DNA of 64,000 nucleotides from NCBI RefSeq assembly GCF_900163655.1, contig NZ_FWFG01000068.1:62001-126000 (forward strand), in the 5' to 3' direction. This DNA comes from Brachybacterium nesterenkovii (lineage in GTDB: Bacteria > Actinomycetota > Actinomycetes > Actinomycetales > Dermabacteraceae). Under the pieces are notes generated by a model, which did not search any database, was not told the DNA's origin, and was given only the letters and a program-made list of their open reading frames with translations. Positions 1-64,000 of this stretch are shown here, piece after piece (position 1 is the stretch's first letter; every line of letters begins with the position of its first letter). Made by a program: the position numbers and the translations under genes.

Positions 1-576
1 GGCGGCGCGGCCCGTCGCCCACACGCGCGAGGCCCCGGCCTGCAGGGCGAGCGGGATCAGCAGCTGGCCGACGCCGCCGGTGCCGCCGTGGATCAGCACC
101 GTGTCGCCCTCGCCGATCCGGGCGTCCTCGATGGTCACGAGCGCCGTCACCCCGGCCAGGGCGAGGCCGCCGGCGGCCAGGGGATCGGCCGTCGAGCTCT
201 CCGGGACGGGAGCGAGCGCCGCGGCCGGCATCGCGATCACCTCGGCGTACGTGCCGCGCGGGTCGTCGAGGCCGCGGACGCCGAACACCTGCGCCCCGAT
301 CGGCATGCCGAGGGCATCGAGGTCGACGTCCTCAGCCGCGCCCAGGACCGTCCCGGTCATCTCGCGGCCCAGCACGGCGGGCAGCGTCAGGAGCTTCGCC
401 TTGCCGGACGATCCGTCGCGCATCTTGTAGTCCAGCGGGTTCAGGCCCGCGGCGAGCACGCGCACGAGCACCTCACCGGGTCCGGCCGTCGGCGCGGGGA
501 TCTCCTCGACGCGCAGCTCCTCGGGGCCGCCGAAGGCGTGGATGCGGGCAGCGCGGATGGTGGTGGGAACAGACAT
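1..576 (-). CDS. Quinone oxidoreductase-like zinc-free MDR dehydrogenase, N-terminal part
   Basis: The reverse strand encodes a protein starting MSVPTTIRAARIHAFGGPEEL, open through the window edge, so only the first 192 residues are visible. It has the GroES-like N-terminal fold of medium-chain dehydrogenases (RVLAAGLNPLDYKMRDG near residue 50) and the start of the nucleotide-binding domain with VLIHGGTGGVGQLLIPLA near residue 172, the glycine-rich NADP loop. The family reduces quinones or enones with NADPH in the cytoplasm. The catalytic zinc cysteines of alcohol dehydrogenases are not seen. It is divergent from the following moeA gene, with about 55 bases between the two starts. Confidence 0.85.
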   Translation of the reverse strand, partial: MSVPTTIRAARIHAFGGPEELRVEEIPAPTAGPGEVLVRVLAAGLNPLDYKMRDGSSGKAKLLTLPAVLGREMTGTVLGAAEDVDLDALGMPIGAQVFGVRGLDDPRGTYAEVIAMPAAALAPVPESSTADPLAAGGLALAGVTALVTIEDARIGEGDTVLIHGGTGGVGQLLIPLALQAGASRVWATGRAA

Positions 577-618
577 GGCAGGAACCTCCGTCGACGGGTG
601 GTGCCAGCGTAACCAGGG

Positions 619-624
619 GACAAT
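619..624 (+). promoter_or_regulatory. -10 box of leaderless moeA transcript
   Basis: GACAAT lies six bases before the ATG at 631 and no Shine-Dalgarno sequence is present, which fits a leaderless mRNA. Confidence 0.5.
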
Positions 625-630
625 GGACGG

Positions 631-1935
631 ATGAACCGCTCCCACGACGACGCCGCGACGGCCGCTGTCGCGCCCGATCCCGACGTCGCGACCTGGCGCG
701 AGCACGTCCGCTGCGTGGTCGCCGCCTGCGCGGACGTCGCGACCGAGACGCTCTCGCCCTCGCTCGCGCTCGGGCGCCGCCTCGCCGCCCCCGTCATCGC
801 CGCCGAGGACCTCCCGCCCGGACCCGTGAGCGCGATGGACGGCTTCGCCCTGCGCCTCGCGGATCTGCCGGAGGATGCCGACTCCCCGCTTCCCGTCGTG
901 ACGGACCTTCCGGCGGCGCGCGGAGGCGTCCCGGAGCTCGCCGTCGGGACCGCCGCGCGCATCATGACCGGCGCGCCCGTCCCCGCGGGCGCGGACACCG
1001 TGATCGAGGTCGAACGCACCGACGCCGACCCCCACGCGCGGGCGCCCCGCTCGGTCCGCGTGCTCGACCGCGAGCGCCTCGCGGCAGGCCGCCACATCCG
1101 GCCCGCCGGGGACGAGGTTCCCCGTGGGAGCGTTCTCGCTGAGCCCGATGACGTGATCGGCCCCGGCCTGCTCGCCCTGCTGACCACCCTCGGGGTGCGC
1201 GCCGTCGACGTGCGCCGCCCCCTGCGCGCGGGCGTCCTGGTGACCGGGGACGAGCTCGTCGACCACGACGATGCGGAGGCCGCCGCCGAGGTCGGGGCCG
1301 TCCGCGAGTCCAACGGGACGATGCTCGCGGCCGCCCTCGCCGACCACGGCGCCGCGACCGAGGTGATCCGCTGCGGGGATGATCCCGCGGCCTTCTGCGC
1401 CCAGCTCGACGCCCTCGCCGCGCGCTGCGATCTGGTGCTCACCAGCGGCGGTATCGGCCACGGCGCCTACGACGTCGTCAAGGCGGCGCTCGGCCCGCGG
1501 GGCCGCGGCACCTCGGACTTCGCGCACGTGCATCTGCGCCCCGGCGGGCCCCAAGGGGTGGGGCTCGTCGACGTCGAGGGCCGCGGCGTCCCCGTCATCC
1601 ACCTGCCCGGCACCCCGGTCGGCGCGCTCGTCGGCTTCCACCTGTTCGTGCGCCCGCTGCTGACGGGCGGGGACGCGACGGCCGCCGCGCCGGTGCGCGC
1701 GATGATCGTCGCCGCCCCCGCGGACTTGGTCGCGGGGACCGCGCGCTCCTCGGGGCGCGGGCACGGCGCCCTGCGCGTCGGCCCCGGGCGCCTGACGCGC
1801 ACCGCCGACGGGGACCTCGCCGTGGAGATCGTGCCCGGGCACCGACTGGCGCCCTACGGCCGTGCCGACTGCCTCGTGCTCATGGAGGGGCCCCGCGCGG
1901 GCGTCGGAGATGCGGTGCGGGTCCTCCCGTTGTGA
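631..1935 (+). CDS. moeA: Molybdopterin molybdenumtransferase MoeA (first copy)
   Basis: A 434-residue MoeA, close to the usual 400-430. MoeA inserts molybdate into adenylated molybdopterin in the cytoplasm to finish the molybdenum cofactor. Family motifs seen are PGPVSAMDGFAL (about residues 64-75), the MTGAPVPAGADTVIEVE segment (about 112-128), the MoaB/MogA-like SGGIGHGAYDVVK loop (about 271-283) and PGTPVGALVGFHLFVRPLL near residue 330. The catalytic-domain loop PGGPQGVG is also present. It stands apart from the main molybdenum cofactor operon at 13.7-16.6 kb, which carries a second moeA; the two share motifs but differ widely, so this is a paralogue and not a recent duplicate. It may have a specialised metal or pterin task. 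Confidence 0.93.
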   Translation: MNRSHDDAATAAVAPDPDVATWREHVRCVVAACADVATETLSPSLALGRRLAAPVIAAEDLPPGPVSAMDGFALRLADLPEDADSPLPVVTDLPAARGGVPELAVGTAARIMTGAPVPAGADTVIEVERTDADPHARAPRSVRVLDRERLAAGRHIRPAGDEVPRGSVLAEPDDVIGPGLLALLTTLGVRAVDVRRPLRAGVLVTGDELVDHDDAEAAAEVGAVRESNGTMLAAALADHGAATEVIRCGDDPAAFCAQLDALAARCDLVLTSGGIGHGAYDVVKAALGPRGRGTSDFAHVHLRPGGPQGVGLVDVEGRGVPVIHLPGTPVGALVGFHLFVRPLLTGGDATAAAPVRAMIVAAPADLVAGTARSSGRGHGALRVGPGRLTRTADGDLAVEIVPGHRLAPYGRADCLVLMEGPRAGVGDAVRVLPL

Positions 1936-1999
1936 ACGGGTCCTCCCGGTATGAACCGGTGCCGTGCGGGAATGCGGCCTCGGACCGGCCCGCGCCGGA

Positions 2000-2005
2000 T
2001 AGCCT
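2000..2005 (+). promoter_or_regulatory. -10 box of leaderless DUF6457 transcript
   Basis: TAGCCT is followed by six bases and the ATG at 2012; no ribosome binding site is seen. Confidence 0.5.
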
Positions 2006-2011
2006 GGACCC

Positions 2012-2344
2012 ATGCCCCGCAAAGACGATCCGGTCACGATGGCCACGCTGCGCTCGTTCAACGCCGCCATGAGCGCGCACCTGGGGATGCCCCAGGAGGT
2101 CGACGACGAGGTCACGGAGATGTACCTCGCGCTGACCGGGGCCGTCGCCAGCGAGATCGTCCGTCCCGCCGCACCGTTCGCGGGCCTCTTCGCCGGCTGG
2201 CTCGTGGGCAGCGGGAAGGCCGAGTCCCTCGAAGATGCCGCCGTGATGGTCGCCGAGGCCATGCGGAGCGTGGAGTTCGAGCGGCCTGCGGAGGGCGAAG
2301 GCCCAGCGGAGAATGAAGGGCCTGCGGAGGGCGAGGAGCGCTAG
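2012..2344 (+). CDS. DUF6457-like small protein linked to molybdenum cofactor genes
   Basis: A 110-residue acidic protein. The segment SEIVRPAAPFAGLFAGWLVG (about residues 48-67) matches my recollection of the DUF6457 family core, RPAAPL followed by a small hydrophobic stretch; members often sit next to moa/mob genes in actinobacteria, and here moeA lies 76 bases upstream. Function is unknown. The C-terminus is a low-complexity run of EGP/AEN/EGE repeats arising from a duplicated 14-base stretch in the DNA. The TAG stop (2342-2344) lies inside a CTAG that became the target duplication of the adjacent transposable element, so the gene is intact. Before insertion this stop overlapped that of the convergent gene now at 4783. 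Confidence 0.75.
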   Translation: MPRKDDPVTMATLRSFNAAMSAHLGMPQEVDDEVTEMYLALTGAVASEIVRPAAPFAGLFAGWLVGSGKAESLEDAAVMVAEAMRSVEFERPAEGEGPAENEGPAEGEER

Positions 2345-2345
2345 A
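2340..2345. repeat. Left 6-bp target site duplication of IS481-type element
   Basis: GCTAGA here is repeated exactly at 4782-4787, directly outside the terminal inverted repeats. NCTAGN is the known target form of the IS481 family. Confidence 0.9.
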
Positions 2346-2368
2346 TGTACTGCCCGGAGACGTTGATC
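2346..2368 (+). repeat. Left terminal inverted repeat
   Basis: These 23 bases are the exact reverse complement of 4759-4781 and start with TGT, as IS481-family ends do. Confidence 0.92.
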
Positions 2369-2449
2369 GAGCCGCCACGGCCCTGGCGGTCGTGTAGCGA
2401 CACCACAGTGGTCGTCAGACAAGTGACTGTTTCTGGGCCGGGGCTTCCC

Positions 2450-2455
2450 TAGGGT
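2450..2455 (+). promoter_or_regulatory. -10 box of leaderless AraC-type gene in the element
   Basis: TAGGGT is followed by six bases and the ATG at 2462. The passenger gene uses the same leaderless layout as the host genes, which suggests an actinobacterial origin. Confidence 0.5.
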
Positions 2456-2461
2456 GGGTGC

Positions 2462-3259
2462 ATGCCCGTCTGGCAGCCAGCTATCCCGCAAGGGTTGCGC
2501 CCCCATCTCCTTTCCTGGGTGGGGTACGAATTCACCAGTACCGACACCGTCCACCACGGGGTTCCCTCGATGGGCGTCACGGTGGTGCTGTCGCTCGCAG
2601 AGCCCATCGACTGTGGCTGGCTTCATGGCGACGCGCGGCATCTCTGTGACCTACTAGTCTCCGGCCTGCACACCACTCCGGCTCTGATCCAGTCGAGGGG
2701 ACGCCAGCAGGGCCTCGAATTGTCGCTCCACCCGCTCTCGACCCGTCGGCTTCTCGGGCTGCCGGCCGGGGAACTGGCCGGCTCGATGGTTGATGTGAAT
2801 GATCTCTCGTGGCCCAGGCGCCTGCTCGACCAGCTGCGGCAGTCAACGTGGCCACGACGGTTCCACCTCTTGGCGGCATTCCTCACCAAGAGGCTGGAGC
2901 AGCATCCTCATGCACCGCGCGCAGACCTGGTCGAGGCACTCGCGCGGATCCATCGGACCCGAGGCACGATCCCCATCTCCGGCCTGGCTCAGGACGTTGG
3001 CCTGTCCAGACGGCGGCTCTCAAGCCTGTTCGACCTCGAGACCGGTCTCTCGCCCAAGCAGGTGGCGCGCATCGCTCGCTTCACCCACGCCAAAGACTTG
3101 GTCCAGCGTGGCGCCCAGCCCTCGGACGTCGCGGCGATGGCCGGCTACAGCGACCAACCGCACCTGTGCCGGGAATGGAAGTCGATGACTGGATGGACGC
3201 TGCGCCAGTCGAAGGGCGATTTCCCATTGCTTCAAGACACCGACATGCTTCCGGCGTGA
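2462..3259 (+). CDS. AraC-family transcriptional regulator, transposon passenger
   Basis: A 265-residue protein. The C-terminal 100 residues carry the double helix-turn-helix of the AraC family: ISGLAQDVGLSRRRLSSLF (about 172-190) followed by TGLSPKQVARIARF and the second helix pair PSDVAAMAGYSDQPHLCREW (about 224-243). The N-terminal 150 residues resemble the ligand or sensor domain found in regulators that begin with a proline-rich line such as MPVWQPAIPQGLRPHLLSWV. The stop is 10 bases before the VOC gene, so the two are likely cotranscribed, and a regulator of a VOC partner is the simple reading. Such pairs are common in actinobacteria. Ligand and targets cannot be read from the sequence. 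It lies wholly inside the IS481-type element. Confidence 0.85.
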   Translation: MPVWQPAIPQGLRPHLLSWVGYEFTSTDTVHHGVPSMGVTVVLSLAEPIDCGWLHGDARHLCDLLVSGLHTTPALIQSRGRQQGLELSLHPLSTRRLLGLPAGELAGSMVDVNDLSWPRRLLDQLRQSTWPRRFHLLAAFLTKRLEQHPHAPRADLVEALARIHRTRGTIPISGLAQDVGLSRRRLSSLFDLETGLSPKQVARIARFTHAKDLVQRGAQPSDVAAMAGYSDQPHLCREWKSMTGWTLRQSKGDFPLLQDTDMLPA

Positions 3260-3269
3260 GGCTAGAGCC

Positions 3270-3656
3270 ATGACGACACCACAGCTGTTCCACTGCCTGC
3301 GCTATACAGACGCCGATCGAGGCATCGACTTTCTCCAAGCCATCGGCTTCACCACCGCCATGATCGTGCGGGATCCTGATGACGCGACCTTGGTGGCCCA
3401 TGCGCAACTTGCCTGGCGCGACAACGGGGGCATCATGCTCGGCTCTGTTCGGGACGATGACCCGCATTACGGGCCGGGGATCTGCAACCTGGTGGTCGCC
3501 AGTGATGAGGACGTGGACAGCCTCTTCGCCGCAGCCCTGGCACACGGCGCGACCACCGTCACGGAGCCCAACGACGCCCCCCACGGAGGGCGCAACGCAT
3601 GTGTCGCTGACTTCGATGGCCACTGGTGGAACCTCGACTCCTACCCGGGAGCCTGA
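3270..3656 (+). CDS. VOC-fold (glyoxalase/bleomycin-resistance superfamily) protein, transposon passenger
   Basis: A 128-residue single-domain protein with the two beta-alpha-beta-beta-beta modules of the vicinal oxygen chelate fold: LFHCLRYTDADRGIDFLQAIGF at the start and ADFDGHWWNLDSYP at the end. This subgroup often binds a small hydrophobic drug or acts as a glyoxalase-like enzyme, but no substrate can be named. The final DFDGHWWNL motif is typical of the small uncharacterised branch. It follows the AraC gene by 10 bases in the same element, so it is probably the controlled gene. A possible benefit to the host, such as tolerance of a toxic compound, would explain its carriage; that is inference. 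Confidence 0.82.
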   Translation: MTTPQLFHCLRYTDADRGIDFLQAIGFTTAMIVRDPDDATLVAHAQLAWRDNGGIMLGSVRDDDPHYGPGICNLVVASDEDVDSLFAAALAHGATTVTEPNDAPHGGRNACVADFDGHWWNLDSYPGA

Positions 3657-3759
3657 GCCGGGGAACACCCCTCGACACCGTCGTGTGCCACGGCTCACGA
3701 GTTCGTGCACATCTCAATGAGCCCTGACCCACACAATCTCGCCGCCCGCGGCGGCAACT

Positions 3760-3794
3760 GGCCTTCCTGGGCGGCGCATGCCCACAGGAAGGCC
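3760..3794 (+). promoter_or_regulatory. Hairpin sequestering the transposase ribosome binding site
   Basis: Perfect 10-base arms 3760-3769 and 3785-3794 (GGCCTTCCTG / CAGGAAGGCC) enclose a 15-base loop. The 3' arm holds the Shine-Dalgarno AGGAAGG at 3786-3792, seven bases before the transposase ATG. Read-through mRNA would fold this shut. Confidence 0.65.
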
Positions 3795-3799
3795 TTGTC

Positions 3800-4786
3800 A
3801 TGTCCCACGCGAACGCCGCTCTCACCCCTCGCCACCGCCTGATCGTCGGCCGCTTGGTCGTCGATGACGGCTGGCCGATCAGCGAGGTCGCCGCCAGGTT
3901 CCAGGTCTCCTGGCCCACGGTGAAGCGCTGGGCCGACCGCTACCGCACCGGCGAGCCAATGCAGGACAGGTCATCCAGGCCGCATCACTCACCGAACAAG
4001 ACCAACCAGCAGACTGCCAGGCGCTGCGTCCGTCTTCGCCTGCGACTACGGGAGGGGCCGGTGCAGTTGGCCAGCCGACTTGGGATAGCCCCGTCCACGG
4101 TCCACCGCATCCTTACAGACGTGCACTTGAACCGGCTGTCGCACGTCGACCGCGCCACGGGAGAACCGGTGCGCCGTTACGAGCACGATCACCCAGGGTC
4201 GATGCTGCACGTCGACGTGAAGAAGCTCGGCAACATTCCCGACGGCGGAGGATGGCGCTACGTCGGGCGGCGACAGGGCGACAAGAACCGGGCCGCTACA
4301 CCCGACAAGCCGAAGAACAAGCACTACGACCCGTTGATGGGCAAGGCTTACGTCCATACCGTCATCGACGACCACTCCCGCGTCGCCTATGCCGAGATCC
4401 ACGACGACGAAACCGCCCGCACTGCCACCGCCGTGCTGGTCCGAGCCGTCGAGTGGTTCAACGCCCGCGGCGTCACCGTCGAGCGGGTCCTGTCCGACAA
4501 CGGCGGCGCGTACCGCTCACACCTGTGGCGCGACACCTGCGCCGAACTCGGTATCCGGCACAAGCGCACCCGGCCCTACAGGCCGCAGACCAACGGGAAA
4601 ATCGAGCGCTTCCACCGCACCCTGGCCGACGGATGGGCTTACGCCCGCTGCTACACCTCCGAAGCCGAACGACGGGGCGAGCTGGACGACTGGCTGCACT
4701 ACTACAACCATCACCGGCCGCACACGGCCTGCGGGAACCTCCCGCCCTTCTCGCGATTGATCAACGTCTCCGGGCAGTACAGCTAG
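3800..4786 (+). CDS. IS481-family DDE transposase
   Basis: A 328-residue transposase with an N-terminal helix-turn-helix (ISEVAARFQVSWPTVKRW, about residues 27-44), a second DNA-binding segment (ASRLGIAPSTVHRIL, 91-105) and an RNase H-fold core. The acidic triad is D139 (HVDVKKLG), D233 (LSDNGGAY) and E269 (KIERFHRTLADGW), giving DD35E spacing. The end LINVSGQYS is typical of the family. The ATG at 3800 is chosen because AGGAAGG lies seven bases upstream. The reading frame runs out of the element: the final serine codon is completed and the TAG stop is supplied by the duplicated target GCTAGA. The gene appears intact. Confidence 0.96.
   Translation: MSHANAALTPRHRLIVGRLVVDDGWPISEVAARFQVSWPTVKRWADRYRTGEPMQDRSSRPHHSPNKTNQQTARRCVRLRLRLREGPVQLASRLGIAPSTVHRILTDVHLNRLSHVDRATGEPVRRYEHDHPGSMLHVDVKKLGNIPDGGGWRYVGRRQGDKNRAATPDKPKNKHYDPLMGKAYVHTVIDDHSRVAYAEIHDDETARTATAVLVRAVEWFNARGVTVERVLSDNGGAYRSHLWRDTCAELGIRHKRTRPYRPQTNGKIERFHRTLADGWAYARCYTSEAERRGELDDWLHYYNHHRPHTACGNLPPFSRLINVSGQYS
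4759..4781 (-). repeat. Right terminal inverted repeat
   Basis: Exact reverse complement of 2346-2368. It overlaps the last codons of the transposase (INVSGQY). Confidence 0.92.
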
Positions 4787-4787
4787 A
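4782..4787. repeat. Right 6-bp target site duplication
   Basis: GCTAGA identical to 2340-2345. It contains the transposase TAG stop and, on the other strand, the TAG stop of the gene at 4783-5103. Confidence 0.9.
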
Positions 4788-5103
4788 GCCCCTCGCGGCC
4801 CTGCGCCGACTGCTCGAGCCGTCGCGTCTGCTCGCGGCGCGCTCGCGTCGCCTCGCGGTACGTCTGCCGAGTGCGCAGCAGATCCCGTGCGCGCTCGACG
4901 CCGAACAGCAGACAGGCCCCGATCGCCGTCCCCAGGGCGAAGGCCGACAGTGATGCGCTGTAGCTCCAGCCGCCCGCGATGACGAGGGCGAGCGCCGCCA
5001 CGACGACGGGCCAGCGGCCGATGCCGCGATGCCCCAGGAGGTCTGACGCCGCGACGGCCGCGAGCACGCCGAGGGCCACGAGCGCCAGATGCAGGAAGGT
5101 CAC
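4783..5103 (-). CDS. Small membrane protein of unknown function
   Basis: A 106-residue protein with about three hydrophobic segments (residues 3-20, 30-47 and 50-68) and a charged, Arg-rich cytoplasmic-type tail ending TRRLEQSAQGREGL. I do not recognise a family. The GTG start at 5103 fits a leaderless transcript: TAACAT lies at 5110-5115 on this strand, six bases upstream. The stop TAG falls in the target duplication of the IS481-type element, so insertion did not change the protein. Before insertion the gene would have ended in the same CTAG as the convergent DUF6457 gene. Confidence 0.7.
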   Translation of the reverse strand: MTFLHLALVALGVLAAVAASDLLGHRGIGRWPVVVAALALVIAGGWSYSASLSAFALGTAIGACLLFGVERARDLLRTRQTYREATRARREQTRRLEQSAQGREGL

Positions 5104-5109
5104 GATTTG

Positions 5110-5115
5110 ATGTTA
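5110..5115 (-). promoter_or_regulatory. -10 box of leaderless membrane protein transcript
   Basis: On the reverse strand TAACAT is followed by six bases and the GTG start at 5103. Confidence 0.45.
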
Positions 5116-5299
5116 TCTGGGGCCCGCGGGCCCATGTGGCCGATCTCGCTCCCGACCGCGGGCTAGAGTTGCCGCAACGCGAGAGATCCTCGCCGCACAC
5201 CTCAATGGCCTGCACGGATGCGCATCCGCCCAGGCACGAGCGCCCCACCGGGCGCCTACGATCCGCCCCGCGCGGCGGTCGGACGGAAGGATAAACGGA

Positions 5300-5326
5300 A
5301 TGACGCGACGGGGCCGCCGTGCTTAG
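5300..5326 (+). CDS. Candidate eight-residue leader peptide overlapping the dppB start
   Basis: ATG at 5300 opens a short frame, MTRRGRRA, ending with TAG at 5324-5326. A purine-rich GGAAGG at 5284-5289 lies ten bases upstream, a better ribosome site than any before the permease start. The GTG start of the permease gene (5319) lies inside this frame, so ribosomes ending here could reinitiate. Half of the residues are arginine. This may be a translational coupling or attenuation peptide, or it may be chance. Confidence 0.35.
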   Translation: MTRRGRRA

Positions 5327-6311
5327 GTTCACCCTCCTCCGGATCCTGAACTACGTGCTCCTGGCCTTCGTCGCCACGAGCATCACGTATCTCCTGGCGG
5401 CCTCGCTGATGCACCCGCAGGAGGTGCTGTACCCGCCGATCGCGACCAAGCCCGTCCCGCCCGCGACGGCGCACGCGTACCTCGAGGCCCGCAACATCAA
5501 CCCGGACACGCCGCTGTTCGCCCGCTACGCCCGCTGGCTCGGCGACCTGCTCCATGGGAACCTCGGCGTGACGTCGGGCACCGATCGTGCGATGACCCCG
5601 GTCCTCGACGTCCTCGCCGCCCGGGTCCCGCTCAGCCTCCGCCTCGTCGTCCTCGGGACGCTGCTGGGCGTCGTCCTCGGGATCGTCGTCGGCATGATCA
5701 GCGCCGTGCGCCGCAACTCCATCGGGGACGTGGCCGCGACCGGCTCCTCCTTCGTGCTGCTCTCCCTGCCCACCGTCGTCGTGGTCCTGCTGGTCCAGCA
5801 GATCAACCAGATCGTCATCAACACGACGGGGTTCGGCCTGCCGCCCACGGGGGCGACCAACCCTGCGCTCCCCGACGGGTCCACGGAGCAGCTCGTGTAC
5901 CACCTGCAGGCGCTCGTGATGCCCACGATCGTGCTCGCGCTGTTCGGCATGGCGTCCTACTCGCGCTACATGAAGGTCACCACGCTGGACGTGCTGGGCA
6001 GCGACTACCTCCGCACCGCCCGCGCCAAGGGCCTCACCCGGCAGCTGGCGATGCGCCGCCACGGCCTGCGCATGGCGCTCATCCCGATGGGCCAGTACTT
6101 CGCCTTCGCCGTCGGCGCCGCGTTCACCGGCTCGCTGTTCGTCGAGCTGATGTTCAACTGGCACGGGATCGGCAAGTTCACGGTCCACGCGCTCAACAGC
6201 GCCGACGTCAACGGCACCGCCGGTGTCGTGCTCTACGCGGCCATCCTGACCCTGCTCTCGGCCACCTTCGCCGACATCCTGCAGGGCATCCTCGACCCCA
6301 GGATCCGGTGA
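5319..6311 (+). CDS. Peptide/nickel-type ABC transporter permease, DppB class
   Basis: A 330-residue inner membrane permease of the DppB/OppB family, one half of the channel of a dipeptide, oligopeptide or nickel importer. The N-terminus LRFTLLRILNYVLLAFVATSITYLL is the usual first membrane helix. It has the large loop after helix 1, then helices near residues 105-130, 145-170, 200-220, 255-280 and 300-320, and the cytoplasmic coupling loop YLRTARAKGLTRQLAMRRHGLRMAL (EAA-type motif) around 230-250. Start is GTG at 5319 without a good ribosome site, overlapping a short upstream frame. It is the first gene of an operon of four; the next gene begins 4 bases after its stop. Confidence 0.92.
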   Translation: MLRFTLLRILNYVLLAFVATSITYLLAASLMHPQEVLYPPIATKPVPPATAHAYLEARNINPDTPLFARYARWLGDLLHGNLGVTSGTDRAMTPVLDVLAARVPLSLRLVVLGTLLGVVLGIVVGMISAVRRNSIGDVAATGSSFVLLSLPTVVVVLLVQQINQIVINTTGFGLPPTGATNPALPDGSTEQLVYHLQALVMPTIVLALFGMASYSRYMKVTTLDVLGSDYLRTARAKGLTRQLAMRRHGLRMALIPMGQYFAFAVGAAFTGSLFVELMFNWHGIGKFTVHALNSADVNGTAGVVLYAAILTLLSATFADILQGILDPRIR

Positions 6312-6315
6312 CCCC

Positions 6316-7323
6316 ATGACCACCCCCGGAGATCTTCGCGGCGTCACCGAGGCCGCCGCCACCGCCGAGCCGCTCGTGGCCGACGATCCCGTCCCGGAGC
6401 TCGACGCGAGTACCGAGGCGGCGCTGCAGGCGGGCATCGACCCCGCCGAGCGCATCGCGTCCATGAGCCGGACGGAGCTGCTGCGGCGGCGCTTCCTGCG
6501 CAATCCCATGGCCTGGGCCGGTATGGTCATCTTCGGCATCCTCGTGGTCCTCGCGATCGTGATGCCGATGATCTACCCGCACGAGCCCTACTCGCTCGAC
6601 CTGCGGGCGGATGTGAACACGCCGACGGCGGATCATTGGTTCGGCCTGACCAACAACGGCTGGGACACCTTCTCCCGGTGCATGCACGGTCTGCGCGTTT
6701 CCCTCGTGATCGGCATCGGCACCGCGGTCCTCACCTCGATCATCGCGATCCTGGTGGGCACGGTCGCGGGCTATGTCGGCGGCAAGGGGAAGCTCGGCGC
6801 CCTCGTCGACTCCGGCCTCGTGAACCTCATCAACCTGTTCCTGGTGATCCCGTCGCTGCTGCTGCTCATGCTGTTCGGACCGATCCTGCAGCAGGCCAGC
6901 TGGCTGTGGATGATCCCCCTGCTCGCGATCTTCTCGTGGATGCTGACCGCCCGCGTCCTGCGCGCGATGACCCAGCAGCTCGTGCGCACCGAGTACGTCG
7001 AGGCCGCGCGCTTCATGGGCGTGAACCCCGTCGTGATCGTGGTGCGGCATATCATCCCGAACATCGCCTCGTGGATCATCATCGACACCACCCTCGGCGT
7101 CTCCGCCGCGGTGCTCGGGGAGACAGGGCTGTCCTTCATCGGCTTCGGCATCGAGCGCCCGCAGGTCTCGCTGGGGACCGTGCTGAGCAACTACGAGCTC
7201 GCGAACCCGTGGACCTGGGTCCCGGCGGCCGTGATCCTCGCGGCGCTCGTCATCTCGATCAACCTGATGGGCGAAGCGCTGCGCGATGCCCTCGATCCGA
7301 CCAGCGGCTCGAGCCGTGTCTGA
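6316..7323 (+). CDS. Peptide/nickel-type ABC transporter permease, DppC class
   Basis: A 335-residue partner permease of the DppC/OppC family. An extended cytoplasmic N-terminus of about 60 residues precedes the MSRTELLRRRFLRNPMAWAGMVIF entry to the first helix. The periplasmic-loop hallmark PTADHWFGLTNNGWDTFSRC is the family form of the usual HxxGTDxxGRD block. The coupling loop RTEYVEAARFMGVNP lies near residue 227, and GETGLSFIGFG near 270. It follows the DppB-class gene by four bases and ends ten bases before the ATPase start, so the subunits are made together. Confidence 0.92.
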   Translation: MTTPGDLRGVTEAAATAEPLVADDPVPELDASTEAALQAGIDPAERIASMSRTELLRRRFLRNPMAWAGMVIFGILVVLAIVMPMIYPHEPYSLDLRADVNTPTADHWFGLTNNGWDTFSRCMHGLRVSLVIGIGTAVLTSIIAILVGTVAGYVGGKGKLGALVDSGLVNLINLFLVIPSLLLLMLFGPILQQASWLWMIPLLAIFSWMLTARVLRAMTQQLVRTEYVEAARFMGVNPVVIVVRHIIPNIASWIIIDTTLGVSAAVLGETGLSFIGFGIERPQVSLGTVLSNYELANPWTWVPAAVILAALVISINLMGEALRDALDPTSGSSRV

Positions 7324-7333
7324 GGTGCCACAG

Positions 7334-9124
7334 ATGACGCAGAACCACCTGAGCGCGACGGCGTCGCCCGCACCCCTGCTGTCGGTCCGCGACCTCTCGG
7401 TCACGTTCCCGTCGGAGGCCGGCATCGTCCGCGCCGTCCAGAACCTCTCCTACGACGTCCACCCGGGCGAGGCGCTCGCCATCGTCGGCGAGTCCGGCTC
7501 GGGCAAGTCCGTCAGCTCGCTGGCCGTCATGGGCCTGCTGCCGCGCAGCGCGAGCATCTCGGGCGCCGTCACGTTCGCCGGGGAGGACATGCTGCACCGC
7601 TCGGACAGGGAGCTGTCGGCCCTGCGCGGGGAGCGGATCTCGATGATCTTCCAGGACCCGCTGTCGGCGCTGACCCCCGTGTTCACCGTGGGCGACCAGG
7701 TGGGCGAGGTGATCCGCATCCACCATCCCGAGATCCCGCAGGATAAGGTCCGCGCCCGCACCCTCGAGCTGCTCGAGGCCGTCGGGATCCCCGAGCCGCA
7801 GCGTCGCGCCAAGCAGTACCCGCACGAGTTCTCCGGCGGCATGCGCCAAAGGGCCGTGATCGCCATGGCGATCGCCAACGAGCCCGAGCTGATCATCGCC
7901 GACGAGCCCACCACGGCCCTCGACGTGACGATCCAGGCCCAGGTCATGGAGCTGCTGAAGGTGGCCCAGGACATGCTCTCGGCCGCGACGATCCTCATCA
8001 CCCATGACCTCGGCGTGGTCGCGGGCTTCGCGGACCGCGTCCTCGTGATGCAGAACGCCCGCGAGGTCGAGTCCGGCCCGGTCGACGACGTCTTCTACCG
8101 CCCGCAGCAGGACTACACGAAGCGGCTCCTCGCGGCGATCCCGCGGATCGACGCCCCTGAGGTCCCGCCGGAGGACCTGCTCGATGAGGGCGTCGACATC
8201 CCGGCCCCGCCGGAGGACTCGGAGTTGGCCGCCGAGCCGATCACCGCGATCCCCGTCGACGAGCGGCCCGTCGTGCTCGAGGTCCGCGACCTCGAGCGCG
8301 TGTACCCGATCGTCAAGGGCGCCGTGGTGCGGCGCAAGGTGGGCGAGCAGCGCGCGGTCGACGGCCTGTCGATGACGATCCGCCAGGGGGAGTGCGTGGC
8401 GCTCGTCGGCGAGTCCGGGTGCGGCAAGACCACGACGCTCATGGAGATCATGCAGCTGCGGCGACCCCAGGGCGGCAGCATCGGCATCGGCGGCAAGGAC
8501 ACCTCGACGCTCACGCGCGCCGAGCGGGCCGCGATGCGCTCCGACGTGACCATGGTCTTCCAGGACCCGATGGCCTCCCTCGACCCGCGCATGCCGATCG
8601 GCGACATCCTGCGCGAGCCCATGCGCGTGCAGAAGTACACGGCGGACCGGATGGACGAGCGCGTCGACTGGCTGCTGCGGACCGTCGGTCTGCTGCCCGA
8701 GCACGCGATGCGCTACCCGACGGAGTTCTCCGGCGGGCAGCGCCAGCGCATCGGCGTGGCCCGCGCGCTGGCGTGCGACCCCAAGCTGATCGTCCTCGAC
8801 GAGCCCACTTCGGCGCTCGACGTGACGATCCAGGCGGGCGTGCTGACCCTGTTGCAGGAGCTCAAGGAGACCCTCGGCGTCAGCTACCTGTTCGTGTCCC
8901 ACGACCTCTCGGTGGTCCACCACATCTCCGACCGCATCAACGTGATGCACAAGGGGAGGATCGTCGAGTCCGGCCCCACGGCGGAGGTCTTCGCCGATCC
9001 GCAGCACGAGTACACCAGGCAGCTGCTCCAGGCCGTCCCCATCCCCGACCCCGAGGTGGAGCGCACGCGCCGCCGGGTGAAGCTCGAGGAGAGCTCGCTC
9101 GCGGCGCTGGCCGACTCCGCCTGA
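7334..9124 (+). CDS. Peptide ABC transporter ATPase, DppD-DppF fusion
   Basis: A 596-residue protein with two complete ABC ATPase domains, joining the two nucleotide-binding subunits of a peptide importer. Domain 1 has Walker A GESGSGKS (about residue 50), signature FSGGMRQR (about 165) and Walker B LIIADEPTTALD (about 185). Domain 2 has GESGCGKTT (about 360), FSGGQRQR (about 465) and LIVLDEPTSALD (about 485). A linker of about 50 acidic, proline-rich residues joins them. ATG 7334 is preferred because GAGGTG lies just upstream at 7322-7327 and it clears the permease; an in-frame codon at 7286 would overlap that gene. It powers the permeases encoded directly upstream. Confidence 0.93.
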   Translation: MTQNHLSATASPAPLLSVRDLSVTFPSEAGIVRAVQNLSYDVHPGEALAIVGESGSGKSVSSLAVMGLLPRSASISGAVTFAGEDMLHRSDRELSALRGERISMIFQDPLSALTPVFTVGDQVGEVIRIHHPEIPQDKVRARTLELLEAVGIPEPQRRAKQYPHEFSGGMRQRAVIAMAIANEPELIIADEPTTALDVTIQAQVMELLKVAQDMLSAATILITHDLGVVAGFADRVLVMQNAREVESGPVDDVFYRPQQDYTKRLLAAIPRIDAPEVPPEDLLDEGVDIPAPPEDSELAAEPITAIPVDERPVVLEVRDLERVYPIVKGAVVRRKVGEQRAVDGLSMTIRQGECVALVGESGCGKTTTLMEIMQLRRPQGGSIGIGGKDTSTLTRAERAAMRSDVTMVFQDPMASLDPRMPIGDILREPMRVQKYTADRMDERVDWLLRTVGLLPEHAMRYPTEFSGGQRQRIGVARALACDPKLIVLDEPTSALDVTIQAGVLTLLQELKETLGVSYLFVSHDLSVVHHISDRINVMHKGRIVESGPTAEVFADPQHEYTRQLLQAVPIPDPEVERTRRRVKLEESSLAALADSA

Positions 9125-9220
9125 CCGTTACCCCCTCCCCGCGGTCGGATGCCGCGCGGAGGCACACCCCCAGGTGCCGCCGAAGACGAGCTCGTCGGCA
9201 CCACGATGAAGGAGAACACC

Positions 9221-10963
9221 ATGAGGATCACTCGACGCACCGTCCTCGGCGCCTCGGCCGCCGGCGCCGTCTCGGCGCTGGCCCTGTCCGCCTGCTCGAA
9301 GCAGGGCACCGGAACCGGCGGTGCCGGTGGCTCCGGTGCCTCCGACGACGGCGGCGCGATCGACGCGAGCAAGAACCAGGTCAACGCCAAGGAGCGCTCC
9401 GAGCTCGGCGAGGGCGGCGTGCTGCGCCTCACGAACAATGCCTTCCCGGCCAACTGGAATGTCATGCACACCGATGGCAACGTGGAGAACACGATCAACA
9501 TCATGGAGGCCGTGTCCCCCGGGATGTACTCGCTGAACCTCTACACGCCCGAGGGCGAGATCGTGCTCAACGAGTCGTTCGCCAAGCGCATCGAGCTGGT
9601 CTCCGAGGACCCGCAGGTCATGGAGATCGAGCTCAATGAGGGCATGAAGTGGTCCGACGGCACGCCGATCGACTACAAGTCGATCGCCAACACCTTCAAC
9701 ACCCTCAACGGCTCCAACGAGGAGTTCCAGGTCGCCTCCTCCGAGGGCTTCAACAAGGTCGAGAAGGTCGAGCCGGGAGCCAATGACCTCACCGCGAAGA
9801 TCACCTTCAAGGAGAAGTACGCCGACTACAAGGGACTCGCTGCAGTCATGCCCGATGCTCTCGTGGCCTCGCCGGACGCGTTCAACACGAGCTTCGTCGA
9901 CGGTCCGATGATCACCGCCGGCCCGTACAAGATCGAGAATATCGACGCGACCAACAAGACGGTCTCGATCGTCCCCGACGAGAACTGGTGGGGCGAGAAG
10001 GCCCTGTTCAAGCAGGTCATCTGGACCACCATCGAGGAGCCCGACGCCGTCGCCACCGCCTACCAGGCCGGCCAGCTGGACTCGGTCGAGGCCAACGTCC
10101 CGGCCATCTACGAGCCGCTGAAGGACTCCGTGGGCAACGGCACCTCGCTGCTCAAGGCCGCGGCCCCGAGCTGGACGCACATCACCCTCAACGGCGCCGA
10201 GGGCCGCCCGCTCGCGGACGTCAAGGTGCGCCAGGCCGTCGCGCTCGCGATCAGCCGCGAGGACTGCTTCCTCTCGGTCAACAAGGCGATGCCCTACCCC
10301 AAGGATCGCAAGGACCAGAACAACCACATCCTGATGACCACCCAGAAGGGGTACAAGGACAACGCGGGCAAGTTCGCCAAGCAGGATCCTGATGCGGCCA
10401 AGAAGCTGCTCGAGGAGGCCGGCTACACGATCGAGGGCGAGCAGGCCATGAAGGACGGCAAGCAGCTCGAGGTCACCTACGTCTACAACGACGGCTCCAA
10501 GATCAACGAGGCCGTCGTGGCCGTCGTCGAGGAGAACCTCAAGGCCGTGGGCATCAAGCTCAACGTGCAGAAGGTGCCGCCGACGGACCTGTTCTCCAAG
10601 TACGTCATCCCCGGTCAGTTCGACCTCACCCTGTTCGGCTGGAACGGCAACCCGTTCCTGTCCTCGGGCGACGCGATCTGGAAGAGCGACGGCGAGCAGA
10701 ACTTCGGCAAGGTCGGCGACCCCGAGGTCGACAAGCTGGTCGACGCCGCGGCCGTCGAGCTCGACGAGGCCAAGCGCATCGACCTCATCAACCAGTACGA
10801 CGCGAAGCTGTGGGAGCTCGCCGGGACCATCCCGCTGTGGCAGGCCTACGACTTCTACATCCAGACGGACGACCTCGCCAACCTCGGCGCCAACGGCATG
10901 GCGACCATCGCCGACTGGACCAAGATCGGCTACGTGAAGGGCTCCAAGAAGCTCGAGGGCTGA
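9221..10963 (+). CDS. Peptide ABC transporter substrate-binding lipoprotein (family 5)
   Basis: A 580-residue extracytoplasmic solute-binding protein of family 5, which delivers peptides or similar ligands to the importer. The N-terminus MRITRRTVLGASAAGAVSAL has a twin-arginine pair and then a lipobox, LSAC, with the anchoring cysteine near residue 26, followed by a Gly/Ser-rich linker. The family signature region KWSDGTPIDYKSIANTF lies around 143-160. ATG 9221 is chosen since AAGGAG sits at 9209-9214 with six bases between. The gene is last in the operon, whereas in classical dpp/opp operons it is first. An inverted repeat terminator follows at 11001. Confidence 0.93.
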   Translation: MRITRRTVLGASAAGAVSALALSACSKQGTGTGGAGGSGASDDGGAIDASKNQVNAKERSELGEGGVLRLTNNAFPANWNVMHTDGNVENTINIMEAVSPGMYSLNLYTPEGEIVLNESFAKRIELVSEDPQVMEIELNEGMKWSDGTPIDYKSIANTFNTLNGSNEEFQVASSEGFNKVEKVEPGANDLTAKITFKEKYADYKGLAAVMPDALVASPDAFNTSFVDGPMITAGPYKIENIDATNKTVSIVPDENWWGEKALFKQVIWTTIEEPDAVATAYQAGQLDSVEANVPAIYEPLKDSVGNGTSLLKAAAPSWTHITLNGAEGRPLADVKVRQAVALAISREDCFLSVNKAMPYPKDRKDQNNHILMTTQKGYKDNAGKFAKQDPDAAKKLLEEAGYTIEGEQAMKDGKQLEVTYVYNDGSKINEAVVAVVEENLKAVGIKLNVQKVPPTDLFSKYVIPGQFDLTLFGWNGNPFLSSGDAIWKSDGEQNFGKVGDPEVDKLVDAAAVELDEAKRIDLINQYDAKLWELAGTIPLWQAYDFYIQTDDLANLGANGMATIADWTKIGYVKGSKKLEG

Positions 10964-11000
10964 TCCGTACCGGTCCGGCCAGGACCGAGTCCTAGAGTGG

Positions 11001-11028
11001 ACGGGGCGGGAGGAGACTCCCGCCCCGT
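11001..11028 (+). terminator. Terminator of the peptide ABC operon
   Basis: Perfect 12-base arms 11001-11012 and 11017-11028 with a GAGA loop lie 37 bases after the last stop codon. There is no clear U-tract, as is common in high-GC actinobacteria. Confidence 0.75.
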
Positions 11029-11088
11029 TCCGCGTCCGCGCGGCCGACGCGCAGGACCTCCGTCGTATCCCCAGCCAGGAGCCGCCCG

Positions 11089-12318
11089 ATGTCCGATCGC
11101 TACGCCCGCCAGCTGCGCCTGCCCGGTTTCGGCCCCGAGCAGCAGCGGCGCCTCGGCGGCGCCCGCATCGCCGTGATCGGCGCCGGTGCCCTGGGCTCGC
11201 CCGCGCTCGAGTACCTCACGGCCGCGGGCGCCGGGCGCGCCGAGCTCGGCGGGTGCATCACGGTCATCGACCCCGACGTCGTGGACCGCACCAATCTGCA
11301 GCGCCAGGTGATCCACTCCGATGCCGCCGTGGGCACGCTGAAGGTGGAGTCGGCGGCCGCGCGGATGCGGGCCATCGACCCGGACGTCGAGGTGCGCCCC
11401 ATCGCCGGGGCCCTCACGGTGGACACCGCGCTCGACCTGCTGACCGGCCACGACATCGTGCTCGACGGCACCGACAACTTCCCCGCCCGCTACCTCGCCT
11501 CCGACGCCTGCGAGATCCTCGGCCTGCCCGTCGTGTGGGGCTCGATCCTGTCGTACGCCGGGCAGGTGTCCCTGTTCGATGCCGACGGCGGGTATGGCGT
11601 CACCTACCGCGACGTGCATCCGGTGCCGCCGCGCCCCGGGGAGGTGCCCAACTGCGCCGAGGCCGGGGTGCTGGGCATGCTGCCCGGGATCATCGGCTCG
11701 ACCATGGCGCTCGAGGCCGTCAAGCACCTCTGCGGCCTGGGCCGCACCCTGCAGGGGCGGGTGCTGCTGCTCGACGCGCTCGAGATGCGCTGGTCCGAGC
11801 TGCCCGTGGCCCGCGACCCGCGCCGCGCGCCCGTCACCGAGCTCGAGAACCTGACGATCACCTGCGGCCTGCCCGGGGTGGAGCTCGCCTCGGCGGGTGG
11901 CGCCGATGCCGAGAGCGCGGCCATGGACGGGGGAGCGGACGTGACCATCGACCAGCTCCCCGCGCTGCGCGAGCGCGGCGTGCGCCTCATCGACATCCGC
12001 GAGGACCAGGAGGTCGCCGACGGCATGCTCGCGGGCGCCGAGCACATCCCCACCGGCACCCTGCTGGCCGACCCGGACGCCGCCGGGGACCTCGAGGGCG
12101 CGGTGCTCTACTGCGCGGCCGGGCGGCGCTCCGACGCGGCGCGCACGGCGCTCGCGGCGCGCGGCATCAGCCGCCCGCGAAGGGCGGCAGCACGTCCAGG
12201 CGGTCGCCGTGGCCCAGCTCGCGCTCGCGGTCGGGGGTCGCGACCGAGTTCACCAGCACGCTCGAACGGGCCAGCACGCGCCGGCCCTCCTCGTCCGTGC
12301 GCTCGCCGAGCGCCGTGA
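11089..12318 (+). CDS. moeB: MoeB/ThiF-type sulfur-carrier adenylyltransferase with truncated rhodanese domain
   Basis: MoeB activates the C-terminal glycine of MoaD by adenylation for sulfur transfer in molybdopterin synthesis. The N-terminal 250 residues are a full ThiF/E1 domain: VIGAGALGSPALEYL (ATP loop, about 25-40), the DxVDRTNLQRQ motif (65-75), DGTDNFPARYL (about 124-134) and NCAEAGVLG. The second zinc CxxC pair usual after the KDP motif is missing. A rhodanese domain follows (DQLPALRERGVRLIDIREDQEV) with active-site loop CAAGRRS (about 345). The domain then breaks off: its final GG..W helix is absent and the last 50 residues are Arg/Pro-rich, read antisense to moaD. The frame overlaps moaD by 152 bases tail to tail. 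Confidence 0.85.
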   Translation: MSDRYARQLRLPGFGPEQQRRLGGARIAVIGAGALGSPALEYLTAAGAGRAELGGCITVIDPDVVDRTNLQRQVIHSDAAVGTLKVESAAARMRAIDPDVEVRPIAGALTVDTALDLLTGHDIVLDGTDNFPARYLASDACEILGLPVVWGSILSYAGQVSLFDADGGYGVTYRDVHPVPPRPGEVPNCAEAGVLGMLPGIIGSTMALEAVKHLCGLGRTLQGRVLLLDALEMRWSELPVARDPRRAPVTELENLTITCGLPGVELASAGGADAESAAMDGGADVTIDQLPALRERGVRLIDIREDQEVADGMLAGAEHIPTGTLLADPDAAGDLEGAVLYCAAGRRSDAARTALAARGISRPRRAAARPGGRRGPARARGRGSRPSSPARSNGPARAGPPRPCARRAP

Positions 12319-12439
12319 TCGCCTCGGCCACCGTGCGCGCGGGCACCGCGGTCTCCTCCTCGCCGATCGCCGCGGCCGCCGCGGCGAACAGCCGCACCGG
12401 GATCAGCGGGGCGCCGGCCTCGTCCTGCATCATCGTCAT
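12167..12439 (-). CDS. moaD: MoaD, small subunit of molybdopterin synthase
   Basis: A 90-residue ubiquitin-like sulfur carrier. The protein opens MTMMQDEAGAPLIPVRLFAAA and ends GDRLDVLPPFAGG; the terminal Gly-Gly is the site that MoeB adenylates and that carries the thiocarboxylate. With MoaE it forms molybdopterin synthase. The ATG at 12439 overlaps the moaA stop as ATGA, so the pair is translationally coupled. An alternative upstream in-frame ATG at 12517 would only add residues antisense-like in composition and overlap moaA. The 3' end lies opposite the abnormal tail of moeB. Confidence 0.9.
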   Translation of the reverse strand: MTMMQDEAGAPLIPVRLFAAAAAAIGEEETAVPARTVAEAITALGERTDEEGRRVLARSSVLVNSVATPDRERELGHGDRLDVLPPFAGG

Positions 12440-13536
12440 CCTCCGATCGCGCTCATGGGGCGCTCGGGCGGCGTGAAAACCGCCGTGTCCATGCCGTGCC
12501 CGGCGGGCTTGCCCCACTGGGCGGCCCGCCAGATATCGGCGATCTCCTCATCGCTCGCGCCGCCCCGCAGGGCGGTGCGCAGATCCGTCTCCTCATGGCT
12601 GAACAGGCACGTGCGCACGCGGCCCTCGGCGGTCAGGCGGGTGCGGCGGCAGTCCGCGCAGAACGGCTCGGTGACCGAGGCGATCGTGCCCACGCGCCCC
12701 CGGTGCTCGCCGCTGGCGCGATCGGCCACGTCGAACAGCTCGGCCGGGGCTCCGGCCCTCTCGACCGCAGCGGGCGTCAGCACGAAGCGCTCGGAGAGGA
12801 TCTCCCGCATCCCGGCGGCCGTGACCATATGGTCGCGGTCCCAGATGCGGTCGGCGTCCAGCGGCATCTGCTCGATCACGCGCAGCTCGAGACCGCGGTC
12901 CAGGCACCAGGACAGGAGGTCCGGCAGCTCGTGGTCGTTGACGCCCGGCAGCAGCACCGCGTTGATCTTCACCGGGGAGAGCCCTGCCGCGAGGGCGCCG
13001 TCGATGCCCGCGAGCACGCGGTGCAGCAGCGGGCGGCGGGTCATGGTCTCGAAGGTCTCGGCCACCACGGTGTCGAGTGAGACGTTGATGCGGTCCAGGC
13101 CGGCCTCGGCCAGTGCGGCGGCGCGGGCGTCCAGGCCGATCGCGTTGGTGGTCAGGGCGATGTTCGGGCGCGGGTCCAGGGCCGCGACGCCCGCGATGAT
13201 CTCCGCGAGGTCCGGGCGGGTCAGCGGCTCGCCGCCGGTGAAGCGCACCTGGTCCACGCCGAAGGACTCGACGCCGATGCGCACCAGGCGCACGATCTCC
13301 TCGCGGCTCAGCAGCTGCTCGCCCCGCAGGAACGTCATCCCCGAGGCCGGCATGCAGTAGGTGCAGCGGAGGTTGCAGAAGTCCGTGAGGGAGATGCGCA
13401 GGTCCGTGGCGCTGCGGCCGTAGCGGTCGATGAGGCCGGGTGCGTCGGGGCGGTCGGAGGTGTCCGGCAGCTGAGGAGCGGCCGGATCGGTGCGGCGGGG
13501 CACGGGCATGCCCAGCGACACGGAGCGCGGTGCCAT
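12436..13536 (-). CDS. moaA: GTP 3',8-cyclase MoaA
   Basis: A 366-residue radical-SAM enzyme that, with MoaC, turns GTP into cyclic pyranopterin monophosphate, the first step of molybdenum cofactor synthesis. The N-terminal [4Fe-4S] motif is CNLRCTYC (about residues 52-59), followed by FTGGEPL. The second cluster motif near the C-terminus, EPFCADCRRTRLTAEGRVRTC, binds the GTP side. The protein ends HGMDTAVFTPPERPMSAIGG, with the GG terminus needed for activity in this family. ATG 13536 is preceded by GAAGGGGA; the frame stays open far upstream but only as antisense of moeA. It is divergent from the second moeA and overlaps moaD. Confidence 0.96.
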   Translation of the reverse strand: MAPRSVSLGMPVPRRTDPAAPQLPDTSDRPDAPGLIDRYGRSATDLRISLTDFCNLRCTYCMPASGMTFLRGEQLLSREEIVRLVRIGVESFGVDQVRFTGGEPLTRPDLAEIIAGVAALDPRPNIALTTNAIGLDARAAALAEAGLDRINVSLDTVVAETFETMTRRPLLHRVLAGIDGALAAGLSPVKINAVLLPGVNDHELPDLLSWCLDRGLELRVIEQMPLDADRIWDRDHMVTAAGMREILSERFVLTPAAVERAGAPAELFDVADRASGEHRGRVGTIASVTEPFCADCRRTRLTAEGRVRTCLFSHEETDLRTALRGGASDEEIADIWRAAQWGKPAGHGMDTAVFTPPERPMSAIGG

Positions 13537-13749
13537 GCGGTCCCCTTCAGGTCGGAGGCGGGGTCTCGCAGGGTCCCGGTGCCGCAGGCGGCGGTGCGGC
13601 CGTGAGCCCGGCGATGCCGACCCAGGATAGTCGGCGCGTCTGACAGCGGGAGCACCGCGACGACGGCCGCGTACTGGCGGCGGCGAGCGGGAGGCGCGGG
13701 ATACTGGACGCTCAGCCCGCCCGCCCGTCGTCCTTCGGAGGAGCCCCGC

Positions 13750-14994
13750 ATGGCCCACGATCACGCCTCCTCGCCGTCGACGCGCGTGCCGCTGGCCGAT
13801 CACCAGGCCGACGTCGCCGCCCTGCTCACGCCCCTGCTGCGCAGCGAGCGACGGGCCCTGGGTCCCGAGCTCGTCGGGCGCATCGCCGCCGCCGAGCGCC
13901 GCGCCGTGATCGACGTGCCCAGCGCTGACAACTCGCAGATGGACGGCTTCGCCCTCGCGTGCGCGGATCTCGGCGCGGCAGGAGAGGAGCGGACCCTGCC
14001 CGTCGGCACCGCGATCCCCGCCGGGGCGGCGCCGTCGCCGCATGAGCCGGGCACGGCGCAGCCGATCATGACGGGCGCCCCGCTGCCGGACGGGGCCGAC
14101 CTCGTCGTCCCCGTCGAGGAGGCCGTGACCGGCGGCTTCGACACGGCTGAGGTGACCTTGCGCCCCGTTGACGTCGCCGCCGGACGGTTCGTGCGCCCCC
14201 GCGGCTCCGACACCCGGGAGGGCGATACGGTCCTGCGAGCGGGGGACCGCCTCACCCCGGCCCGCATCGCCCACCTCGCCTCCGTCGGCGTCCGCGACGT
14301 CGAGGTGCTCGCGCCCGTCCGCACCGCCGTGCTGTCCACCGGCAGCGAGGTCGCCGGCTGTGACGAGACCCTTCCCGACGGCGGCGCCTTCGACGCCAAC
14401 GGGCCCGGTCTGGCCGCCGCGCTCGCCGACGCCGGGGCCGACGTCGTGGCCGTCGGCCGCGTCCCCGACGACCCCGCCGCCCTCCATGCGCGCCTGGCGG
14501 AGCTGGCCGCGGACGGCATCGAGCTGCTCGTGACCAGCGGCGGCGTCAGCAAGGGCGCCTATGAGGTGGTCAAGCTCGCCGCCGAGCTCCCGGGCATCGA
14601 GCTCACGTTCCTGAGCGTCGCGATGCAGCCCGGCGGCCCCCAGGGCATCGGCACCGCGACCGTCGACGGGCACCGCATCGCCTGGGTCGCCCTGCCCGGC
14701 AACCCCGTATCGTCCCTGCTGTCGTGCGAGCTGCTGCTACGGCCCGCGCTCGGCGCCCCCGCCCGCACCCGTCTGCGCCTGCCCGTCCGCGTCGAGTCCG
14801 ATGAGCCCTCGCCCGTCGCCCTCGAGCAGTTCCGGCGCGCGCGCCTGCTGCCCGGCGGCGAGGTGCGCCTCGCGGGCGGGCCCTCGTCCCACCTGCTCGG
14901 CGCGCTCGCCGTCGCCGACGCCCTCGTGATCGTCCCCGTCGGCGTCGACGCCGTCCGCGACGGCGACACGCTGACGACCATCGTCCTGAGCTGA
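13750..14994 (+). CDS. moeA: Molybdopterin molybdenumtransferase MoeA (second copy)
   Basis: A 414-residue MoeA with DNSQMDGFALA (about 59-69), IMTGAPLPDGADLVVPVEEAV (about 100-120), the MoaB-like SGGVSKGAYEVVKL loop (about 264-277), QPGGPQGIG and LPGNPVSSLLSCELLLRP (about 317-334). The PGNPVSSL form is the canonical one, so this copy is the better candidate for the main molybdate insertase; the first copy has PGTPVGALV. ATG 13750 has GGAGGAG at 13737-13743. It heads the operon moeA-moaC-moaB-moaE with gaps of 7 bases or overlaps, and shares a 213-base divergent region with moaA. Confidence 0.95.
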   Translation: MAHDHASSPSTRVPLADHQADVAALLTPLLRSERRALGPELVGRIAAAERRAVIDVPSADNSQMDGFALACADLGAAGEERTLPVGTAIPAGAAPSPHEPGTAQPIMTGAPLPDGADLVVPVEEAVTGGFDTAEVTLRPVDVAAGRFVRPRGSDTREGDTVLRAGDRLTPARIAHLASVGVRDVEVLAPVRTAVLSTGSEVAGCDETLPDGGAFDANGPGLAAALADAGADVVAVGRVPDDPAALHARLAELAADGIELLVTSGGVSKGAYEVVKLAAELPGIELTFLSVAMQPGGPQGIGTATVDGHRIAWVALPGNPVSSLLSCELLLRPALGAPARTRLRLPVRVESDEPSPVALEQFRRARLLPGGEVRLAGGPSSHLLGALAVADALVIVPVGVDAVRDGDTLTTIVLS

Positions 14995-15001
14995 GGAGCC
15001 C

Positions 15002-15565
15002 ATGCCCGAGATGACCCCCGCCGAGAACGCGCCTGTCCCCGACACGCTCACCCACGTGCGCGCCGACGGCAGCGCCCACATGGTCGACGTGACCGACAAG
15101 CCCGTGACCTCCCGCAGCGCGAGCGCCCGCGCCGTGCTGCGCACCCGCGAGGACGTGATCGCGCGCCTCGTGGCCGATGACCTGCCCAAGGGCGAGGCCC
15201 TCGCCGTCTCCCGGCTCGCCGGGATCATGGGGGCCAAGCGCACGAGCGACCTCATCCCGCTGTGCCATCCGCTGCCGCTGACCGGGGTCGAGCTCGACCT
15301 CGACGCCCACGACGACGTCGTCGAGATCACCGCCCGGGTGCGGACCGCCGGCCTCACGGGCGTCGAGATGGAGGCCCTCACCGCTGCGACGGTGTGCGCG
15401 CTGACCGTGTTCGACATGATCAAGGCCGTGGACCACCTGGCCGTGATCGAGGACGTGCGCGTGCTCGCGAAGTCCGGCGGCAAGAGCGGCGACTGGGACC
15501 GCGACGTCGCCGCGGGCGCGAAGGGCGCCGCCAGCGCGAACGGCGCCGCGGGGGAGCCGTCCTGA
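15002..15565 (+). CDS. moaC: Cyclic pyranopterin monophosphate synthase MoaC
   Basis: A 187-residue MoaC, which rearranges the MoaA product into cyclic pyranopterin monophosphate. Motifs seen are MVDVTDKPVTSRSASARA (about 24-41), GIMGAKRTSDLIPLCHPLPLTG (about 75-96), with the conserved K-R-T and C-H residues, and TGVEMEALTAATVCALTVFDMIKAVD. A C-terminal extension of about 20 residues rich in Ala and Gly follows the usual end KSGDW. The TGA at 15563-15565 overlaps the next start as TGATG. Confidence 0.96.
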   Translation: MPEMTPAENAPVPDTLTHVRADGSAHMVDVTDKPVTSRSASARAVLRTREDVIARLVADDLPKGEALAVSRLAGIMGAKRTSDLIPLCHPLPLTGVELDLDAHDDVVEITARVRTAGLTGVEMEALTAATVCALTVFDMIKAVDHLAVIEDVRVLAKSGGKSGDWDRDVAAGAKGAASANGAAGEPS

Positions 15566-16092
15566 TGCTCACCGCCCGCATCCTCATCGCCTCCACCCGC
15601 GCCGCCCGCGGCGAGTACGCCGACCGCACGGGACCCGTCCTGCGCGACTGGCTCGCCTCCCGCGGCTTCGACGTGCCGGCCCCGATCGTCGTCGCCGACG
15701 GGCACGAGGTCGGGCGAGCGCTGCGCCGGGCGCTGGGGGAGGAGCCCGATGTGCTCATCACCTCCGGCGGCACCGGCATCACGCCCACGGACTCGACGCC
15801 CGAGCAGACCGCGCCCCACCTCACGTGCGAGCTGCCCGGGATCATCGACGCGATCCGCCGTCGCGGTGAGGCCGCCGCGCCCTCGGCGATCCTCTCGCGC
15901 GGTGTCGCCGGGATGGCCGGACGCACCTTCGTGGTGAACCTCCCCGGCTCGACGGGCGGCGTGCGCGACGGCATCGCCGTGCTCGACCCGGTCCTCGACC
16001 ACGTCCTCGATCAGCGCGACGGCGGCGGCCACGCGGCCGACCCGCACCCGACACCCGACACCCCTCACGACCCGCAGGAGCCCACCGCATGA
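15565..16092 (+). CDS. moaB: MoaB/MogA-type molybdopterin adenylyltransferase
   Basis: A 175-residue protein of the MoaB/Mog family, which adenylates molybdopterin before MoeA adds molybdate. Seen are TARILIASTRAARGEYADRTGP at the start, DVLITSGGTGITPTDSTPEQT (about 65-85), the binding loop, and AILSRGVAGMAGRTFVVNLPGSTGGVRDG near 115-140. The ATG overlaps the last base of the moaC stop. A tail of about 20 residues rich in His, Pro and Asp follows the last helix, and the end overlaps moaE as ATGA. Whether it acts as MogA or MoaB cannot be told from sequence alone. Confidence 0.92.
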   Translation: MLTARILIASTRAARGEYADRTGPVLRDWLASRGFDVPAPIVVADGHEVGRALRRALGEEPDVLITSGGTGITPTDSTPEQTAPHLTCELPGIIDAIRRRGEAAAPSAILSRGVAGMAGRTFVVNLPGSTGGVRDGIAVLDPVLDHVLDQRDGGGHAADPHPTPDTPHDPQEPTA

Positions 16093-16574
16093 CCCGGCCC
16101 GAACCCGCCGACCTCCGCGTCCCCGGCGACCCCGCGATGGGCGCGGCCGTCGACCGCGTCGCCTACGCCGCCGTCACCACCGATGAGGTGTCCGTGCAGC
16201 GCATGTCCTCCCTCGTGCAGGATCCCCGCTGCGGCGCCCTCGTCACCTTCGACGGCGTCGTGCGCGACCACGACGAGGGCAAGGGCGTGCTGCTGCTCGA
16301 CTACTCCGCGCACCCCAGCGCCCAGGCCGTGATCGAGGAGGTCGCCGCCGAGATCGCCGAGCGCTACGCCGACGCGATCCTCGCGCTGGCCCACCGGTAC
16401 GGCCCCCTCACGGTCGGCGAGAGCGCGCTCGTGTGCGCCGTCGCCGCCCCGCACCGCAAGCTCGCCTTCGCCGCCTGCGACGACCTCGTCGACACCGTCA
16501 AGAAGCGCCTGCCGATCTGGAAGCACCAGCGCTTCGACGACGGCACCGACGAATGGGTCGGGGCGCTCGGGTGA
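16089..16574 (+). CDS. moaE: Molybdopterin synthase large subunit MoaE
   Basis: A 161-residue MoaE, the catalytic subunit that inserts sulfur from MoaD thiocarboxylate into cyclic pyranopterin monophosphate. It shows GALVTFDGVVRDHDEGKGVLLLDYSAHP (about 48-75), the family FxGxVR..n.g..v..L.YE pattern, and KKRLPIWKHQRFDDGTDEWVG at the end with the active-site lysines. The start overlaps the moaB stop as ATGA and its own stop overlaps the following membrane protein gene as GTGA. With moaD on the other strand it completes the synthase. Confidence 0.96.
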   Translation: MTRPEPADLRVPGDPAMGAAVDRVAYAAVTTDEVSVQRMSSLVQDPRCGALVTFDGVVRDHDEGKGVLLLDYSAHPSAQAVIEEVAAEIAERYADAILALAHRYGPLTVGESALVCAVAAPHRKLAFAACDDLVDTVKKRLPIWKHQRFDDGTDEWVGALG

Positions 16575-17290
16575 CCGATGCCCTCCGCCTGGGCGGCGCC
16601 TGCCTGAGCCTGCTGGGTCTCGGGCTCGCGATGGGCACGAGCCCGTCGACCTACGCGATCGTCCTGCGCCTGCTCGAGTCCGCACGACGCCCCGCGGCCT
16701 CCGTGCGCCTTCTCCTGCTGGGCGTGGCGCTCGGCGCCGTCGCGCTCCTCCTCGTCTTCCGCGTCGTCGACCCGGCGACCATCACCGCGCCGATCGAGGA
16801 TCGGGCCGTCGCCCTCCTCGTGCGCCGCGGTGTCGACCTGCTCGCCGGCCTCGTGCTCCTCGTCGCCGCCGCGGTCGAGCTGCGACGCTCCCGCGGGCCC
16901 CGCCGTCCGCCGCAGCCTCCGGCGGACGCCCACCGACGCTCCCCGCGGCGCCTCGTCGCCCTCGGCTTCGCCGATTCCGTGATCGGCGTGAGCGGCATGG
17001 CCATGATGTACGTGACGGGTCGGGTCATCGCCTCGACCAGCCGCGACCCGCTCGTCGACGCAGGGCTGCTCGCCGTCTTCCTCGCGGCCGTCGTCGGCCC
17101 CTACCTGCTGCTGTCCTGGGCCTGGGAGAGGTTCCCCGGATTCGCCCGCGCCATGACCCGGCTGCTCGACCGCCTCGCCGCGATCGATCTGCGCCCCGTG
17201 CTGGTGCTCGCCCTGGCGATCGCCGGGATCGTTTTTTTCGCCCTGGGGGTCTGGGGCCACGGCGCCCTCGGGGAGCTGCCGCGACGCTAG
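16571..17290 (+). CDS. Multi-spanning membrane protein, possibly GAP/LysE-like
   Basis: A 239-residue protein with about six hydrophobic helices (near residues 7-27, 45-62, 80-100, 128-148, 160-182 and 205-225). The opening LGGACLSLLGLGLAMGTSPSTYAIVLRLL, with small residues and a proline in helix 1, recalls the GAP (Sap) branch of the LysE-type membrane proteins, but the match is weak and the substrate is unknown. The GTG start overlaps the moaE stop, so it is translated with the molybdenum cofactor operon. A role in molybdate or sulfur-compound movement is only a guess from position. Its TAG stop forms part of the -10 box of the next gene. Confidence 0.6.
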   Translation: MTDALRLGGACLSLLGLGLAMGTSPSTYAIVLRLLESARRPAASVRLLLLGVALGAVALLLVFRVVDPATITAPIEDRAVALLVRRGVDLLAGLVLLVAAAVELRRSRGPRRPPQPPADAHRRSPRRLVALGFADSVIGVSGMAMMYVTGRVIASTSRDPLVDAGLLAVFLAAVVGPYLLLSWAWERFPGFARAMTRLLDRLAAIDLRPVLVLALAIAGIVFFALGVWGHGALGELPRR

Positions 17291-17293
17291 GTT
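17288..17293 (+). promoter_or_regulatory. -10 box built on the upstream stop codon
   Basis: TAGGTT includes the TAG stop of the membrane protein gene and lies seven bases before the ATG at 17301. Confidence 0.5.
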
Positions 17294-17300
17294 GGATCGC

Positions 17301-18200
17301 ATGCGGATCCTGCATCTGACCGACACGCACCTGTTCGCCGATCCCGCCGCCCGCCACTACGACCGCATCGACACCGCCGCCGCGCTCGAGCGCGTGCTGG
17401 AGCGCCTCGCCGACATCGCCGCCGATCGTCCCGTCGACCTCGTCCTGCACACCGGGGACGCCTCCGAGGACGCGAGCGAGGACAGCTACCGGCGCCTGCA
17501 CGCGATGCTCGATCCCGTCGCCGCCGCGCTCGGCGCCGAGCTGCTCGTGGTGATGGGCAACCACGACTCCTCGGCCGCGTACGCCACGGTCGCGGGTCCG
17601 GGGGACCACGGCGGCCCGTGGCAGGACCGCGCCCGCATGCTGGCCAACGCCTGGCGCGCCGTCGTCCTCGACTCCTCCGTGCCCGGTGCCGGATACGGGC
17701 GCCTGGATGCCGCACAGCTCGCCTGGCTGCGCGAGGTGCTCGCCGAGCCCGCCGAGCACGGCACCGTCCTGGCGATCCATCATCCGCCGCTCACCGCCGC
17801 GACACCCCTGCTGCGGGCCCTCGACCTCCAGGACCGCGACGCGCTCGCCGACGCGATCGTGGGCACCGACGTCCGCCTGATCTGCTCCGGGCACTACCAC
17901 CACCCGATGACCGGAGCGCTCGCGGGCGTGCCCGTGCACGTCGCCCCGGGCGTCACCAACGTCATGGACCCGCTGTGCGGCGGCGGCCGTGAGCAGGCGC
18001 GGGCGCTGTCGGGCGCGAGCGTCATCGACCTGAGCGATACCGGTGATGATGCCGATGCATCCGCGGTGCCCGTCATCACCACCGCCGTCTGGCCCAACGC
18101 CGGAGACGTGCTCGGCGACGGGGAGGTGCCCGTCTACGACTTCTCGCCGCAGCAGGTGGCCGCGATCATCGCCGCCAGCGTCCCCGACGGGGCCGTATGA
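17301..18200 (+). CDS. Calcineurin-like metallophosphoesterase, CpdA class
   Basis: A 299-residue phosphodiesterase of the class that includes cyclic-AMP phosphodiesterase CpdA. All metal-binding motifs are present: LTDTHL (residues 5-10), HTGDASED (about 53-60), GNHD (about 89-92), AIHHPP (about 156-161) and GHYHHP (about 197-202). These bind the two metal ions that hydrolyse the phosphoester. The substrate could be a cyclic nucleotide or another diester. ATG 17301 is preferred over TTG 17292 because it fits the leaderless spacing. The stop overlaps the next start as ATGA. Confidence 0.88.
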   Translation: MRILHLTDTHLFADPAARHYDRIDTAAALERVLERLADIAADRPVDLVLHTGDASEDASEDSYRRLHAMLDPVAAALGAELLVVMGNHDSSAAYATVAGPGDHGGPWQDRARMLANAWRAVVLDSSVPGAGYGRLDAAQLAWLREVLAEPAEHGTVLAIHHPPLTAATPLLRALDLQDRDALADAIVGTDVRLICSGHYHHPMTGALAGVPVHVAPGVTNVMDPLCGGGREQARALSGASVIDLSDTGDDADASAVPVITTAVWPNAGDVLGDGEVPVYDFSPQQVAAIIAASVPDGAV

Positions 18201-19708
18201 GGCTCGGCCTCTTGGGACGGCGTGCGGGGTCGGAGGACGAGGACGGGGAGGAAGCGCTCTGGACCGCGTTCGTGGAGCAGAGCGACAGCGTCGTCGCGGG
18301 GCTCTCCTGGATCGAGGACCCGACGTTCGTCTGGGTGGCCGCCGGGCAGCTGCTGAACGCTCTCGGCGTGCTCCCCGAGACCATCCGGCCGCTCGGCCAG
18401 CTGCGACCGCTCCTGGACGAGGTGAGGGCCCTCGAGGGCGGAGAGGATCCGGACGGCGAGCTCATCCCGCTCGCACCGGAGCGCGTGCAGGACATGGTCG
18501 ATCGGGCGGTGCCGATCGTCGTGCCGCTGCTCCGGGAGGTCCTCGAGAGCCTGCGCGCCCGGCGCATCCGCACGGAACTCGTGGGCCTGGATGCCGAGAA
18601 GCTCAGGCGGTCGCTCGATCGGCTCGAGGCGTTCTACCGCGACGGGGCCTGGCGCACGATGGACGCTGACGAGATCGCGGCCCAGCTCGAGCTGCTCCTG
18701 GCGGACCCCGCCGTCGAGCCCGCGGCGCCGAGCACCGGCGAGCTGAGGCGGATCGTCGGCGTGCTCCGGGACATGCCCCGCCCCACCCTCCAGCGGATCA
18801 CGAAGGTCACGAGCGCCCCCGCGCTCATGGCCCTCGTGGGCGGGGGTCTCGCGATGCTGCGCGACGGCGAGGGGAGCTCGGACGGGAGCGGGTCGGAGGA
18901 CCCGGACTCGGGAGAGGGGTCGACCGAGCCGCGGCCGACGGGATGGCGCTCGTGGAAGAAGTCCTGGGGGCACGGGCGCTTCCTCATCGAGCGGTCGGGC
19001 GGCCTCGGCCCGCTGCCCGTGATCCGCCTCGTGCCCGACGGCGTCGAGATCGATCTGATGGGGTTGAGCACGAGCGAGCGCGATCACCTGGCGCGCGAGG
19101 TGGAGCGCGACGCGGTGGGCGAGACGGCCCGTGCGGACGAACCCGTCGCCGGACCCCCGCGGCACGGGGCGACCGATGCCCCGGCGCGCCTCCAGGTCGA
19201 CGACCTCGGGATCCTGGTATCCGCACTGCTCGTGCTCGGCGTCGTCGCCCGCCTGGTCGTCACCTTCGTCCCGTCGCTCGGCGGCCTCTCGGACGTGGTG
19301 CGCGACGCCCTTCCCGTCCCGGCGTCATGGATCTTCCCGTGGGCGCCGCCCGCGGCGCTGGCGGTGTCGATCGTGCGCGCCCGCTGCGCGGCGCTCCCGC
19401 GCCCCGAGGCCCGGCGCAGGCCGAGCCTCGCCATCCTCGCCCTGCTCCTGCTGGCCGGCGGGACGCTCGGTGCCCTGGCGACCGACCTCAGCCATGTGTG
19501 GTGGAGGACCTACCTGCCGTCCGAGTCCGCCCCGATCGCCCGCGCAGCCCTCGTCCTCGTCTGCCTGCTGCTCGCGGGCCTCGCCCATGCGATCGGCGTC
19601 GCGATCGGTCGCCGCGCGGATCGGCGCGCGGATCGCCGCGGCCAGCGGGGCGGGGAGCGCGGCAGGGGTCCGGATCAGCCCTCGGTGAACGGCGTGACGG
19701 TCGATTAG
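18197..19708 (+). CDS. Membrane protein of unknown function upstream of groES
   Basis: A 503-residue protein that I do not recognise. The first 330 residues are soluble-looking: helical and acidic, with a run rich in Gly, Ser, Asp and Glu around 218-240 ([20 protein letters not shown]). Four hydrophobic helices follow near residues 337-357, 370-390, 408-430 and 445-475, and the tail is strongly basic ([21 protein letters not shown]). The start overlaps the metallophosphoesterase stop as ATGA, so the two genes are coupled. The TAG stop lies inside the first CIRCE operator of groES. The N-terminal part may be a helical scaffold domain in the cytoplasm; that is inference. Confidence 0.75.
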
Positions 19709-19731
19709 CACTCGCCTTGCACGAGTGCCAG
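19705..19731 (+). promoter_or_regulatory. CIRCE operator 1 (HrcA binding site)
   Basis: TTAGCACTC, nine bases, GAGTGCCAG: 17 of 18 arm bases fit the CIRCE consensus TTAGCACTC-N9-GAGTGCTAA closely. HrcA, the heat-shock repressor, binds such sites. The site overlaps the stop codon of the upstream gene and the -35 box. Confidence 0.93.
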
Positions 19732-19746
19732 AGACGGTCCTACAGT
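19717..19746 (+). promoter_or_regulatory. groESL promoter between the CIRCE sites
   Basis: TTGCAC (19717-19722) and TACAGT (19741-19746) are 18 bases apart, a good housekeeping sigma promoter. The -35 box lies in CIRCE 1 and transcription would begin beside CIRCE 2. Confidence 0.75.
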
Positions 19747-19754
19747 GGCCCGTG

Positions 19755-19781
19755 TTGGCAGTCGACGGCACAGAGTGCCAG
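19755..19781 (+). promoter_or_regulatory. CIRCE operator 2
   Basis: TTGGCAGTC, nine bases, GAGTGCCAG. The left arm has two changes from consensus; the right arm equals that of operator 1. The two operators start exactly 50 bases apart. Confidence 0.85.
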
Positions 19782-19886
19782 ATGCTGCCGCGCAGGACCC
19801 CACCGGTCGGCACCGCGACGACGATCGGCATCCGGTCCGCCCCACCGAACTCAATCGAGTCCACCGAACACGAAGGAGTGAGCCGC

Positions 19887-21783
<1,897 letters not shown>

Positions 21784-21792
21784 TCCTCCTCT

Positions 21793-21814
21793 GAGGCCGG
21801 GAGCGCCCGGCCTC
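21793..21814 (+). terminator. Terminator after groEL
   Basis: Perfect nine-base arms (GAGGCCGGG / CCCGGCCTC) with a four-base loop, ten bases after the groEL stop. Confidence 0.7.
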
Positions 21815-21829
21815 CCTCGCACTGCCCGC

Positions 21830-21867
21830 GGCGCCCCCGCTCCGGCTTCGGCCAGGGCGGGGGCGCC
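21830..21867 (+). terminator. Second hairpin after groEL
   Basis: Perfect 11-base arms 21830-21840 and 21857-21867 (GGCGCCCCCGC / GCGGGGGCGCC) around a 16-base loop, forming a tandem terminator with the preceding hairpin. Confidence 0.65.
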
Positions 21868-21924
21868 GTCGTCGGTCCCCACCGGTGGATGAGCATCGAA
21901 CGTCAGGTTCCGACTCATTCCAGC

Positions 21925-22022
21925 GCGCATCTGAGTCGCAGCATGGTGCTCGACGGGGATGTGGCTGCCCAGGGCGCATCTGAGTCGCAGCATGGCGCTC
22001 GACGGGGGCGTGGCTGCCCAGG
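21925..22022. repeat. Two tandem copies of a 49-bp repeat
   Basis: Units 21925-21973 and 21974-22022 agree at 46 of 49 positions; each starts GCGCATCTGAGTCGCAGC. A broken third start (GCGCAGACGAGGCTCGAC) follows. The period is not a multiple of three and both copies lie between genes. Confidence 0.9.
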
Positions 22023-22085
22023 GCGCAGACGAGGCTCGACCGTGCGGACGGACGGCCCCAGGGATGCCCTCCGCCCCCGCCTAGG

Positions 22086-22829
22086 ATGGAGGAGCGCATC
22101 GCGGAGCACGCGGCGCAGGAGGAGGACGCGTTGCCCACGCCCGCGCACGGCCCCGACCGGGTGGATCCCGGCGAGCCCACGCGCGTGTACGGGCCGATGC
22201 GCTCCGCCGTGATCGCGGCCGTCATCGCCATGATCACCGGCGTGATCGTCCTGGAGTTTCTGGTGCTGACGACCTTCGCCGGCAAGCGCCTGTGGAGCGA
22301 CCCCCGCATGTTCCACGACCTCTGGTTCACCGCGCCGATCGCGATCTGGCTGCTCCTCGCGGCCCTCGGCGTGCTCGTGCTGGTGCGGGTCGTGACCTCC
22401 TGGCTGCGGATCGACGAGGACGGCTTCTCCCTGAACGGCCTCGTGCGCCGGACGACCACCCTGCGCTGGAGCGACGTGGACTGCATCGTGGCCGTCCGCG
22501 ACATCACCCGTCGTCCCACGGGCACCACCGACATCCGCGATCGCCAGGCTCTCGTCGAGGGGCTCTACGTGCTCGATGCGAGCGGCCGCAGCCGCGTCTC
22601 GCTCTCGGGTCGGCTGTTCGGGGCCGCCGCCCAGCACGCCCTGCTCGAACGGGCGCGTCTCGCCGGCGTCGGGGTCGAGGTCTACGACCAGCTGACGCCC
22701 CGTGACCTGCGCCGTCGCGTCCGTCGCGGGCTCGCGCTCACGGAGCTGCACCCGGGACTCGTGATCGCGGTCGTCGTGCTCGGCTACATCGCCCACAACG
22801 TGCTCGCGTTCCTCGCATGGGGGCTGTGA
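22086..22829 (+). CDS. PH-like domain membrane protein
   Basis: Up to 247 residues. Two membrane helices lie near residues 40-65 and 80-105, then a PH-like soluble domain (SWLRIDEDGFSLNGLVRRTTTLRWSDVDCIVAV, about 110-150) and a last helix near 225-243. This layout is common in actinobacterial PH-domain membrane proteins of unknown role. The start is uncertain: ATG 22086 lacks a ribosome site, while TTG 22131 has AGGAGGAG at 22118-22125 and a TAGGAT box (22082-22087) at a distance suited to a short leader. The TTG start would give 232 residues. The end overlaps the next gene. Confidence 0.7.
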   Translation: MEERIAEHAAQEEDALPTPAHGPDRVDPGEPTRVYGPMRSAVIAAVIAMITGVIVLEFLVLTTFAGKRLWSDPRMFHDLWFTAPIAIWLLLAALGVLVLVRVVTSWLRIDEDGFSLNGLVRRTTTLRWSDVDCIVAVRDITRRPTGTTDIRDRQALVEGLYVLDASGRSRVSLSGRLFGAAAQHALLERARLAGVGVEVYDQLTPRDLRRRVRRGLALTELHPGLVIAVVVLGYIAHNVLAFLAWGL

Positions 22830-23977
22830 GCACGGCCCCGGCGGCGGGTGCGGGGGCGAGCGCGGCCCCGGCGATGGGCGCGGGGGCGAGCGCGGCCCCG
22901 GCGATGGGCGCAGGACGGGCCGCGCGCGCCTCGGCCCGGCGCCGCGCGATCGTGCCCCCGCTGCCGCAGCGCGAAGGGCTGGACCCCGTGCGCCTGCGCG
23001 TGGATGCCGCGCTGCTGCGCGAGGCGGGTGCGGTCCATGCGGACGCGGTTGATTCTGGTGCGGTCGATGCGAACGGGGATGCCGAGGTGTGCGTACCGAC
23101 CGTCGCGAACGTCCTCCTGCACCGCTTCCCGCCGCTGGCCGATCCGGCCGCGACGGACCTCGGTGAGCGTCTGGCCCGGGGCGACATGCTCCGTGCGGAC
23201 GGCACTGCCTGGAGCGCCGACGACCGGCCCCGCGCGGGCGAGGAGATCTGGTTCCACCGCGAGCTCGCCCCCGAGGACGTCGAGGATGTCGAGCTGCCGA
23301 TCCTCCTGCACGACGAGCACCTGCTGGTGATCGACAAGCCCGCGGGGATGGCGACCACGCCGCGCGGGACGCATGTCCTCGCGAGCGCCTTGGTGCGCCT
23401 GCGCCGCGCCACCGGGATCGCGGGTCTCGTGCCCCTGCACCGCCTGGACCGCCGCACCGCCGGAGTGCTGGCCTTCGGCGTCCGCCCCGAGGAGCGCTCC
23501 GCCTACCAGCAGCTGTTCGCCCGTGGCGAGGTCGCCAAGGAGTACCGGGCCCGTGTGGCCGTCGGCGGCGTCGTTCCCAGCACACAGCGGCCCTGGCTGC
23601 CGCGGCCAGGGGAGCGGCGCACGCTCGCCACCCGCCTCGTGCGCGAGCGCGGGGACCTGCGCACCCGCACCGTCCCCGGCGAGCCCAACGCCGTCACGGA
23701 CATCGAGGTGCTCGGCGTCTCCGGCGGTCAGGCGCTGCTCGCGCTGCATCCGCGCACCGGGCGCACCCACCAGCTGCGCGCCCAGCTCGCCGATCTCGGC
23801 ACCCCGATCCTGGGCGACGACCTGTACCCGCGCGTCCGTCCCGAGGCCGAGAGCGGGGGAGACCTCCAGCTGCTCGCCCTCGCCCTCGCCTTCACCGACC
23901 CGGTGACCGGGCAGGAGCGCGCGCTCCGGTCCGGTCGGCGGATGGACCTCGGGACACCGACGGGGAGCGCGTCATGA
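22817..23977 (+). CDS. RluA-family RNA pseudouridine synthase
   Basis: A 386-residue enzyme that isomerises uridine in RNA. The catalytic motif HRLDRRTAGVLAFG (about residues 215-228) contains the essential aspartate, preceded by DEHLLVIDKPAGMATTPRG and followed by HPRTGRTHQLRAQLADLGTPILGDDLY (about 313-340). The target RNA is unknown. An N-terminal S4-like segment (about 85-145) is degenerate. The first 35 residues are Ala/Gly repeats coded by a 30-bp tandem repeat. Start ATG 22817 overlaps the previous gene by 13 bases; later in-frame starts beyond the repeat are possible. The stop overlaps the next gene as ATGA. Confidence 0.88.
   Translation: MGAVSTAPAAGAGASAAPAMGAGASAAPAMGAGRAARASARRRAIVPPLPQREGLDPVRLRVDAALLREAGAVHADAVDSGAVDANGDAEVCVPTVANVLLHRFPPLADPAATDLGERLARGDMLRADGTAWSADDRPRAGEEIWFHRELAPEDVEDVELPILLHDEHLLVIDKPAGMATTPRGTHVLASALVRLRRATGIAGLVPLHRLDRRTAGVLAFGVRPEERSAYQQLFARGEVAKEYRARVAVGGVVPSTQRPWLPRPGERRTLATRLVRERGDLRTRTVPGEPNAVTDIEVLGVSGGQALLALHPRTGRTHQLRAQLADLGTPILGDDLYPRVRPEAESGGDLQLLALALAFTDPVTGQERALRSGRRMDLGTPTGSAS
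22851..22910 (+). repeat. 30-bp minisatellite in the pseudouridine synthase gene
   Basis: Two exact 30-bp copies (22851-22880, 22881-22910), each coding for ten residues of the type AGASAAPAMG, preceded by a diverged copy. Confidence 0.88.
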
Positions 23978-24777
23978 CCGACGATAAGCCCCAGCCACAG
24001 CCCGAGCCACAGCCCCCGTCTGCCTCCCCGCCCGCGCCGCAGCCGCGCCGCACCCGCCGCGGCGAGATCCTCGTCGGCCCCTCGGTCCTGTCCCGTTGGG
24101 GCCCGCTGGCCGGAATCGGCCTGCCGATCATCTCCCTCATCCTCGCCCCGCTGGGCACCGCCGGTCTGCAGCAGCTGCTCCTGATCGACGGCATCCGCAC
24201 CCTCGCGCCGTCCTGGCTGCTCGCCTCCACCTGGGCCCAGGGCGTCCTCGCCTACCTCGCGCTGTGGGCGCTGCTGGCAGGGTGGGCGCTCGTCCCCATG
24301 GCGCTGACCCGACGCATCGTCCTGCTCGACCCGGCCGAGGGCACGGTGCGCCGGCGCCGCGGCCCCGGACGGCCCTCGCCCGCCCGCCCCGTCGCCGACG
24401 TCGTCTGGGCCGTCGGGGACGCGGACCGCGACGCGAGCGCCCTCATCGGCCTCTACCCCGGGGGACCGGATGCCGCCGCGGCCGCGCACGCCGACGCCGA
24501 GGACGTCGAGCAGTGGGGCGTCGGGCACATCGGCTGGGACGACGCCGCCTTCGACGGCCTGCGCGCCCTGCAGGACGCCGCGGGCCTCGCCCCCGCGCCC
24601 CCGCGGCCCGTCCTCGTGGCCCGTGAGCGGCGCGAACGCCACGCCGCGGCCAACCGCGAGCTGGCCCGCCGCGTCGGGATGCCCTGGCGCGAGGAGTACG
24701 CCGATGACCGCGCCGCCTTCCAGCGCGACTTCGACCGCGCCCGCCGCGTGCTCGGCGGCAGGGAGCCGGGGCGCTAG
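23974..24777 (+). CDS. Membrane protein of unknown function
   Basis: A 267-residue protein. The first 30 residues are rich in Pro and Gln (KPQPQPEPQPPS), followed by an Arg cluster, and two hydrophobic helices near residues 42-68 and 85-110. The rest is soluble, with an acidic helical C-terminal half ending in a charged helix (ARRVGMPWREEYADDRAAFQRDFDRARRVLGG). I recognise no family. Start overlaps the pseudouridine synthase stop as ATGA. Its TAG stop is part of the -10 box of the exporter gene downstream. Confidence 0.65.
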   Translation: MTDDKPQPQPEPQPPSASPPAPQPRRTRRGEILVGPSVLSRWGPLAGIGLPIISLILAPLGTAGLQQLLLIDGIRTLAPSWLLASTWAQGVLAYLALWALLAGWALVPMALTRRIVLLDPAEGTVRRRRGPGRPSPARPVADVVWAVGDADRDASALIGLYPGGPDAAAAAHADAEDVEQWGVGHIGWDDAAFDGLRALQDAAGLAPAPPRPVLVARERRERHAAANRELARRVGMPWREEYADDRAAFQRDFDRARRVLGGREPGR

Positions 24778-24780
24778 CCT
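24775..24780 (+). promoter_or_regulatory. -10 box built on the upstream stop codon
   Basis: TAGCCT begins with the TAG stop of the upstream gene and lies six bases before ATG 24787. Confidence 0.5.
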
Positions 24781-24786
24781 CAGAGC

Positions 24787-27676
<2,890 letters not shown>

Positions 27677-27709
27677 CCCGGGGCGGCTCCGACGGGTGGG
27701 CATCGTCAC

Positions 27710-27715
27710 TAGCAT
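27710..27715 (+). promoter_or_regulatory. -10 box of leaderless unknown gene
   Basis: TAGCAT is followed by six bases and ATG 27722. Confidence 0.5.
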
Positions 27716-27721
27716 GAGGGC

Positions 27722-28579
27722 ATGACCGCCGCCGAGCACGTCCCCGATCGCCCCGACCTGCCCGGTGCCGAGCGCGCCGTCGCCGCCGCCGGAGCGCTGG
27801 CCCGGCACGGGCGCGAGCGCGCAGCGATGCTGTGCTCCCTCACGGACGAGCAGCTCGAGGCGCTGCTCGGCTCGGAGCAGCCAGACGGCTTGCGGACGCC
27901 CTGGCTCGATGACCCCGGTCGTCGCGTGCACGCTGGCCTGCTGCGCGCGAGCGCCGTCCGTGCACTCGTCGCCCAGGGGGCGCTGGCGCCCGAGGCCGTC
28001 GTCGCACGGATCGAGGAGCGCGACGTCGACGGCGATCCCCGGCGCGTCGTCCCGTCCATGCTCGTGCTCGGGGTGCTGGCGCGCCGCGCCCTGTCGCCCC
28101 GCACGATCACCGTGCACGAACCGACGGCGCCCCGCGGTGGTGCCGTGGTCGTCCACGTCGATGCCGACGGGACGCTCATGACGGAGCAGATCTCACCGGA
28201 GGGCATCCACCACTTCCAGATGTGTCCGCCCGACGCCGTCGCGGACCTCCTCCTGCTGGAGCTGTGCGCGCCTCGAGGCGTCGAGGAGCTCGTGGGGATC
28301 GACGGCACCTGCGCGACGGGGACAGGCGCTGTCGACGAGATCCTGGCGCGCCAGGATGTCGCGGCGCATATCGCCCCCGACACGCGTGAGCTGGCGATCG
28401 ACCTGGCGGAGAAGGGCGTGGACGAGATCGAGCGCATCGGCATCAGGATCGGGCGCGATGCAGCCCTCGTGATGCGGCCGGAGGAGGGCGAGGGGAGCGA
28501 TCCGGCACGCGTCGAAGCCGTCCTAACCGGCAGCGGAGGGCTGACCGCGCTCGTGCGAGAGATCGTCGGCGCGAGCTGA
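27722..28579 (+). CDS. Unknown protein, possibly EspG-like
   Basis: A 285-residue soluble protein without signal or membrane segments. The pattern LRASAVRALVAQGALAPEAV near residue 80, followed by a block with alternating strands (RTITVHEPTAPRGGAVVVHVDADGTLMTEQ, about 123-152) and VADLLLLELCAPRGVEEL, faintly recalls EspG chaperones of type VII secretion. It is convergent with a WXG-type gene 45 bases away, which would suit a chaperone-substrate pair. The resemblance is by eye only and the gene may be unrelated. Structure prediction against EspG would decide. Confidence 0.4.
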   Translation: MTAAEHVPDRPDLPGAERAVAAAGALARHGRERAAMLCSLTDEQLEALLGSEQPDGLRTPWLDDPGRRVHAGLLRASAVRALVAQGALAPEAVVARIEERDVDGDPRRVVPSMLVLGVLARRALSPRTITVHEPTAPRGGAVVVHVDADGTLMTEQISPEGIHHFQMCPPDAVADLLLLELCAPRGVEELVGIDGTCATGTGAVDEILARQDVAAHIAPDTRELAIDLAEKGVDEIERIGIRIGRDAALVMRPEEGEGSDPARVEAVLTGSGGLTALVREIVGAS

Positions 28580-28624
28580 GGCACGACGGCCGCTGCGCTG
28601 AGGCCCTGTCCCGGGCCGCAGGGA

Positions 28625-29695
28625 TCAGCCGGGCAGGATGGAGCGGATGACGTCGTTGACGCCCTTGGCCTTCTCCTCCAGCCCCGGCCACCAGTGCTCG
28701 GCGCCGTAGGACACGACGTCCTGGACGCCGTCGAGGGCGGGGTCGATCGGGAGGACGCTGCGGACGGCGCGGGTGCCTGCGCCGTAGATGTCCTCAGCGC
28801 CGTCGAGCACGCTCTGCGTGGTCTCGTGGATCGGCAGGTCGATGCCGGTCACGGCCTCGATCCCATGATCGATGCTCCAGGACGGCATCTCCAGCAGGAA
28901 CCGGCTCGTGGAGCCGTTGCCGGGGCCTCCGTCGAGACCTGCCGTCTGGGCGAGCATCGTCAGACCGGACCAGCCGGCATCGAGAGCACCGGTGACGAGG
29001 CTGCCCACCGTGCCGACGGCCACCGCGGGGGGAACCCCGGAGTTCTGGAGCGCCGTGAAGGCGATATCCGCTCCGTTGACGCTGGCCGTGACGAGGCCAT
29101 CGGCTGTGTTGTACAGCTCGCCGTCCTGGAAGGACTGGGCCGCGTCGTACAGACCGGTGGACAACGAGACGAAGTCCAATGCGGCATTGACGGCGTCGGG
29201 GGCCCCGATGCCGACGAGCCCGGCCACATCGGAGATGACGCTGACGCCGTTCCACGCCATCGAGCCGAGGTAGCCGGACTCGGGCCCGCCCAGGAGATCG
29301 CCCCAGAAGCCGTCGCTCGAGCGGTCGCGCTGCGGGGGGATCGGAGGCCTCGGCGGGACGGGCGGAGTCGGCAGCGGGGGAGTCCGATCGGGGCCGGTCG
29401 ACCCCTCGCCATCGGTGTCCGAGGTCGTGTCCTGCTCCTCCGCCTCCTGCTGGAGCATCTGCGCCAGCTCGCTGATCCGCTGGACGGTCTGCGGTGCGCG
29501 GGAGTCGAGCACCCGATGCGCTCGCGCGCGGAACGCATCGGCATCGGGGCCGGTCCATGCGATGCCGTCGACCGCGCCGCGCAGAGCGGTGCGCAGCGCG
29601 TCGATCTCCTGCGCCCGCTGCGCCATGGTCGTCGCCGTCTCACGGAGCTGCTGCGTGTCTGCGCCCAAGAACGTCACGGTGGAAACCCCTGTCAT
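28625..29695 (-). CDS. WXG100-like protein, candidate type VII secretion substrate
   Basis: A 356-residue protein. The first 90 residues form a helical hairpin pattern of the WXG100/LXG type: LGADTQQLRETATTMAQRAQEIDALRTALRGA, then the turn AWTGPDADAFRARAHRVL with the W-x-G motif near residue 48. A proline-rich linker (TPPLPTPPVPPRPPIPPQ, about 108-125) joins it to a C-terminal domain of about 220 residues, rich in Ala, Gly and Ser, with no toxin motif that I can name. Such proteins leave the cell through ESX-type machines. No ESX ATPase or membrane gene is in the window. ATG 29695 is chosen as the last start before the WXG domain that leaves it whole. Confidence 0.7.
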   Translation of the reverse strand: MTGVSTVTFLGADTQQLRETATTMAQRAQEIDALRTALRGAVDGIAWTGPDADAFRARAHRVLDSRAPQTVQRISELAQMLQQEAEEQDTTSDTDGEGSTGPDRTPPLPTPPVPPRPPIPPQRDRSSDGFWGDLLGGPESGYLGSMAWNGVSVISDVAGLVGIGAPDAVNAALDFVSLSTGLYDAAQSFQDGELYNTADGLVTASVNGADIAFTALQNSGVPPAVAVGTVGSLVTGALDAGWSGLTMLAQTAGLDGGPGNGSTSRFLLEMPSWSIDHGIEAVTGIDLPIHETTQSVLDGAEDIYGAGTRAVRSVLPIDPALDGVQDVVSYGAEHWWPGLEEKAKGVNDVIRSILPG

Positions 29696-29826
29696 GGTTC
29701 GTCGGAGATGGGAGGATCGTAGATCGGGTCCGGCCCGATCGCAGTGGGGAGAACTCCCCATGGCCGGACCAGCGGCCGAGGGCCGGATAGCATTCCGCTG
29801 GATCCGCCCTGTCGATCCCTGTCGTC

Positions 29827-30354
29827 ATGAGGAGCGCTGCCCGCATGCTCGAGACGCCCGTCGTCCTGTACCGCGCTCCGCGGGTCACGCCCGCGCTGAT
29901 CGGGATCGGTGCGGTCTCCCTGGTCCTGGGACCGGGCGTGCTGCTCCTGGGTCTCGTGCTGATCTCGGGCGAGCGAGGGATGCTCATCCCGCTCGTGCTG
30001 GCCGTGCTCCTGCTGGTCGGCTCCTGCGCTCTGCTGTGGGTCGTGGGGCGTCCGCTGCTGGAGGTGACGGCCTCGGGCGTCACCGTGCGCAACGGTGCCA
30101 TCGCACGCCGCTGCGACTGGGGCGACGTCGCGCGGATCGATGTCGATCGCCGTCGCCGGACGTGCGGCCGCGTGATCGTCCGCCTCGTCGACGGGGAGTC
30201 GCTCCCCGTCCTCGCCTCTGATCCGCGCTGGTCGATCCTGCGCGGCGAGGGCGTGCCGAGCCTCGATCCCGAGCGCTCGATCCCGTACCTGCGGACCGTC
30301 GACGCGCATCGTCGCTGGCTCGCGACGCGCACTGCACCCGGCCGCGTCGACTGA
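29827..30354 (+). CDS. PH-like domain membrane protein
   Basis: A 175-residue protein with two membrane helices (about residues 23-45 and 52-72) and a C-terminal soluble PH-like domain (RPLLEVTASGVTVRNGAIARRCDWGDVARIDV, about 74-105). It resembles in layout the protein at 22.1 kb and may bind lipid or protein at the membrane. A second ATG at 29845 would remove six residues. Downstream there are about 145 bases before the dehydrogenase gene. Function unknown. Confidence 0.65.
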   Translation: MRSAARMLETPVVLYRAPRVTPALIGIGAVSLVLGPGVLLLGLVLISGERGMLIPLVLAVLLLVGSCALLWVVGRPLLEVTASGVTVRNGAIARRCDWGDVARIDVDRRRRTCGRVIVRLVDGESLPVLASDPRWSILRGEGVPSLDPERSIPYLRTVDAHRRWLATRTAPGRVD

Positions 30355-30500
30355 CAGGCGCCGGTGCCTTCCTCGCTCCCAGGGGCCGGGACTATGGTGA
30401 GAGGTGTCGTGTGAGGCCCCTCACGTCCACTGATCGGCCCCACGGACAGTGGATCCCGCGCGCTCGACGAGGAGGCGCGGCCGTGCAGAAGGAGCTGATC

Positions 30501-31892
30501 ATGGGATACGCGACCACCAACCCGTACACCGGCGAGACCGTCAAGACCTTCGACACCGCGACCGAGGCGGAGATCGACGCCGCGATCGCCAAGGCCGATG
30601 AGGCCTTCCAGACCTGGCGGGACACGCCGCTGGCCGAGCGCCTGCCGGTGCTGGCCAAGGCCGCCGACCTGCTCGAGGCCGACGTCCGCGGCTACGCCGA
30701 GACCCTCACCCTCGAGATGGGCAAGCTCATCGGCGAGGCCGAGCTCGAGGTCAAGCTGTGCGTGGGCATCCTGCGCTACTACGTCGAGAACGCGGAGGCG
30801 CAGCTGGCCCCGCGCACGCTGTCCGTCCCCGGCTACGGCGAGGGCGATCTCCAGGTCGTCAAGGAGCCCCAGGGCGTCCTGTTCGCGGTCGAGCCGTGGA
30901 ACTTCCCCTACTACCAGGTGATCCGCATCGGCGCCCCGCAGTTCGCGGCCGGCAACTCGATCGTCCTCAAGCACGCCTCGAACGTGCCGCAGTGGGCGCT
31001 GAAGATGGAGGCGCTGTTCCGCGAGGCGGGCGCCCCCGAGGGCCTGCTGGTCAACGTGTTCGCCTCCCATGACGCGGCCGAGCAGATCCTCGCCGACCCC
31101 CGCGTGCGCGGCGTCGCGCTCACGGGCTCCGAAGGCGCGGGCGCGGTGATCGCCTCGATCGCCGGGAAGAACCTCAAGAAGTCCACGCTCGAGCTGGGCG
31201 GCGCGGACGCGTTCATCGTCCTCGAGGATGCCGAGATCGACAAGACGGTCGACTGGGCGGTGTTCGGGCGCCACTGGAACGGCGGCCAGGTGTGCTGCTC
31301 GTCCAAGCGCATGATCATCGTCGATGCCGTGTACGACGAGTTCGTCGAGAAGTACAGGGCGAAGGTCAAGGACCTCAAGCCCGGCGACCCGATGGACCCG
31401 GCCACGACGCTGGCGCCGCTGTCCTCGCAGAGCGCGGCCGATCAGCTGCGCGAGCAGGTCGAGGCCGCCCGTGCCGCGGGCGTCACGGTCGAGGACGCGG
31501 GCGTCGAGGTGCCCTCGCAGGGCTCTTTCTTCCGGCCGACGATCATGTCCGACATCGAGGTGGGCTCCGAGACCGCGAACTCCGAGTTCTTCGGCCCCGT
31601 CTCGAGCCTGTTCCGCGCGAAGGACGAGGAGGACGCGATCCGCATCGCCAACTCCTCGCCGTACGGCCTCGGCGGCTCGGTGTTCACCTCCGACCACAAG
31701 CGCGGCAAGAGGATCGCCCGCCGCCTCGACACCGGCATGGTCTACATCAACCACCCCACGGCCGTGTACCCGGACGTCCCCTTCGGCGGCGTCAAGCGCT
31801 CCGGCTACGGACGCGAGCTGATCGACCTCGGCCTGCTCGAGTTCGTCAACGAGAAGGTCGTCGGCGTCTCCGACATCGACGGCCCGTTCTGA
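30501..31892 (+). CDS. gabD: Succinate-semialdehyde dehydrogenase, GabD class
   Basis: A 463-residue aldehyde dehydrogenase. GabD-class enzymes oxidise succinate semialdehyde to succinate, linking 4-aminobutyrate breakdown or a bypass of the citric acid cycle to central metabolism. Motifs: GVLFAVEPWNFPYYQ (about 134-148), STLELGGADAFIVL (catalytic Glu, about 231-244), GGQVCCSSKRMIIV (catalytic Cys, about 263-276) and PFGGVKRSGYGRE near the end. ATG 30501 is supported by AAGGAG at 30489-30494. No transaminase gene is adjacent, so the exact substrate is inferred from family only. A strong terminator follows. Confidence 0.88.
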   Translation: MGYATTNPYTGETVKTFDTATEAEIDAAIAKADEAFQTWRDTPLAERLPVLAKAADLLEADVRGYAETLTLEMGKLIGEAELEVKLCVGILRYYVENAEAQLAPRTLSVPGYGEGDLQVVKEPQGVLFAVEPWNFPYYQVIRIGAPQFAAGNSIVLKHASNVPQWALKMEALFREAGAPEGLLVNVFASHDAAEQILADPRVRGVALTGSEGAGAVIASIAGKNLKKSTLELGGADAFIVLEDAEIDKTVDWAVFGRHWNGGQVCCSSKRMIIVDAVYDEFVEKYRAKVKDLKPGDPMDPATTLAPLSSQSAADQLREQVEAARAAGVTVEDAGVEVPSQGSFFRPTIMSDIEVGSETANSEFFGPVSSLFRAKDEEDAIRIANSSPYGLGGSVFTSDHKRGKRIARRLDTGMVYINHPTAVYPDVPFGGVKRSGYGRELIDLGLLEFVNEKVVGVSDIDGPF

Positions 31893-31937
31893 TCCGCTGA
31901 TCCGGGCGGCCGCCTCGCGCGGCGCCGTCTCCTGACG

Positions 31938-31975
31938 CGAGCGCCCGTCGTCCCTCCGGGGACGGCGGGCGCTCG
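31938..31975 (+). terminator. Terminator after gabD
   Basis: Seventeen-base arms 31938-31954 and 31959-31975 with one G-U pair and a four-base loop. Confidence 0.8.
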
Positions 31976-32042
31976 TCGCAGCGGTGGGAGGCAGGCGGGT
32001 CGGGGCCGTCAAGCGGGCGCCGGGAATGTCGGGGGCCGGCCG

Positions 32043-32048
32043 TACCCT
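32043..32048 (+). promoter_or_regulatory. -10 box of leaderless UvrA-like gene
   Basis: TACCCT lies six bases before ATG 32055. Confidence 0.5.
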
Positions 32049-32054
32049 GTGGCC

Positions 32055-34442
32055 ATGCCCGAAGCCGCCGCCCCCAGCGCACCCGCCGAGACGTCCGCGC
32101 CCGCCGCCGCGCTGCCCGATGCGCATGACGTGATCCGCGTGCGCGGAGCGCGCGTGAACAACCTCCGCTCCGTCGACGTCGACCTGCCCAAGCGCCGCCT
32201 GACCGTCGTCACCGGCGTCTCCGGCTCCGGCAAGTCCTCTCTCGTGTTCGGCACCGTCGCCGCCGAGTCCCAGCGCCTCATCAACGAGACCTACTCGACG
32301 TTCGTGCAGACGTTCATGCCGTCGGCCCCGCGCCCGGAGGTCGACGAGCTCGCGAACCTGACCACCGCGATCCTCGTGGACCAGAACCCGATGGGCGCGT
32401 CCGGACGCTCCACGGTGGGCACCGCGACTGACGCCTACACGCTGTTGCGCACCCTGTTCTCCCGCTGCTCGACCCCGTACGTCGGCTCCTCCCAGGCCTT
32501 CGCGTTCACGGTCGCCTCCGCACAGGGCGCGGGCGTCCTGCGCGCCGCGGGCGGGAAGGCGGAGAAGACGACGTTCGAGATCGTCGGCGGCATGTGCCCG
32601 CAGTGCGAGGGCACCGGACGCGCCTCGACCCTCGACATCGACGTCATGGTCGATGCCGACAAGTCCCTCAACGAGGGCGCGATCCTGCTGCCCGGCCACC
32701 CCATCGGGTCCTGGATGTGGCGCGCCTACGCCGACACCGGGCGCCTGGACCCCGACAAGAAGGTGCGCGACTACACGGCCCAGGAGCGGGCCTGGCTGAT
32801 CGACCAGGAGCCCACGAAGATCAAGTTCTCCGGCATCAACTACACCTACCAGGGGCTCGCGAGCCGCATCCGCCGCTCCTACCTCGACCCGAACAACCCG
32901 CCCCAGCAGAAGCACATCCAGGAGTACGCGGCGCGCGGGGCCGCCCACGGGCAGTGCCCCGAGTGCCACGGCACCCGCCTGGCGGAGGCCGCCCGCACCG
33001 CGACCGTCGGCGGCAAGCGCATCTGGGAGCTCACGGCCATGCAGGTCACCGACCTGCTGGAGTGGGTCGAGGCGCTGGACGAGCCCGCCGCCGCACCGCT
33101 CATCGCGAACCTCGCCGCGATGCTGCGCTCGATCATCGACATCGGCCTGGGCTACCTCTCGCTCGACCGCGAGTCCGGGACCCTGTCGGGCGGCGAGGCG
33201 CAGCGCATCAAGATGATCCGCCACCTCGGCAGCCCGCTGACCGACGTCACCTACATCTTCGACGAGCCGACCGCGGGCCTGCACCCCCACGACATCACCC
33301 GCATGAACGACCTGCTCCTGCAGCTGCGGGACAAGGGCAACACCGTGCTGGTCGTCGAGCACAAGGCCGAGGTCATGGAGATCGCCGACCTGCTCGTCGA
33401 CATGGGGCCCGGCGCGGGCAGCGAGGGCGGGACCGTGCTGTTCACCGGCGACCTCGCAGGCCTGCGGGAGGCGGGCACGCCCACGGCCCGCTCGCTCGAG
33501 CGCCGCGGAACCCTGCGAGAGGACGTCCGCACGCCGACGGGGGCGATCGAGGTCCGCGGCGCGAGCGCCCACAACCTCCGCGATGTCGACGTCGACATCC
33601 CCACGGGCGTCCTGACCGTTGTCACCGGCGTGGCGGGATCGGGCAAGAGCTCCCTGATCCAGGGCTCGCTCGAGGGCCGCGAGGGCGTGACCGTCGTCGA
33701 CCAGGGCGCGATCTCCGGCTCCCGCCGCTCGAACCCCGCGACGTACACGGGCCTGCTCGACCCGATCCGCAGCGCCTTCGCCAAGGCCAACGGCGTCAAG
33801 CCCGCGATGTTCTCCTTCAACTCCGAGGGCGCCTGCCCCGAGTGCAAGGGCGCGGGCGTCATCTACACCGACCTCGGTCTCATGGCCGGCACCGCCATCC
33901 CCTGCGAGGTCTGCGGCGGGCGGCGCTTCCAGCCCGAGGTCCTCGAGCACACGCTCGACGGACGCACCATCGTCGACGTCCTCGAGATGTCCGTGGCCGA
34001 GGCCGCCGCCGTGTTCACGGGCGCCAAGGAGAAGAGGGTCCTGCGGCGCCTGCTCGACGTGGGGCTCGGCTACCTGCGGCTGGGCCAGCCGCTCACGACG
34101 CTCTCGGGCGGTGAGCGCCAGCGCCTCAAGCTCGCCGCGCGCATGGGCACGGGCGCGCAGACCTACGTGCTGGATGAGCCGACGACCGGCCTGCACCTGC
34201 AGGACATCGACACGCTCACCACGATGCTGCACACGCTCGTGGATGCGGGGTCGACCGTGATCGTCATCGAGCACTCGCTGGCGGTGATGACGCAGGCCGA
34301 TCACCTCATCGACGTGGGTCCCGGGGCCGGGCACGAGGGGGGCCGGGTGGTGTTCGCGGGCACGCCGCGGCAGATGGTCGAGGACGAGTCGGTGGACACC
34401 CTCACCGCGCAGGCGCTGCGGGCCTGGGTCCGGGGGAGCTGA
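32055..34442 (+). CDS. Short UvrA-like ABC ATPase
   Basis: A 795-residue paralogue of UvrA; true UvrA is about 950 residues. It has two ABC ATPase modules: Walker A GVSGSGKSSLVFG (about 56-68) and GVAGSGKSSLIQG (about 522-534), and signatures LSGGEAQRIK (about 378) and LSGGERQRLK (about 685). Zinc-binding knuckles of the CPxC...CxxC type are seen at CPQCEGTGR, CPECHGTRL and CPECKGAG...CEVCGG. It lacks room for the full UvrB-binding region. Short forms are found in actinobacteria as UvrA2-like proteins and as self-resistance proteins to DNA-damaging drugs. ATG 32055 fits a leaderless start; GTG 32049 is the alternative. Confidence 0.88.
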   Translation: MPEAAAPSAPAETSAPAAALPDAHDVIRVRGARVNNLRSVDVDLPKRRLTVVTGVSGSGKSSLVFGTVAAESQRLINETYSTFVQTFMPSAPRPEVDELANLTTAILVDQNPMGASGRSTVGTATDAYTLLRTLFSRCSTPYVGSSQAFAFTVASAQGAGVLRAAGGKAEKTTFEIVGGMCPQCEGTGRASTLDIDVMVDADKSLNEGAILLPGHPIGSWMWRAYADTGRLDPDKKVRDYTAQERAWLIDQEPTKIKFSGINYTYQGLASRIRRSYLDPNNPPQQKHIQEYAARGAAHGQCPECHGTRLAEAARTATVGGKRIWELTAMQVTDLLEWVEALDEPAAAPLIANLAAMLRSIIDIGLGYLSLDRESGTLSGGEAQRIKMIRHLGSPLTDVTYIFDEPTAGLHPHDITRMNDLLLQLRDKGNTVLVVEHKAEVMEIADLLVDMGPGAGSEGGTVLFTGDLAGLREAGTPTARSLERRGTLREDVRTPTGAIEVRGASAHNLRDVDVDIPTGVLTVVTGVAGSGKSSLIQGSLEGREGVTVVDQGAISGSRRSNPATYTGLLDPIRSAFAKANGVKPAMFSFNSEGACPECKGAGVIYTDLGLMAGTAIPCEVCGGRRFQPEVLEHTLDGRTIVDVLEMSVAEAAAVFTGAKEKRVLRRLLDVGLGYLRLGQPLTTLSGGERQRLKLAARMGTGAQTYVLDEPTTGLHLQDIDTLTTMLHTLVDAGSTVIVIEHSLAVMTQADHLIDVGPGAGHEGGRVVFAGTPRQMVEDESVDTLTAQALRAWVRGS

Positions 34443-34538
34443 GCGCGGGGAGCTGGAGAGCCATGACCAGAGCGGCATGGGGGATACCCCCACCTGATGC
34501 GGCGGGCGATCCGCGTTCTGCGCGCGGACGGGGGTCCG

Positions 34539-34544
34539 TAGCGT
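34539..34544 (+). promoter_or_regulatory. -10 box of leaderless membrane protein gene
   Basis: TAGCGT is followed by seven bases and ATG 34552. Confidence 0.45.
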
Positions 34545-34551
34545 CGAGGGC

Positions 34552-34989
34552 ATGAGCATCCCCCTCGAGACTCCCCGCTTCGACTCCTCCGACACGATCC
34601 TGCTCTCGTCCGCGGATCCCCGCCCTGCTTCGCCGTCGGCATCGCCCGCGGCCGGTCGTCGCGCCCTGGGCCTCGCGCTCATCGCCGTGGCGGGCGCGCT
34701 GCTGGCCGTGACCGTGCTGGGCGTGTCCATCGGGCCGATGGAGGCCGAGCACGGCCGCACTCTCGCCGATACTCCCGGCTGGTACCAGGCGATCGCCGCG
34801 GGGCTCGGCGGCTCGCTGCTGCTGTGGTCGGCCCTCGGGGCGACGGGCCTCGCGCTCGGGATCCGCGCCGTCGCCCAGCACCGGGGGAGGGGAAGCGGCA
34901 TCGCTGCGATCGTCGTGGCGGTGGCCGGCCCCGTCCTGGTGACCGTCGCGTTCATCGCGGCGCTGGTCGCGGGCGTCGGCGGGCTCTGA
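34552..34989 (+). CDS. Small membrane protein, DUF4190-like layout
   Basis: A 145-residue protein. After a polar, Ser/Pro-rich N-terminus of about 35 residues come three hydrophobic helices (about 37-58, 78-105 and 115-140). The layout is like small DUF4190-type proteins, but no motif allows a firm family call. It is convergent with the membrane protein pair at 35017-36260, with 27 bases between stops. Function unknown. Confidence 0.6.
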   Translation: MSIPLETPRFDSSDTILLSSADPRPASPSASPAAGRRALGLALIAVAGALLAVTVLGVSIGPMEAEHGRTLADTPGWYQAIAAGLGGSLLLWSALGATGLALGIRAVAQHRGRGSGIAAIVVAVAGPVLVTVAFIAALVAGVGGL

Positions 34990-35016
34990 GACGCGCCCAC
35001 AACCGCCTCGCCCGCT

Positions 35017-35544
35017 TCACTGCCCCGTGCCGGAGCGGGAGCGGCCGATGCTGCCGGAGACAAGCAGGGCGAGCGCGAGGAGACCCGACAGGATCCCGAC
35101 GCCGATGCCGATCGCGGCCCCGACTTGTGCAGGCTCCTCCCGGATGTGCGCGAGGGCCAGGTCGCCTCCGGTGCACGTGATGGTCGCCCGGGCATCGGGC
35201 GACGTACTGGTGAGCTCCCCGGCGGCACCGTACCGGACGCCGTCCTTGGTGTAGCCGAATTCGAAGGATCCGGGCACCCAGGTGACGGCATCGGCAGGAT
35301 CGCCGACGACCTCGCACGTCGCCATCCACTGCGGTGTCCCGGCGAAGTACACCCCGGTCGGGACGGGGGTGGGGACGCCCTGCTCGATCACGGTGATGTC
35401 GGCGGCATCGGGCTCGGTCATGCTCGTGAACTGCCCGATCCCGTATCCGAGCTTCGCGCCGACGAGGGCGAGGGGGACGGCGATGAGCAGACCGACGACC
35501 CCCAGGACGATCCGCACCATGCCTCGGCGCGGCATCGGACTCAC
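35017..35544 (-). CDS. Two-helix membrane protein of the RRGM...GRSRSG family (member B)
   Basis: A 175-residue protein. It opens MSPMPRRGMVRIVLGVVGLL, a basic motif leading into helix 1 (about 9-28). An extracytoplasmic domain of about 100 residues follows, with two cysteines (ATCEVVGD and ITCTGGD) that may form a disulfide. Helix 2 (about 143-163) leads to the basic end GSIGRSRSGTGQ. The same bookends occur in the gene just upstream and, without the middle, in the gene at 38923. The GTG start overlaps the upstream stop as GTGA, so the two form an operon. Confidence 0.7.
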   Translation of the reverse strand: MSPMPRRGMVRIVLGVVGLLIAVPLALVGAKLGYGIGQFTSMTEPDAADITVIEQGVPTPVPTGVYFAGTPQWMATCEVVGDPADAVTWVPGSFEFGYTKDGVRYGAAGELTSTSPDARATITCTGGDLALAHIREEPAQVGAAIGIGVGILSGLLALALLVSGSIGRSRSGTGQ

Positions 35545-36260
35545 TGCCCCTTGCCGGAGCGGACGCGGCCGATGATGCCGGAGATCAGCAGGATCAGGCC
35601 CAGGATCCCGATGAGGACCGGTATGCCCATGCCGATGAGCAGGCCGATGCCCAGGCCTCCGAGCGCGGAGTCCAGTCCCAGCTCGGCCACGGCGACCTCG
35701 CCGTTCCCGGTGCAGGTGACGGTGGCGGTCGACCCGTTGGTCGAGGTCACCTGTGCGAAAACGGTGTAGGTCTGGCCGTCCTTCTCGAAGGTGAACCCGC
35801 CGGACTGGCTGTCCGACTCGATGTCCGGCCCGCTGGCCGTGCAGGTCGCGGCAGGGTCGGTGGACCCCACGAGGGCGATGACGTCATTCGGGACCGACAC
35901 GCTCTGGCCGCTGCTGATCGTCGTGATGTCCTCGGGCGGGATGTCGCTGATGTTGGCGACCATGCCGATCCCGGCTCCCAGGATGCCGCCCAGGAAGAGC
36001 CCGCCGATCGCACCGACGATGCCGCCCAGGATCGCGAGGATGCCCAGGACGATGCGCACCATGCCGCGACGCTTGACGGGTGGTGCGCCGTAGGCGCCGG
36101 GGCCGCCGTACGGGCCCGGGGCGCCGTAGCCCCCTCCCGCATATGCGCCCTGCCCCTGCGGAACGCCCTGCCCCCATGCGCCCTGCTGTCCACCGCCCTG
36201 CGGGGCCGGCTGGCCCCACGAGCCCCCGCCGCTGCGGCCGCTTCCGTACGGATCGGTCAT
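35541..36260 (-). CDS. Two-helix membrane protein of the RRGM...GRVRSG family (member A)
   Basis: A 239-residue protein. The first 60 residues are Gly/Gln/Pro/Tyr-rich and disordered-looking. The motif PPVKRRGMVRIVLGILAILGG starts the first hydrophobic region (about 67-100). An extracytoplasmic domain with two cysteines (ATCTASG, about 137 and TVTCTGNG, about 178) follows, then helix 2 (about 200-228) and the end LLISGIIGRVRSGKGQ. It is a paralogue of the next gene, with which it overlaps, and of the 71-residue protein at 38.9 kb. Family function is unknown to me; a role at the cell envelope is likely from the topology. Confidence 0.7.
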   Translation of the reverse strand: MTDPYGSGRSGGGSWGQPAPQGGGQQGAWGQGVPQGQGAYAGGGYGAPGPYGGPGAYGAPPVKRRGMVRIVLGILAILGGIVGAIGGLFLGGILGAGIGMVANISDIPPEDITTISSGQSVSVPNDVIALVGSTDPAATCTASGPDIESDSQSGGFTFEKDGQTYTVFAQVTSTNGSTATVTCTGNGEVAVAELGLDSALGGLGIGLLIGMGIPVLIGILGLILLISGIIGRVRSGKGQ

Positions 36261-36393
36261 CTCTCCCCCTCGGAGTCCCCACCGGGGTCAACGCCCGGTG
36301 GCATGGTCGTGGACGCCGCGTCCCGCGGCATCACGAACCATCATGCCAGCGGAGTTCCCCGACAGCCGTCCGTCGTTCGTCGGTGCTTCTCCG

Positions 36394-36399
36394 TAGGGT
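36394..36399 (+). promoter_or_regulatory. -10 box of leaderless exonuclease gene
   Basis: TAGGGT is followed by six bases and ATG 36406. Confidence 0.5.
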
Positions 36400-36405
36400 G
36401 GGGCC

Positions 36406-37137
36406 ATGACCACCCCCGACGCCCCCGGCGCGCCCACCCGCTGGATCGACGGCCCCCTGCTGGGCTTCGACACCGAGACCACCGGCACCGACGTGACGCG
36501 CGATCGCATCGTCACGGCCGCGCTCGTGCTGTCCCGCGGGCCCGGTCGCGAGGCCGAGACCGTCGCGACCTGGCTGATCGACCCGGGGATCGAGATCCCC
36601 GAGGCGGCGGCCGCCGTCCACGGCATCACCACCGCGCACGCCCGCGAGCACGGCATGCAGCCCGCTGCGGCGCTTGAGGAGGTCGCCGCGATGCTCGCCG
36701 ACGCGCTCGAGCGGTCGATCCCCGTCGTCGCCTTCAACGCGAGCTTCGACCTGCAGATCCTCGGGGCCGAGCTGGCCCGGCTGGGCCTGCCCACCCTCGC
36801 CGAGCGCCTGGGCCATGACATCGCCCCCGTGATCGACCCGCTCGTCCTGGACCGCGGACTCGACCGCTTCCGCAAGGGCAAGCGCACGCTCACCGACCTG
36901 TGCGGCGTGTACGACGTGACGCAGGACGGCCGCATGCACACCGCCGACGTGGACGTCTCGGCCACCCTCGACGTGCTGCGGGGGATCGTCGCGCGCCACC
37001 GCGAGCTGGGGGAGGCGCCGCTCGCGGAGGTGCACCAGCGCCAGATCGGCCTGCACCGCGACTGGGCGGAGAACTTCAACGACTTCCTGCGCCGCAAGGG
37101 GAAGAACCCGGACGTCTCCACCGTCTGGCCGCTCTGA
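36406..37137 (+). CDS. DEDDh 3'-5' exonuclease, DnaQ-like
   Basis: A 243-residue exonuclease of the DNA polymerase III epsilon superfamily. Exo I is GFDTETTGTDVTRDRIV (about 20-36) with the D-E pair, Exo II is FNASFDLQIL (about 110-119) and Exo III is HTADVDVSATLDVL (about 180-193) with the DEDDh histidine and aspartate. It lacks polymerase or tudor-like partners, so it is one of the stand-alone family members used in DNA repair or RNA processing rather than a sure epsilon subunit. It lies just before guaB3, which has its own promoter. Confidence 0.88.
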   Translation: MTTPDAPGAPTRWIDGPLLGFDTETTGTDVTRDRIVTAALVLSRGPGREAETVATWLIDPGIEIPEAAAAVHGITTAHAREHGMQPAAALEEVAAMLADALERSIPVVAFNASFDLQILGAELARLGLPTLAERLGHDIAPVIDPLVLDRGLDRFRKGKRTLTDLCGVYDVTQDGRMHTADVDVSATLDVLRGIVARHRELGEAPLAEVHQRQIGLHRDWAENFNDFLRRKGKNPDVSTVWPL

Positions 37138-37201
37138 CGGGCCAGGGCGCGCGCTTCGGGCCGGGACCCGCGCTTCGGGGCGGGGCGCGCCCTCTCGTCG
37201 G

Positions 37202-37207
37202 TAGACT
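37202..37207 (+). promoter_or_regulatory. -10 box of leaderless guaB3
   Basis: TAGACT is followed by seven bases and GTG 37215. guaA has the same box and spacing at 44201. Confidence 0.55.
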
Positions 37208-37214
37208 CGCCTGC

Positions 37215-38327
37215 GTGATGAGCGAGATCGAGATCGGACGCAACAAGCGTGGCCGCCGCGGCTACTCCCTGGACGACGTGGCGGTGGTGCCCTCGCGGCG
37301 CACCCGCGACCCCGAGGACGTCTCGACGGCCTGGCAGGTCGACGCCTACCACTTCGACATCCCGATCTGCGCGGCCCCCATGGACTCGCTCATGTCGCCC
37401 GAGACCGCGATCGCGCTGGGCCGCTACGGTGGGCTCGGCGTCCTCGACCTCGAGGGCGTGTGGACCCGCTACGAGGATCCCGAGCCCCAGCTCGCCCGCA
37501 TCGCCGACGCCTCCGACACGGATGTCGTCGACGTGCTGCGCGACGTCTACAGCGCCCCCATCCAGCCCGAGCTCATCACCGCGCGCATCCGCCAGCTGCG
37601 TGAGGCCGGCGTCACCGCCGCCGCCTCCCTATCGCCCCAGCGCACGCAGGAGTTCTGGAAGACCGTCGTCGACGCGGGCGTGGACCTGTTCTTCATCCGC
37701 GGCACCACGGTCTCGGCCGAGCACGTCTCCGGCAACCGCGAGCCGCTGAACCTCAAGCGCTTCATCTACGAGCTCGACGTCCCCGTCATCGTCGGCGGCT
37801 GCGCCACCTACACCGCCGCCCTGCACCTCATGCGCACGGGCGCGGCGGGCGTGCTCGTCGGCTTCGGCGGCGGTGCCTCCTACACCACGCGCGAGACCCT
37901 CGGCATCTCCGTGCCGCTGGCGACCTCGATCGCCGACGTCGCCGCCGCCCGCCGCGACTACATGGACGAGTCCGGCGGCCGCTACGTGCACGTCATCGCC
38001 GACGGCGGCCTGGGCCGCAGCGGCGACCTCGTCAAGGCCATCGCCTGCGGGGCCGACGGCCTCATGGTCGGCGCGGCCCTCGCCCGCGCCACCGACGCGC
38101 CCGGGCGCGGCTACCACTGGGGCTCCGAGGCCCACCACCCGACGCTCCCGCGCGGACATCGCGTCGAGGTCGGCGCCGTGGCCCCGCTCGAGCAGATCCT
38201 CTTCGGCCCCGGCATCTCCGCCGACGGCACCACCAACCTCATCGGCGCCCTGCGCCACGCGATGGCCACCACCGGCTACACGGAGCTCAAGGAGTTCCAG
38301 CGCGTCGAGGTCGTCTCCACGTTCTGA
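37215..38327 (+). CDS. guaB3: GuaB3 family IMP dehydrogenase-related protein
   Basis: A protein of 369 or 370 residues of the actinobacterial GuaB3 family, related to IMP dehydrogenase and GMP reductase but without CBS domains. It starts MSEIEIGRNKRGRRGYSLDDVAVVPSRRTRDPEDVSTAW, with the KRGRRGY hallmark. The TIM-barrel phosphate-binding part is VIADGGLGRSGDLVKAIACGADGLMVGAALA (about 255-285). The loop that holds the IMPDH catalytic cysteine reads VLVGFGGGASYTT here, so cysteine is absent and IMPDH activity is doubtful. GTG 37215 is preferred over ATG 37218 because its spacing to TAGACT equals that of guaA. Confidence 0.93.
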   Translation: MMSEIEIGRNKRGRRGYSLDDVAVVPSRRTRDPEDVSTAWQVDAYHFDIPICAAPMDSLMSPETAIALGRYGGLGVLDLEGVWTRYEDPEPQLARIADASDTDVVDVLRDVYSAPIQPELITARIRQLREAGVTAAASLSPQRTQEFWKTVVDAGVDLFFIRGTTVSAEHVSGNREPLNLKRFIYELDVPVIVGGCATYTAALHLMRTGAAGVLVGFGGGASYTTRETLGISVPLATSIADVAAARRDYMDESGGRYVHVIADGGLGRSGDLVKAIACGADGLMVGAALARATDAPGRGYHWGSEAHHPTLPRGHRVEVGAVAPLEQILFGPGISADGTTNLIGALRHAMATTGYTELKEFQRVEVVSTF

Positions 38328-38350
38328 GCGCCGTCCCGAGCACCCGACAG

Positions 38351-38914
38351 ATGCACCACGACACCGTCCTGCAGCGCGGGGCCATCCGCCTGCGCCCGCT
38401 GGTGCCCGAGGACGCCCCGGCCCTGCGCGCGATCGTCGACGAGGAGTCCTGGGCGGGGATGAGCTCCCCGCTGCCGGACACCGACGAGGCCATGCACGCC
38501 CACCTCGCCGAGCTGATCGAGCATCCCGCCCTGCTGGCCTTCGCCGTCGAGCGCGACGGGCGCCTCGTCGGCCGCACCACGCTGTACGACCTCGTGCCCT
38601 CCCTCAAGGTCGAGATCGGCAACACCATCTACGCCCGCGACCAGTGGGGCAGCGACCTCAACCCGACGTGCAAGCTCCTGCTGCTCGGCCACGCGTTCGA
38701 GGACCTCGACGTCGGCCGCGTCGCCCTGCGCTGCGACGCCCGCAACGCGCGCTCGCACCGGGCGATCCTCCGCCTCGGGGCGACGTTCGAGGGAACGCTG
38801 CGCCGCTTCCGACCCGCCGCCGACGGCACGATCGCTGACGTCGACTACTTCTCGATCCTCGCCGACGAGTGGCCCGCGGTGCGTGCAGGCCTCGCCCAGC
38901 GCCTGTCCGCCTGA
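38351..38914 (+). CDS. GNAT family N-acetyltransferase, RimJ/RimL-like
   Basis: A 187-residue acetyltransferase. The opening LQRGAIRLRPLVPEDAPALRAIV and the later RVALRCDARNARSHRAILRLGATFEGTLRRFR (about 118-150) are typical of the RimJ/RimL branch, which acetylates protein N-termini or small molecules using acetyl-CoA. The glycine-rich CoA loop is replaced by NPTCKLLLLGHAFEDLDV, as in the sub-branch with a less canonical loop. It begins 23 bases after guaB3 and may be cotranscribed. Substrate unknown. Confidence 0.85.
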   Translation: MHHDTVLQRGAIRLRPLVPEDAPALRAIVDEESWAGMSSPLPDTDEAMHAHLAELIEHPALLAFAVERDGRLVGRTTLYDLVPSLKVEIGNTIYARDQWGSDLNPTCKLLLLGHAFEDLDVGRVALRCDARNARSHRAILRLGATFEGTLRRFRPAADGTIADVDYFSILADEWPAVRAGLAQRLSA

Positions 38915-38922
38915 GGCGCTCC

Positions 38923-39138
38923 TCAGCGCCCGCGGCCGCTGCGCACGCGCCCGATGATCCCGGAGATCAGCAGGAGCACGAGCAGCACGAGGATCGAGCC
39001 CAGGAGCCCGAGGATCCCCAGGACGATGCGGATCATCCCGCGCCGCGGGGGCGGGGGAGCGTACCCGTATCCGTAGACGCCCTGCGGAGAGCCGGGCTGC
39101 GGGTAGCCGGAAAACTGCGGCGGCGGTGCGTACGACAT
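38923..39138 (-). CDS. Minimal member of the RRGM...GRVRSG membrane protein family (member C)
   Basis: A 71-residue protein, MSYAPPPQFSGYPQPGSPQG at the start, Pro/Tyr-rich, then PPPPRRGMIRIVLGILGLLGS and the end LLISGIIGRVRSGRGR. It has the same two bookends as the proteins at 35017-36260 but no extracytoplasmic domain: the two hydrophobic parts are joined into one stretch. ATG 39138 is preferred to an upstream in-frame start at 39180. It is convergent with the GNAT gene, with eight bases between stops. Confidence 0.65.
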   Translation of the reverse strand: MSYAPPPQFSGYPQPGSPQGVYGYGYAPPPPRRGMIRIVLGILGLLGSILVLLVLLLISGIIGRVRSGRGR

Positions 39139-39243
39139 CGTGGTGATCCCCTTGGACACAGTGCCGGCGGCCGTCGGCACCCCCGCGGCGTGTCCGATCG
39201 CCCCGGGCCCCTCGTACCGGTCGGCGCTTCCAGCCTAGACGCG

Positions 39244-39277
39244 GACGACCCGGCCGCCCAAGGGCGACCGGGTCGTC
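39244..39277 (-). terminator. Terminator after ackA
   Basis: Ten-base arms (GACGACCCGG / CCGGGTCGTC) at 39244-39253 and 39268-39277, with a further four-base inner stem, 55 bases past the ackA stop. Confidence 0.7.
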
Positions 39278-39331
39278 TCGTCCTGCTGCGGTCAGCGACC
39301 GCCCCGGCGCGGTAGCCGGGGGACAGCCGCG

Positions 39332-40609
39332 TCAGGCCTGATGCGAGGCCTGGCCGAGCGCGAAAGCCTGCTGAGCGATCGCGAGCTCCTCGTTGGTGGG
39401 GTACACGACGACGGTGACGGCGGAGTCGTCGGCCGAGATGATCTTCGGCTCCTTGGAGCGGCCCGCGTTCTTGGCCGGGTCGAGCTTGATGCCGAAGCCC
39501 TCGAGGCCCTCGAGCACCTTGGCGCGCGCGAAGTCCGCGTTCTCCCCGATGCCCGCGGTGAAGGTGATGACGTCGACGCCGCCGAGGACGAAGGCGTAGG
39601 AGCCGACGTACTTGCGCACGCGGTGGGCCCAGACCTCGAGCGCGATGCGGACCTCCTCGTCGCCGGCCTCGACGGCCGCCTGGATGTCGCGGAAGTCGCT
39701 CATCCCGCACAGGCCCTGCATGCCGGACTGCTTGTTGAGCAGGGTGTCGATCTGATCGATGTCCATGCCCGCGCTGCGGGAGAGATGGGCGTACACCGAC
39801 GGGTCGATGTCCCCGGTGCGGGTGCCCATGACCAGGCCCTCGAGCGGGGTGAGGCCCATCGAGGTGTCCACCGGCACCCCGCCGCGCACCGCCGAGGCAG
39901 AGGCGCCGTTGCCGAGGTGCAGCACGATCTGGCGCAGCCCGGAGGTGTCCTTCCCCTGGGCCGCGAAGCGGGCGGTGACCCGCTCGGAGACGTAGCGGTG
40001 GCTCGTGCCGTGGGCGCCGTAGCGACGGATCCGGTACTCGTCGGCGACCTGCTTGTTCAGCGCGTACGTGTACGCCGCCGGGGGCAGCTGCGTGAAGAAG
40101 GCGGTGTCGAAGACCGCCACGTGCGGGATGCCCGGGAACAGCCGCCGCGCGGCGTCGATCCCGTCGACCGCGGCGGGGTTGTGCAGCGGGGCGAGTGATC
40201 CGAGGTCCGCGATCTGGTCCCGCACCCAGGAGTCGATGAGGGTGGGGGAGGAGAAGCGGGCGCCACCCTGGACGACCCGGTGCCCGACGGCGACCACATT
40301 CGCCTCCTCGAGGGAGAGCCCGGCCTCCTCGAACAGCTGCATGACCACCTGCATGCCGACCACATGGTCGGGCACCTCGCCCTGGAACGGCTGGGTGACC
40401 GAGCCGGTCTCGAGCCGGGCGCTGCCGTAGTCCTGGCCGATCCGCTCGACGATGCCGGAGGCGAAGACCTCCTCCGCGACGGGATCCAGCAGCTGGAACT
40501 TCAGCGAGGAGGAGCCCGAGTTCAGCACCAGGACGGTCGCGGCGGCGGGGACGCGGGGGGCGCTCTCCGCGCTGTCGGAGGAGGTGCTGGCGGGCGGGGT
40601 GGGGCTCAT
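39332..40609 (-). CDS. ackA: Acetate kinase AckA
   Basis: A 425-residue enzyme that interconverts acetyl phosphate plus ADP and acetate plus ATP. Motifs are VLNSGSSSLKFQLLD (about 26-40), VGHRVVQGGARF (about 116-127), VFDTAFFTQLP (about 175-185), HGTSHRYVSERV (about 208-219) and TAGIGEN (about 355-361). The N-terminus has about 25 extra Ser/Pro/Ala residues. ATG 40609 overlaps the pta stop as ATGA, so the pair is coupled. The gene runs with pta in the usual order pta-ackA. Confidence 0.97.
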   Translation of the reverse strand: MSPTPPASTSSDSAESAPRVPAAATVLVLNSGSSSLKFQLLDPVAEEVFASGIVERIGQDYGSARLETGSVTQPFQGEVPDHVVGMQVVMQLFEEAGLSLEEANVVAVGHRVVQGGARFSSPTLIDSWVRDQIADLGSLAPLHNPAAVDGIDAARRLFPGIPHVAVFDTAFFTQLPPAAYTYALNKQVADEYRIRRYGAHGTSHRYVSERVTARFAAQGKDTSGLRQIVLHLGNGASASAVRGGVPVDTSMGLTPLEGLVMGTRTGDIDPSVYAHLSRSAGMDIDQIDTLLNKQSGMQGLCGMSDFRDIQAAVEAGDEEVRIALEVWAHRVRKYVGSYAFVLGGVDVITFTAGIGENADFARAKVLEGLEGFGIKLDPAKNAGRSKEPKIISADDSAVTVVVYPTNEELAIAQQAFALGQASHQA

Positions 40610-42717
40610 GCCTGGTCCTTCTGCTCGGTGGGGGCGGCCGCGGACTCCGCATCGGCCGCCTGGGCCTGGATCGCGGTGATCACCACGGTGTTGATGATGT
40701 CGTCGACCAGGGCACCGCGGGACAGGTCGTTGACGGGCTTGTTCAGGCCCTGCAGGACCGGGCCGATGGCGACGGCGCCGGCCGAGCGCTGCACGGCCTT
40801 GTAGGTGTTGTTGCCGGTGTTGAGGTCCGGGAACACGAACACGGTGGCGCGGCCGGCGACGGCCGAGTCGGGCAGCTTGGTCTTGGCCACGGAGGCGTCG
40901 ATGGCCGCGTCGTACTGGATGGGGCCCTCGACCGACAGCTCCGGGTGCTCGCTGCGCACGAGCTCGGTCGCGGCGCGCACCTTGTCGACGTCCGCGCCGG
41001 TGCCCGAGTCGCCCGTGGAGTACGACAGCATCGCCACGCGCGGGTCCACGCCGAACTGGGCGGCGGTCGCCGCGGACTGGGCCGCGATGTCGGCGAGCTG
41101 CTCGGACGTCGGATCCGGGTTCACGGCGCAGTCGCCGTAGACCAGCACGCGGTCCTCGAGGCACATGAGGAACACCGAGGAAACGATCTTGGCGCCCGGC
41201 TTGGTCTTGATGATCTCGAAGCTCGGGCGGATCGTGTGGGCGGTCGAGTGGACGGCGCCGGAGACCATGCCGTCGGCCTCGCCCATCTGGACCATCATCG
41301 TGCCGAAGTACGAGACGTCCTGGACCTTCTCGCGGGCCTGCTCGAGCGTGACGCCCTTCTTGGCGCGCAGGCGCGCGTACTCCTCGGCGTACTTCTCGAC
41401 GAGCTCGGGGTCCTGCGGGGAGACGATGCGCGCCTCGGTGATGTCGTGGCCCAGCTGGGAGGCGCGGGCGCGGATCGCGGTCTCGTCGCCCAGCAGGATC
41501 AGATCGGCGACGCCGCGGGCCAGGAGCACCTCGGCGGCGGCGATGATGCGCGGCTCGTCGCCCTCGGGCAGGACGATCCGCTTCTTGGCGCCGCGGGCGC
41601 GGGCCAGCAGCTCGAACTCGAACATCATCGGCGTCACGACGTCGGAGCGCGCCACGTCGATGGTCGACAGCAGGTCCTCCATCGGCAGGTTCTCGGCGAC
41701 CGCGCGGCGCGCGGCGTCGATCTTCTGCGGGGAGTCGGCGGTGAGACGGCCGGTGGCGGTGCCCACGGCCTGGGCGGCGTCGAACGTCGACTGCTCGGTC
41801 ACGATGACGGGCAGGTCCTGCTGCACGCCCGCCAGGAGGCTGTTGACGGACTCCGGGGGCTCGTAGCCGCCGGTCAGGATGATCGACGCGAGCGTCGGGA
41901 AGGTGCCGGACTGCTGGGCCAGGTACAGGGCGGGCAGCAGGTCGTAGCGGTCGCCGGGGGCGATCACGGTGGCGCCCTCGTCGATGCGGGACAGCACGTT
42001 GGGCAGCGTCATGGCGGCCACGACGTTGCCGAGCGAGACGCGGCCCAGCCAGTCGGGGCTGCCCTGGACCTGGCGGCCCTGGACGGCGGCCATGAGGTCG
42101 GCGACGGTCGGGGCCTGGATCACCGGGTTCTCGGGGATCACGGAGACGGGGGTGAGGTCGCCGAGGCGCTCGGAGACCGCGCTGCGGACGCCCTCGACGG
42201 ACTCGCCGTCGTAGCGGTTGACGACGATCGCGATCGGCGTGGCGTGGTGGGCCTCGAACTCGGAGCGCGAGACCGAGGCGACGGTCGCGACCTGGTCGGG
42301 CGTGCGGCCCAGGCCGGAGACGACGAGCACGACGGGGGCGCCGAGGTTCGCGGCGACCTCCGCGTTGAAGGCGAGCTCGGCGGGGTTGGAGACGTCGACG
42401 TAGTCTGAGCCGAGGATCACCAGGACGCTGTAGCGCTCCTGGAGCTCCTGGTAGCGGCGCAGGATCTCGGCATGCGCGGCCTCGGGGTCGCGGTGCATGA
42501 CGGAGTACTCGACGCCCATGGCGTCGTCGTAGGCCTGGTCGACGGCCGGATGCGAGACGAGGAGCTCGACCGCGTTGTCGCGCGGCTCCGGCTTGAAGAC
42601 CGGGCGGAAGACTCCGACCCGGTCCGATCGGGCTGCGAGGGCTTCGAGGATGCCGAGAGCCACGGTGGACTTCCCGGTCCTCCCTTCAGGAGAGGCGATA
42701 TATACGCTGGGAGACAC
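40606..42717 (-). CDS. pta: Phosphate acetyltransferase Pta, long form
   Basis: A 703-residue enzyme converting acetyl-CoA and phosphate to acetyl phosphate. It is the long form: an N-terminal P-loop domain (SPEGRTGKSTVALGILEAL, about 9-27), a central DRTGG-type domain (about 210-320) and the C-terminal PTA catalytic domain (KKRIVLPEGDEPRIIAAAEVLL near 380, PDLNTGNNTYKAVQRSAGAVAIGPVLQGL near 640). GTG 42717 is chosen because TACAGT lies seven bases upstream on this strand, fitting a leaderless mRNA; the frame further upstream is antisense to the SURF1 gene. Confidence 0.95.
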   Translation of the reverse strand: MSPSVYIASPEGRTGKSTVALGILEALAARSDRVGVFRPVFKPEPRDNAVELLVSHPAVDQAYDDAMGVEYSVMHRDPEAAHAEILRRYQELQERYSVLVILGSDYVDVSNPAELAFNAEVAANLGAPVVLVVSGLGRTPDQVATVASVSRSEFEAHHATPIAIVVNRYDGESVEGVRSAVSERLGDLTPVSVIPENPVIQAPTVADLMAAVQGRQVQGSPDWLGRVSLGNVVAAMTLPNVLSRIDEGATVIAPGDRYDLLPALYLAQQSGTFPTLASIILTGGYEPPESVNSLLAGVQQDLPVIVTEQSTFDAAQAVGTATGRLTADSPQKIDAARRAVAENLPMEDLLSTIDVARSDVVTPMMFEFELLARARGAKKRIVLPEGDEPRIIAAAEVLLARGVADLILLGDETAIRARASQLGHDITEARIVSPQDPELVEKYAEEYARLRAKKGVTLEQAREKVQDVSYFGTMMVQMGEADGMVSGAVHSTAHTIRPSFEIIKTKPGAKIVSSVFLMCLEDRVLVYGDCAVNPDPTSEQLADIAAQSAATAAQFGVDPRVAMLSYSTGDSGTGADVDKVRAATELVRSEHPELSVEGPIQYDAAIDASVAKTKLPDSAVAGRATVFVFPDLNTGNNTYKAVQRSAGAVAIGPVLQGLNKPVNDLSRGALVDDIINTVVITAIQAQAADAESAAAPTEQKDQA

Positions 42718-42724
42718 GCCCTCC

Positions 42725-42730
42725 ACTGTA
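42725..42730 (-). promoter_or_regulatory. -10 box of leaderless pta
   Basis: On the reverse strand TACAGT is followed by seven bases and GTG 42717. Confidence 0.5.
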
Positions 42731-42822
42731 GGCCGGTGTACTCGCTGCGTCAGTACGGAGGTCCCGTGATCTCCGCACGCCGGGACCAAGGTCCTGCCCT
42801 GCTCGTCCCGAGGCGGGCCCCG

Positions 42823-42828
42823 TACGAT
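42823..42828 (+). promoter_or_regulatory. -10 box of leaderless SURF1 gene
   Basis: TACGAT is followed by six bases and ATG 42835. Confidence 0.5.
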
Positions 42829-42834
42829 GCGGTC

Positions 42835-43746
42835 ATGCTGCGCGTCGCCCTCCGTCCCCGCTTCCTGGGGCTGCTCGCGCTGATGATCGCCGCGACGCTC
42901 GTCTGCGGCCTCCTGGCGACCTGGCAGTGGGACCGCGCGCACCGCGCGATCACCGCCGACCCCGCCGAGAAGCCCCCGGTCGCGCTGGGGGAGGTGCTCG
43001 CGGTCGACGAGCCCGTCACGAACGAGGACGCCGGGCGTCCGGTGACCGCCGTCGGCGTCTTCGAGCCGTCCGAGCAGGTCCTCGTCCCGGGCCGCCGGAT
43101 CGAGGATCGCGACGCCGTGATCATCGTCACCGCGCTCCATGTCACGTCCGCGGACGGCACGGCCGCGCGCCTGCCCGTCGCCCGCGGCTGGATGCCCGCC
43201 GAGGAGCTGACGGGCGCCGACGGCGCGCTCGACGCCTCGCGCGTCCCGGCACCGCCGCCCGGCGAGGTCGAGGTCGCCGGGCGCCTCGAGGCCAGCGAGC
43301 AGGCGCAGTCCGGGATCGCCGCCGACGGCACGGCCGCCGAGATCTCCACGGCTCTGCTGGTCAACGCGTGGGGCTCCCCGATGTACTCCGGCTACGTGGC
43401 CCAGACCGAGACGAGCGACGGCCTGGAGCCCATGCCCGCGGCCGAGTCGGACTTCTCCCGCGGCCTGAACCTGCAGAACCTCGGCTACGCGGCCCAGTGG
43501 ATCGTCTTCGGCCTGTTCTTCCTGTACCTGTGGTGGCGCTCGGTGCGCACCCGCTTCCTCGACGAGGAGGCCGACCGCGCCGACGTGCTCGCGGCGCGCC
43601 TGGGCGCCGCGGAGGTGCACACTGGGGGATCGACGCCCGCCGCGACGGCCCCGGCCGCCGCGGTGCCCGACGACGTCACGCCCGGCACCACCGACACGAA
43701 CGATGCATCAGCGCCCCGCGGCGCGGAGGAGGACGGCCCGAGATGA
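42835..43746 (+). CDS. SURF1-family cytochrome oxidase assembly protein
   Basis: A 303-residue membrane protein of the SURF1 family, which assists assembly of haem-copper terminal oxidases. Two helices frame an external domain: helix 1 LGLLALMIAATLVCGLLATWQWDRA (about 12-36) with the family W-Q-x-R motif, and helix 2 LGYAAQWIVFGLFFLYLWW (about 220-238). ARGWMP (about 120) is the conserved R-G-W in the middle. The C-terminal 50 residues are Ala/Thr/Pro-rich and variable. Its stop overlaps the next start as ATGA. Confidence 0.88.
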   Translation: MLRVALRPRFLGLLALMIAATLVCGLLATWQWDRAHRAITADPAEKPPVALGEVLAVDEPVTNEDAGRPVTAVGVFEPSEQVLVPGRRIEDRDAVIIVTALHVTSADGTAARLPVARGWMPAEELTGADGALDASRVPAPPPGEVEVAGRLEASEQAQSGIAADGTAAEISTALLVNAWGSPMYSGYVAQTETSDGLEPMPAAESDFSRGLNLQNLGYAAQWIVFGLFFLYLWWRSVRTRFLDEEADRADVLAARLGAAEVHTGGSTPAATAPAAAVPDDVTPGTTDTNDASAPRGAEEDGPR

Positions 43747-44150
43747 GCACCAGGCCGCTCGATGAGGTCCAGGCCCGCACGAGCTTCGCGCGCTTCCGCG
43801 TCGCGTCGATCGTCGAGGGCATCGCGCTGCTGATCCTCGTGGTGATCATGATCCTGCGCTACCTGGTGTTCCCCGACGGGCCGGGCCACGAGACCTGGAG
43901 CACCGTCTCCGAGCGCTGGTCGCCGATCCACGGGCTCATCTACATGATCTACGTGGTCCTCGGCTTCGACCTGTGGACCAAGATGCGCTGGAAGCTGCCC
44001 CGCATGCTCCTGCTCATGCTCTTCGGCGTGGTCCCCGTGCTCTCCTTCTTCGGCGAGCGCTGGACCCACGGCCAGGTCGAGCGCGATCTCGCCTCCCGCC
44101 CCACCCTCCAGGACGAGGAGCGCGGCGAGCGGGAGCACCCGCACGCGTGA
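43743..44150 (+). CDS. DUF3817 membrane protein
   Basis: A 135-residue protein with three membrane helices (about 20-43, 63-80 and 88-105). The sequence FRVASIVEGIALLILVVIMILRY and the WSPIHGLIYMIYVVLGFDL block are typical of DUF3817, whose members are often found directly before guaA in actinobacteria, as here. Function is unknown. It overlaps the SURF1 gene and lies 63 bases before guaA, which has its own promoter. Confidence 0.88.
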   Translation: MSTRPLDEVQARTSFARFRVASIVEGIALLILVVIMILRYLVFPDGPGHETWSTVSERWSPIHGLIYMIYVVLGFDLWTKMRWKLPRMLLLMLFGVVPVLSFFGERWTHGQVERDLASRPTLQDEERGEREHPHA

Positions 44151-44200
44151 CCGGTGCCGAGGGCGCCCGCGCCCCGTGGGCGGGCGCGGCGTGCGCCCCG

Positions 44201-44206
44201 TAGACT
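44201..44206 (+). promoter_or_regulatory. -10 box of leaderless guaA
   Basis: TAGACT is followed by seven bases and GTG 44214, the same arrangement as guaB3. Confidence 0.55.
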
Positions 44207-44213
44207 CCCGGTC

Positions 44214-48316
<4,103 letters not shown>

Positions 48317-48412
48317 GACCGGTCGGGACGGGACGGTCGCTGGGGTCGGATGGACGCGGACGCCTGACGGCCCGCAGCCTCGGGGCCGCCCGCTCGGACG
48401 TCTCCGGGGACG

Positions 48413-49492
48413 TCACCGCTCGAGGCGGCCCAGCGCCCCGCGCCAGGGGCGGTGCGTCCGCAGGTGCTCCACCACTGCGGTCTCGAGCGAGGTCCGGGTG
48501 GGGAGATCCTGCCAGGCGACCGGGGGCCGGCGGCGGAAGACGAAGTAGACGGCCTCCTCGGTCGCGTCGTACACCTCCTCCTCCGACCACAGCGAGGCGA
48601 ACGCCGCCAGATTGGACTCCGGAGCGGTCGCCTCCCGGATCGAGGGGCCGAGCAGCCACGATCGGCAGCGGAAGCGGTGGCCGAAGCCGTCGCCGAGGTC
48701 GCCGAAGGTCCGCCCGAGCAGCTCGACGGCAGCACGGAGAGACGCCTCGACCTCGGCGAGCACCAAGGGGCCGATCTCCGGGATGTGGATGCCCGCTGTC
48801 CAGCCCGGTGCAGGAAGGGACTCATCGCGCATGATCTCCACGTGCAGGCGACCGACGGCCAGGATCGCGCCGGCCCAGATCCGGGACGTGTAGGTCGGGG
48901 TGTGCAGCCCGAGCCCGCCGGTCACCTCGCGGTGGACCCGCATCTGCTGGCCGAGGTCTGCGAGCGAGCGCCGGGTGATCCTCGGATCGATCCCTCGAGC
49001 GTCGTGGAAGGCTCGCACGGTATCGGTCGAGACGAGGTGGGCGAGGATCGCGACGAGCCCCTGCCCGGGCACGACGGCCTGCTGCAGGGCATCATCGTGC
49101 TCGCGACGAGGACGGAGGTCAGGCGGCTCGGCCCCGGGCCCGGCGGCGGCGCGCAGAAGAGCGACCACCTCGGTGACGGCCTCGAGGAGGGCAGGGTCGC
49201 CGACGGCCCGCGGGATCGCCCCGAGCAGCTCGGAGCGGTCCGACTCGCTCACTCCCAGGAGGTCGAGCGTCGCCAGGAGCGAGGGCGCGATGAGCATGTC
49301 GCGGATCGCCTCGGCGGGCAGCTCGGCGGCCGCGCGGACCAGTCGGACCGGATCGCCCTCGAGCAGCAGATGATCGTCCAGGGGGACGTGCGGTGCGGGG
49401 CATCCGGTCGGGAGGGGGCCCGGACTCGGGGCAGCGGGCGATCCGACCGCGCATGGATCGGGGTGGAGGGGCGGCGGAGGTGGACCCGGCAT
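48413..49492 (-). CDS. GNAT-like acyltransferase with NAT_N/GNAT_C layout
   Basis: Up to 373 residues if started at 49534; ATG 49492 gives 359. The C-terminal part holds the pattern I recall for the GNAT_C domain: TAGIHIPEIGPLVLAEVEASLRAAVELL, then CRSWLLGPSIREATAPESNLAAFASLW (about 285-311), where the S-W-L-L and S-N residues are the signature. The middle, helical part corresponds to the N-terminal NAT_N partner. Such two-domain acyltransferases are found in actinobacteria with unknown substrates. The proline-rich first 35 residues are unusual. It is convergent with the tetR-type gene and divergent from the HerA-like gene. Confidence 0.7.
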   Translation of the reverse strand: MPGPPPPPLHPDPCAVGSPAAPSPGPLPTGCPAPHVPLDDHLLLEGDPVRLVRAAAELPAEAIRDMLIAPSLLATLDLLGVSESDRSELLGAIPRAVGDPALLEAVTEVVALLRAAAGPGAEPPDLRPRREHDDALQQAVVPGQGLVAILAHLVSTDTVRAFHDARGIDPRITRRSLADLGQQMRVHREVTGGLGLHTPTYTSRIWAGAILAVGRLHVEIMRDESLPAPGWTAGIHIPEIGPLVLAEVEASLRAAVELLGRTFGDLGDGFGHRFRCRSWLLGPSIREATAPESNLAAFASLWSEEEVYDATEEAVYFVFRRRPPVAWQDLPTRTSLETAVVEHLRTHRPWRGALGRLER

Positions 49493-49609
49493 GTCCCTCA
49501 GTGTTGCGCATGTCCCTGCTCGAGGCCCGCGCACGCGGCGCCTCGGCCCCCGCGGTACTGTCGGTCCGTGCCCGTCCCACCCGAATCCCGGGCCGACTCA
49601 GGAGCTGAG

Positions 49610-51292
49610 ATGACCGAGACCCCCGAGCCCGTCGAGACCGCCCCCGCGCCCGCTCCCGAGGGAGCCGCCGCAGCCTCCGACGCGCCCGCTGCCGCGCCCG
49701 CCGTCGAGCTGTCGCCCGCTGCCGAGGCCGTCCGCGACGCCTACGCCTTCGAGGGCGCTCGCATCCACCTCGGCGCGCTGATGGAGGGCGAGGAGCCGAA
49801 CCCGGCTGCCCCCGTGAACCTCTCGCTCGCGATGCTCAACCGCCACGGCCTCATCGCCGGCGCGACCGGCACCGGCAAGACCAAGACCCTGCAGGTGATC
49901 GCGGAGCAGGTGGCCGCGGCGGGCACGCCCGTCTTCGTCGCCGACATGAAGGGCGACCTCTCGGGCATCGCCGTCCCCGGGGCGGACTCCCCGAAGATCC
50001 GCGAGCGCGCCGCGGCGCGCGGCCAGCAGTGGCAGCCCCGCGCGGGCGCGACCGAGTTCTACAGCCTCGGCGGTCAGGGGACGGGCGTGCCGATCCGCAC
50101 CACGGTCTCCGACTTCGGCCCCCTGCTGCTGTCCAAGGTGCTCCAGCTCAACGAGACCCAGGAGTCCTCCCTCGCCCTGATCTTCCACTACGCCGACACC
50201 CACGGCCTGGGCCTGCTGGACCTCAAGGACCTCCGCGCCCTGATCCAGTTCCTCACCTCCGACGACGAGGGCAAGAAGGAGCTGAAGTCCATCGGCGGGA
50301 TCTCCAGCGCCACCGCCGGCGTGATCCTGCGCGAGCTCACCGCCTTCGAGGCCTCGGGGGCCGACGCCTTCTTCGGCGAGCCCGCCTTCGACACCAAGCA
50401 CCTGCTGCGCCGCACGCCCGACGGCGCCGGCATCATCTCGTGCCTCGAGCTCCCGGCCGTGGCCGAGCGGCCGGCCCTGTTCTCGACGTTCATGATGTGG
50501 CTGCTCGCGGACCTCTACCAGGACCTCCCCGAGGTCGGCGACGCCGAGAAGCCCGAGCTCGTCTTCTTCTTCGACGAGGCGCACCTGCTGTTCGCCGACG
50601 CCTCCAAGGACTTCCTGCAGCAGGTGGTCCAGACGGTCCGGCTCATCCGCTCCAAGGGAGTGGGCGTCTTCTTCATCACCCAGATGCCCAAGGACGTCCC
50701 CGCCGACGTCCTCGCGCAGCTGGGCAACCGCGTCCAGCACGCCCTGCGCGCCTACACCCCGGATGATGCCAAGGCCCTCAAGGCGACCGCGAGCACGTTC
50801 CCGACCAGCGACTACGACCTCGAGAAGGTCCTGACGACCCTGCCCACGGGCGCGGCCGTCGTCACCGTCATGAGCGAGGACGGCGCGCCCACGCCCGTGG
50901 CCGTCACCGCCGTCCGCGCCCCCGAGTCGTCGATGGAGCCGTGCCCCGCCCCGACGATGGACGCCGTCGTCGCCGCGAGCGCCCTGAACGCCGAGTACGC
51001 CCAGGTGATCGACCGCGAGAGCGCCTACGAGATCCTCGCGAAGCGCGACGCCGAGGCGGACGCCGCGGGGGCCGAGGGCGGGAAGGACGGCGCGAACCCG
51101 TACGACGCGCCCGCTCCCGCCGGGGGCGAGACCGATCGCCCCGCCGCCCGCGAGAAGGCGGCACCGCGCGCCAAGGAGGAGCCCGGCTTCTTGGACAACC
51201 CGGCCGTGAAGTCGTTCCTGCGCTCGGCCGGCACGGTGCTGGGCCGCGAGGTCACCCGCTCGATCTTCGGCACGCGCCGCCGACGCCGCTGA
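49610..51292 (+). CDS. HerA-like (DUF853) P-loop ATPase
   Basis: A 560-residue ATPase of the HerA/FtsK superfamily, DUF853 branch. Walker A is GATGTGKTKTLQVI (about 87-100), Walker B is LVFFFDEAHLLF (about 320-331), and GVGVFFITQMPKDVP with the sensor Gln follows (about 350-364). The first 40 residues and the region 470-530 are Ala/Pro/Glu-rich linkers, and the end is basic (GTRRRRR). Members are thought to act as DNA translocases or helicases, but the cellular role is not established. ATG 49610 is preceded by AGGAG. A strong terminator follows. Confidence 0.9.
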   Translation: MTETPEPVETAPAPAPEGAAAASDAPAAAPAVELSPAAEAVRDAYAFEGARIHLGALMEGEEPNPAAPVNLSLAMLNRHGLIAGATGTGKTKTLQVIAEQVAAAGTPVFVADMKGDLSGIAVPGADSPKIRERAAARGQQWQPRAGATEFYSLGGQGTGVPIRTTVSDFGPLLLSKVLQLNETQESSLALIFHYADTHGLGLLDLKDLRALIQFLTSDDEGKKELKSIGGISSATAGVILRELTAFEASGADAFFGEPAFDTKHLLRRTPDGAGIISCLELPAVAERPALFSTFMMWLLADLYQDLPEVGDAEKPELVFFFDEAHLLFADASKDFLQQVVQTVRLIRSKGVGVFFITQMPKDVPADVLAQLGNRVQHALRAYTPDDAKALKATASTFPTSDYDLEKVLTTLPTGAAVVTVMSEDGAPTPVAVTAVRAPESSMEPCPAPTMDAVVAASALNAEYAQVIDRESAYEILAKRDAEADAAGAEGGKDGANPYDAPAPAGGETDRPAAREKAAPRAKEEPGFLDNPAVKSFLRSAGTVLGREVTRSIFGTRRRRR

Positions 51293-51316
51293 CGATGCGC
51301 TCCTGACCGCGTCGAC

Positions 51317-51358
51317 GGAGGGCGCTCACCGGACCGCGAGGTTCGGCGAGCGCCCTCC
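51317..51358 (+). terminator. Terminator after the HerA-like gene
   Basis: Perfect 11-base arms 51317-51327 and 51348-51358 (GGAGGGCGCTC / GAGCGCCCTCC) with a 20-base loop that can form an inner stem. Confidence 0.75.
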
Positions 51359-51426
51359 ATGCTTCGAGAAGCGATGCGGCTGCGTGTCCGGGCGCGCGAC
51401 GGCAGCCGATCAGGTCCGAGCGGCGA

Positions 51427-52056
51427 TCACCAGAAGTAGCCGCGTCCGGCGCAGTAGTTCGCGACCGACTGCGCAGGCAGCCAGTAGCGGTGGGGGAGCG
51501 AGGACGAGAGGGTGGACCCCGCGGGATCGGAGATCCGCAGCGTGCGGTACCGCGTGTCGTAGCCGTCGATCGTCACGTAGTGGTAGATCGTGCCGCGGTT
51601 CCCTCCCCACTTCGGGTACTGGCCGGGAAGCACGATCCAGTTGCACACGGTCGCGTAGCCGTCGTCGACATTCTTGGTCGCCCGGTCCCACAGCAGGTTC
51701 CCCTGCGCAGTCGTCGCAGTCATACTGCCCATCCACTCCGCCCGGTACACCGCGTTCGGGACGAATCGCGACAGCACCGGGGCCATCGAACCGAAGTTCG
51801 TGCCGTTGGTCGTGGTGCCGAGCGCGCTCGCGAGAGTTCCCTGCGACGGGGGCGTCGAGTCACGGGCGCTCACGGCGATGCGCGCGGCGGCAGGGCCGCA
51901 GTAGTACTGGGTGACCTGCTGCTGCCAGGTGGTGGGCTCGATCTTCTCGCCCCGGGTCCGGGGCGTGTAGGCGGAGGCGGGTGCGACGAGCGCGCCGGTG
52001 CCGACGAGGGCCGTGCCTGCGCCGAGGGTGCGCAGAAGGGTGCGACGGGTGAGCAT
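51427..52056 (-). CDS. Secreted C39-like peptidase domain protein
   Basis: A 209-residue exported protein. The N-terminus MLTRRTLLRTLGAGTALVG is a twin-arginine signal with cleavage expected after ASA near residue 29. The mature part resembles the C39_2 papain-like fold: QQQVTQYYCGPAAARIAVSA (catalytic Gln and Cys, about 45-64), YHYVTIDGYD (catalytic His, about 158) and ISDPAGS (Asp, about 174). C39-like proteins outside bacteriocin exporters are often secreted and have unknown targets. ATG 52056 has AGGAGA upstream. No membrane anchor or other domain is present. Confidence 0.82.
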   Translation of the reverse strand: MLTRRTLLRTLGAGTALVGTGALVAPASAYTPRTRGEKIEPTTWQQQVTQYYCGPAAARIAVSARDSTPPSQGTLASALGTTTNGTNFGSMAPVLSRFVPNAVYRAEWMGSMTATTAQGNLLWDRATKNVDDGYATVCNWIVLPGQYPKWGGNRGTIYHYVTIDGYDTRYRTLRISDPAGSTLSSSLPHRYWLPAQSVANYCAGRGYFW

Positions 52057-52404
52057 GGGCTTGTCTCCTGGGGGTCGGAGCACCGAGAGGCGCTCAGCGA
52101 GCGGGCACGTGTGTGCTCGGCGTCACAGTAGGACCGCGGTGGCGCCCGGGACATGGACTGAACTGCCCATCGACAGTCGAGGACGGATAGGGATGCAATG
52201 AGGGGTTGAGCCCCCTTTGTCCGCTCTTCGGCAGCGCGATCCCGCTGTCCCTCGCTCCGGAGGCCTGCCGTGGATTTCGTACCGGTGCGGGGGCGTCCCC
52301 GGACAAGACCCTGGTCCGGTGCCGGGAACGGCGGAGCCCCCGGATCCGCGGGAGGCGGATCCGGGGGCTCCGGGTGAGCGCGAGCTCAGAGCGCTCTCAG
52401 CGCG
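52057..52404. other. Gene-free stretch between the C39-like gene and gpmA
   Basis: It holds the ribosome site of the C39-like gene and the gpmA terminator. Short open frames here have no start signal or recognisable product. Nothing else is seen. Confidence 0.55.
52332..52372 (-). terminator. Terminator after gpmA
   Basis: Perfect 18-base arms 52332-52349 and 52355-52372 with a five-base loop, 33 bases beyond the gpmA stop. It is the longest perfect hairpin stem noted in the window. Confidence 0.85.
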
Positions 52405-53151
52405 TCACTTCTTGCCCTGGTTCGCGACGGCCTCGGCGGCGGCCTTCGCGGCGACCGGGTCGAGGTAGCGGCCGCCCTTCTCCACGGGCTTGAAGTCGTC
52501 GTCGAGCTCGTACACGAGCGGCTGGCCGGTGGGGATGTTCAGGCCCGCGATCTCCTCGTCGGAGATGTCGTCGAGGAACTTCACCAGCGCGCGCAGCGAG
52601 TTGCCGTGGGCGGCCACCAGCACGGTCTTGCCGCTGGCGAGATCGGGCTTGATGCCCTCCTCCCAGTACGGCAGGAAGCGCTTGACGACGTCCTTGAGGC
52701 ACTCGGTGCGGGGCATCTGCTCGCCCAGGTCCGCGTAGCGGGGGTCCTGATCCTGGGAGAACTCGGTGCCGAACTCGATCGCGGGCGGCGGCACGTCGTA
52801 GGAGCGGCGCCACTGCATGAACTGCTCGTCGCCGTACTTGTCGCGGATCTCGGTCTTGTTCAGGCCCTGCAGGGCGCCGTAGTGGCGCTCGTTGAGGCGC
52901 CAGTCGCGGCGCACCGGGATCCAGTGGCGGTCCGCGGCGTCGAGCGCGAGGTTCGCGGTCTTGATGGCGCGGCGCAGGAGGGAGGTGTGGAGGACGTCGG
53001 GCAGGACGCCCTGGGCCTTCATGAGCTCACCGGCGGCGACGGCCTCGGCCTCGCCCTTCTCGGACAGGGGCACGTCGACCCAGCCGGTGAAGAGGTTCTT
53101 GGCGTTCCATTCGCTCTCGCCGTGGCGGAGCAGCACGAGTGTGTAGGTCAT
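52405..53151 (-). CDS. gpmA: 2,3-bisphosphoglycerate-dependent phosphoglycerate mutase
   Basis: A 248-residue glycolytic mutase that interconverts 2- and 3-phosphoglycerate. Motifs are [19 protein letters not shown] (phosphohistidine, about residue 10), [14 protein letters not shown] (about 85-98) and [13 protein letters not shown] (second histidine, about 181-193). Length and the Lys-rich end fit the family. A TAGGGT box at 53158-53163 on this strand, six bases before ATG 53151, points to a leaderless mRNA. Confidence 0.97.
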
Positions 53152-53157
53152 GCTCCA

Positions 53158-53163
53158 ACCCTA
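53158..53163 (-). promoter_or_regulatory. -10 box of leaderless gpmA
   Basis: On the reverse strand TAGGGT is followed by six bases and ATG 53151. Confidence 0.5.
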
Positions 53164-53229
53164 CGACGCCCGCGGAGGCCGTTCCCAGGACGTCCGGACG
53201 GGCGGCGGCCTCACGCGCGCCGCAGCGCG

Positions 53230-53655
53230 TCACGCCTCGACGATCACCGTGAACGGACCGTCGTTCGTCAGCGACACCCGCATCTGCGCGCCGAAGCGGC
53301 CCGTGGCGACCTCGACGCCTCGGCCGCGGACCGCATCGACGACGGCGTCCACGAGGGGCTCGGCGACGGGTCCCGGGGCGGCGGCGCTCCACGAGGGGCG
53401 GCGCCCCTTGCGGGTGTCCCCGTAGAGCGTGAACTGGGAGACGATCAGCACCCCGGCGCCCGCGTCGAGCACCGAGCGCTCGCCGTCGAGGAGCCGCAGC
53501 TCGCAGATCTTGCGGGAGATGCGCTCGACCTGCTCGGCGCCGTCGTCGTGCGTGACGCCGAGGAGGACCAGCAGCCCCTCGCCGTCGACCGCGCCGACCG
53601 TCTCCCCATCGACCTCGACGGCCGCCGAGTCGACCCGCTGGATCACCGCGCGCAT
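53230..53655 (-). CDS. dtd: D-aminoacyl-tRNA deacylase Dtd
   Basis: A 141-residue enzyme that removes D-amino acids and glycine wrongly loaded on tRNA. Family motifs are [18 protein letters not shown] at the start, [20 protein letters not shown] (about 70-89; the S-Q-F-T-L motif) and [13 protein letters not shown] at the end, containing the Gly-cis-Pro-like chiral filter region. ATG 53655 follows the upstream stop by one base, so it is translated with the phosphotransferase-fold gene. Confidence 0.96.
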
Positions 53656-53656
53656 C

Positions 53657-55183
53657 TCAGGCCCCCGTCCGGATGTCGGGGCCGGGCGCGGAGGGTGCGG
53701 GCGTGGCCCGGGGTTGCGTCCGCACGGACCGTGCGGGGCGCTCCTGCGTCGGCGCATCGCGGTCCCCGGGGGACTCGGGCGCCGCCGCGTGCACCGGCGG
53801 GCGCGCCGCGATCCGCGAGGACGGGCCGTGGGAGATCGGGGCGAAGGTCGCATCCGGATGCGGCGCCGGGCGCGGCGGGATGCGGCGGACGCGGCCGCCG
53901 GACGCGGCGATCGACCGCGCGCGCTCCATCCAGGCCTCCGCGACGCGCACGATCGCCTCGGTCGCCCGCTCCCAGGCGGGCTCCTGCTGCCGGTGCGGGC
54001 CGGTCGCGAGCGACAGGACGACACCCGCGGCCCGCAGCGCGAGCTCCTGGGGGTCGACGCGCGCGGCGAACACGCTGGTCCACTGCGTCGTGGCCTCGTC
54101 GACGCGCCGATGGATCTCGGGCGGGATCCGGCCCGTCGTCCCGTAGTCGGCCAGCACGCTCAGGTGCGCGACCAGGCAGGCGAGATCGTCGGCGCGGCGC
54201 CCGGGCCCCACGGTGTCGATGTCGAGCAGGCCCACCACCCGTCCGTCGTCGACGAACACCTGGGCCTCGTAGAAGTCCCCGTGGACCACATCGTGCGGGT
54301 GCAGTCCGATGCGCTGATCGACTTCCGCCAGGCCCGTGCGGATCCCCGCGACCAGAGCGTCGAGGCGCGGTGCGAGCGCGGGCATCGAGGCGCCGACGAT
54401 GCCCGCGTAGAAGGCCGCCGAGTCCGTCCACGGGGCGCGCAGCGGCGCCGGGTACAGGGAGGCGGGCAGGCGGTCGAGGAGCGCGACGAGATCCTCGCCG
54501 CGGCAGGCGTCCGGCCCCTCCTCGAGGACGGCACGGGCCAGCGGGCGGCCCGGGAGCTCCGCGAGGACGACGAGGCCCTCGTGGTGGGCGAGGACGACGG
54601 GGACCGGCACGCCCGCCGACAGCAGGTGCCGGTGGCGCTCGACGATCTCGCCGCTGCGGTGGGGCTGCATGACCTTGAGGAACACGGCGCGGTCGGCGAG
54701 CTGCGCACGCAGCACGGCGCGGCGCCCGGGCCGGTAGGAGATGACCTCGAGGGGCACGCTGGCCTGCGGGCCGATCCCGGTGGGGACGCCCAGCTCCTCG
54801 AGCGTCGCGGCGACCACGTCGGGGTAGCAGACGCGCGCGAGCATCGGCAGCCAGGGGTCGTGCGGGTAGCGCCAGACCCGCACGGAGATCTCCCCGTCGG
54901 TCATGACCAGGGACTGCTCGGCGCTGCGGAGGTCCTTCTCCGGCTCGCCGATGTGGGCGCTGGCTCCGAACAGCTCCTCGCGCGGGGGCGCGGCGGGGCC
55001 GTCGAGCTCGGGCCAGGAGACCTGGGTGCGGTAGAGGGCCTTGGTGGAGCGCCCGGGCCGGTGGTCCACGTGGTCGAGCTCCCACGAGCGCAGGGATCCC
55101 CCCGCGTTGTCCACCGCCGAGCGCAGCAGGCCCCCGGCCTCCGGCCCTGTGAGCAGCTCCGAGCCGTCGAGCGATTGCGCCAT
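53657..55183 (-). CDS. Aminoglycoside phosphotransferase-fold kinase-like protein
   Basis: A 508-residue protein. The central part has the APH kinase fold: catalytic loop [30 protein letters not shown] (about 300-328), with the Brenner aspartate and metal-binding D-x-D, and an ATP-lobe pattern around 155-200 ([23 protein letters not shown]). The usual HGDxxxxN asparagine is replaced: HGDFYEAQV has Gln, a change also seen in some active members. The last 90 residues are Pro/Ala/Arg-rich and disordered. Substrate is unknown; resistance to aminoglycosides is not implied. It is the first gene before dtd. Confidence 0.82.
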
Positions 55184-55225
55184 GGCACGTTTCTACCAGG
55201 TGCGGCCCCTCCCATGCCCGCCCTC

Positions 55226-55231
55226 TACCAT
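55226..55231 (+). promoter_or_regulatory. -10 box of leaderless DUF3151 gene
   Basis: TACCAT lies seven bases before ATG 55239. Confidence 0.45.
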
Positions 55232-55238
55232 GGAGCGC

Positions 55239-55691
55239 ATGGCTGAGAACGATCCCGCACGTCCCGCCCCCGAGCCCGCCGTGCTCCCCGGACAGAACCT
55301 GCTCGGGATCCCGCCGACGCTGCTGCCGGAGGACCACCCTGACGTGGAGGTCGCGGAGGCGGTGCGCGAGGGTGCCGACCCGCGCGAGCTCGCCGCCGGC
55401 CGACCCGATTCGAGCCTCGCCTGGGCGCTGCTGGCCCAGGAGGCCCTCTCCGACGGGGATGACGTCGCCGCCTACGCGTACGCCCGCACCGGCTACCACC
55501 GCGGTCTCGACGCGCTGCGCCGTGCCGGCTGGCGCGGCCAGGGGCCGATCCCGGCATCCCACGCGCCCAACCGCGGCTTCCTGCACGCGCTGGCGCTGCT
55601 CGGCGAGGCCGCCTCCCGGATCGGCGAGCGCGACGAGGCCGAGCGGATCATCGCCTTCCTCCGCGAGGCGGATCCCACGCTCGTCCCCTGA
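55239..55691 (+). CDS. DUF3151 protein
   Basis: A 150-residue soluble helical protein of the actinobacterial DUF3151 family. The block [52 protein letters not shown] and the later [40 protein letters not shown] are typical; the tetratricopeptide-like helical pattern is by eye. The gene stands directly upstream of purA, as in many actinobacteria, yet a terminator hairpin and a separate promoter lie between. Function unknown. Confidence 0.88.
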
Positions 55692-55695
55692 GGTG

Positions 55696-55730
55696 CGGCC
55701 CCGCACCCGGACGCCCGGAGCGCGGGGCCG
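55696..55730 (+). terminator. Terminator between DUF3151 gene and purA
   Basis: Nine-base arms 55696-55704 and 55722-55730 (CGGCCCCGC / GCGGGGCCG) end one base before the purA -10 box. Confidence 0.65.
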
Positions 55731-55731
55731 G

Positions 55732-55737
55732 TAGACT
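55732..55737 (+). promoter_or_regulatory. -10 box of purA
   Basis: TAGACT, the same box as guaB3 and guaA, but here with a leader of about 88 bases before ATG 55832. Confidence 0.5.
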
Positions 55738-55743
55738 CGGCGC

Positions 55744-55802
55744 GTCCTCGCGACGCCGTGGGCGCCCGCCCCCGTCGCGGGTGCCGTCTCTGGCGCGAGG
55801 AC
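55744..55802 (+). promoter_or_regulatory. Structured purA leader
   Basis: GTCCTCGCG (55744-55752) pairs with CGCGAGGAC (55794-55802) and encloses GC-rich sequence able to form inner stems. The left arm would be the 5' end of the transcript. No known riboswitch class was recognised. Confidence 0.4.
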
Positions 55803-55831
55803 ATCCACCGCCGTCGTCGAATGGAGTCGCC

Positions 55832-57139
55832 ATGCCCGCCGTCGTGATCGTCGGAGCCCAGTGGGGCGACGAGGGCAAGGGGAAGGCCACCGACCTGCTC
55901 GGCGAGCGCGTCGACTGGGTGGTCAAGCCCAACGGCGGCAACAACGCCGGGCACACCGTCGTGGTCCACGGCAGCAAGTTCGAGCTCAAGCTCCTGCCCG
56001 CCGGCATCCTGTCCCCGCGGGTGACCCCGGTGATCGGCAACGGCGTGGTGGTTAACCTCGAGGCCCTGTTCGAGGAGATCGGCGTGCTCGAGGCCCGCGG
56101 CGTCGACACCTCCCGCCTGCGCATCAGCGCGAACGCCCACATCGTTGCGCCCTACCACCAGACGCTCGACAAGGTCACCGAGCGCTTCCTGGGCAAGCGC
56201 GCGATCGGCACCACCGGCCGCGGCATCGGCCCCGCCTACATGGATAAGGCAGGGCGCCTGGGCATCCGCGTCCAGGACCTCTTCGACGCCTCGATCCTGC
56301 GCCAGAAGGTCGAGGCCTCCCTGCGCCAGAAGAACGAGCTGCTGGTCAAGGTCTACAACCGGCGCACCGTGGACGCCGAGGAGATCACGCAGAAGCTGCT
56401 GTCGTACGCCGAGCGCCTGCGCCCGATGGTCGTCGACACCACCGAGCTGCTGAACACCGCGCTCGACCGCGGTGAGGTGGTCCTCATGGAGGGCGGCCAG
56501 GCCACCTACCTCGACGTCGACCACGGCACATACCCGTTCGTCACCAGCTCCAACCCGACCGCCGGCGGCGCCTGCACGGGCTCGGGCATCGGGCCCACCC
56601 GCATCGACCGGGTGATCGGCATCGTCAAGGCGTACACGACGCGCGTGGGCGCCGGCCCGTTCCCCACCGAGCTCGACGACAAATGGGGCGAGTTCCTCCA
56701 GCGCGTGGGCCACGAGGTGGGCGTGAACACCGGGCGGCCCCGCCGCTGCGGCTGGTACGACGCGCTCATGATCCGCCACGCCCAGCGCATCAACGGCTTC
56801 ACCGACATCGTGCTGACCAAGCTCGACGTCCTGACGGGGATCGACGAGATCCCCCTGTGCATCGGCTACGACATCGACGGCGTGCTCCACCGCGACATGC
56901 CGATGACCCAGACCGAGTTCCACCACGCGGTCCCGGTGTACGAGACGATGCCCGGCTGGACCGAGGACATCACCGCCTGCCGCACGCTCGAGGACCTCCC
57001 CGCCAACGCCCGCGCCTATGTGGAGCGCCTCGAGGAGCTGGCTGGATGCCGCATCTCCGCGATCGGCGTCGGCCCCGACCGCGACGACACGATCGCGGTC
57101 CACGACCTCCTGCCGACCGGCGCCCGCGAGGCCCGCTGA
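55832..57139 (+). CDS. purA: Adenylosuccinate synthetase PurA
   Basis: A 435-residue enzyme that joins IMP and aspartate with GTP, the first step from IMP to AMP. Motifs are [19 protein letters not shown] (GTP loop, about 6-24), [12 protein letters not shown] (about 36-47), [15 protein letters not shown] (about 128-142) and GPFPTELDD (about 285). Length is usual. ATG 55832 is the only start that gives the conserved N-terminus without extension. Confidence 0.97.
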
Positions 57140-57140
57140 C

Positions 57141-57581
57141 GTGACGCCCCGCCGGACCGATCCCGCCGAGGGCGACGCCGCGCTCGCGGCCTGGGCCACG
57201 GACCCCGACGCCGCTCGCCGGGGCGTGCTCGCGCCCGCGGTGCGCCGCACCCTCGAGCTGTTCGCCGAGGAGTTCCCCGGCGGCGCCGTCGAGCTGCGCG
57301 TCCCGCCGTTCGCTGCCGTGCAGGCGATCGCGGGGACCCGCCACACCCGCGGCACGCCCCCGGCGGTGGTCGAGACCGATGCGCGGACCTGGTTGGAGCT
57401 CGTCACCGGGGCCCTGAGCTGGGCCGATGCCTGCGCCGCCGGCCGGGTGAGCGCGAGCGGAGAGCGAAGCGACCTGAGCGAGCAGCTTCCGCTGCCCGGG
57501 CCCCGCCGCATCGCGCGCCGCGCCGCCGACGCGGCCGGGGACGGCGCGATGGACGGTGCTGCGAGCGGGGGAGGGGCATGA
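57141..57581 (+). CDS. Sterol carrier (SCP2-like) family protein
   Basis: A 146-residue soluble protein. PGGAVELRVPPFAAVQAI followed by PAVVETDARTWLELVTGALSWADACAAGRVSASGERSDLSEQLPL matches the SCP2-like lipid-binding fold as found in small actinobacterial proteins next to purine genes: the T-D-x-x-T-W-L-x-L-x-x-G and G-R-V-x-A-S-G segments are characteristic. The ligand is unknown. GTG 57141 starts one base after the purA stop. The end overlaps cutC as ATGA. Confidence 0.8.
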   Translation: MTPRRTDPAEGDAALAAWATDPDAARRGVLAPAVRRTLELFAEEFPGGAVELRVPPFAAVQAIAGTRHTRGTPPAVVETDARTWLELVTGALSWADACAAGRVSASGERSDLSEQLPLPGPRRIARRAADAAGDGAMDGAASGGGA

Positions 57582-58381
57582 GCGTCGCCGTCGAGATCGC
57601 CGTCCAGGACGAGGCCGGACTGGTCGTCGCCGCGCACGCCGGGGCGGACCGCGTCGAGCTGTGCATCGACCTCGAGCACGGCGGGTCCACGCCGCCCCTC
57701 GCGCTCGTCGAGGCCTGCGTGTCCCGCACCCGCGAGCTGCTGGCCGCGCACGACGCGAAGCCGCAGTTCGGCGTCCACGTGCTCATCCGCCCGCCCTCTC
57801 ACGCCCGCGACTTCCTGGGCCGCCCCGAGCTGTTCGCGTTCTCCGACGACCAGGTGGAGGCCATGGCCGCGGACGCCGCCGCGGCGGTCGCGGCCGGCGC
57901 CGACGGCGTCGTGATCGGGGCCCTCGCCCAGGATCCCGACGGGACCTGGCACCTCGACGAGGGCGCGACCGAGCGCATCCGCGACGCCGCCCTCGAGGCC
58001 GCGGCGCGCGCGCTGCGCGGGATCACCGTCGCCTGCCACCGCTGCGTGGACGCCCTGCCGGATGCCGCGGCACGGGCCGAGGCCGTGCGCACCGCCCTGC
58101 GCCTGGGCCTGGGACGCGTCCTGACCAGCGGGGGAGCCGAGCGCGCCCTCGACGGCGCCGCCGACATCGCCGCGATGGTCGAGGCCTCCGAGGGGATCGT
58201 CGACATCTGCGCGGGCGGCGGGGTGCGCCCCGCGGACATCGCGCCGCTCGTCCGCGCGAGCGGTGCCACGGACATCCACCTCTCGGGCCGTCTGCCGTCG
58301 GGGCCCGCCCCCGACGCCCAGGAGACCCTCACCGACCCCGCGGTCTGCACGGCCGCGGTCGACGCCGCAGGAGCACTGTGA
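57578..58381 (+). CDS. cutC: CutC family protein
   Basis: A 267-residue TIM-barrel protein of the CutC family. The motif GADRVELCIDLEHGGSTPPLALVEA (about 23-47) and VHVLIRPPSHARDF (about 66-79) are the family core, followed by ACHRCVDALPD (about 151-161) and LTSGGAERALDG (about 187-198). It was named for copper tolerance in Escherichia coli, though the biochemical role is unsure. Start overlaps the SCP2-like stop as ATGA, and its stop overlaps the next gene as GTGA. Confidence 0.9.
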   Translation: MSVAVEIAVQDEAGLVVAAHAGADRVELCIDLEHGGSTPPLALVEACVSRTRELLAAHDAKPQFGVHVLIRPPSHARDFLGRPELFAFSDDQVEAMAADAAAAVAAGADGVVIGALAQDPDGTWHLDEGATERIRDAALEAAARALRGITVACHRCVDALPDAAARAEAVRTALRLGLGRVLTSGGAERALDGAADIAAMVEASEGIVDICAGGGVRPADIAPLVRASGATDIHLSGRLPSGPAPDAQETLTDPAVCTAAVDAAGAL

Positions 58382-58740
58382 ACACCGCCGACGACACCAC
58401 CCCCGCCGCCACGGACGCCGCCGCCGACACCGACGAGGACGGCGCGCAGGTGCTGCTCGTGCGGCGCCGCCGCACCCCCGCGCTCGGGTTCTGGGTGCTG
58501 CTCGCCCTCGCCGTCGCGTTCCTCGGCGGCACCGTCGTGGCCTGGCTCGCCGAGGTCCGCGCACCGGCGGGGATGCTCTACTTCGGGGTGACCGCGGCGG
58601 TGATGGTCGGCCTGCCGCTGGCCGCGCTGGCCGCCCTCGTCGATGCGATCGCCGACCGGCGCCGTCGACGCCGCGCGACCGGGATCGGCACCGCGGGGCG
58701 CGGCGCAGGTCACGATCCCGCACCGGGCTCCGAGTCCTGA
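58378..58740 (+). CDS. Small two-helix membrane protein
   Basis: A 120-residue protein with an acidic, Ala/Thr-rich N-terminus, a basic cluster (LLVRRRRTP), two membrane helices (about 38-59 and 65-88) and a basic tail. No family recognised. GTG 58378 overlaps the cutC stop. It sits just before purF, which begins 24 bases after its stop with a separate -10 box. Confidence 0.6.
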   Translation: MNTADDTTPAATDAAADTDEDGAQVLLVRRRRTPALGFWVLLALAVAFLGGTVVAWLAEVRAPAGMLYFGVTAAVMVGLPLAALAALVDAIADRRRRRRATGIGTAGRGAGHDPAPGSES

Positions 58741-58752
58741 CCTGCGCTGTGG

Positions 58753-58758
58753 CATGAT
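58753..58758 (+). promoter_or_regulatory. -10 box of leaderless purF
   Basis: CATGAT lies six bases before GTG 58765; it departs from TAnnnT at the first base. Confidence 0.4.
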
Positions 58759-58764
58759 GCACGA

Positions 58765-60306
58765 GTGGTACGAGGCGACGGACTCCTGACCCACGACCTC
58801 CTCCCCGGCGAGAAGGGCCCGCAGGACGCCTGCGGCGTCTTCGGCGTGTTCGCCCCCGGTGAAGAGGTCGCCAAACTGACCTATTACGGTCTCTACGCGC
58901 TGCAGCACCGCGGACAGGAGTCCGCGGGCATCGCCGCGTCCAACGGCTCCCAGATCCTGGTGTACAAGGACATGGGGCTCGTCTCGCAGGTCTTCGACGA
59001 GGCGGCGCTCGGCGCGCTGACCGGGCACATCGCCATCGGGCACGCCCGCTACTCGACCACCGGCGGCTCGACCTGGTCGAACGCGCAGCCCACGTTGGGC
59101 CCGCGCCACGAGGGCACGGTCGCGCTCGCGCACAACGGCAACCTCGTCAACACCCACGAGCTCGTCGAGCTGCTCGCCGAGCGCACCGGCCCCGCGGGCC
59201 GGCGCACCGGGGAGATCGCCCAGGGCAACACGACCGACACCGCGCTGGTGACCGCGCTCCTGGACACCCCCGGCACCCTCGAGGACTCCCTGCGCGACCT
59301 CCTGCCGCACCTGCGGGGCGCCTACTGCTTCGTCGTCATGGACGAGGACGCCCTGTACGCCGCCCGCGACCCGCAGGGGATCCGGCCGCTGGTCCTCGGA
59401 CGCCTCGAGCGCGGCTGGGTGGTCGCCTCGGAGACCGCCGCCCTGGACATCTGCGGCGCGAGCTTCGTGCGCGAGGTCGCCCCCGGCGAGATGATCGTCA
59501 TCGACGAGCAGGGCCTGCGCTCCGAGCAGGTCCAGGAGCCCGCCCCCAAGGGCTGCGTCTTCGAGTACGTGTACCTCGCCCGCCCCGACACCCGCATCTC
59601 CGGGCGCAGCGTCAACGAGTCCCGCATCGAGATGGGGCGCCGCCTCGCACGCGAGCACCCGGTCGAGGCCGACCTCGTGATCCCCACCCCGGAGTCGGGC
59701 ACGCCGGCCGCGATCGGCTACGCCCAGGAGTCCGGCATCCCCTACGGCCAGGGCATGGTCAAGAACGCCTACGTGGGGCGCACGTTCATCCAGCCCAGCC
59801 AGACGATCCGCCAGCTGGGCATCCGCCTGAAGCTCAACCCGCTCAAGGAGATGATCGCGGGCAAGCGCCTGGTGGTCATCGACGACTCGATCGTGCGCGG
59901 CAACACCCAGCGCGCCGTCGTCCGCATGCTGCGGGAGGCCGGGGCGGCGGAGGTCCACGTGCGGATCTCCTCGCCGCCCGTCCGCTGGCCCTGCTACTAC
60001 GGCATCGACTTCGCGACCCGCGCCGAGCTCATCGCCAACGGCCTGGACCCCGAGGAGATCGCCCGCTCGATCGGCGCGGACTCCCTGGGCTTCATCTCCC
60101 AGCAGGGCATGGTCGAGGCGACCGCCCAGAGCGCCGAGAACCTGTGCGTCGCGTGCTTCACGGGCGAGTACCCGGTGAGCCTGCCGGACCCGACGCTGCT
60201 GGGCAAGAGCGTCCTCGAGGTCAAGCGCGAGGAGGCCGAGCAGGCCGCGCTCGCCGTCGCGGCCCCCACCCCGACCACGGACCCGACCGAGGAGACCCCC
60301 CGATGA
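58765..60306 (+). CDS. purF: Amidophosphoribosyltransferase PurF
   Basis: A 513-residue enzyme of the first step of purine synthesis, making phosphoribosylamine from PRPP and glutamine. The mature N-terminal nucleophile is Cys23 in QDACGVFGVF, after a 22-residue propeptide. The PRPP loop is KRLVVIDDSIVRGNTQ (about 370-385). Four cysteines placed as in the iron-sulfur type of Bacillus are present: KGCVFEYV, WPCYYGID and the pair NLCVACFTG, so a [4Fe-4S] cluster is likely. The stop overlaps purM as ATGA. Confidence 0.97.
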   Translation: MVRGDGLLTHDLLPGEKGPQDACGVFGVFAPGEEVAKLTYYGLYALQHRGQESAGIAASNGSQILVYKDMGLVSQVFDEAALGALTGHIAIGHARYSTTGGSTWSNAQPTLGPRHEGTVALAHNGNLVNTHELVELLAERTGPAGRRTGEIAQGNTTDTALVTALLDTPGTLEDSLRDLLPHLRGAYCFVVMDEDALYAARDPQGIRPLVLGRLERGWVVASETAALDICGASFVREVAPGEMIVIDEQGLRSEQVQEPAPKGCVFEYVYLARPDTRISGRSVNESRIEMGRRLAREHPVEADLVIPTPESGTPAAIGYAQESGIPYGQGMVKNAYVGRTFIQPSQTIRQLGIRLKLNPLKEMIAGKRLVVIDDSIVRGNTQRAVVRMLREAGAAEVHVRISSPPVRWPCYYGIDFATRAELIANGLDPEEIARSIGADSLGFISQQGMVEATAQSAENLCVACFTGEYPVSLPDPTLLGKSVLEVKREEAEQAALAVAAPTPTTDPTEETPR

Positions 60307-61469
60307 TCCTGCCCATGACGGGCGCCGGAGCCCGGCCCGAGCGGACCGGCGCCGGCATCACGTATGCCGCCGCCGGTGTCGACACCCATGCCGGCGACCG
60401 CGCCGTCGAGCTCATGAAGGAGGCCGTCGCCGCGACGCACGGCCCCGAGGTGCTCGGGGGCGTGGGCGCCTTCGCGGGCCTCCTCGACGTCTCCGCCCTC
60501 AAGGACTACCGGCGCCCGCTGCTCGCCTCCAGCACCGACGGCGTGGGCACCAAGATCGCGATCGCCCAGGCGATGGACGTGCACGACACGATCGGCCAGG
60601 ACCTCGTGGGCATGGTCGTCGACGACATCGTCGTGGTGGGCGCCCGCCCCCTCGCGATGACCGACTACATCGCGTGCGGCCGCGTGGTCCCCGAGCGGAT
60701 CGCGGACATCGTCCGCGGTATCGCCCAGGGCTGCTCGCTGGCGGGCTGCGCGCTGGTGGGCGGGGAGACCGCCGAGCACCCCGGGCTGATGGGCCCCGAC
60801 GACTACGACGTCGCGGGCGCCGCGGTCGGGGCGGTCGAGGCCGACGCCCTGCTCGGACCCGATCGCGTGCGAGCCGGCGACGTCGTGATCGGCATGGACT
60901 CCTCGGGCCTGCACTCCAACGGCTACTCGCTCGTGCGCGCGATCGTCTCCGCCCGCTCCCTCGCCTGGGACCTCCACGTCGACGAGCTCGGCCGCACCCT
61001 CGGCGAGGAGGCCCTCGAGCCGACCCGCATCTACACCGGCGACCTGCTGGCGCTCCTGGCGACCGATGCGGGGGCGGGCGTGCACGCGCTCAGCCACGTG
61101 ACCGGCGGCGGGCTCGCCGCGAACCTCGCGCGCGTGATCCCGCAGGGGCTCGGCGCGCGCATCGACCGCGGCGCGTGGACGCCCGGCGCGGTGTTCTCGC
61201 TGCTGGCGGGCTGGGGCTCGGTGCCGCTCGCGGATCTCGAGGCGACGCTCAACATGGGCATCGGCATGGTGGCGGTCACCGCCCCCGAGCAGGCCGATGC
61301 GGTCACCGCCGAGCTGAGCGGACGGGGGCTGTCCGCGCGGGCGATCGGCGAGGTCGTGGCGCGCGACGCGCTCGGCACGGCCGGCAGCGGCGAGGTGCTC
61401 GTCGAGGGCGCCAAGGGCGTCGACGGCGGAGGCGTGCTCATGACAGGTGCGCACCCCGGCTGGTCCTGA
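60303..61469 (+). CDS. purM: Phosphoribosylformylglycinamidine cyclo-ligase PurM
   Basis: A 388-residue AIR synthetase, the fifth step of purine synthesis. Motifs are ITYAAAGVDTHAGDRAVELMK (about 20-40), LASSTDGVGTKIAIAQA (about 76-92), CALVGGETAEHPGLM (about 149-163) and HVTGGGLAANLARVIP (about 263-278). It starts inside the purF stop codon. The last 20 residues are variable. A strong terminator follows. Confidence 0.97.
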   Translation: MILPMTGAGARPERTGAGITYAAAGVDTHAGDRAVELMKEAVAATHGPEVLGGVGAFAGLLDVSALKDYRRPLLASSTDGVGTKIAIAQAMDVHDTIGQDLVGMVVDDIVVVGARPLAMTDYIACGRVVPERIADIVRGIAQGCSLAGCALVGGETAEHPGLMGPDDYDVAGAAVGAVEADALLGPDRVRAGDVVIGMDSSGLHSNGYSLVRAIVSARSLAWDLHVDELGRTLGEEALEPTRIYTGDLLALLATDAGAGVHALSHVTGGGLAANLARVIPQGLGARIDRGAWTPGAVFSLLAGWGSVPLADLEATLNMGIGMVAVTAPEQADAVTAELSGRGLSARAIGEVVARDALGTAGSGEVLVEGAKGVDGGGVLMTGAHPGWS

Positions 61470-61515
61470 CCTGCTCCCGTGCGCGCCGGACCGGTGGCCC
61501 GACCGGTGCCGGATG

Positions 61516-61554
61516 CGCGAGAGGGGCGGTCCCAGCGGGACCGCCCCTCTCGCG
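61516..61554 (+). terminator. Terminator after purM
   Basis: Eighteen-base perfect arms (61516-61533, 61537-61554) with a three-base loop. It also lies at the 3' end of the convergent DUF3073 gene and may serve both. Confidence 0.85.
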
Positions 61555-61568
61555 GGAGCAGGTGAGCC

Positions 61569-61784
61569 TCAGCGGCGGCGAGCGGAGCGCGGGGCCGCGC
61601 TGGGGGACCAGGTGTCGTCGTCGACGTCCTCGGCACCTTCCGCGTCGTACTCCGCGTCGTCGTAGCGATCGTTCGCGGAGGACTGCAGCTCGCGCTGGAG
61701 GGCGGTGAGGTCCGTGGGCGGGCTGTAGTACTTCAGGTCCCGCGCGACCTTGGTCTGCTTGGCTTTCTGTCGGCCACGACCCAT
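61569..61784 (-). CDS. DUF3073 protein
   Basis: A 71-residue protein beginning MGRGRQKAKQTKVARDLKYYSP, the invariant start of the DUF3073 family, followed by LQRELQSSANDRYDDAEYDAE and a basic end. The family is confined to actinobacteria and commonly lies between purM and bldC, as here. It is soluble, small and charged, with no known role. Confidence 0.93.
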   Translation of the reverse strand: MGRGRQKAKQTKVARDLKYYSPPTDLTALQRELQSSANDRYDDAEYDAEGAEDVDDDTWSPSAAPRSARRR

Positions 61785-62123
61785 GGATCTGACCCCCTGT
61801 GCGTCGTAAAGTCCTGGCGCGCGAGAGCGCGGCGATGGCGTAGTTCGAGACCCAAGGGTACATCGTGGGCGACGGCGAACGGTAACGGGGCGCGCGTGAG
61901 GTGCGCTTCCTCGCGGGCGGGGTCATGCGGTCCGGGCCGTGCGATCCGGGCGGCGGGACTCCGGCCGCGTGAACCGGATCCGACTCCCGACCCGCCCGAT
62001 CAGTCGGGATGGCGATGCTCGGCCTGCCGTGACGTAATGTGGAGGGTCGCCCGGGAGTGTCCGCCGCACTGGGCGCTGACCTATTCGACCGCGGCACCGC
62101 CGCCCGATGCACTGGAGCGATCC
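61785..62123. other. Divergent control region between DUF3073 gene and bldC
   Basis: Candidate -10 boxes are TACCCT on the reverse strand (61855-61860) for the DUF3073 gene and TAATGT (62035-62040) for bldC, leaving a bldC leader of about 75 bases. No gene or clear operator is seen. Confidence 0.45.
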
Positions 62124-62351
62124 ATGACCCGCGAGGTCCCCCTGCCCGAGACGTCCGAGGACGCACCCGAGACACTTCTGACGCCGGCCGAGGTGGCGCA
62201 GCTGTTCCGCGTGGACCCCAAGACCGTCACGCGCTGGGCCCAGTCCGGCAAGCTCTCCTCGATCCGCACCCTCGGTGGACACCGTCGCTATCCCCAAAGC
62301 GAGGTCATGCGCCTCCTCGACGCCGGGAAGGCGCAGCGCGAGGACTCCTGA
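62124..62351 (+). CDS. bldC: BldC-type MerR-family DNA-binding protein
   Basis: A 75-residue protein with only a winged helix-turn-helix: LTPAEVAQLFRVDPKTVTRWAQSGKLSSIRTLGGHRRYPQSEVMRLL. It corresponds closely to BldC, which controls the timing of sporulation in Streptomyces and lacks the coiled coil of true MerR proteins. In a non-sporulating actinobacterium its targets are unknown. ATG 62124 gives the expected length. Confidence 0.93.
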   Translation: MTREVPLPETSEDAPETLLTPAEVAQLFRVDPKTVTRWAQSGKLSSIRTLGGHRRYPQSEVMRLLDAGKAQREDS

Positions 62352-62372
62352 CCCGCTCTCCGACGCCCTACG

Positions 62373-62933
62373 ATGGACGACGAACGCCGTCCATCGAGCG
62401 GAAGGCACGGCCCGAGCCCCATGGGATCCCCGCGGACCCGCGCGCTGCGCACCCTCGCGCAGGAGCACCGGCGCGCCGCGGACCGGCTCGTGCTGCTGCG
62501 TCTGCGCATGGCGCGCGCCTTCGCCGAGGTCGGCGGTGCGCAACCCGACACGGCTCTCGACGATCTCCACCGGGTATGGACCGCGCGCCACTACGCCGAC
62601 ATCGGCGCCCTCGCGACGCGCCTGCGGTCGACCTCGACGCAGCTGGGCGACGCGGCGCAGCGCCTCGAGCGCGCCGAGGGGTCCCGCATGGGCGGATACG
62701 CGGGGGCCGGGTACCTGGGTGCCGGTGATCTCGCCGCCGCGCGGGCACGGGAGCGCGCGCGGACCTTCGCCGCGCGGTCGAGCGCCGATCTCGGCGGGGC
62801 GCTCGGGGGAGGGCTGCACGTGGATGCCAGCGTCACCGGGACGGTCCTGCGGCCGATCGCGCTGCCCGGACGCAGCGCCTCCCATGCGATCGGCGCCTCG
62901 CTGCGGACGCCCCCTGATCCCTTCGGCGACTGA
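62373..62933 (+). CDS. Unknown helical protein
   Basis: A 186-residue protein, possibly shorter if begun at ATG 62421. The first half is helical and basic (RALRTLAQEHRRAADRLVLLRLRMARAF, then ATRLRSTSTQLGDAAQRLERAEG) and could form a coiled coil; the middle is Gly/Ala-rich and the end is unstructured. No signal or membrane segment. I recognise no family. It lies 21 bases after bldC and may share its transcript. Confidence 0.5.
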   Translation: MDDERRPSSGRHGPSPMGSPRTRALRTLAQEHRRAADRLVLLRLRMARAFAEVGGAQPDTALDDLHRVWTARHYADIGALATRLRSTSTQLGDAAQRLERAEGSRMGGYAGAGYLGAGDLAAARARERARTFAARSSADLGGALGGGLHVDASVTGTVLRPIALPGRSASHAIGASLRTPPDPFGD

Positions 62934-62947
62934 CGTGTCCGTGCGCG

Positions 62948-63961
62948 TCAGCGACGACGCAGGACGGCAGGGGCCGCGAGGACGCCCAGGACCACCGGGA
63001 CCAACAGCGTCATGACGGAGACCAGCACGGAGGCCGCACCGCTGGCCGCGCGCTCCGCGCCGAGGGCGACGAGCAGGGCCGCCGAGCCCGCCTCCGCGAG
63101 CCCCGCCCCGCCGGGAGTGATCGGCACGAGCGCGAGAAGACGCCCCAGGACCAGCACCCCTACGGCCTGAGCCGACGGCACGACGACGCCGACGGCATGC
63201 AGCGCGACCAGCAGCGCGCCCAGCTGCAGGAGGCGGATCGCGAGCGGGGCCCCGAGCACGATGGCGCCGTGCGTGCGCAGCCGGGACGCGACCCGCTCGC
63301 GGACGTCGAGCACGTCATCGATATCGACCCGTCCCTCCACCACGCGCCCCAGGCCGAGACCCTCGAGCCCCTCGCGCGCTCCCTCGAGCAGGCGGCGCAG
63401 GGGCGCCGGACGCAGCACGAGCGCACCCGCTGCGAGCACCGCCGGGCAGAGCAGGCCGAGGGCGATCAGCGCCGCCGCGGCACCGGGGCCCAGCAGCCCG
63501 GGTGCGCTGAGCAGCAGGCACAGGGCGCCGACGGGCACCAGGAGGAGGCCGACGGCGGCCTCCGCGACGGTCACCGCGACGAGCCCGGCGATCGTGTCCG
63601 CCCGGGAGACGCCGGCCCGGCGCGAGACGGCGTACAGGAGGCCCGCGGCGATCGTCGCACCCCCGGGGACGGCGACCGAGACGGCCGTCGCCGCCGCCGA
63701 CGCCGGGAGGGCGCGACGCAGGCCCAGCCCGCGGATCGCGCCCGCCGTCCCGGTCGCCGACGCGCCGAGCGCGCCGAGGGCCAGGAGCACCAGGAGCGCG
63801 AGCGAGAGCGGCGGGGCCGCGCGGAGCGCAGCGAGCACCGCATCCCAGCCGACGCCCGTGGCGCGCGGCATCAGGACGGCGAGCAGGGCGAGCGCGAGGA
63901 CGCAGGACGCAGCCGTCAGGGCGAGCCGGCTCCGGGTCAGTCGCGGTGCGGGCTCGGTCAT
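62948..63961 (-). CDS. Lysylphosphatidylglycerol synthase-like membrane protein (UPF0104)
   Basis: A 337-residue protein with about eight membrane helices and no soluble domain. The motifs VPGGATIAAGLLYAVSRRAGVSRADTIAGLVAVTVAEA (about 98-135) and VPITPGGAGLAEAGSAALLVALG (about 285-307) are those of the LPG synthase transmembrane (flippase-like) family, where P-G-G-x-G-x-x-E is conserved. Members without the synthase domain are thought to move lipids or glycolipids. Glu291 region is intact. The substrate is unknown. Confidence 0.82.
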   Translation of the reverse strand: MTEPAPRLTRSRLALTAASCVLALALLAVLMPRATGVGWDAVLAALRAAPPLSLALLVLLALGALGASATGTAGAIRGLGLRRALPASAAATAVSVAVPGGATIAAGLLYAVSRRAGVSRADTIAGLVAVTVAEAAVGLLLVPVGALCLLLSAPGLLGPGAAAALIALGLLCPAVLAAGALVLRPAPLRRLLEGAREGLEGLGLGRVVEGRVDIDDVLDVRERVASRLRTHGAIVLGAPLAIRLLQLGALLVALHAVGVVVPSAQAVGVLVLGRLLALVPITPGGAGLAEAGSAALLVALGAERAASGAASVLVSVMTLLVPVVLGVLAAPAVLRRR

Positions 63962-64000
63962 GGCCGACAGTCTTCCATGCGCTCCCTCGTGCTTCCCCGT

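Follow-up and report, generated by a model that had tools for sequence, protein, structure and literature searches.

The window analysed here is a stretch of 64,000 nucleotides from Brachybacterium nesterenkovii (NCBI RefSeq assembly GCF_900163655.1, contig NZ_FWFG01000068.1, positions 62,001 to 126,000 of the forward strand). Its positions 2346-4781 are occupied by a complete IS481-family transposon of 2,436 bp, which carries three genes, all on the plus strand: an AraC-family regulator, a VOC-fold protein and a transposase (Table 1). The inverted ends are complementary at 23 of 23 bases, for which a simple estimate assuming equal base frequencies gives a chance expectation of about 4e-8 such pairs per stretch of this size, and both the termini (5'-TGT...ACA-3') and the 6-bp NCTAGN duplication are those of the IS481 family. 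The transposase matches NF033577 with 351 bits (cut-off 224) and is thus of the IS481 type; D139, D233 and E269 form its DDE triad, in which 35 residues separate D233 from E269. The HTH domain of the regulator scores 57 bits against PF12833 (cut-off 33.6), which identifies it as an AraC/XylS C-terminal HTH. Perfect 23-bp ends, a GCTAGA repeat, an intact DD35E transposase and internal AraC and VOC genes had all been listed in a preliminary description of this DNA, and all are confirmed by the sequence and by the Pfam and NF033577 matches.

Table 1. Features of the IS481-family element and of its flanks in the window.
Feature	Position	Strand	Remark
Upstream host gene DUF6457	2012-2344	+	Stop at the CTAG site; intact
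Left target duplication GCTAGA	2340-2345	.	TAG at 2342-2344 doubles as the DUF6457 stop
Left inverted repeat TGTACTGCCCGGAGACGTTGATC	2346-2368	+	Each of the 10 loci found with AraC has one or more ends of this kind
AraC-family regulator, 265 aa	2462-3259	+	HTH_18, E 2.5e-15
VOC-fold protein, 128 aa	3270-3656	+	Glyoxalase (Pfam), E 2.7e-7
Stem-loops directly before the transposase start, CAGGAAGG on one 3' arm	3725-3799	+	RNA fold
IS481 transposase, 328 aa	3800-4786	+	NF033577 transpos_IS481, E 3.6e-105
Right inverted repeat	4759-4781	-	Lies inside the transposase gene, at its 3' end
Right target duplication GCTAGA	4782-4787	.	Terminates both the transposase frame and the convergent host ORF
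Convergent host ORF	4783-5103	-	Stop at the CTAG site; intact

The gap of 10 nt between the AraC and VOC genes suggests that the two likely form one operon. A simple scan of the element revealed no sigma-70-type promoter, and an anti-phage defence library contained no match to AraC or VOC and one weak match to the transposase. The source genome holds a single copy of the whole element.

The transposase frame passes through the right end and terminates 5 bases beyond the element, on a TAG provided by the target duplication. Such a target-supplied stop was found in 29 of the 38 element rows examined, among which two places are present twice; the other nine rows are accounted for by premature stops or frame breaks, altered or absent flanks, or a nested end. 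A target TAG has likewise been described to terminate the transposase of TnRErm46 (PMC6794481). The copy of Brevibacterium sp. CS2, inserted at GCTACT, is devoid of a target-supplied stop, and its transposase frame extends to 744 codons. That neither convergent host ORF loses its stop at this site goes with the CTAG motif. Safe-site targeting beyond CTAG was considered and rejected, because 9 of 33 element rows lie at a host gene end versus 7 of 18 CTAG sites outside elements, hence no excess (the 33 rows are the 38 minus L040, L051, L062, L065 and L105, which are doubles or near-doubles).

The stem-loops that precede the transposase gene fold at -37.6 kcal/mol with a z-score of -3.0, and the identical sequence in the Tessaracoccus copy gave -4.0 (100 shuffles); these z-scores are rough, equal sequences having differed by at least 1 between runs. 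A stem-loop with z of -2.8 or lower stands before the transposase in 28 of the 38 rows, with varied sequences, and is not so marked in the remaining 10, which include the AbrB, XRE, MerR and TetR + ABC types. Since the bare element L070 also has one, the stem-loop goes with the element and not with its cargo; it may perhaps limit transposase expression.

A search of the AraC protein against 84,980 species, each represented by one genome, returned 10 loci from seven genera. All 10 are copies of the element, whole, cut or interrupted, in which the VOC gene and one or both ends are present. The copy of Tessaracoccus sp. MC1679 is 99.9% identical over 2,436 bp and lies between two GCTAGG hexamers, that of Brevibacterium sp. 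CS2 is whole, 99.1% identical and bordered on both sides by GCTACT, and that of Gordonia aichiensis is 98.9% identical over all except its first base, which falls at a contig edge. Kocuria varians harbors a full-length copy of 87.6% identity with unequal terminal hexamers, and copies cut by contig ends were found in Gulosibacter, B. rongguiense and two bins, one of which, labelled Phycisphaerae, is probably misbinned because both bins match alike. Two copies are interrupted. That of Brachybacterium squillarum, 98.5% identical along its long piece, is split about 108 bp from one end by sequence that includes a transposase stretch in reverse orientation (64% similar), and that of Dermacoccus abyssi (82–83%) has an ORF within AraC that was recognised by eye as IS3-like. 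Identity of the VOC protein reaches 100% at six loci (L031-L035 and L037), 99% at L036 and L038, 95% in Kocuria and 88% in Dermacoccus.

This comparison supports the mobility that had been proposed for the element: three whole copies, 98.9–99.9% identical, reside at other sites, with 6-bp duplications in Tessaracoccus and Brevibacterium. The two checks put forward in the preliminary description, copies with the same ends elsewhere and an empty site in a relative, both gave positive results. Copies with the same ends occur at other sites in other genera, and in a related species of the genus (G012) the genes on either side of the insertion adjoin each other with no element between them, at 72% identity across the joined flanks; the exact GCTAGA hexamer is absent from that junction, where the alignment has local gaps. 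Neither AraC nor VOC lies between these flanks, contrary to what an ancestral presence of the pair at this site would predict. Among plasmids, the best AraC match reached 40% and none of 182 records covered 80% of the element, and a phylum-wide scan for the exact end motif recovered 3 of 398 genomes only, the source genome among them, and all three belong to the same order.

The notion that a cargo-bearing IS481 element is unusual is not supported by the literature, in which ISArsp12, ISPfr21 and TnRErm46 have been published with regulators and other genes. Of these, ISArsp12 from the Arthrobacter plasmid pA2H1 has TGTACTGACCGGACACGTTG-like ends, 18 of whose 20 published bases are matched by the window element, and an NCTAGN duplication (CCTAGA) (PMC6305408). 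Like the window element, it has a regulator and another gene ahead of the transposase and oriented alike, and the two transposases share 91% identity; it differs by its cargo, ArsR and a permease, with cargo DNA aligning at only about 36-54%. ISPfr21 of Propionibacterium freudenreichii, whose DNA is reported to be 86% identical to that of ISArsp12, also belongs to the IS481 family and has two passengers, including a regulator; it differs by the annotation of this cargo as TetR and a protein of unknown function (PMC2909200). Passengers with a regulator between the left end and the transposase, a feature of the ISArsp12/ISPfr21 group, are present in the window element. TnRErm46 of Rhodococcus equi resembles it by an IS481-type transposase, an NCTAGN target and the movement of regulator, transporter and resistance genes, but differs by its length of 6.9 kb, its ends, its cargo of TetR, transporter and erm(46), and the reported insertions at many sites in isolates (PMC6794481). 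Among the literature matches listed, no IS481 element with AraC–VOC cargo was found; the element may already be named in ISfinder. The window element is a known kind of IS481 transposon whose AraC-VOC cargo is not described in the literature found.

The best solved relative of the VOC protein by sequence is TioX (E 1.1e-9 with the single sequence, 3.6e-17 with a profile of 26 rows, the next at 1e-6), a protein reported to capture thiocoraline (PMC4052310). TioX also ranks first in Foldseek for the VOC model (pLDDT 93), ahead of TnmS1, glyoxalase I (1f9z), and mitomycin- and bleomycin-binding proteins, and VIA-align superposes the two with Z 14.2 and rmsd 2.5 over 116 aligned residues at 29% identity, where several uncharacterised VOC proteins tie with TioX. 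FosX structures are likewise found among the fold matches. By fold and sequence, the protein is kin to drug-binding VOC proteins of the TioX type; it has the VOC fold in common with the bleomycin-, mitomycin- and tiancimycin-binding proteins, TioX being the nearest in sequence. His44 is invariant in all 26 aligned members. The position read by eye as that of the final metal-binding Glu of glyoxalase I has Glu in none of the 26 rows. The AraC protein combines a cupin-like N-terminal part, with a DUF6597 match under the cut-off, and the C-terminal HTH_18 domain; its model (pLDDT 88) matches ToxT/Rns-type AraC regulators, which indicates the fold and no function. Relative to the Kocuria copy, dN/dS amounts to 0.10 for VOC (16 synonymous and 6 nonsynonymous changes), 0.27 for AraC and 0.13 for the transposase, and the VOC ratio relative to Dermacoccus is 0.14 (29 and 17 changes, respectively). 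VOC thus shows purifying selection between diverged copies. The near-identical copies give ratios of 0.6 to 1.8 for AraC and the transposase on few changes, without sign of purifying selection.

Pairs of this type also exist outside elements. Across 38 genomes of the genus, 10 other AraC homologues were found, 7 of which adjoin a VOC homologue, and of 27 non-element VOC loci fetched after searching 248 genomes of the order, 13 adjoin an AraC homologue; the two sets have one place in common. These chromosomal pairs suggest that AraC and VOC were taken up together. The nearest non-element relatives reach only about 41% (AraC) and 56% (VOC) identity, and the donor therefore lies outside the sample.

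A search for the end motif with one mismatch allowed retrieved 43 of 396 genomes of the order, with at least 35 inward-facing end pairs within 5 kb, counted among the listed places: 32 of 1.9–4.2 kb, two of 1.1 kb that are bare (L070 and L071) and one of 661 bp (L059). Thirty-three pairs of other genomes and seven stretches of the source genome were fetched, and their cargo was typed by Pfam for 40 selected ORFs and by similarity to these for the remainder. A typed regulator and effector are present in 27 of the 33 pairs, which are rows rather than independent events; the other six comprise a nested locus with pieces of two elements (L046), two untypable ones (L045 and L067), the two bare elements and L059, which has no transposase.

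Besides AraC + VOC as in the window, the cargo types are Rrf2 + NAD(P)-binding, WYL + RidA, AbrB/MazE-type + ABC ATPase + permease, WYL + VOC, TetR + cupin + DUF4865, LysR + EamA + NAD(P)-binding, XRE-cupin + DUF2938, AraC-DJ-1 + alcohol dehydrogenase + SnoaL, WYL + alpha/beta hydrolase, HxlR + a 148-aa ORF without match + TfoX_N, MerR-TipAS + DUF2268 (a predicted protease), MarR + VOC, TetR + alpha/beta hydrolase and TetR + SDR. The source genome adds TetR + ABC transporter (contig C81) and a second, unrelated AraC + VOC (contig C12, cut by the contig end). Five of 40 listed plasmid matches, chosen among the best annotated, were inspected and carry Rrf2 + NAD(P)H-binding, WYL + RidA (twice), WYL + VOC, and ArsR + permease. 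Plasmids included, the regulators belong to eleven families, three of which are paired with VOC cargo; the effectors are often, though not all, small-molecule enzymes or transporters.

Several of these loci have peculiarities of their own. The second AraC-VOC pair of the source genome (C12:3968-5275; L075, L007) has the same end motif, its proteins being 24% (AraC, over 86 aa) and 28% (VOC, over 32 aa) identical to those of the window. The stretch C81:13340-18014 (L074) is nested, as the TetR + ABC transporter element at 13387-16511 starts 47 bp inside an apparent IS481 left end. L059 (G013:C1:2410975-2411635) consists of facing ends 661 bp apart around a 187-aa ORF, with neither transposase nor matching duplication, and may be a cassette mobilised in trans. 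The loosely named or functionally uncharacterised proteins DUF2938 (L053), DUF2268 (L058) and DUF4865 (L049) are paired with regulators inside IS481 elements.

Supported branches of the transposase tree, in which gains and losses of cargo are indistinguishable, imply at least two changes each for AraC + VOC, Rrf2 + NAD(P)-binding and WYL + VOC, and near-identical cargo was observed beside different transposases. The clearest case of exchange is that of L057 and L072, from different bacterial families, which differ by 0.8% up to position 1940, inside the transposase gene, and by 18.7% thereafter (dlogL 121.7). In L049 and L064 the difference rises from 0.9% to 8.4%, but this shift falls within the cargo, at position 815 (dlogL 37.5). 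Flanking hexamers are equal in 25 of 38 rows and unequal in these four and in 8 further rows; for the four, inequality is expected if two copies recombined. Between cargo types, homology starts near the transposase start codon and, on the left side, covers only the first 20–28 bases or so. MerR–TipAS + DUF2268 was dropped as evidence for cargo exchange because the transposase frame is broken in L061, L062 and L065, making their tree placement unreliable. Support for a clean breakpoint between cargo and transposase in the window and Kocuria copies was weak (dlogL 8.8), although dS is 0.20 and 0.26 versus 0.60. We regard it as possible, while leaning slightly to the sceptical side, that this IS481 group is a standing vehicle for modules of one switch plus one effector, in which the majority of members would combine a ligand-sensing regulator with its small-molecule enzyme or exporter. 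Recombination within the common ends and the transposase gene would pass these modules from one transposase lineage to another, and the group would thereby serve actinobacteria as a loosely organised, integron-like reservoir of inducible tolerance cassettes.

Taken as a whole, the locus is likely explained by an ISArsp12-group unit transposon with a captured AraC-VOC pair and small-molecule binding cargo. The transposon with its captured pair is the nearly certain part. A chromosomal AraC-VOC pair would have been taken up between the left end and the transposase of an ISArsp12-group element, and the transposase would insert the unit at CTAG-centred sites, where the duplicated TAG would end its frame and spare host genes that stop there, while the stem-loop would hold transposase expression low. 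Practically negligible, in comparison, is the possibility that AraC and VOC are ancestral host genes beside which an IS481 element landed: AraC-VOC pairs do occur in chromosomes of the genus, yet both genes lie inside the ends, the whole unit exists elsewhere with its own duplications, and neither gene stands between the G012 flanks; the reading is already contradicted. AraC could also control the element itself through transposase expression, VOC being incidental, and the 27 of 33 fetched pairs with a typed regulator and effector could be read in that way. This is nevertheless very improbable, given regulators from 11 unrelated families, some of them pointing away from both effector and transposase, AraC-VOC pairs without any element, a stem-loop between cargo and transposase, and two bare relatives devoid of a regulator.

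For the cargo, we favor to some degree a predicted inducible tolerance to a small molecule, whichever the ligand, because of the purifying selection on VOC and its likeness to the drug-binding TioX; the drug or electrophile tolerance suggested at the outset is a plausible form of it. AraC would sense the small molecule and switch on VOC, which would bind and so neutralise it, by analogy with what is reported for TioX. Whether VOC works by binding rather than by catalysis we consider evenly balanced, and caution is advisable since the VOC fold is common to glyoxalase I, FosX and other enzymes. A catalytic electrophile detoxifier of the glyoxalase, thiol transferase or dioxygenase type is the specific alternative: glyoxalase I and FosX are among the fold matches, Pfam assigns the protein to the Glyoxalase superfamily and His44 is invariant throughout the 26 members. 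It seems rather unlikely, as the profile search places TioX well ahead of the next relative and the last Glu ligand known from glyoxalase I has no counterpart, by eye, in the aligned members. Finally, the cargo might be a neutral hitchhiker of no benefit to the host, kept only since the element is young. The near-identical copies are indeed too alike to reveal selection on AraC, and the Dermacoccus AraC contains the IS3-like ORF recognised by eye, but the low VOC ratios to Kocuria and Dermacoccus and the recurrence of regulator-plus-effector cargo in related elements make this improbable.

The element represents a self-contained natural case of a regulated, predicted small-molecule function that has spread across actinobacterial families with its sensor attached, copies of it, often almost unchanged, being found in several distantly related actinobacteria. 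The mosaics show a way in which cargo can be exchanged. It is the regularity of the group that deserves to be followed: if the pattern is true, the ends and transposase would constitute a search handle for candidate sensor-plus-effector modules, and the partners of DUF2938, DUF4865 and DUF2268 may hint at the role of these proteins.
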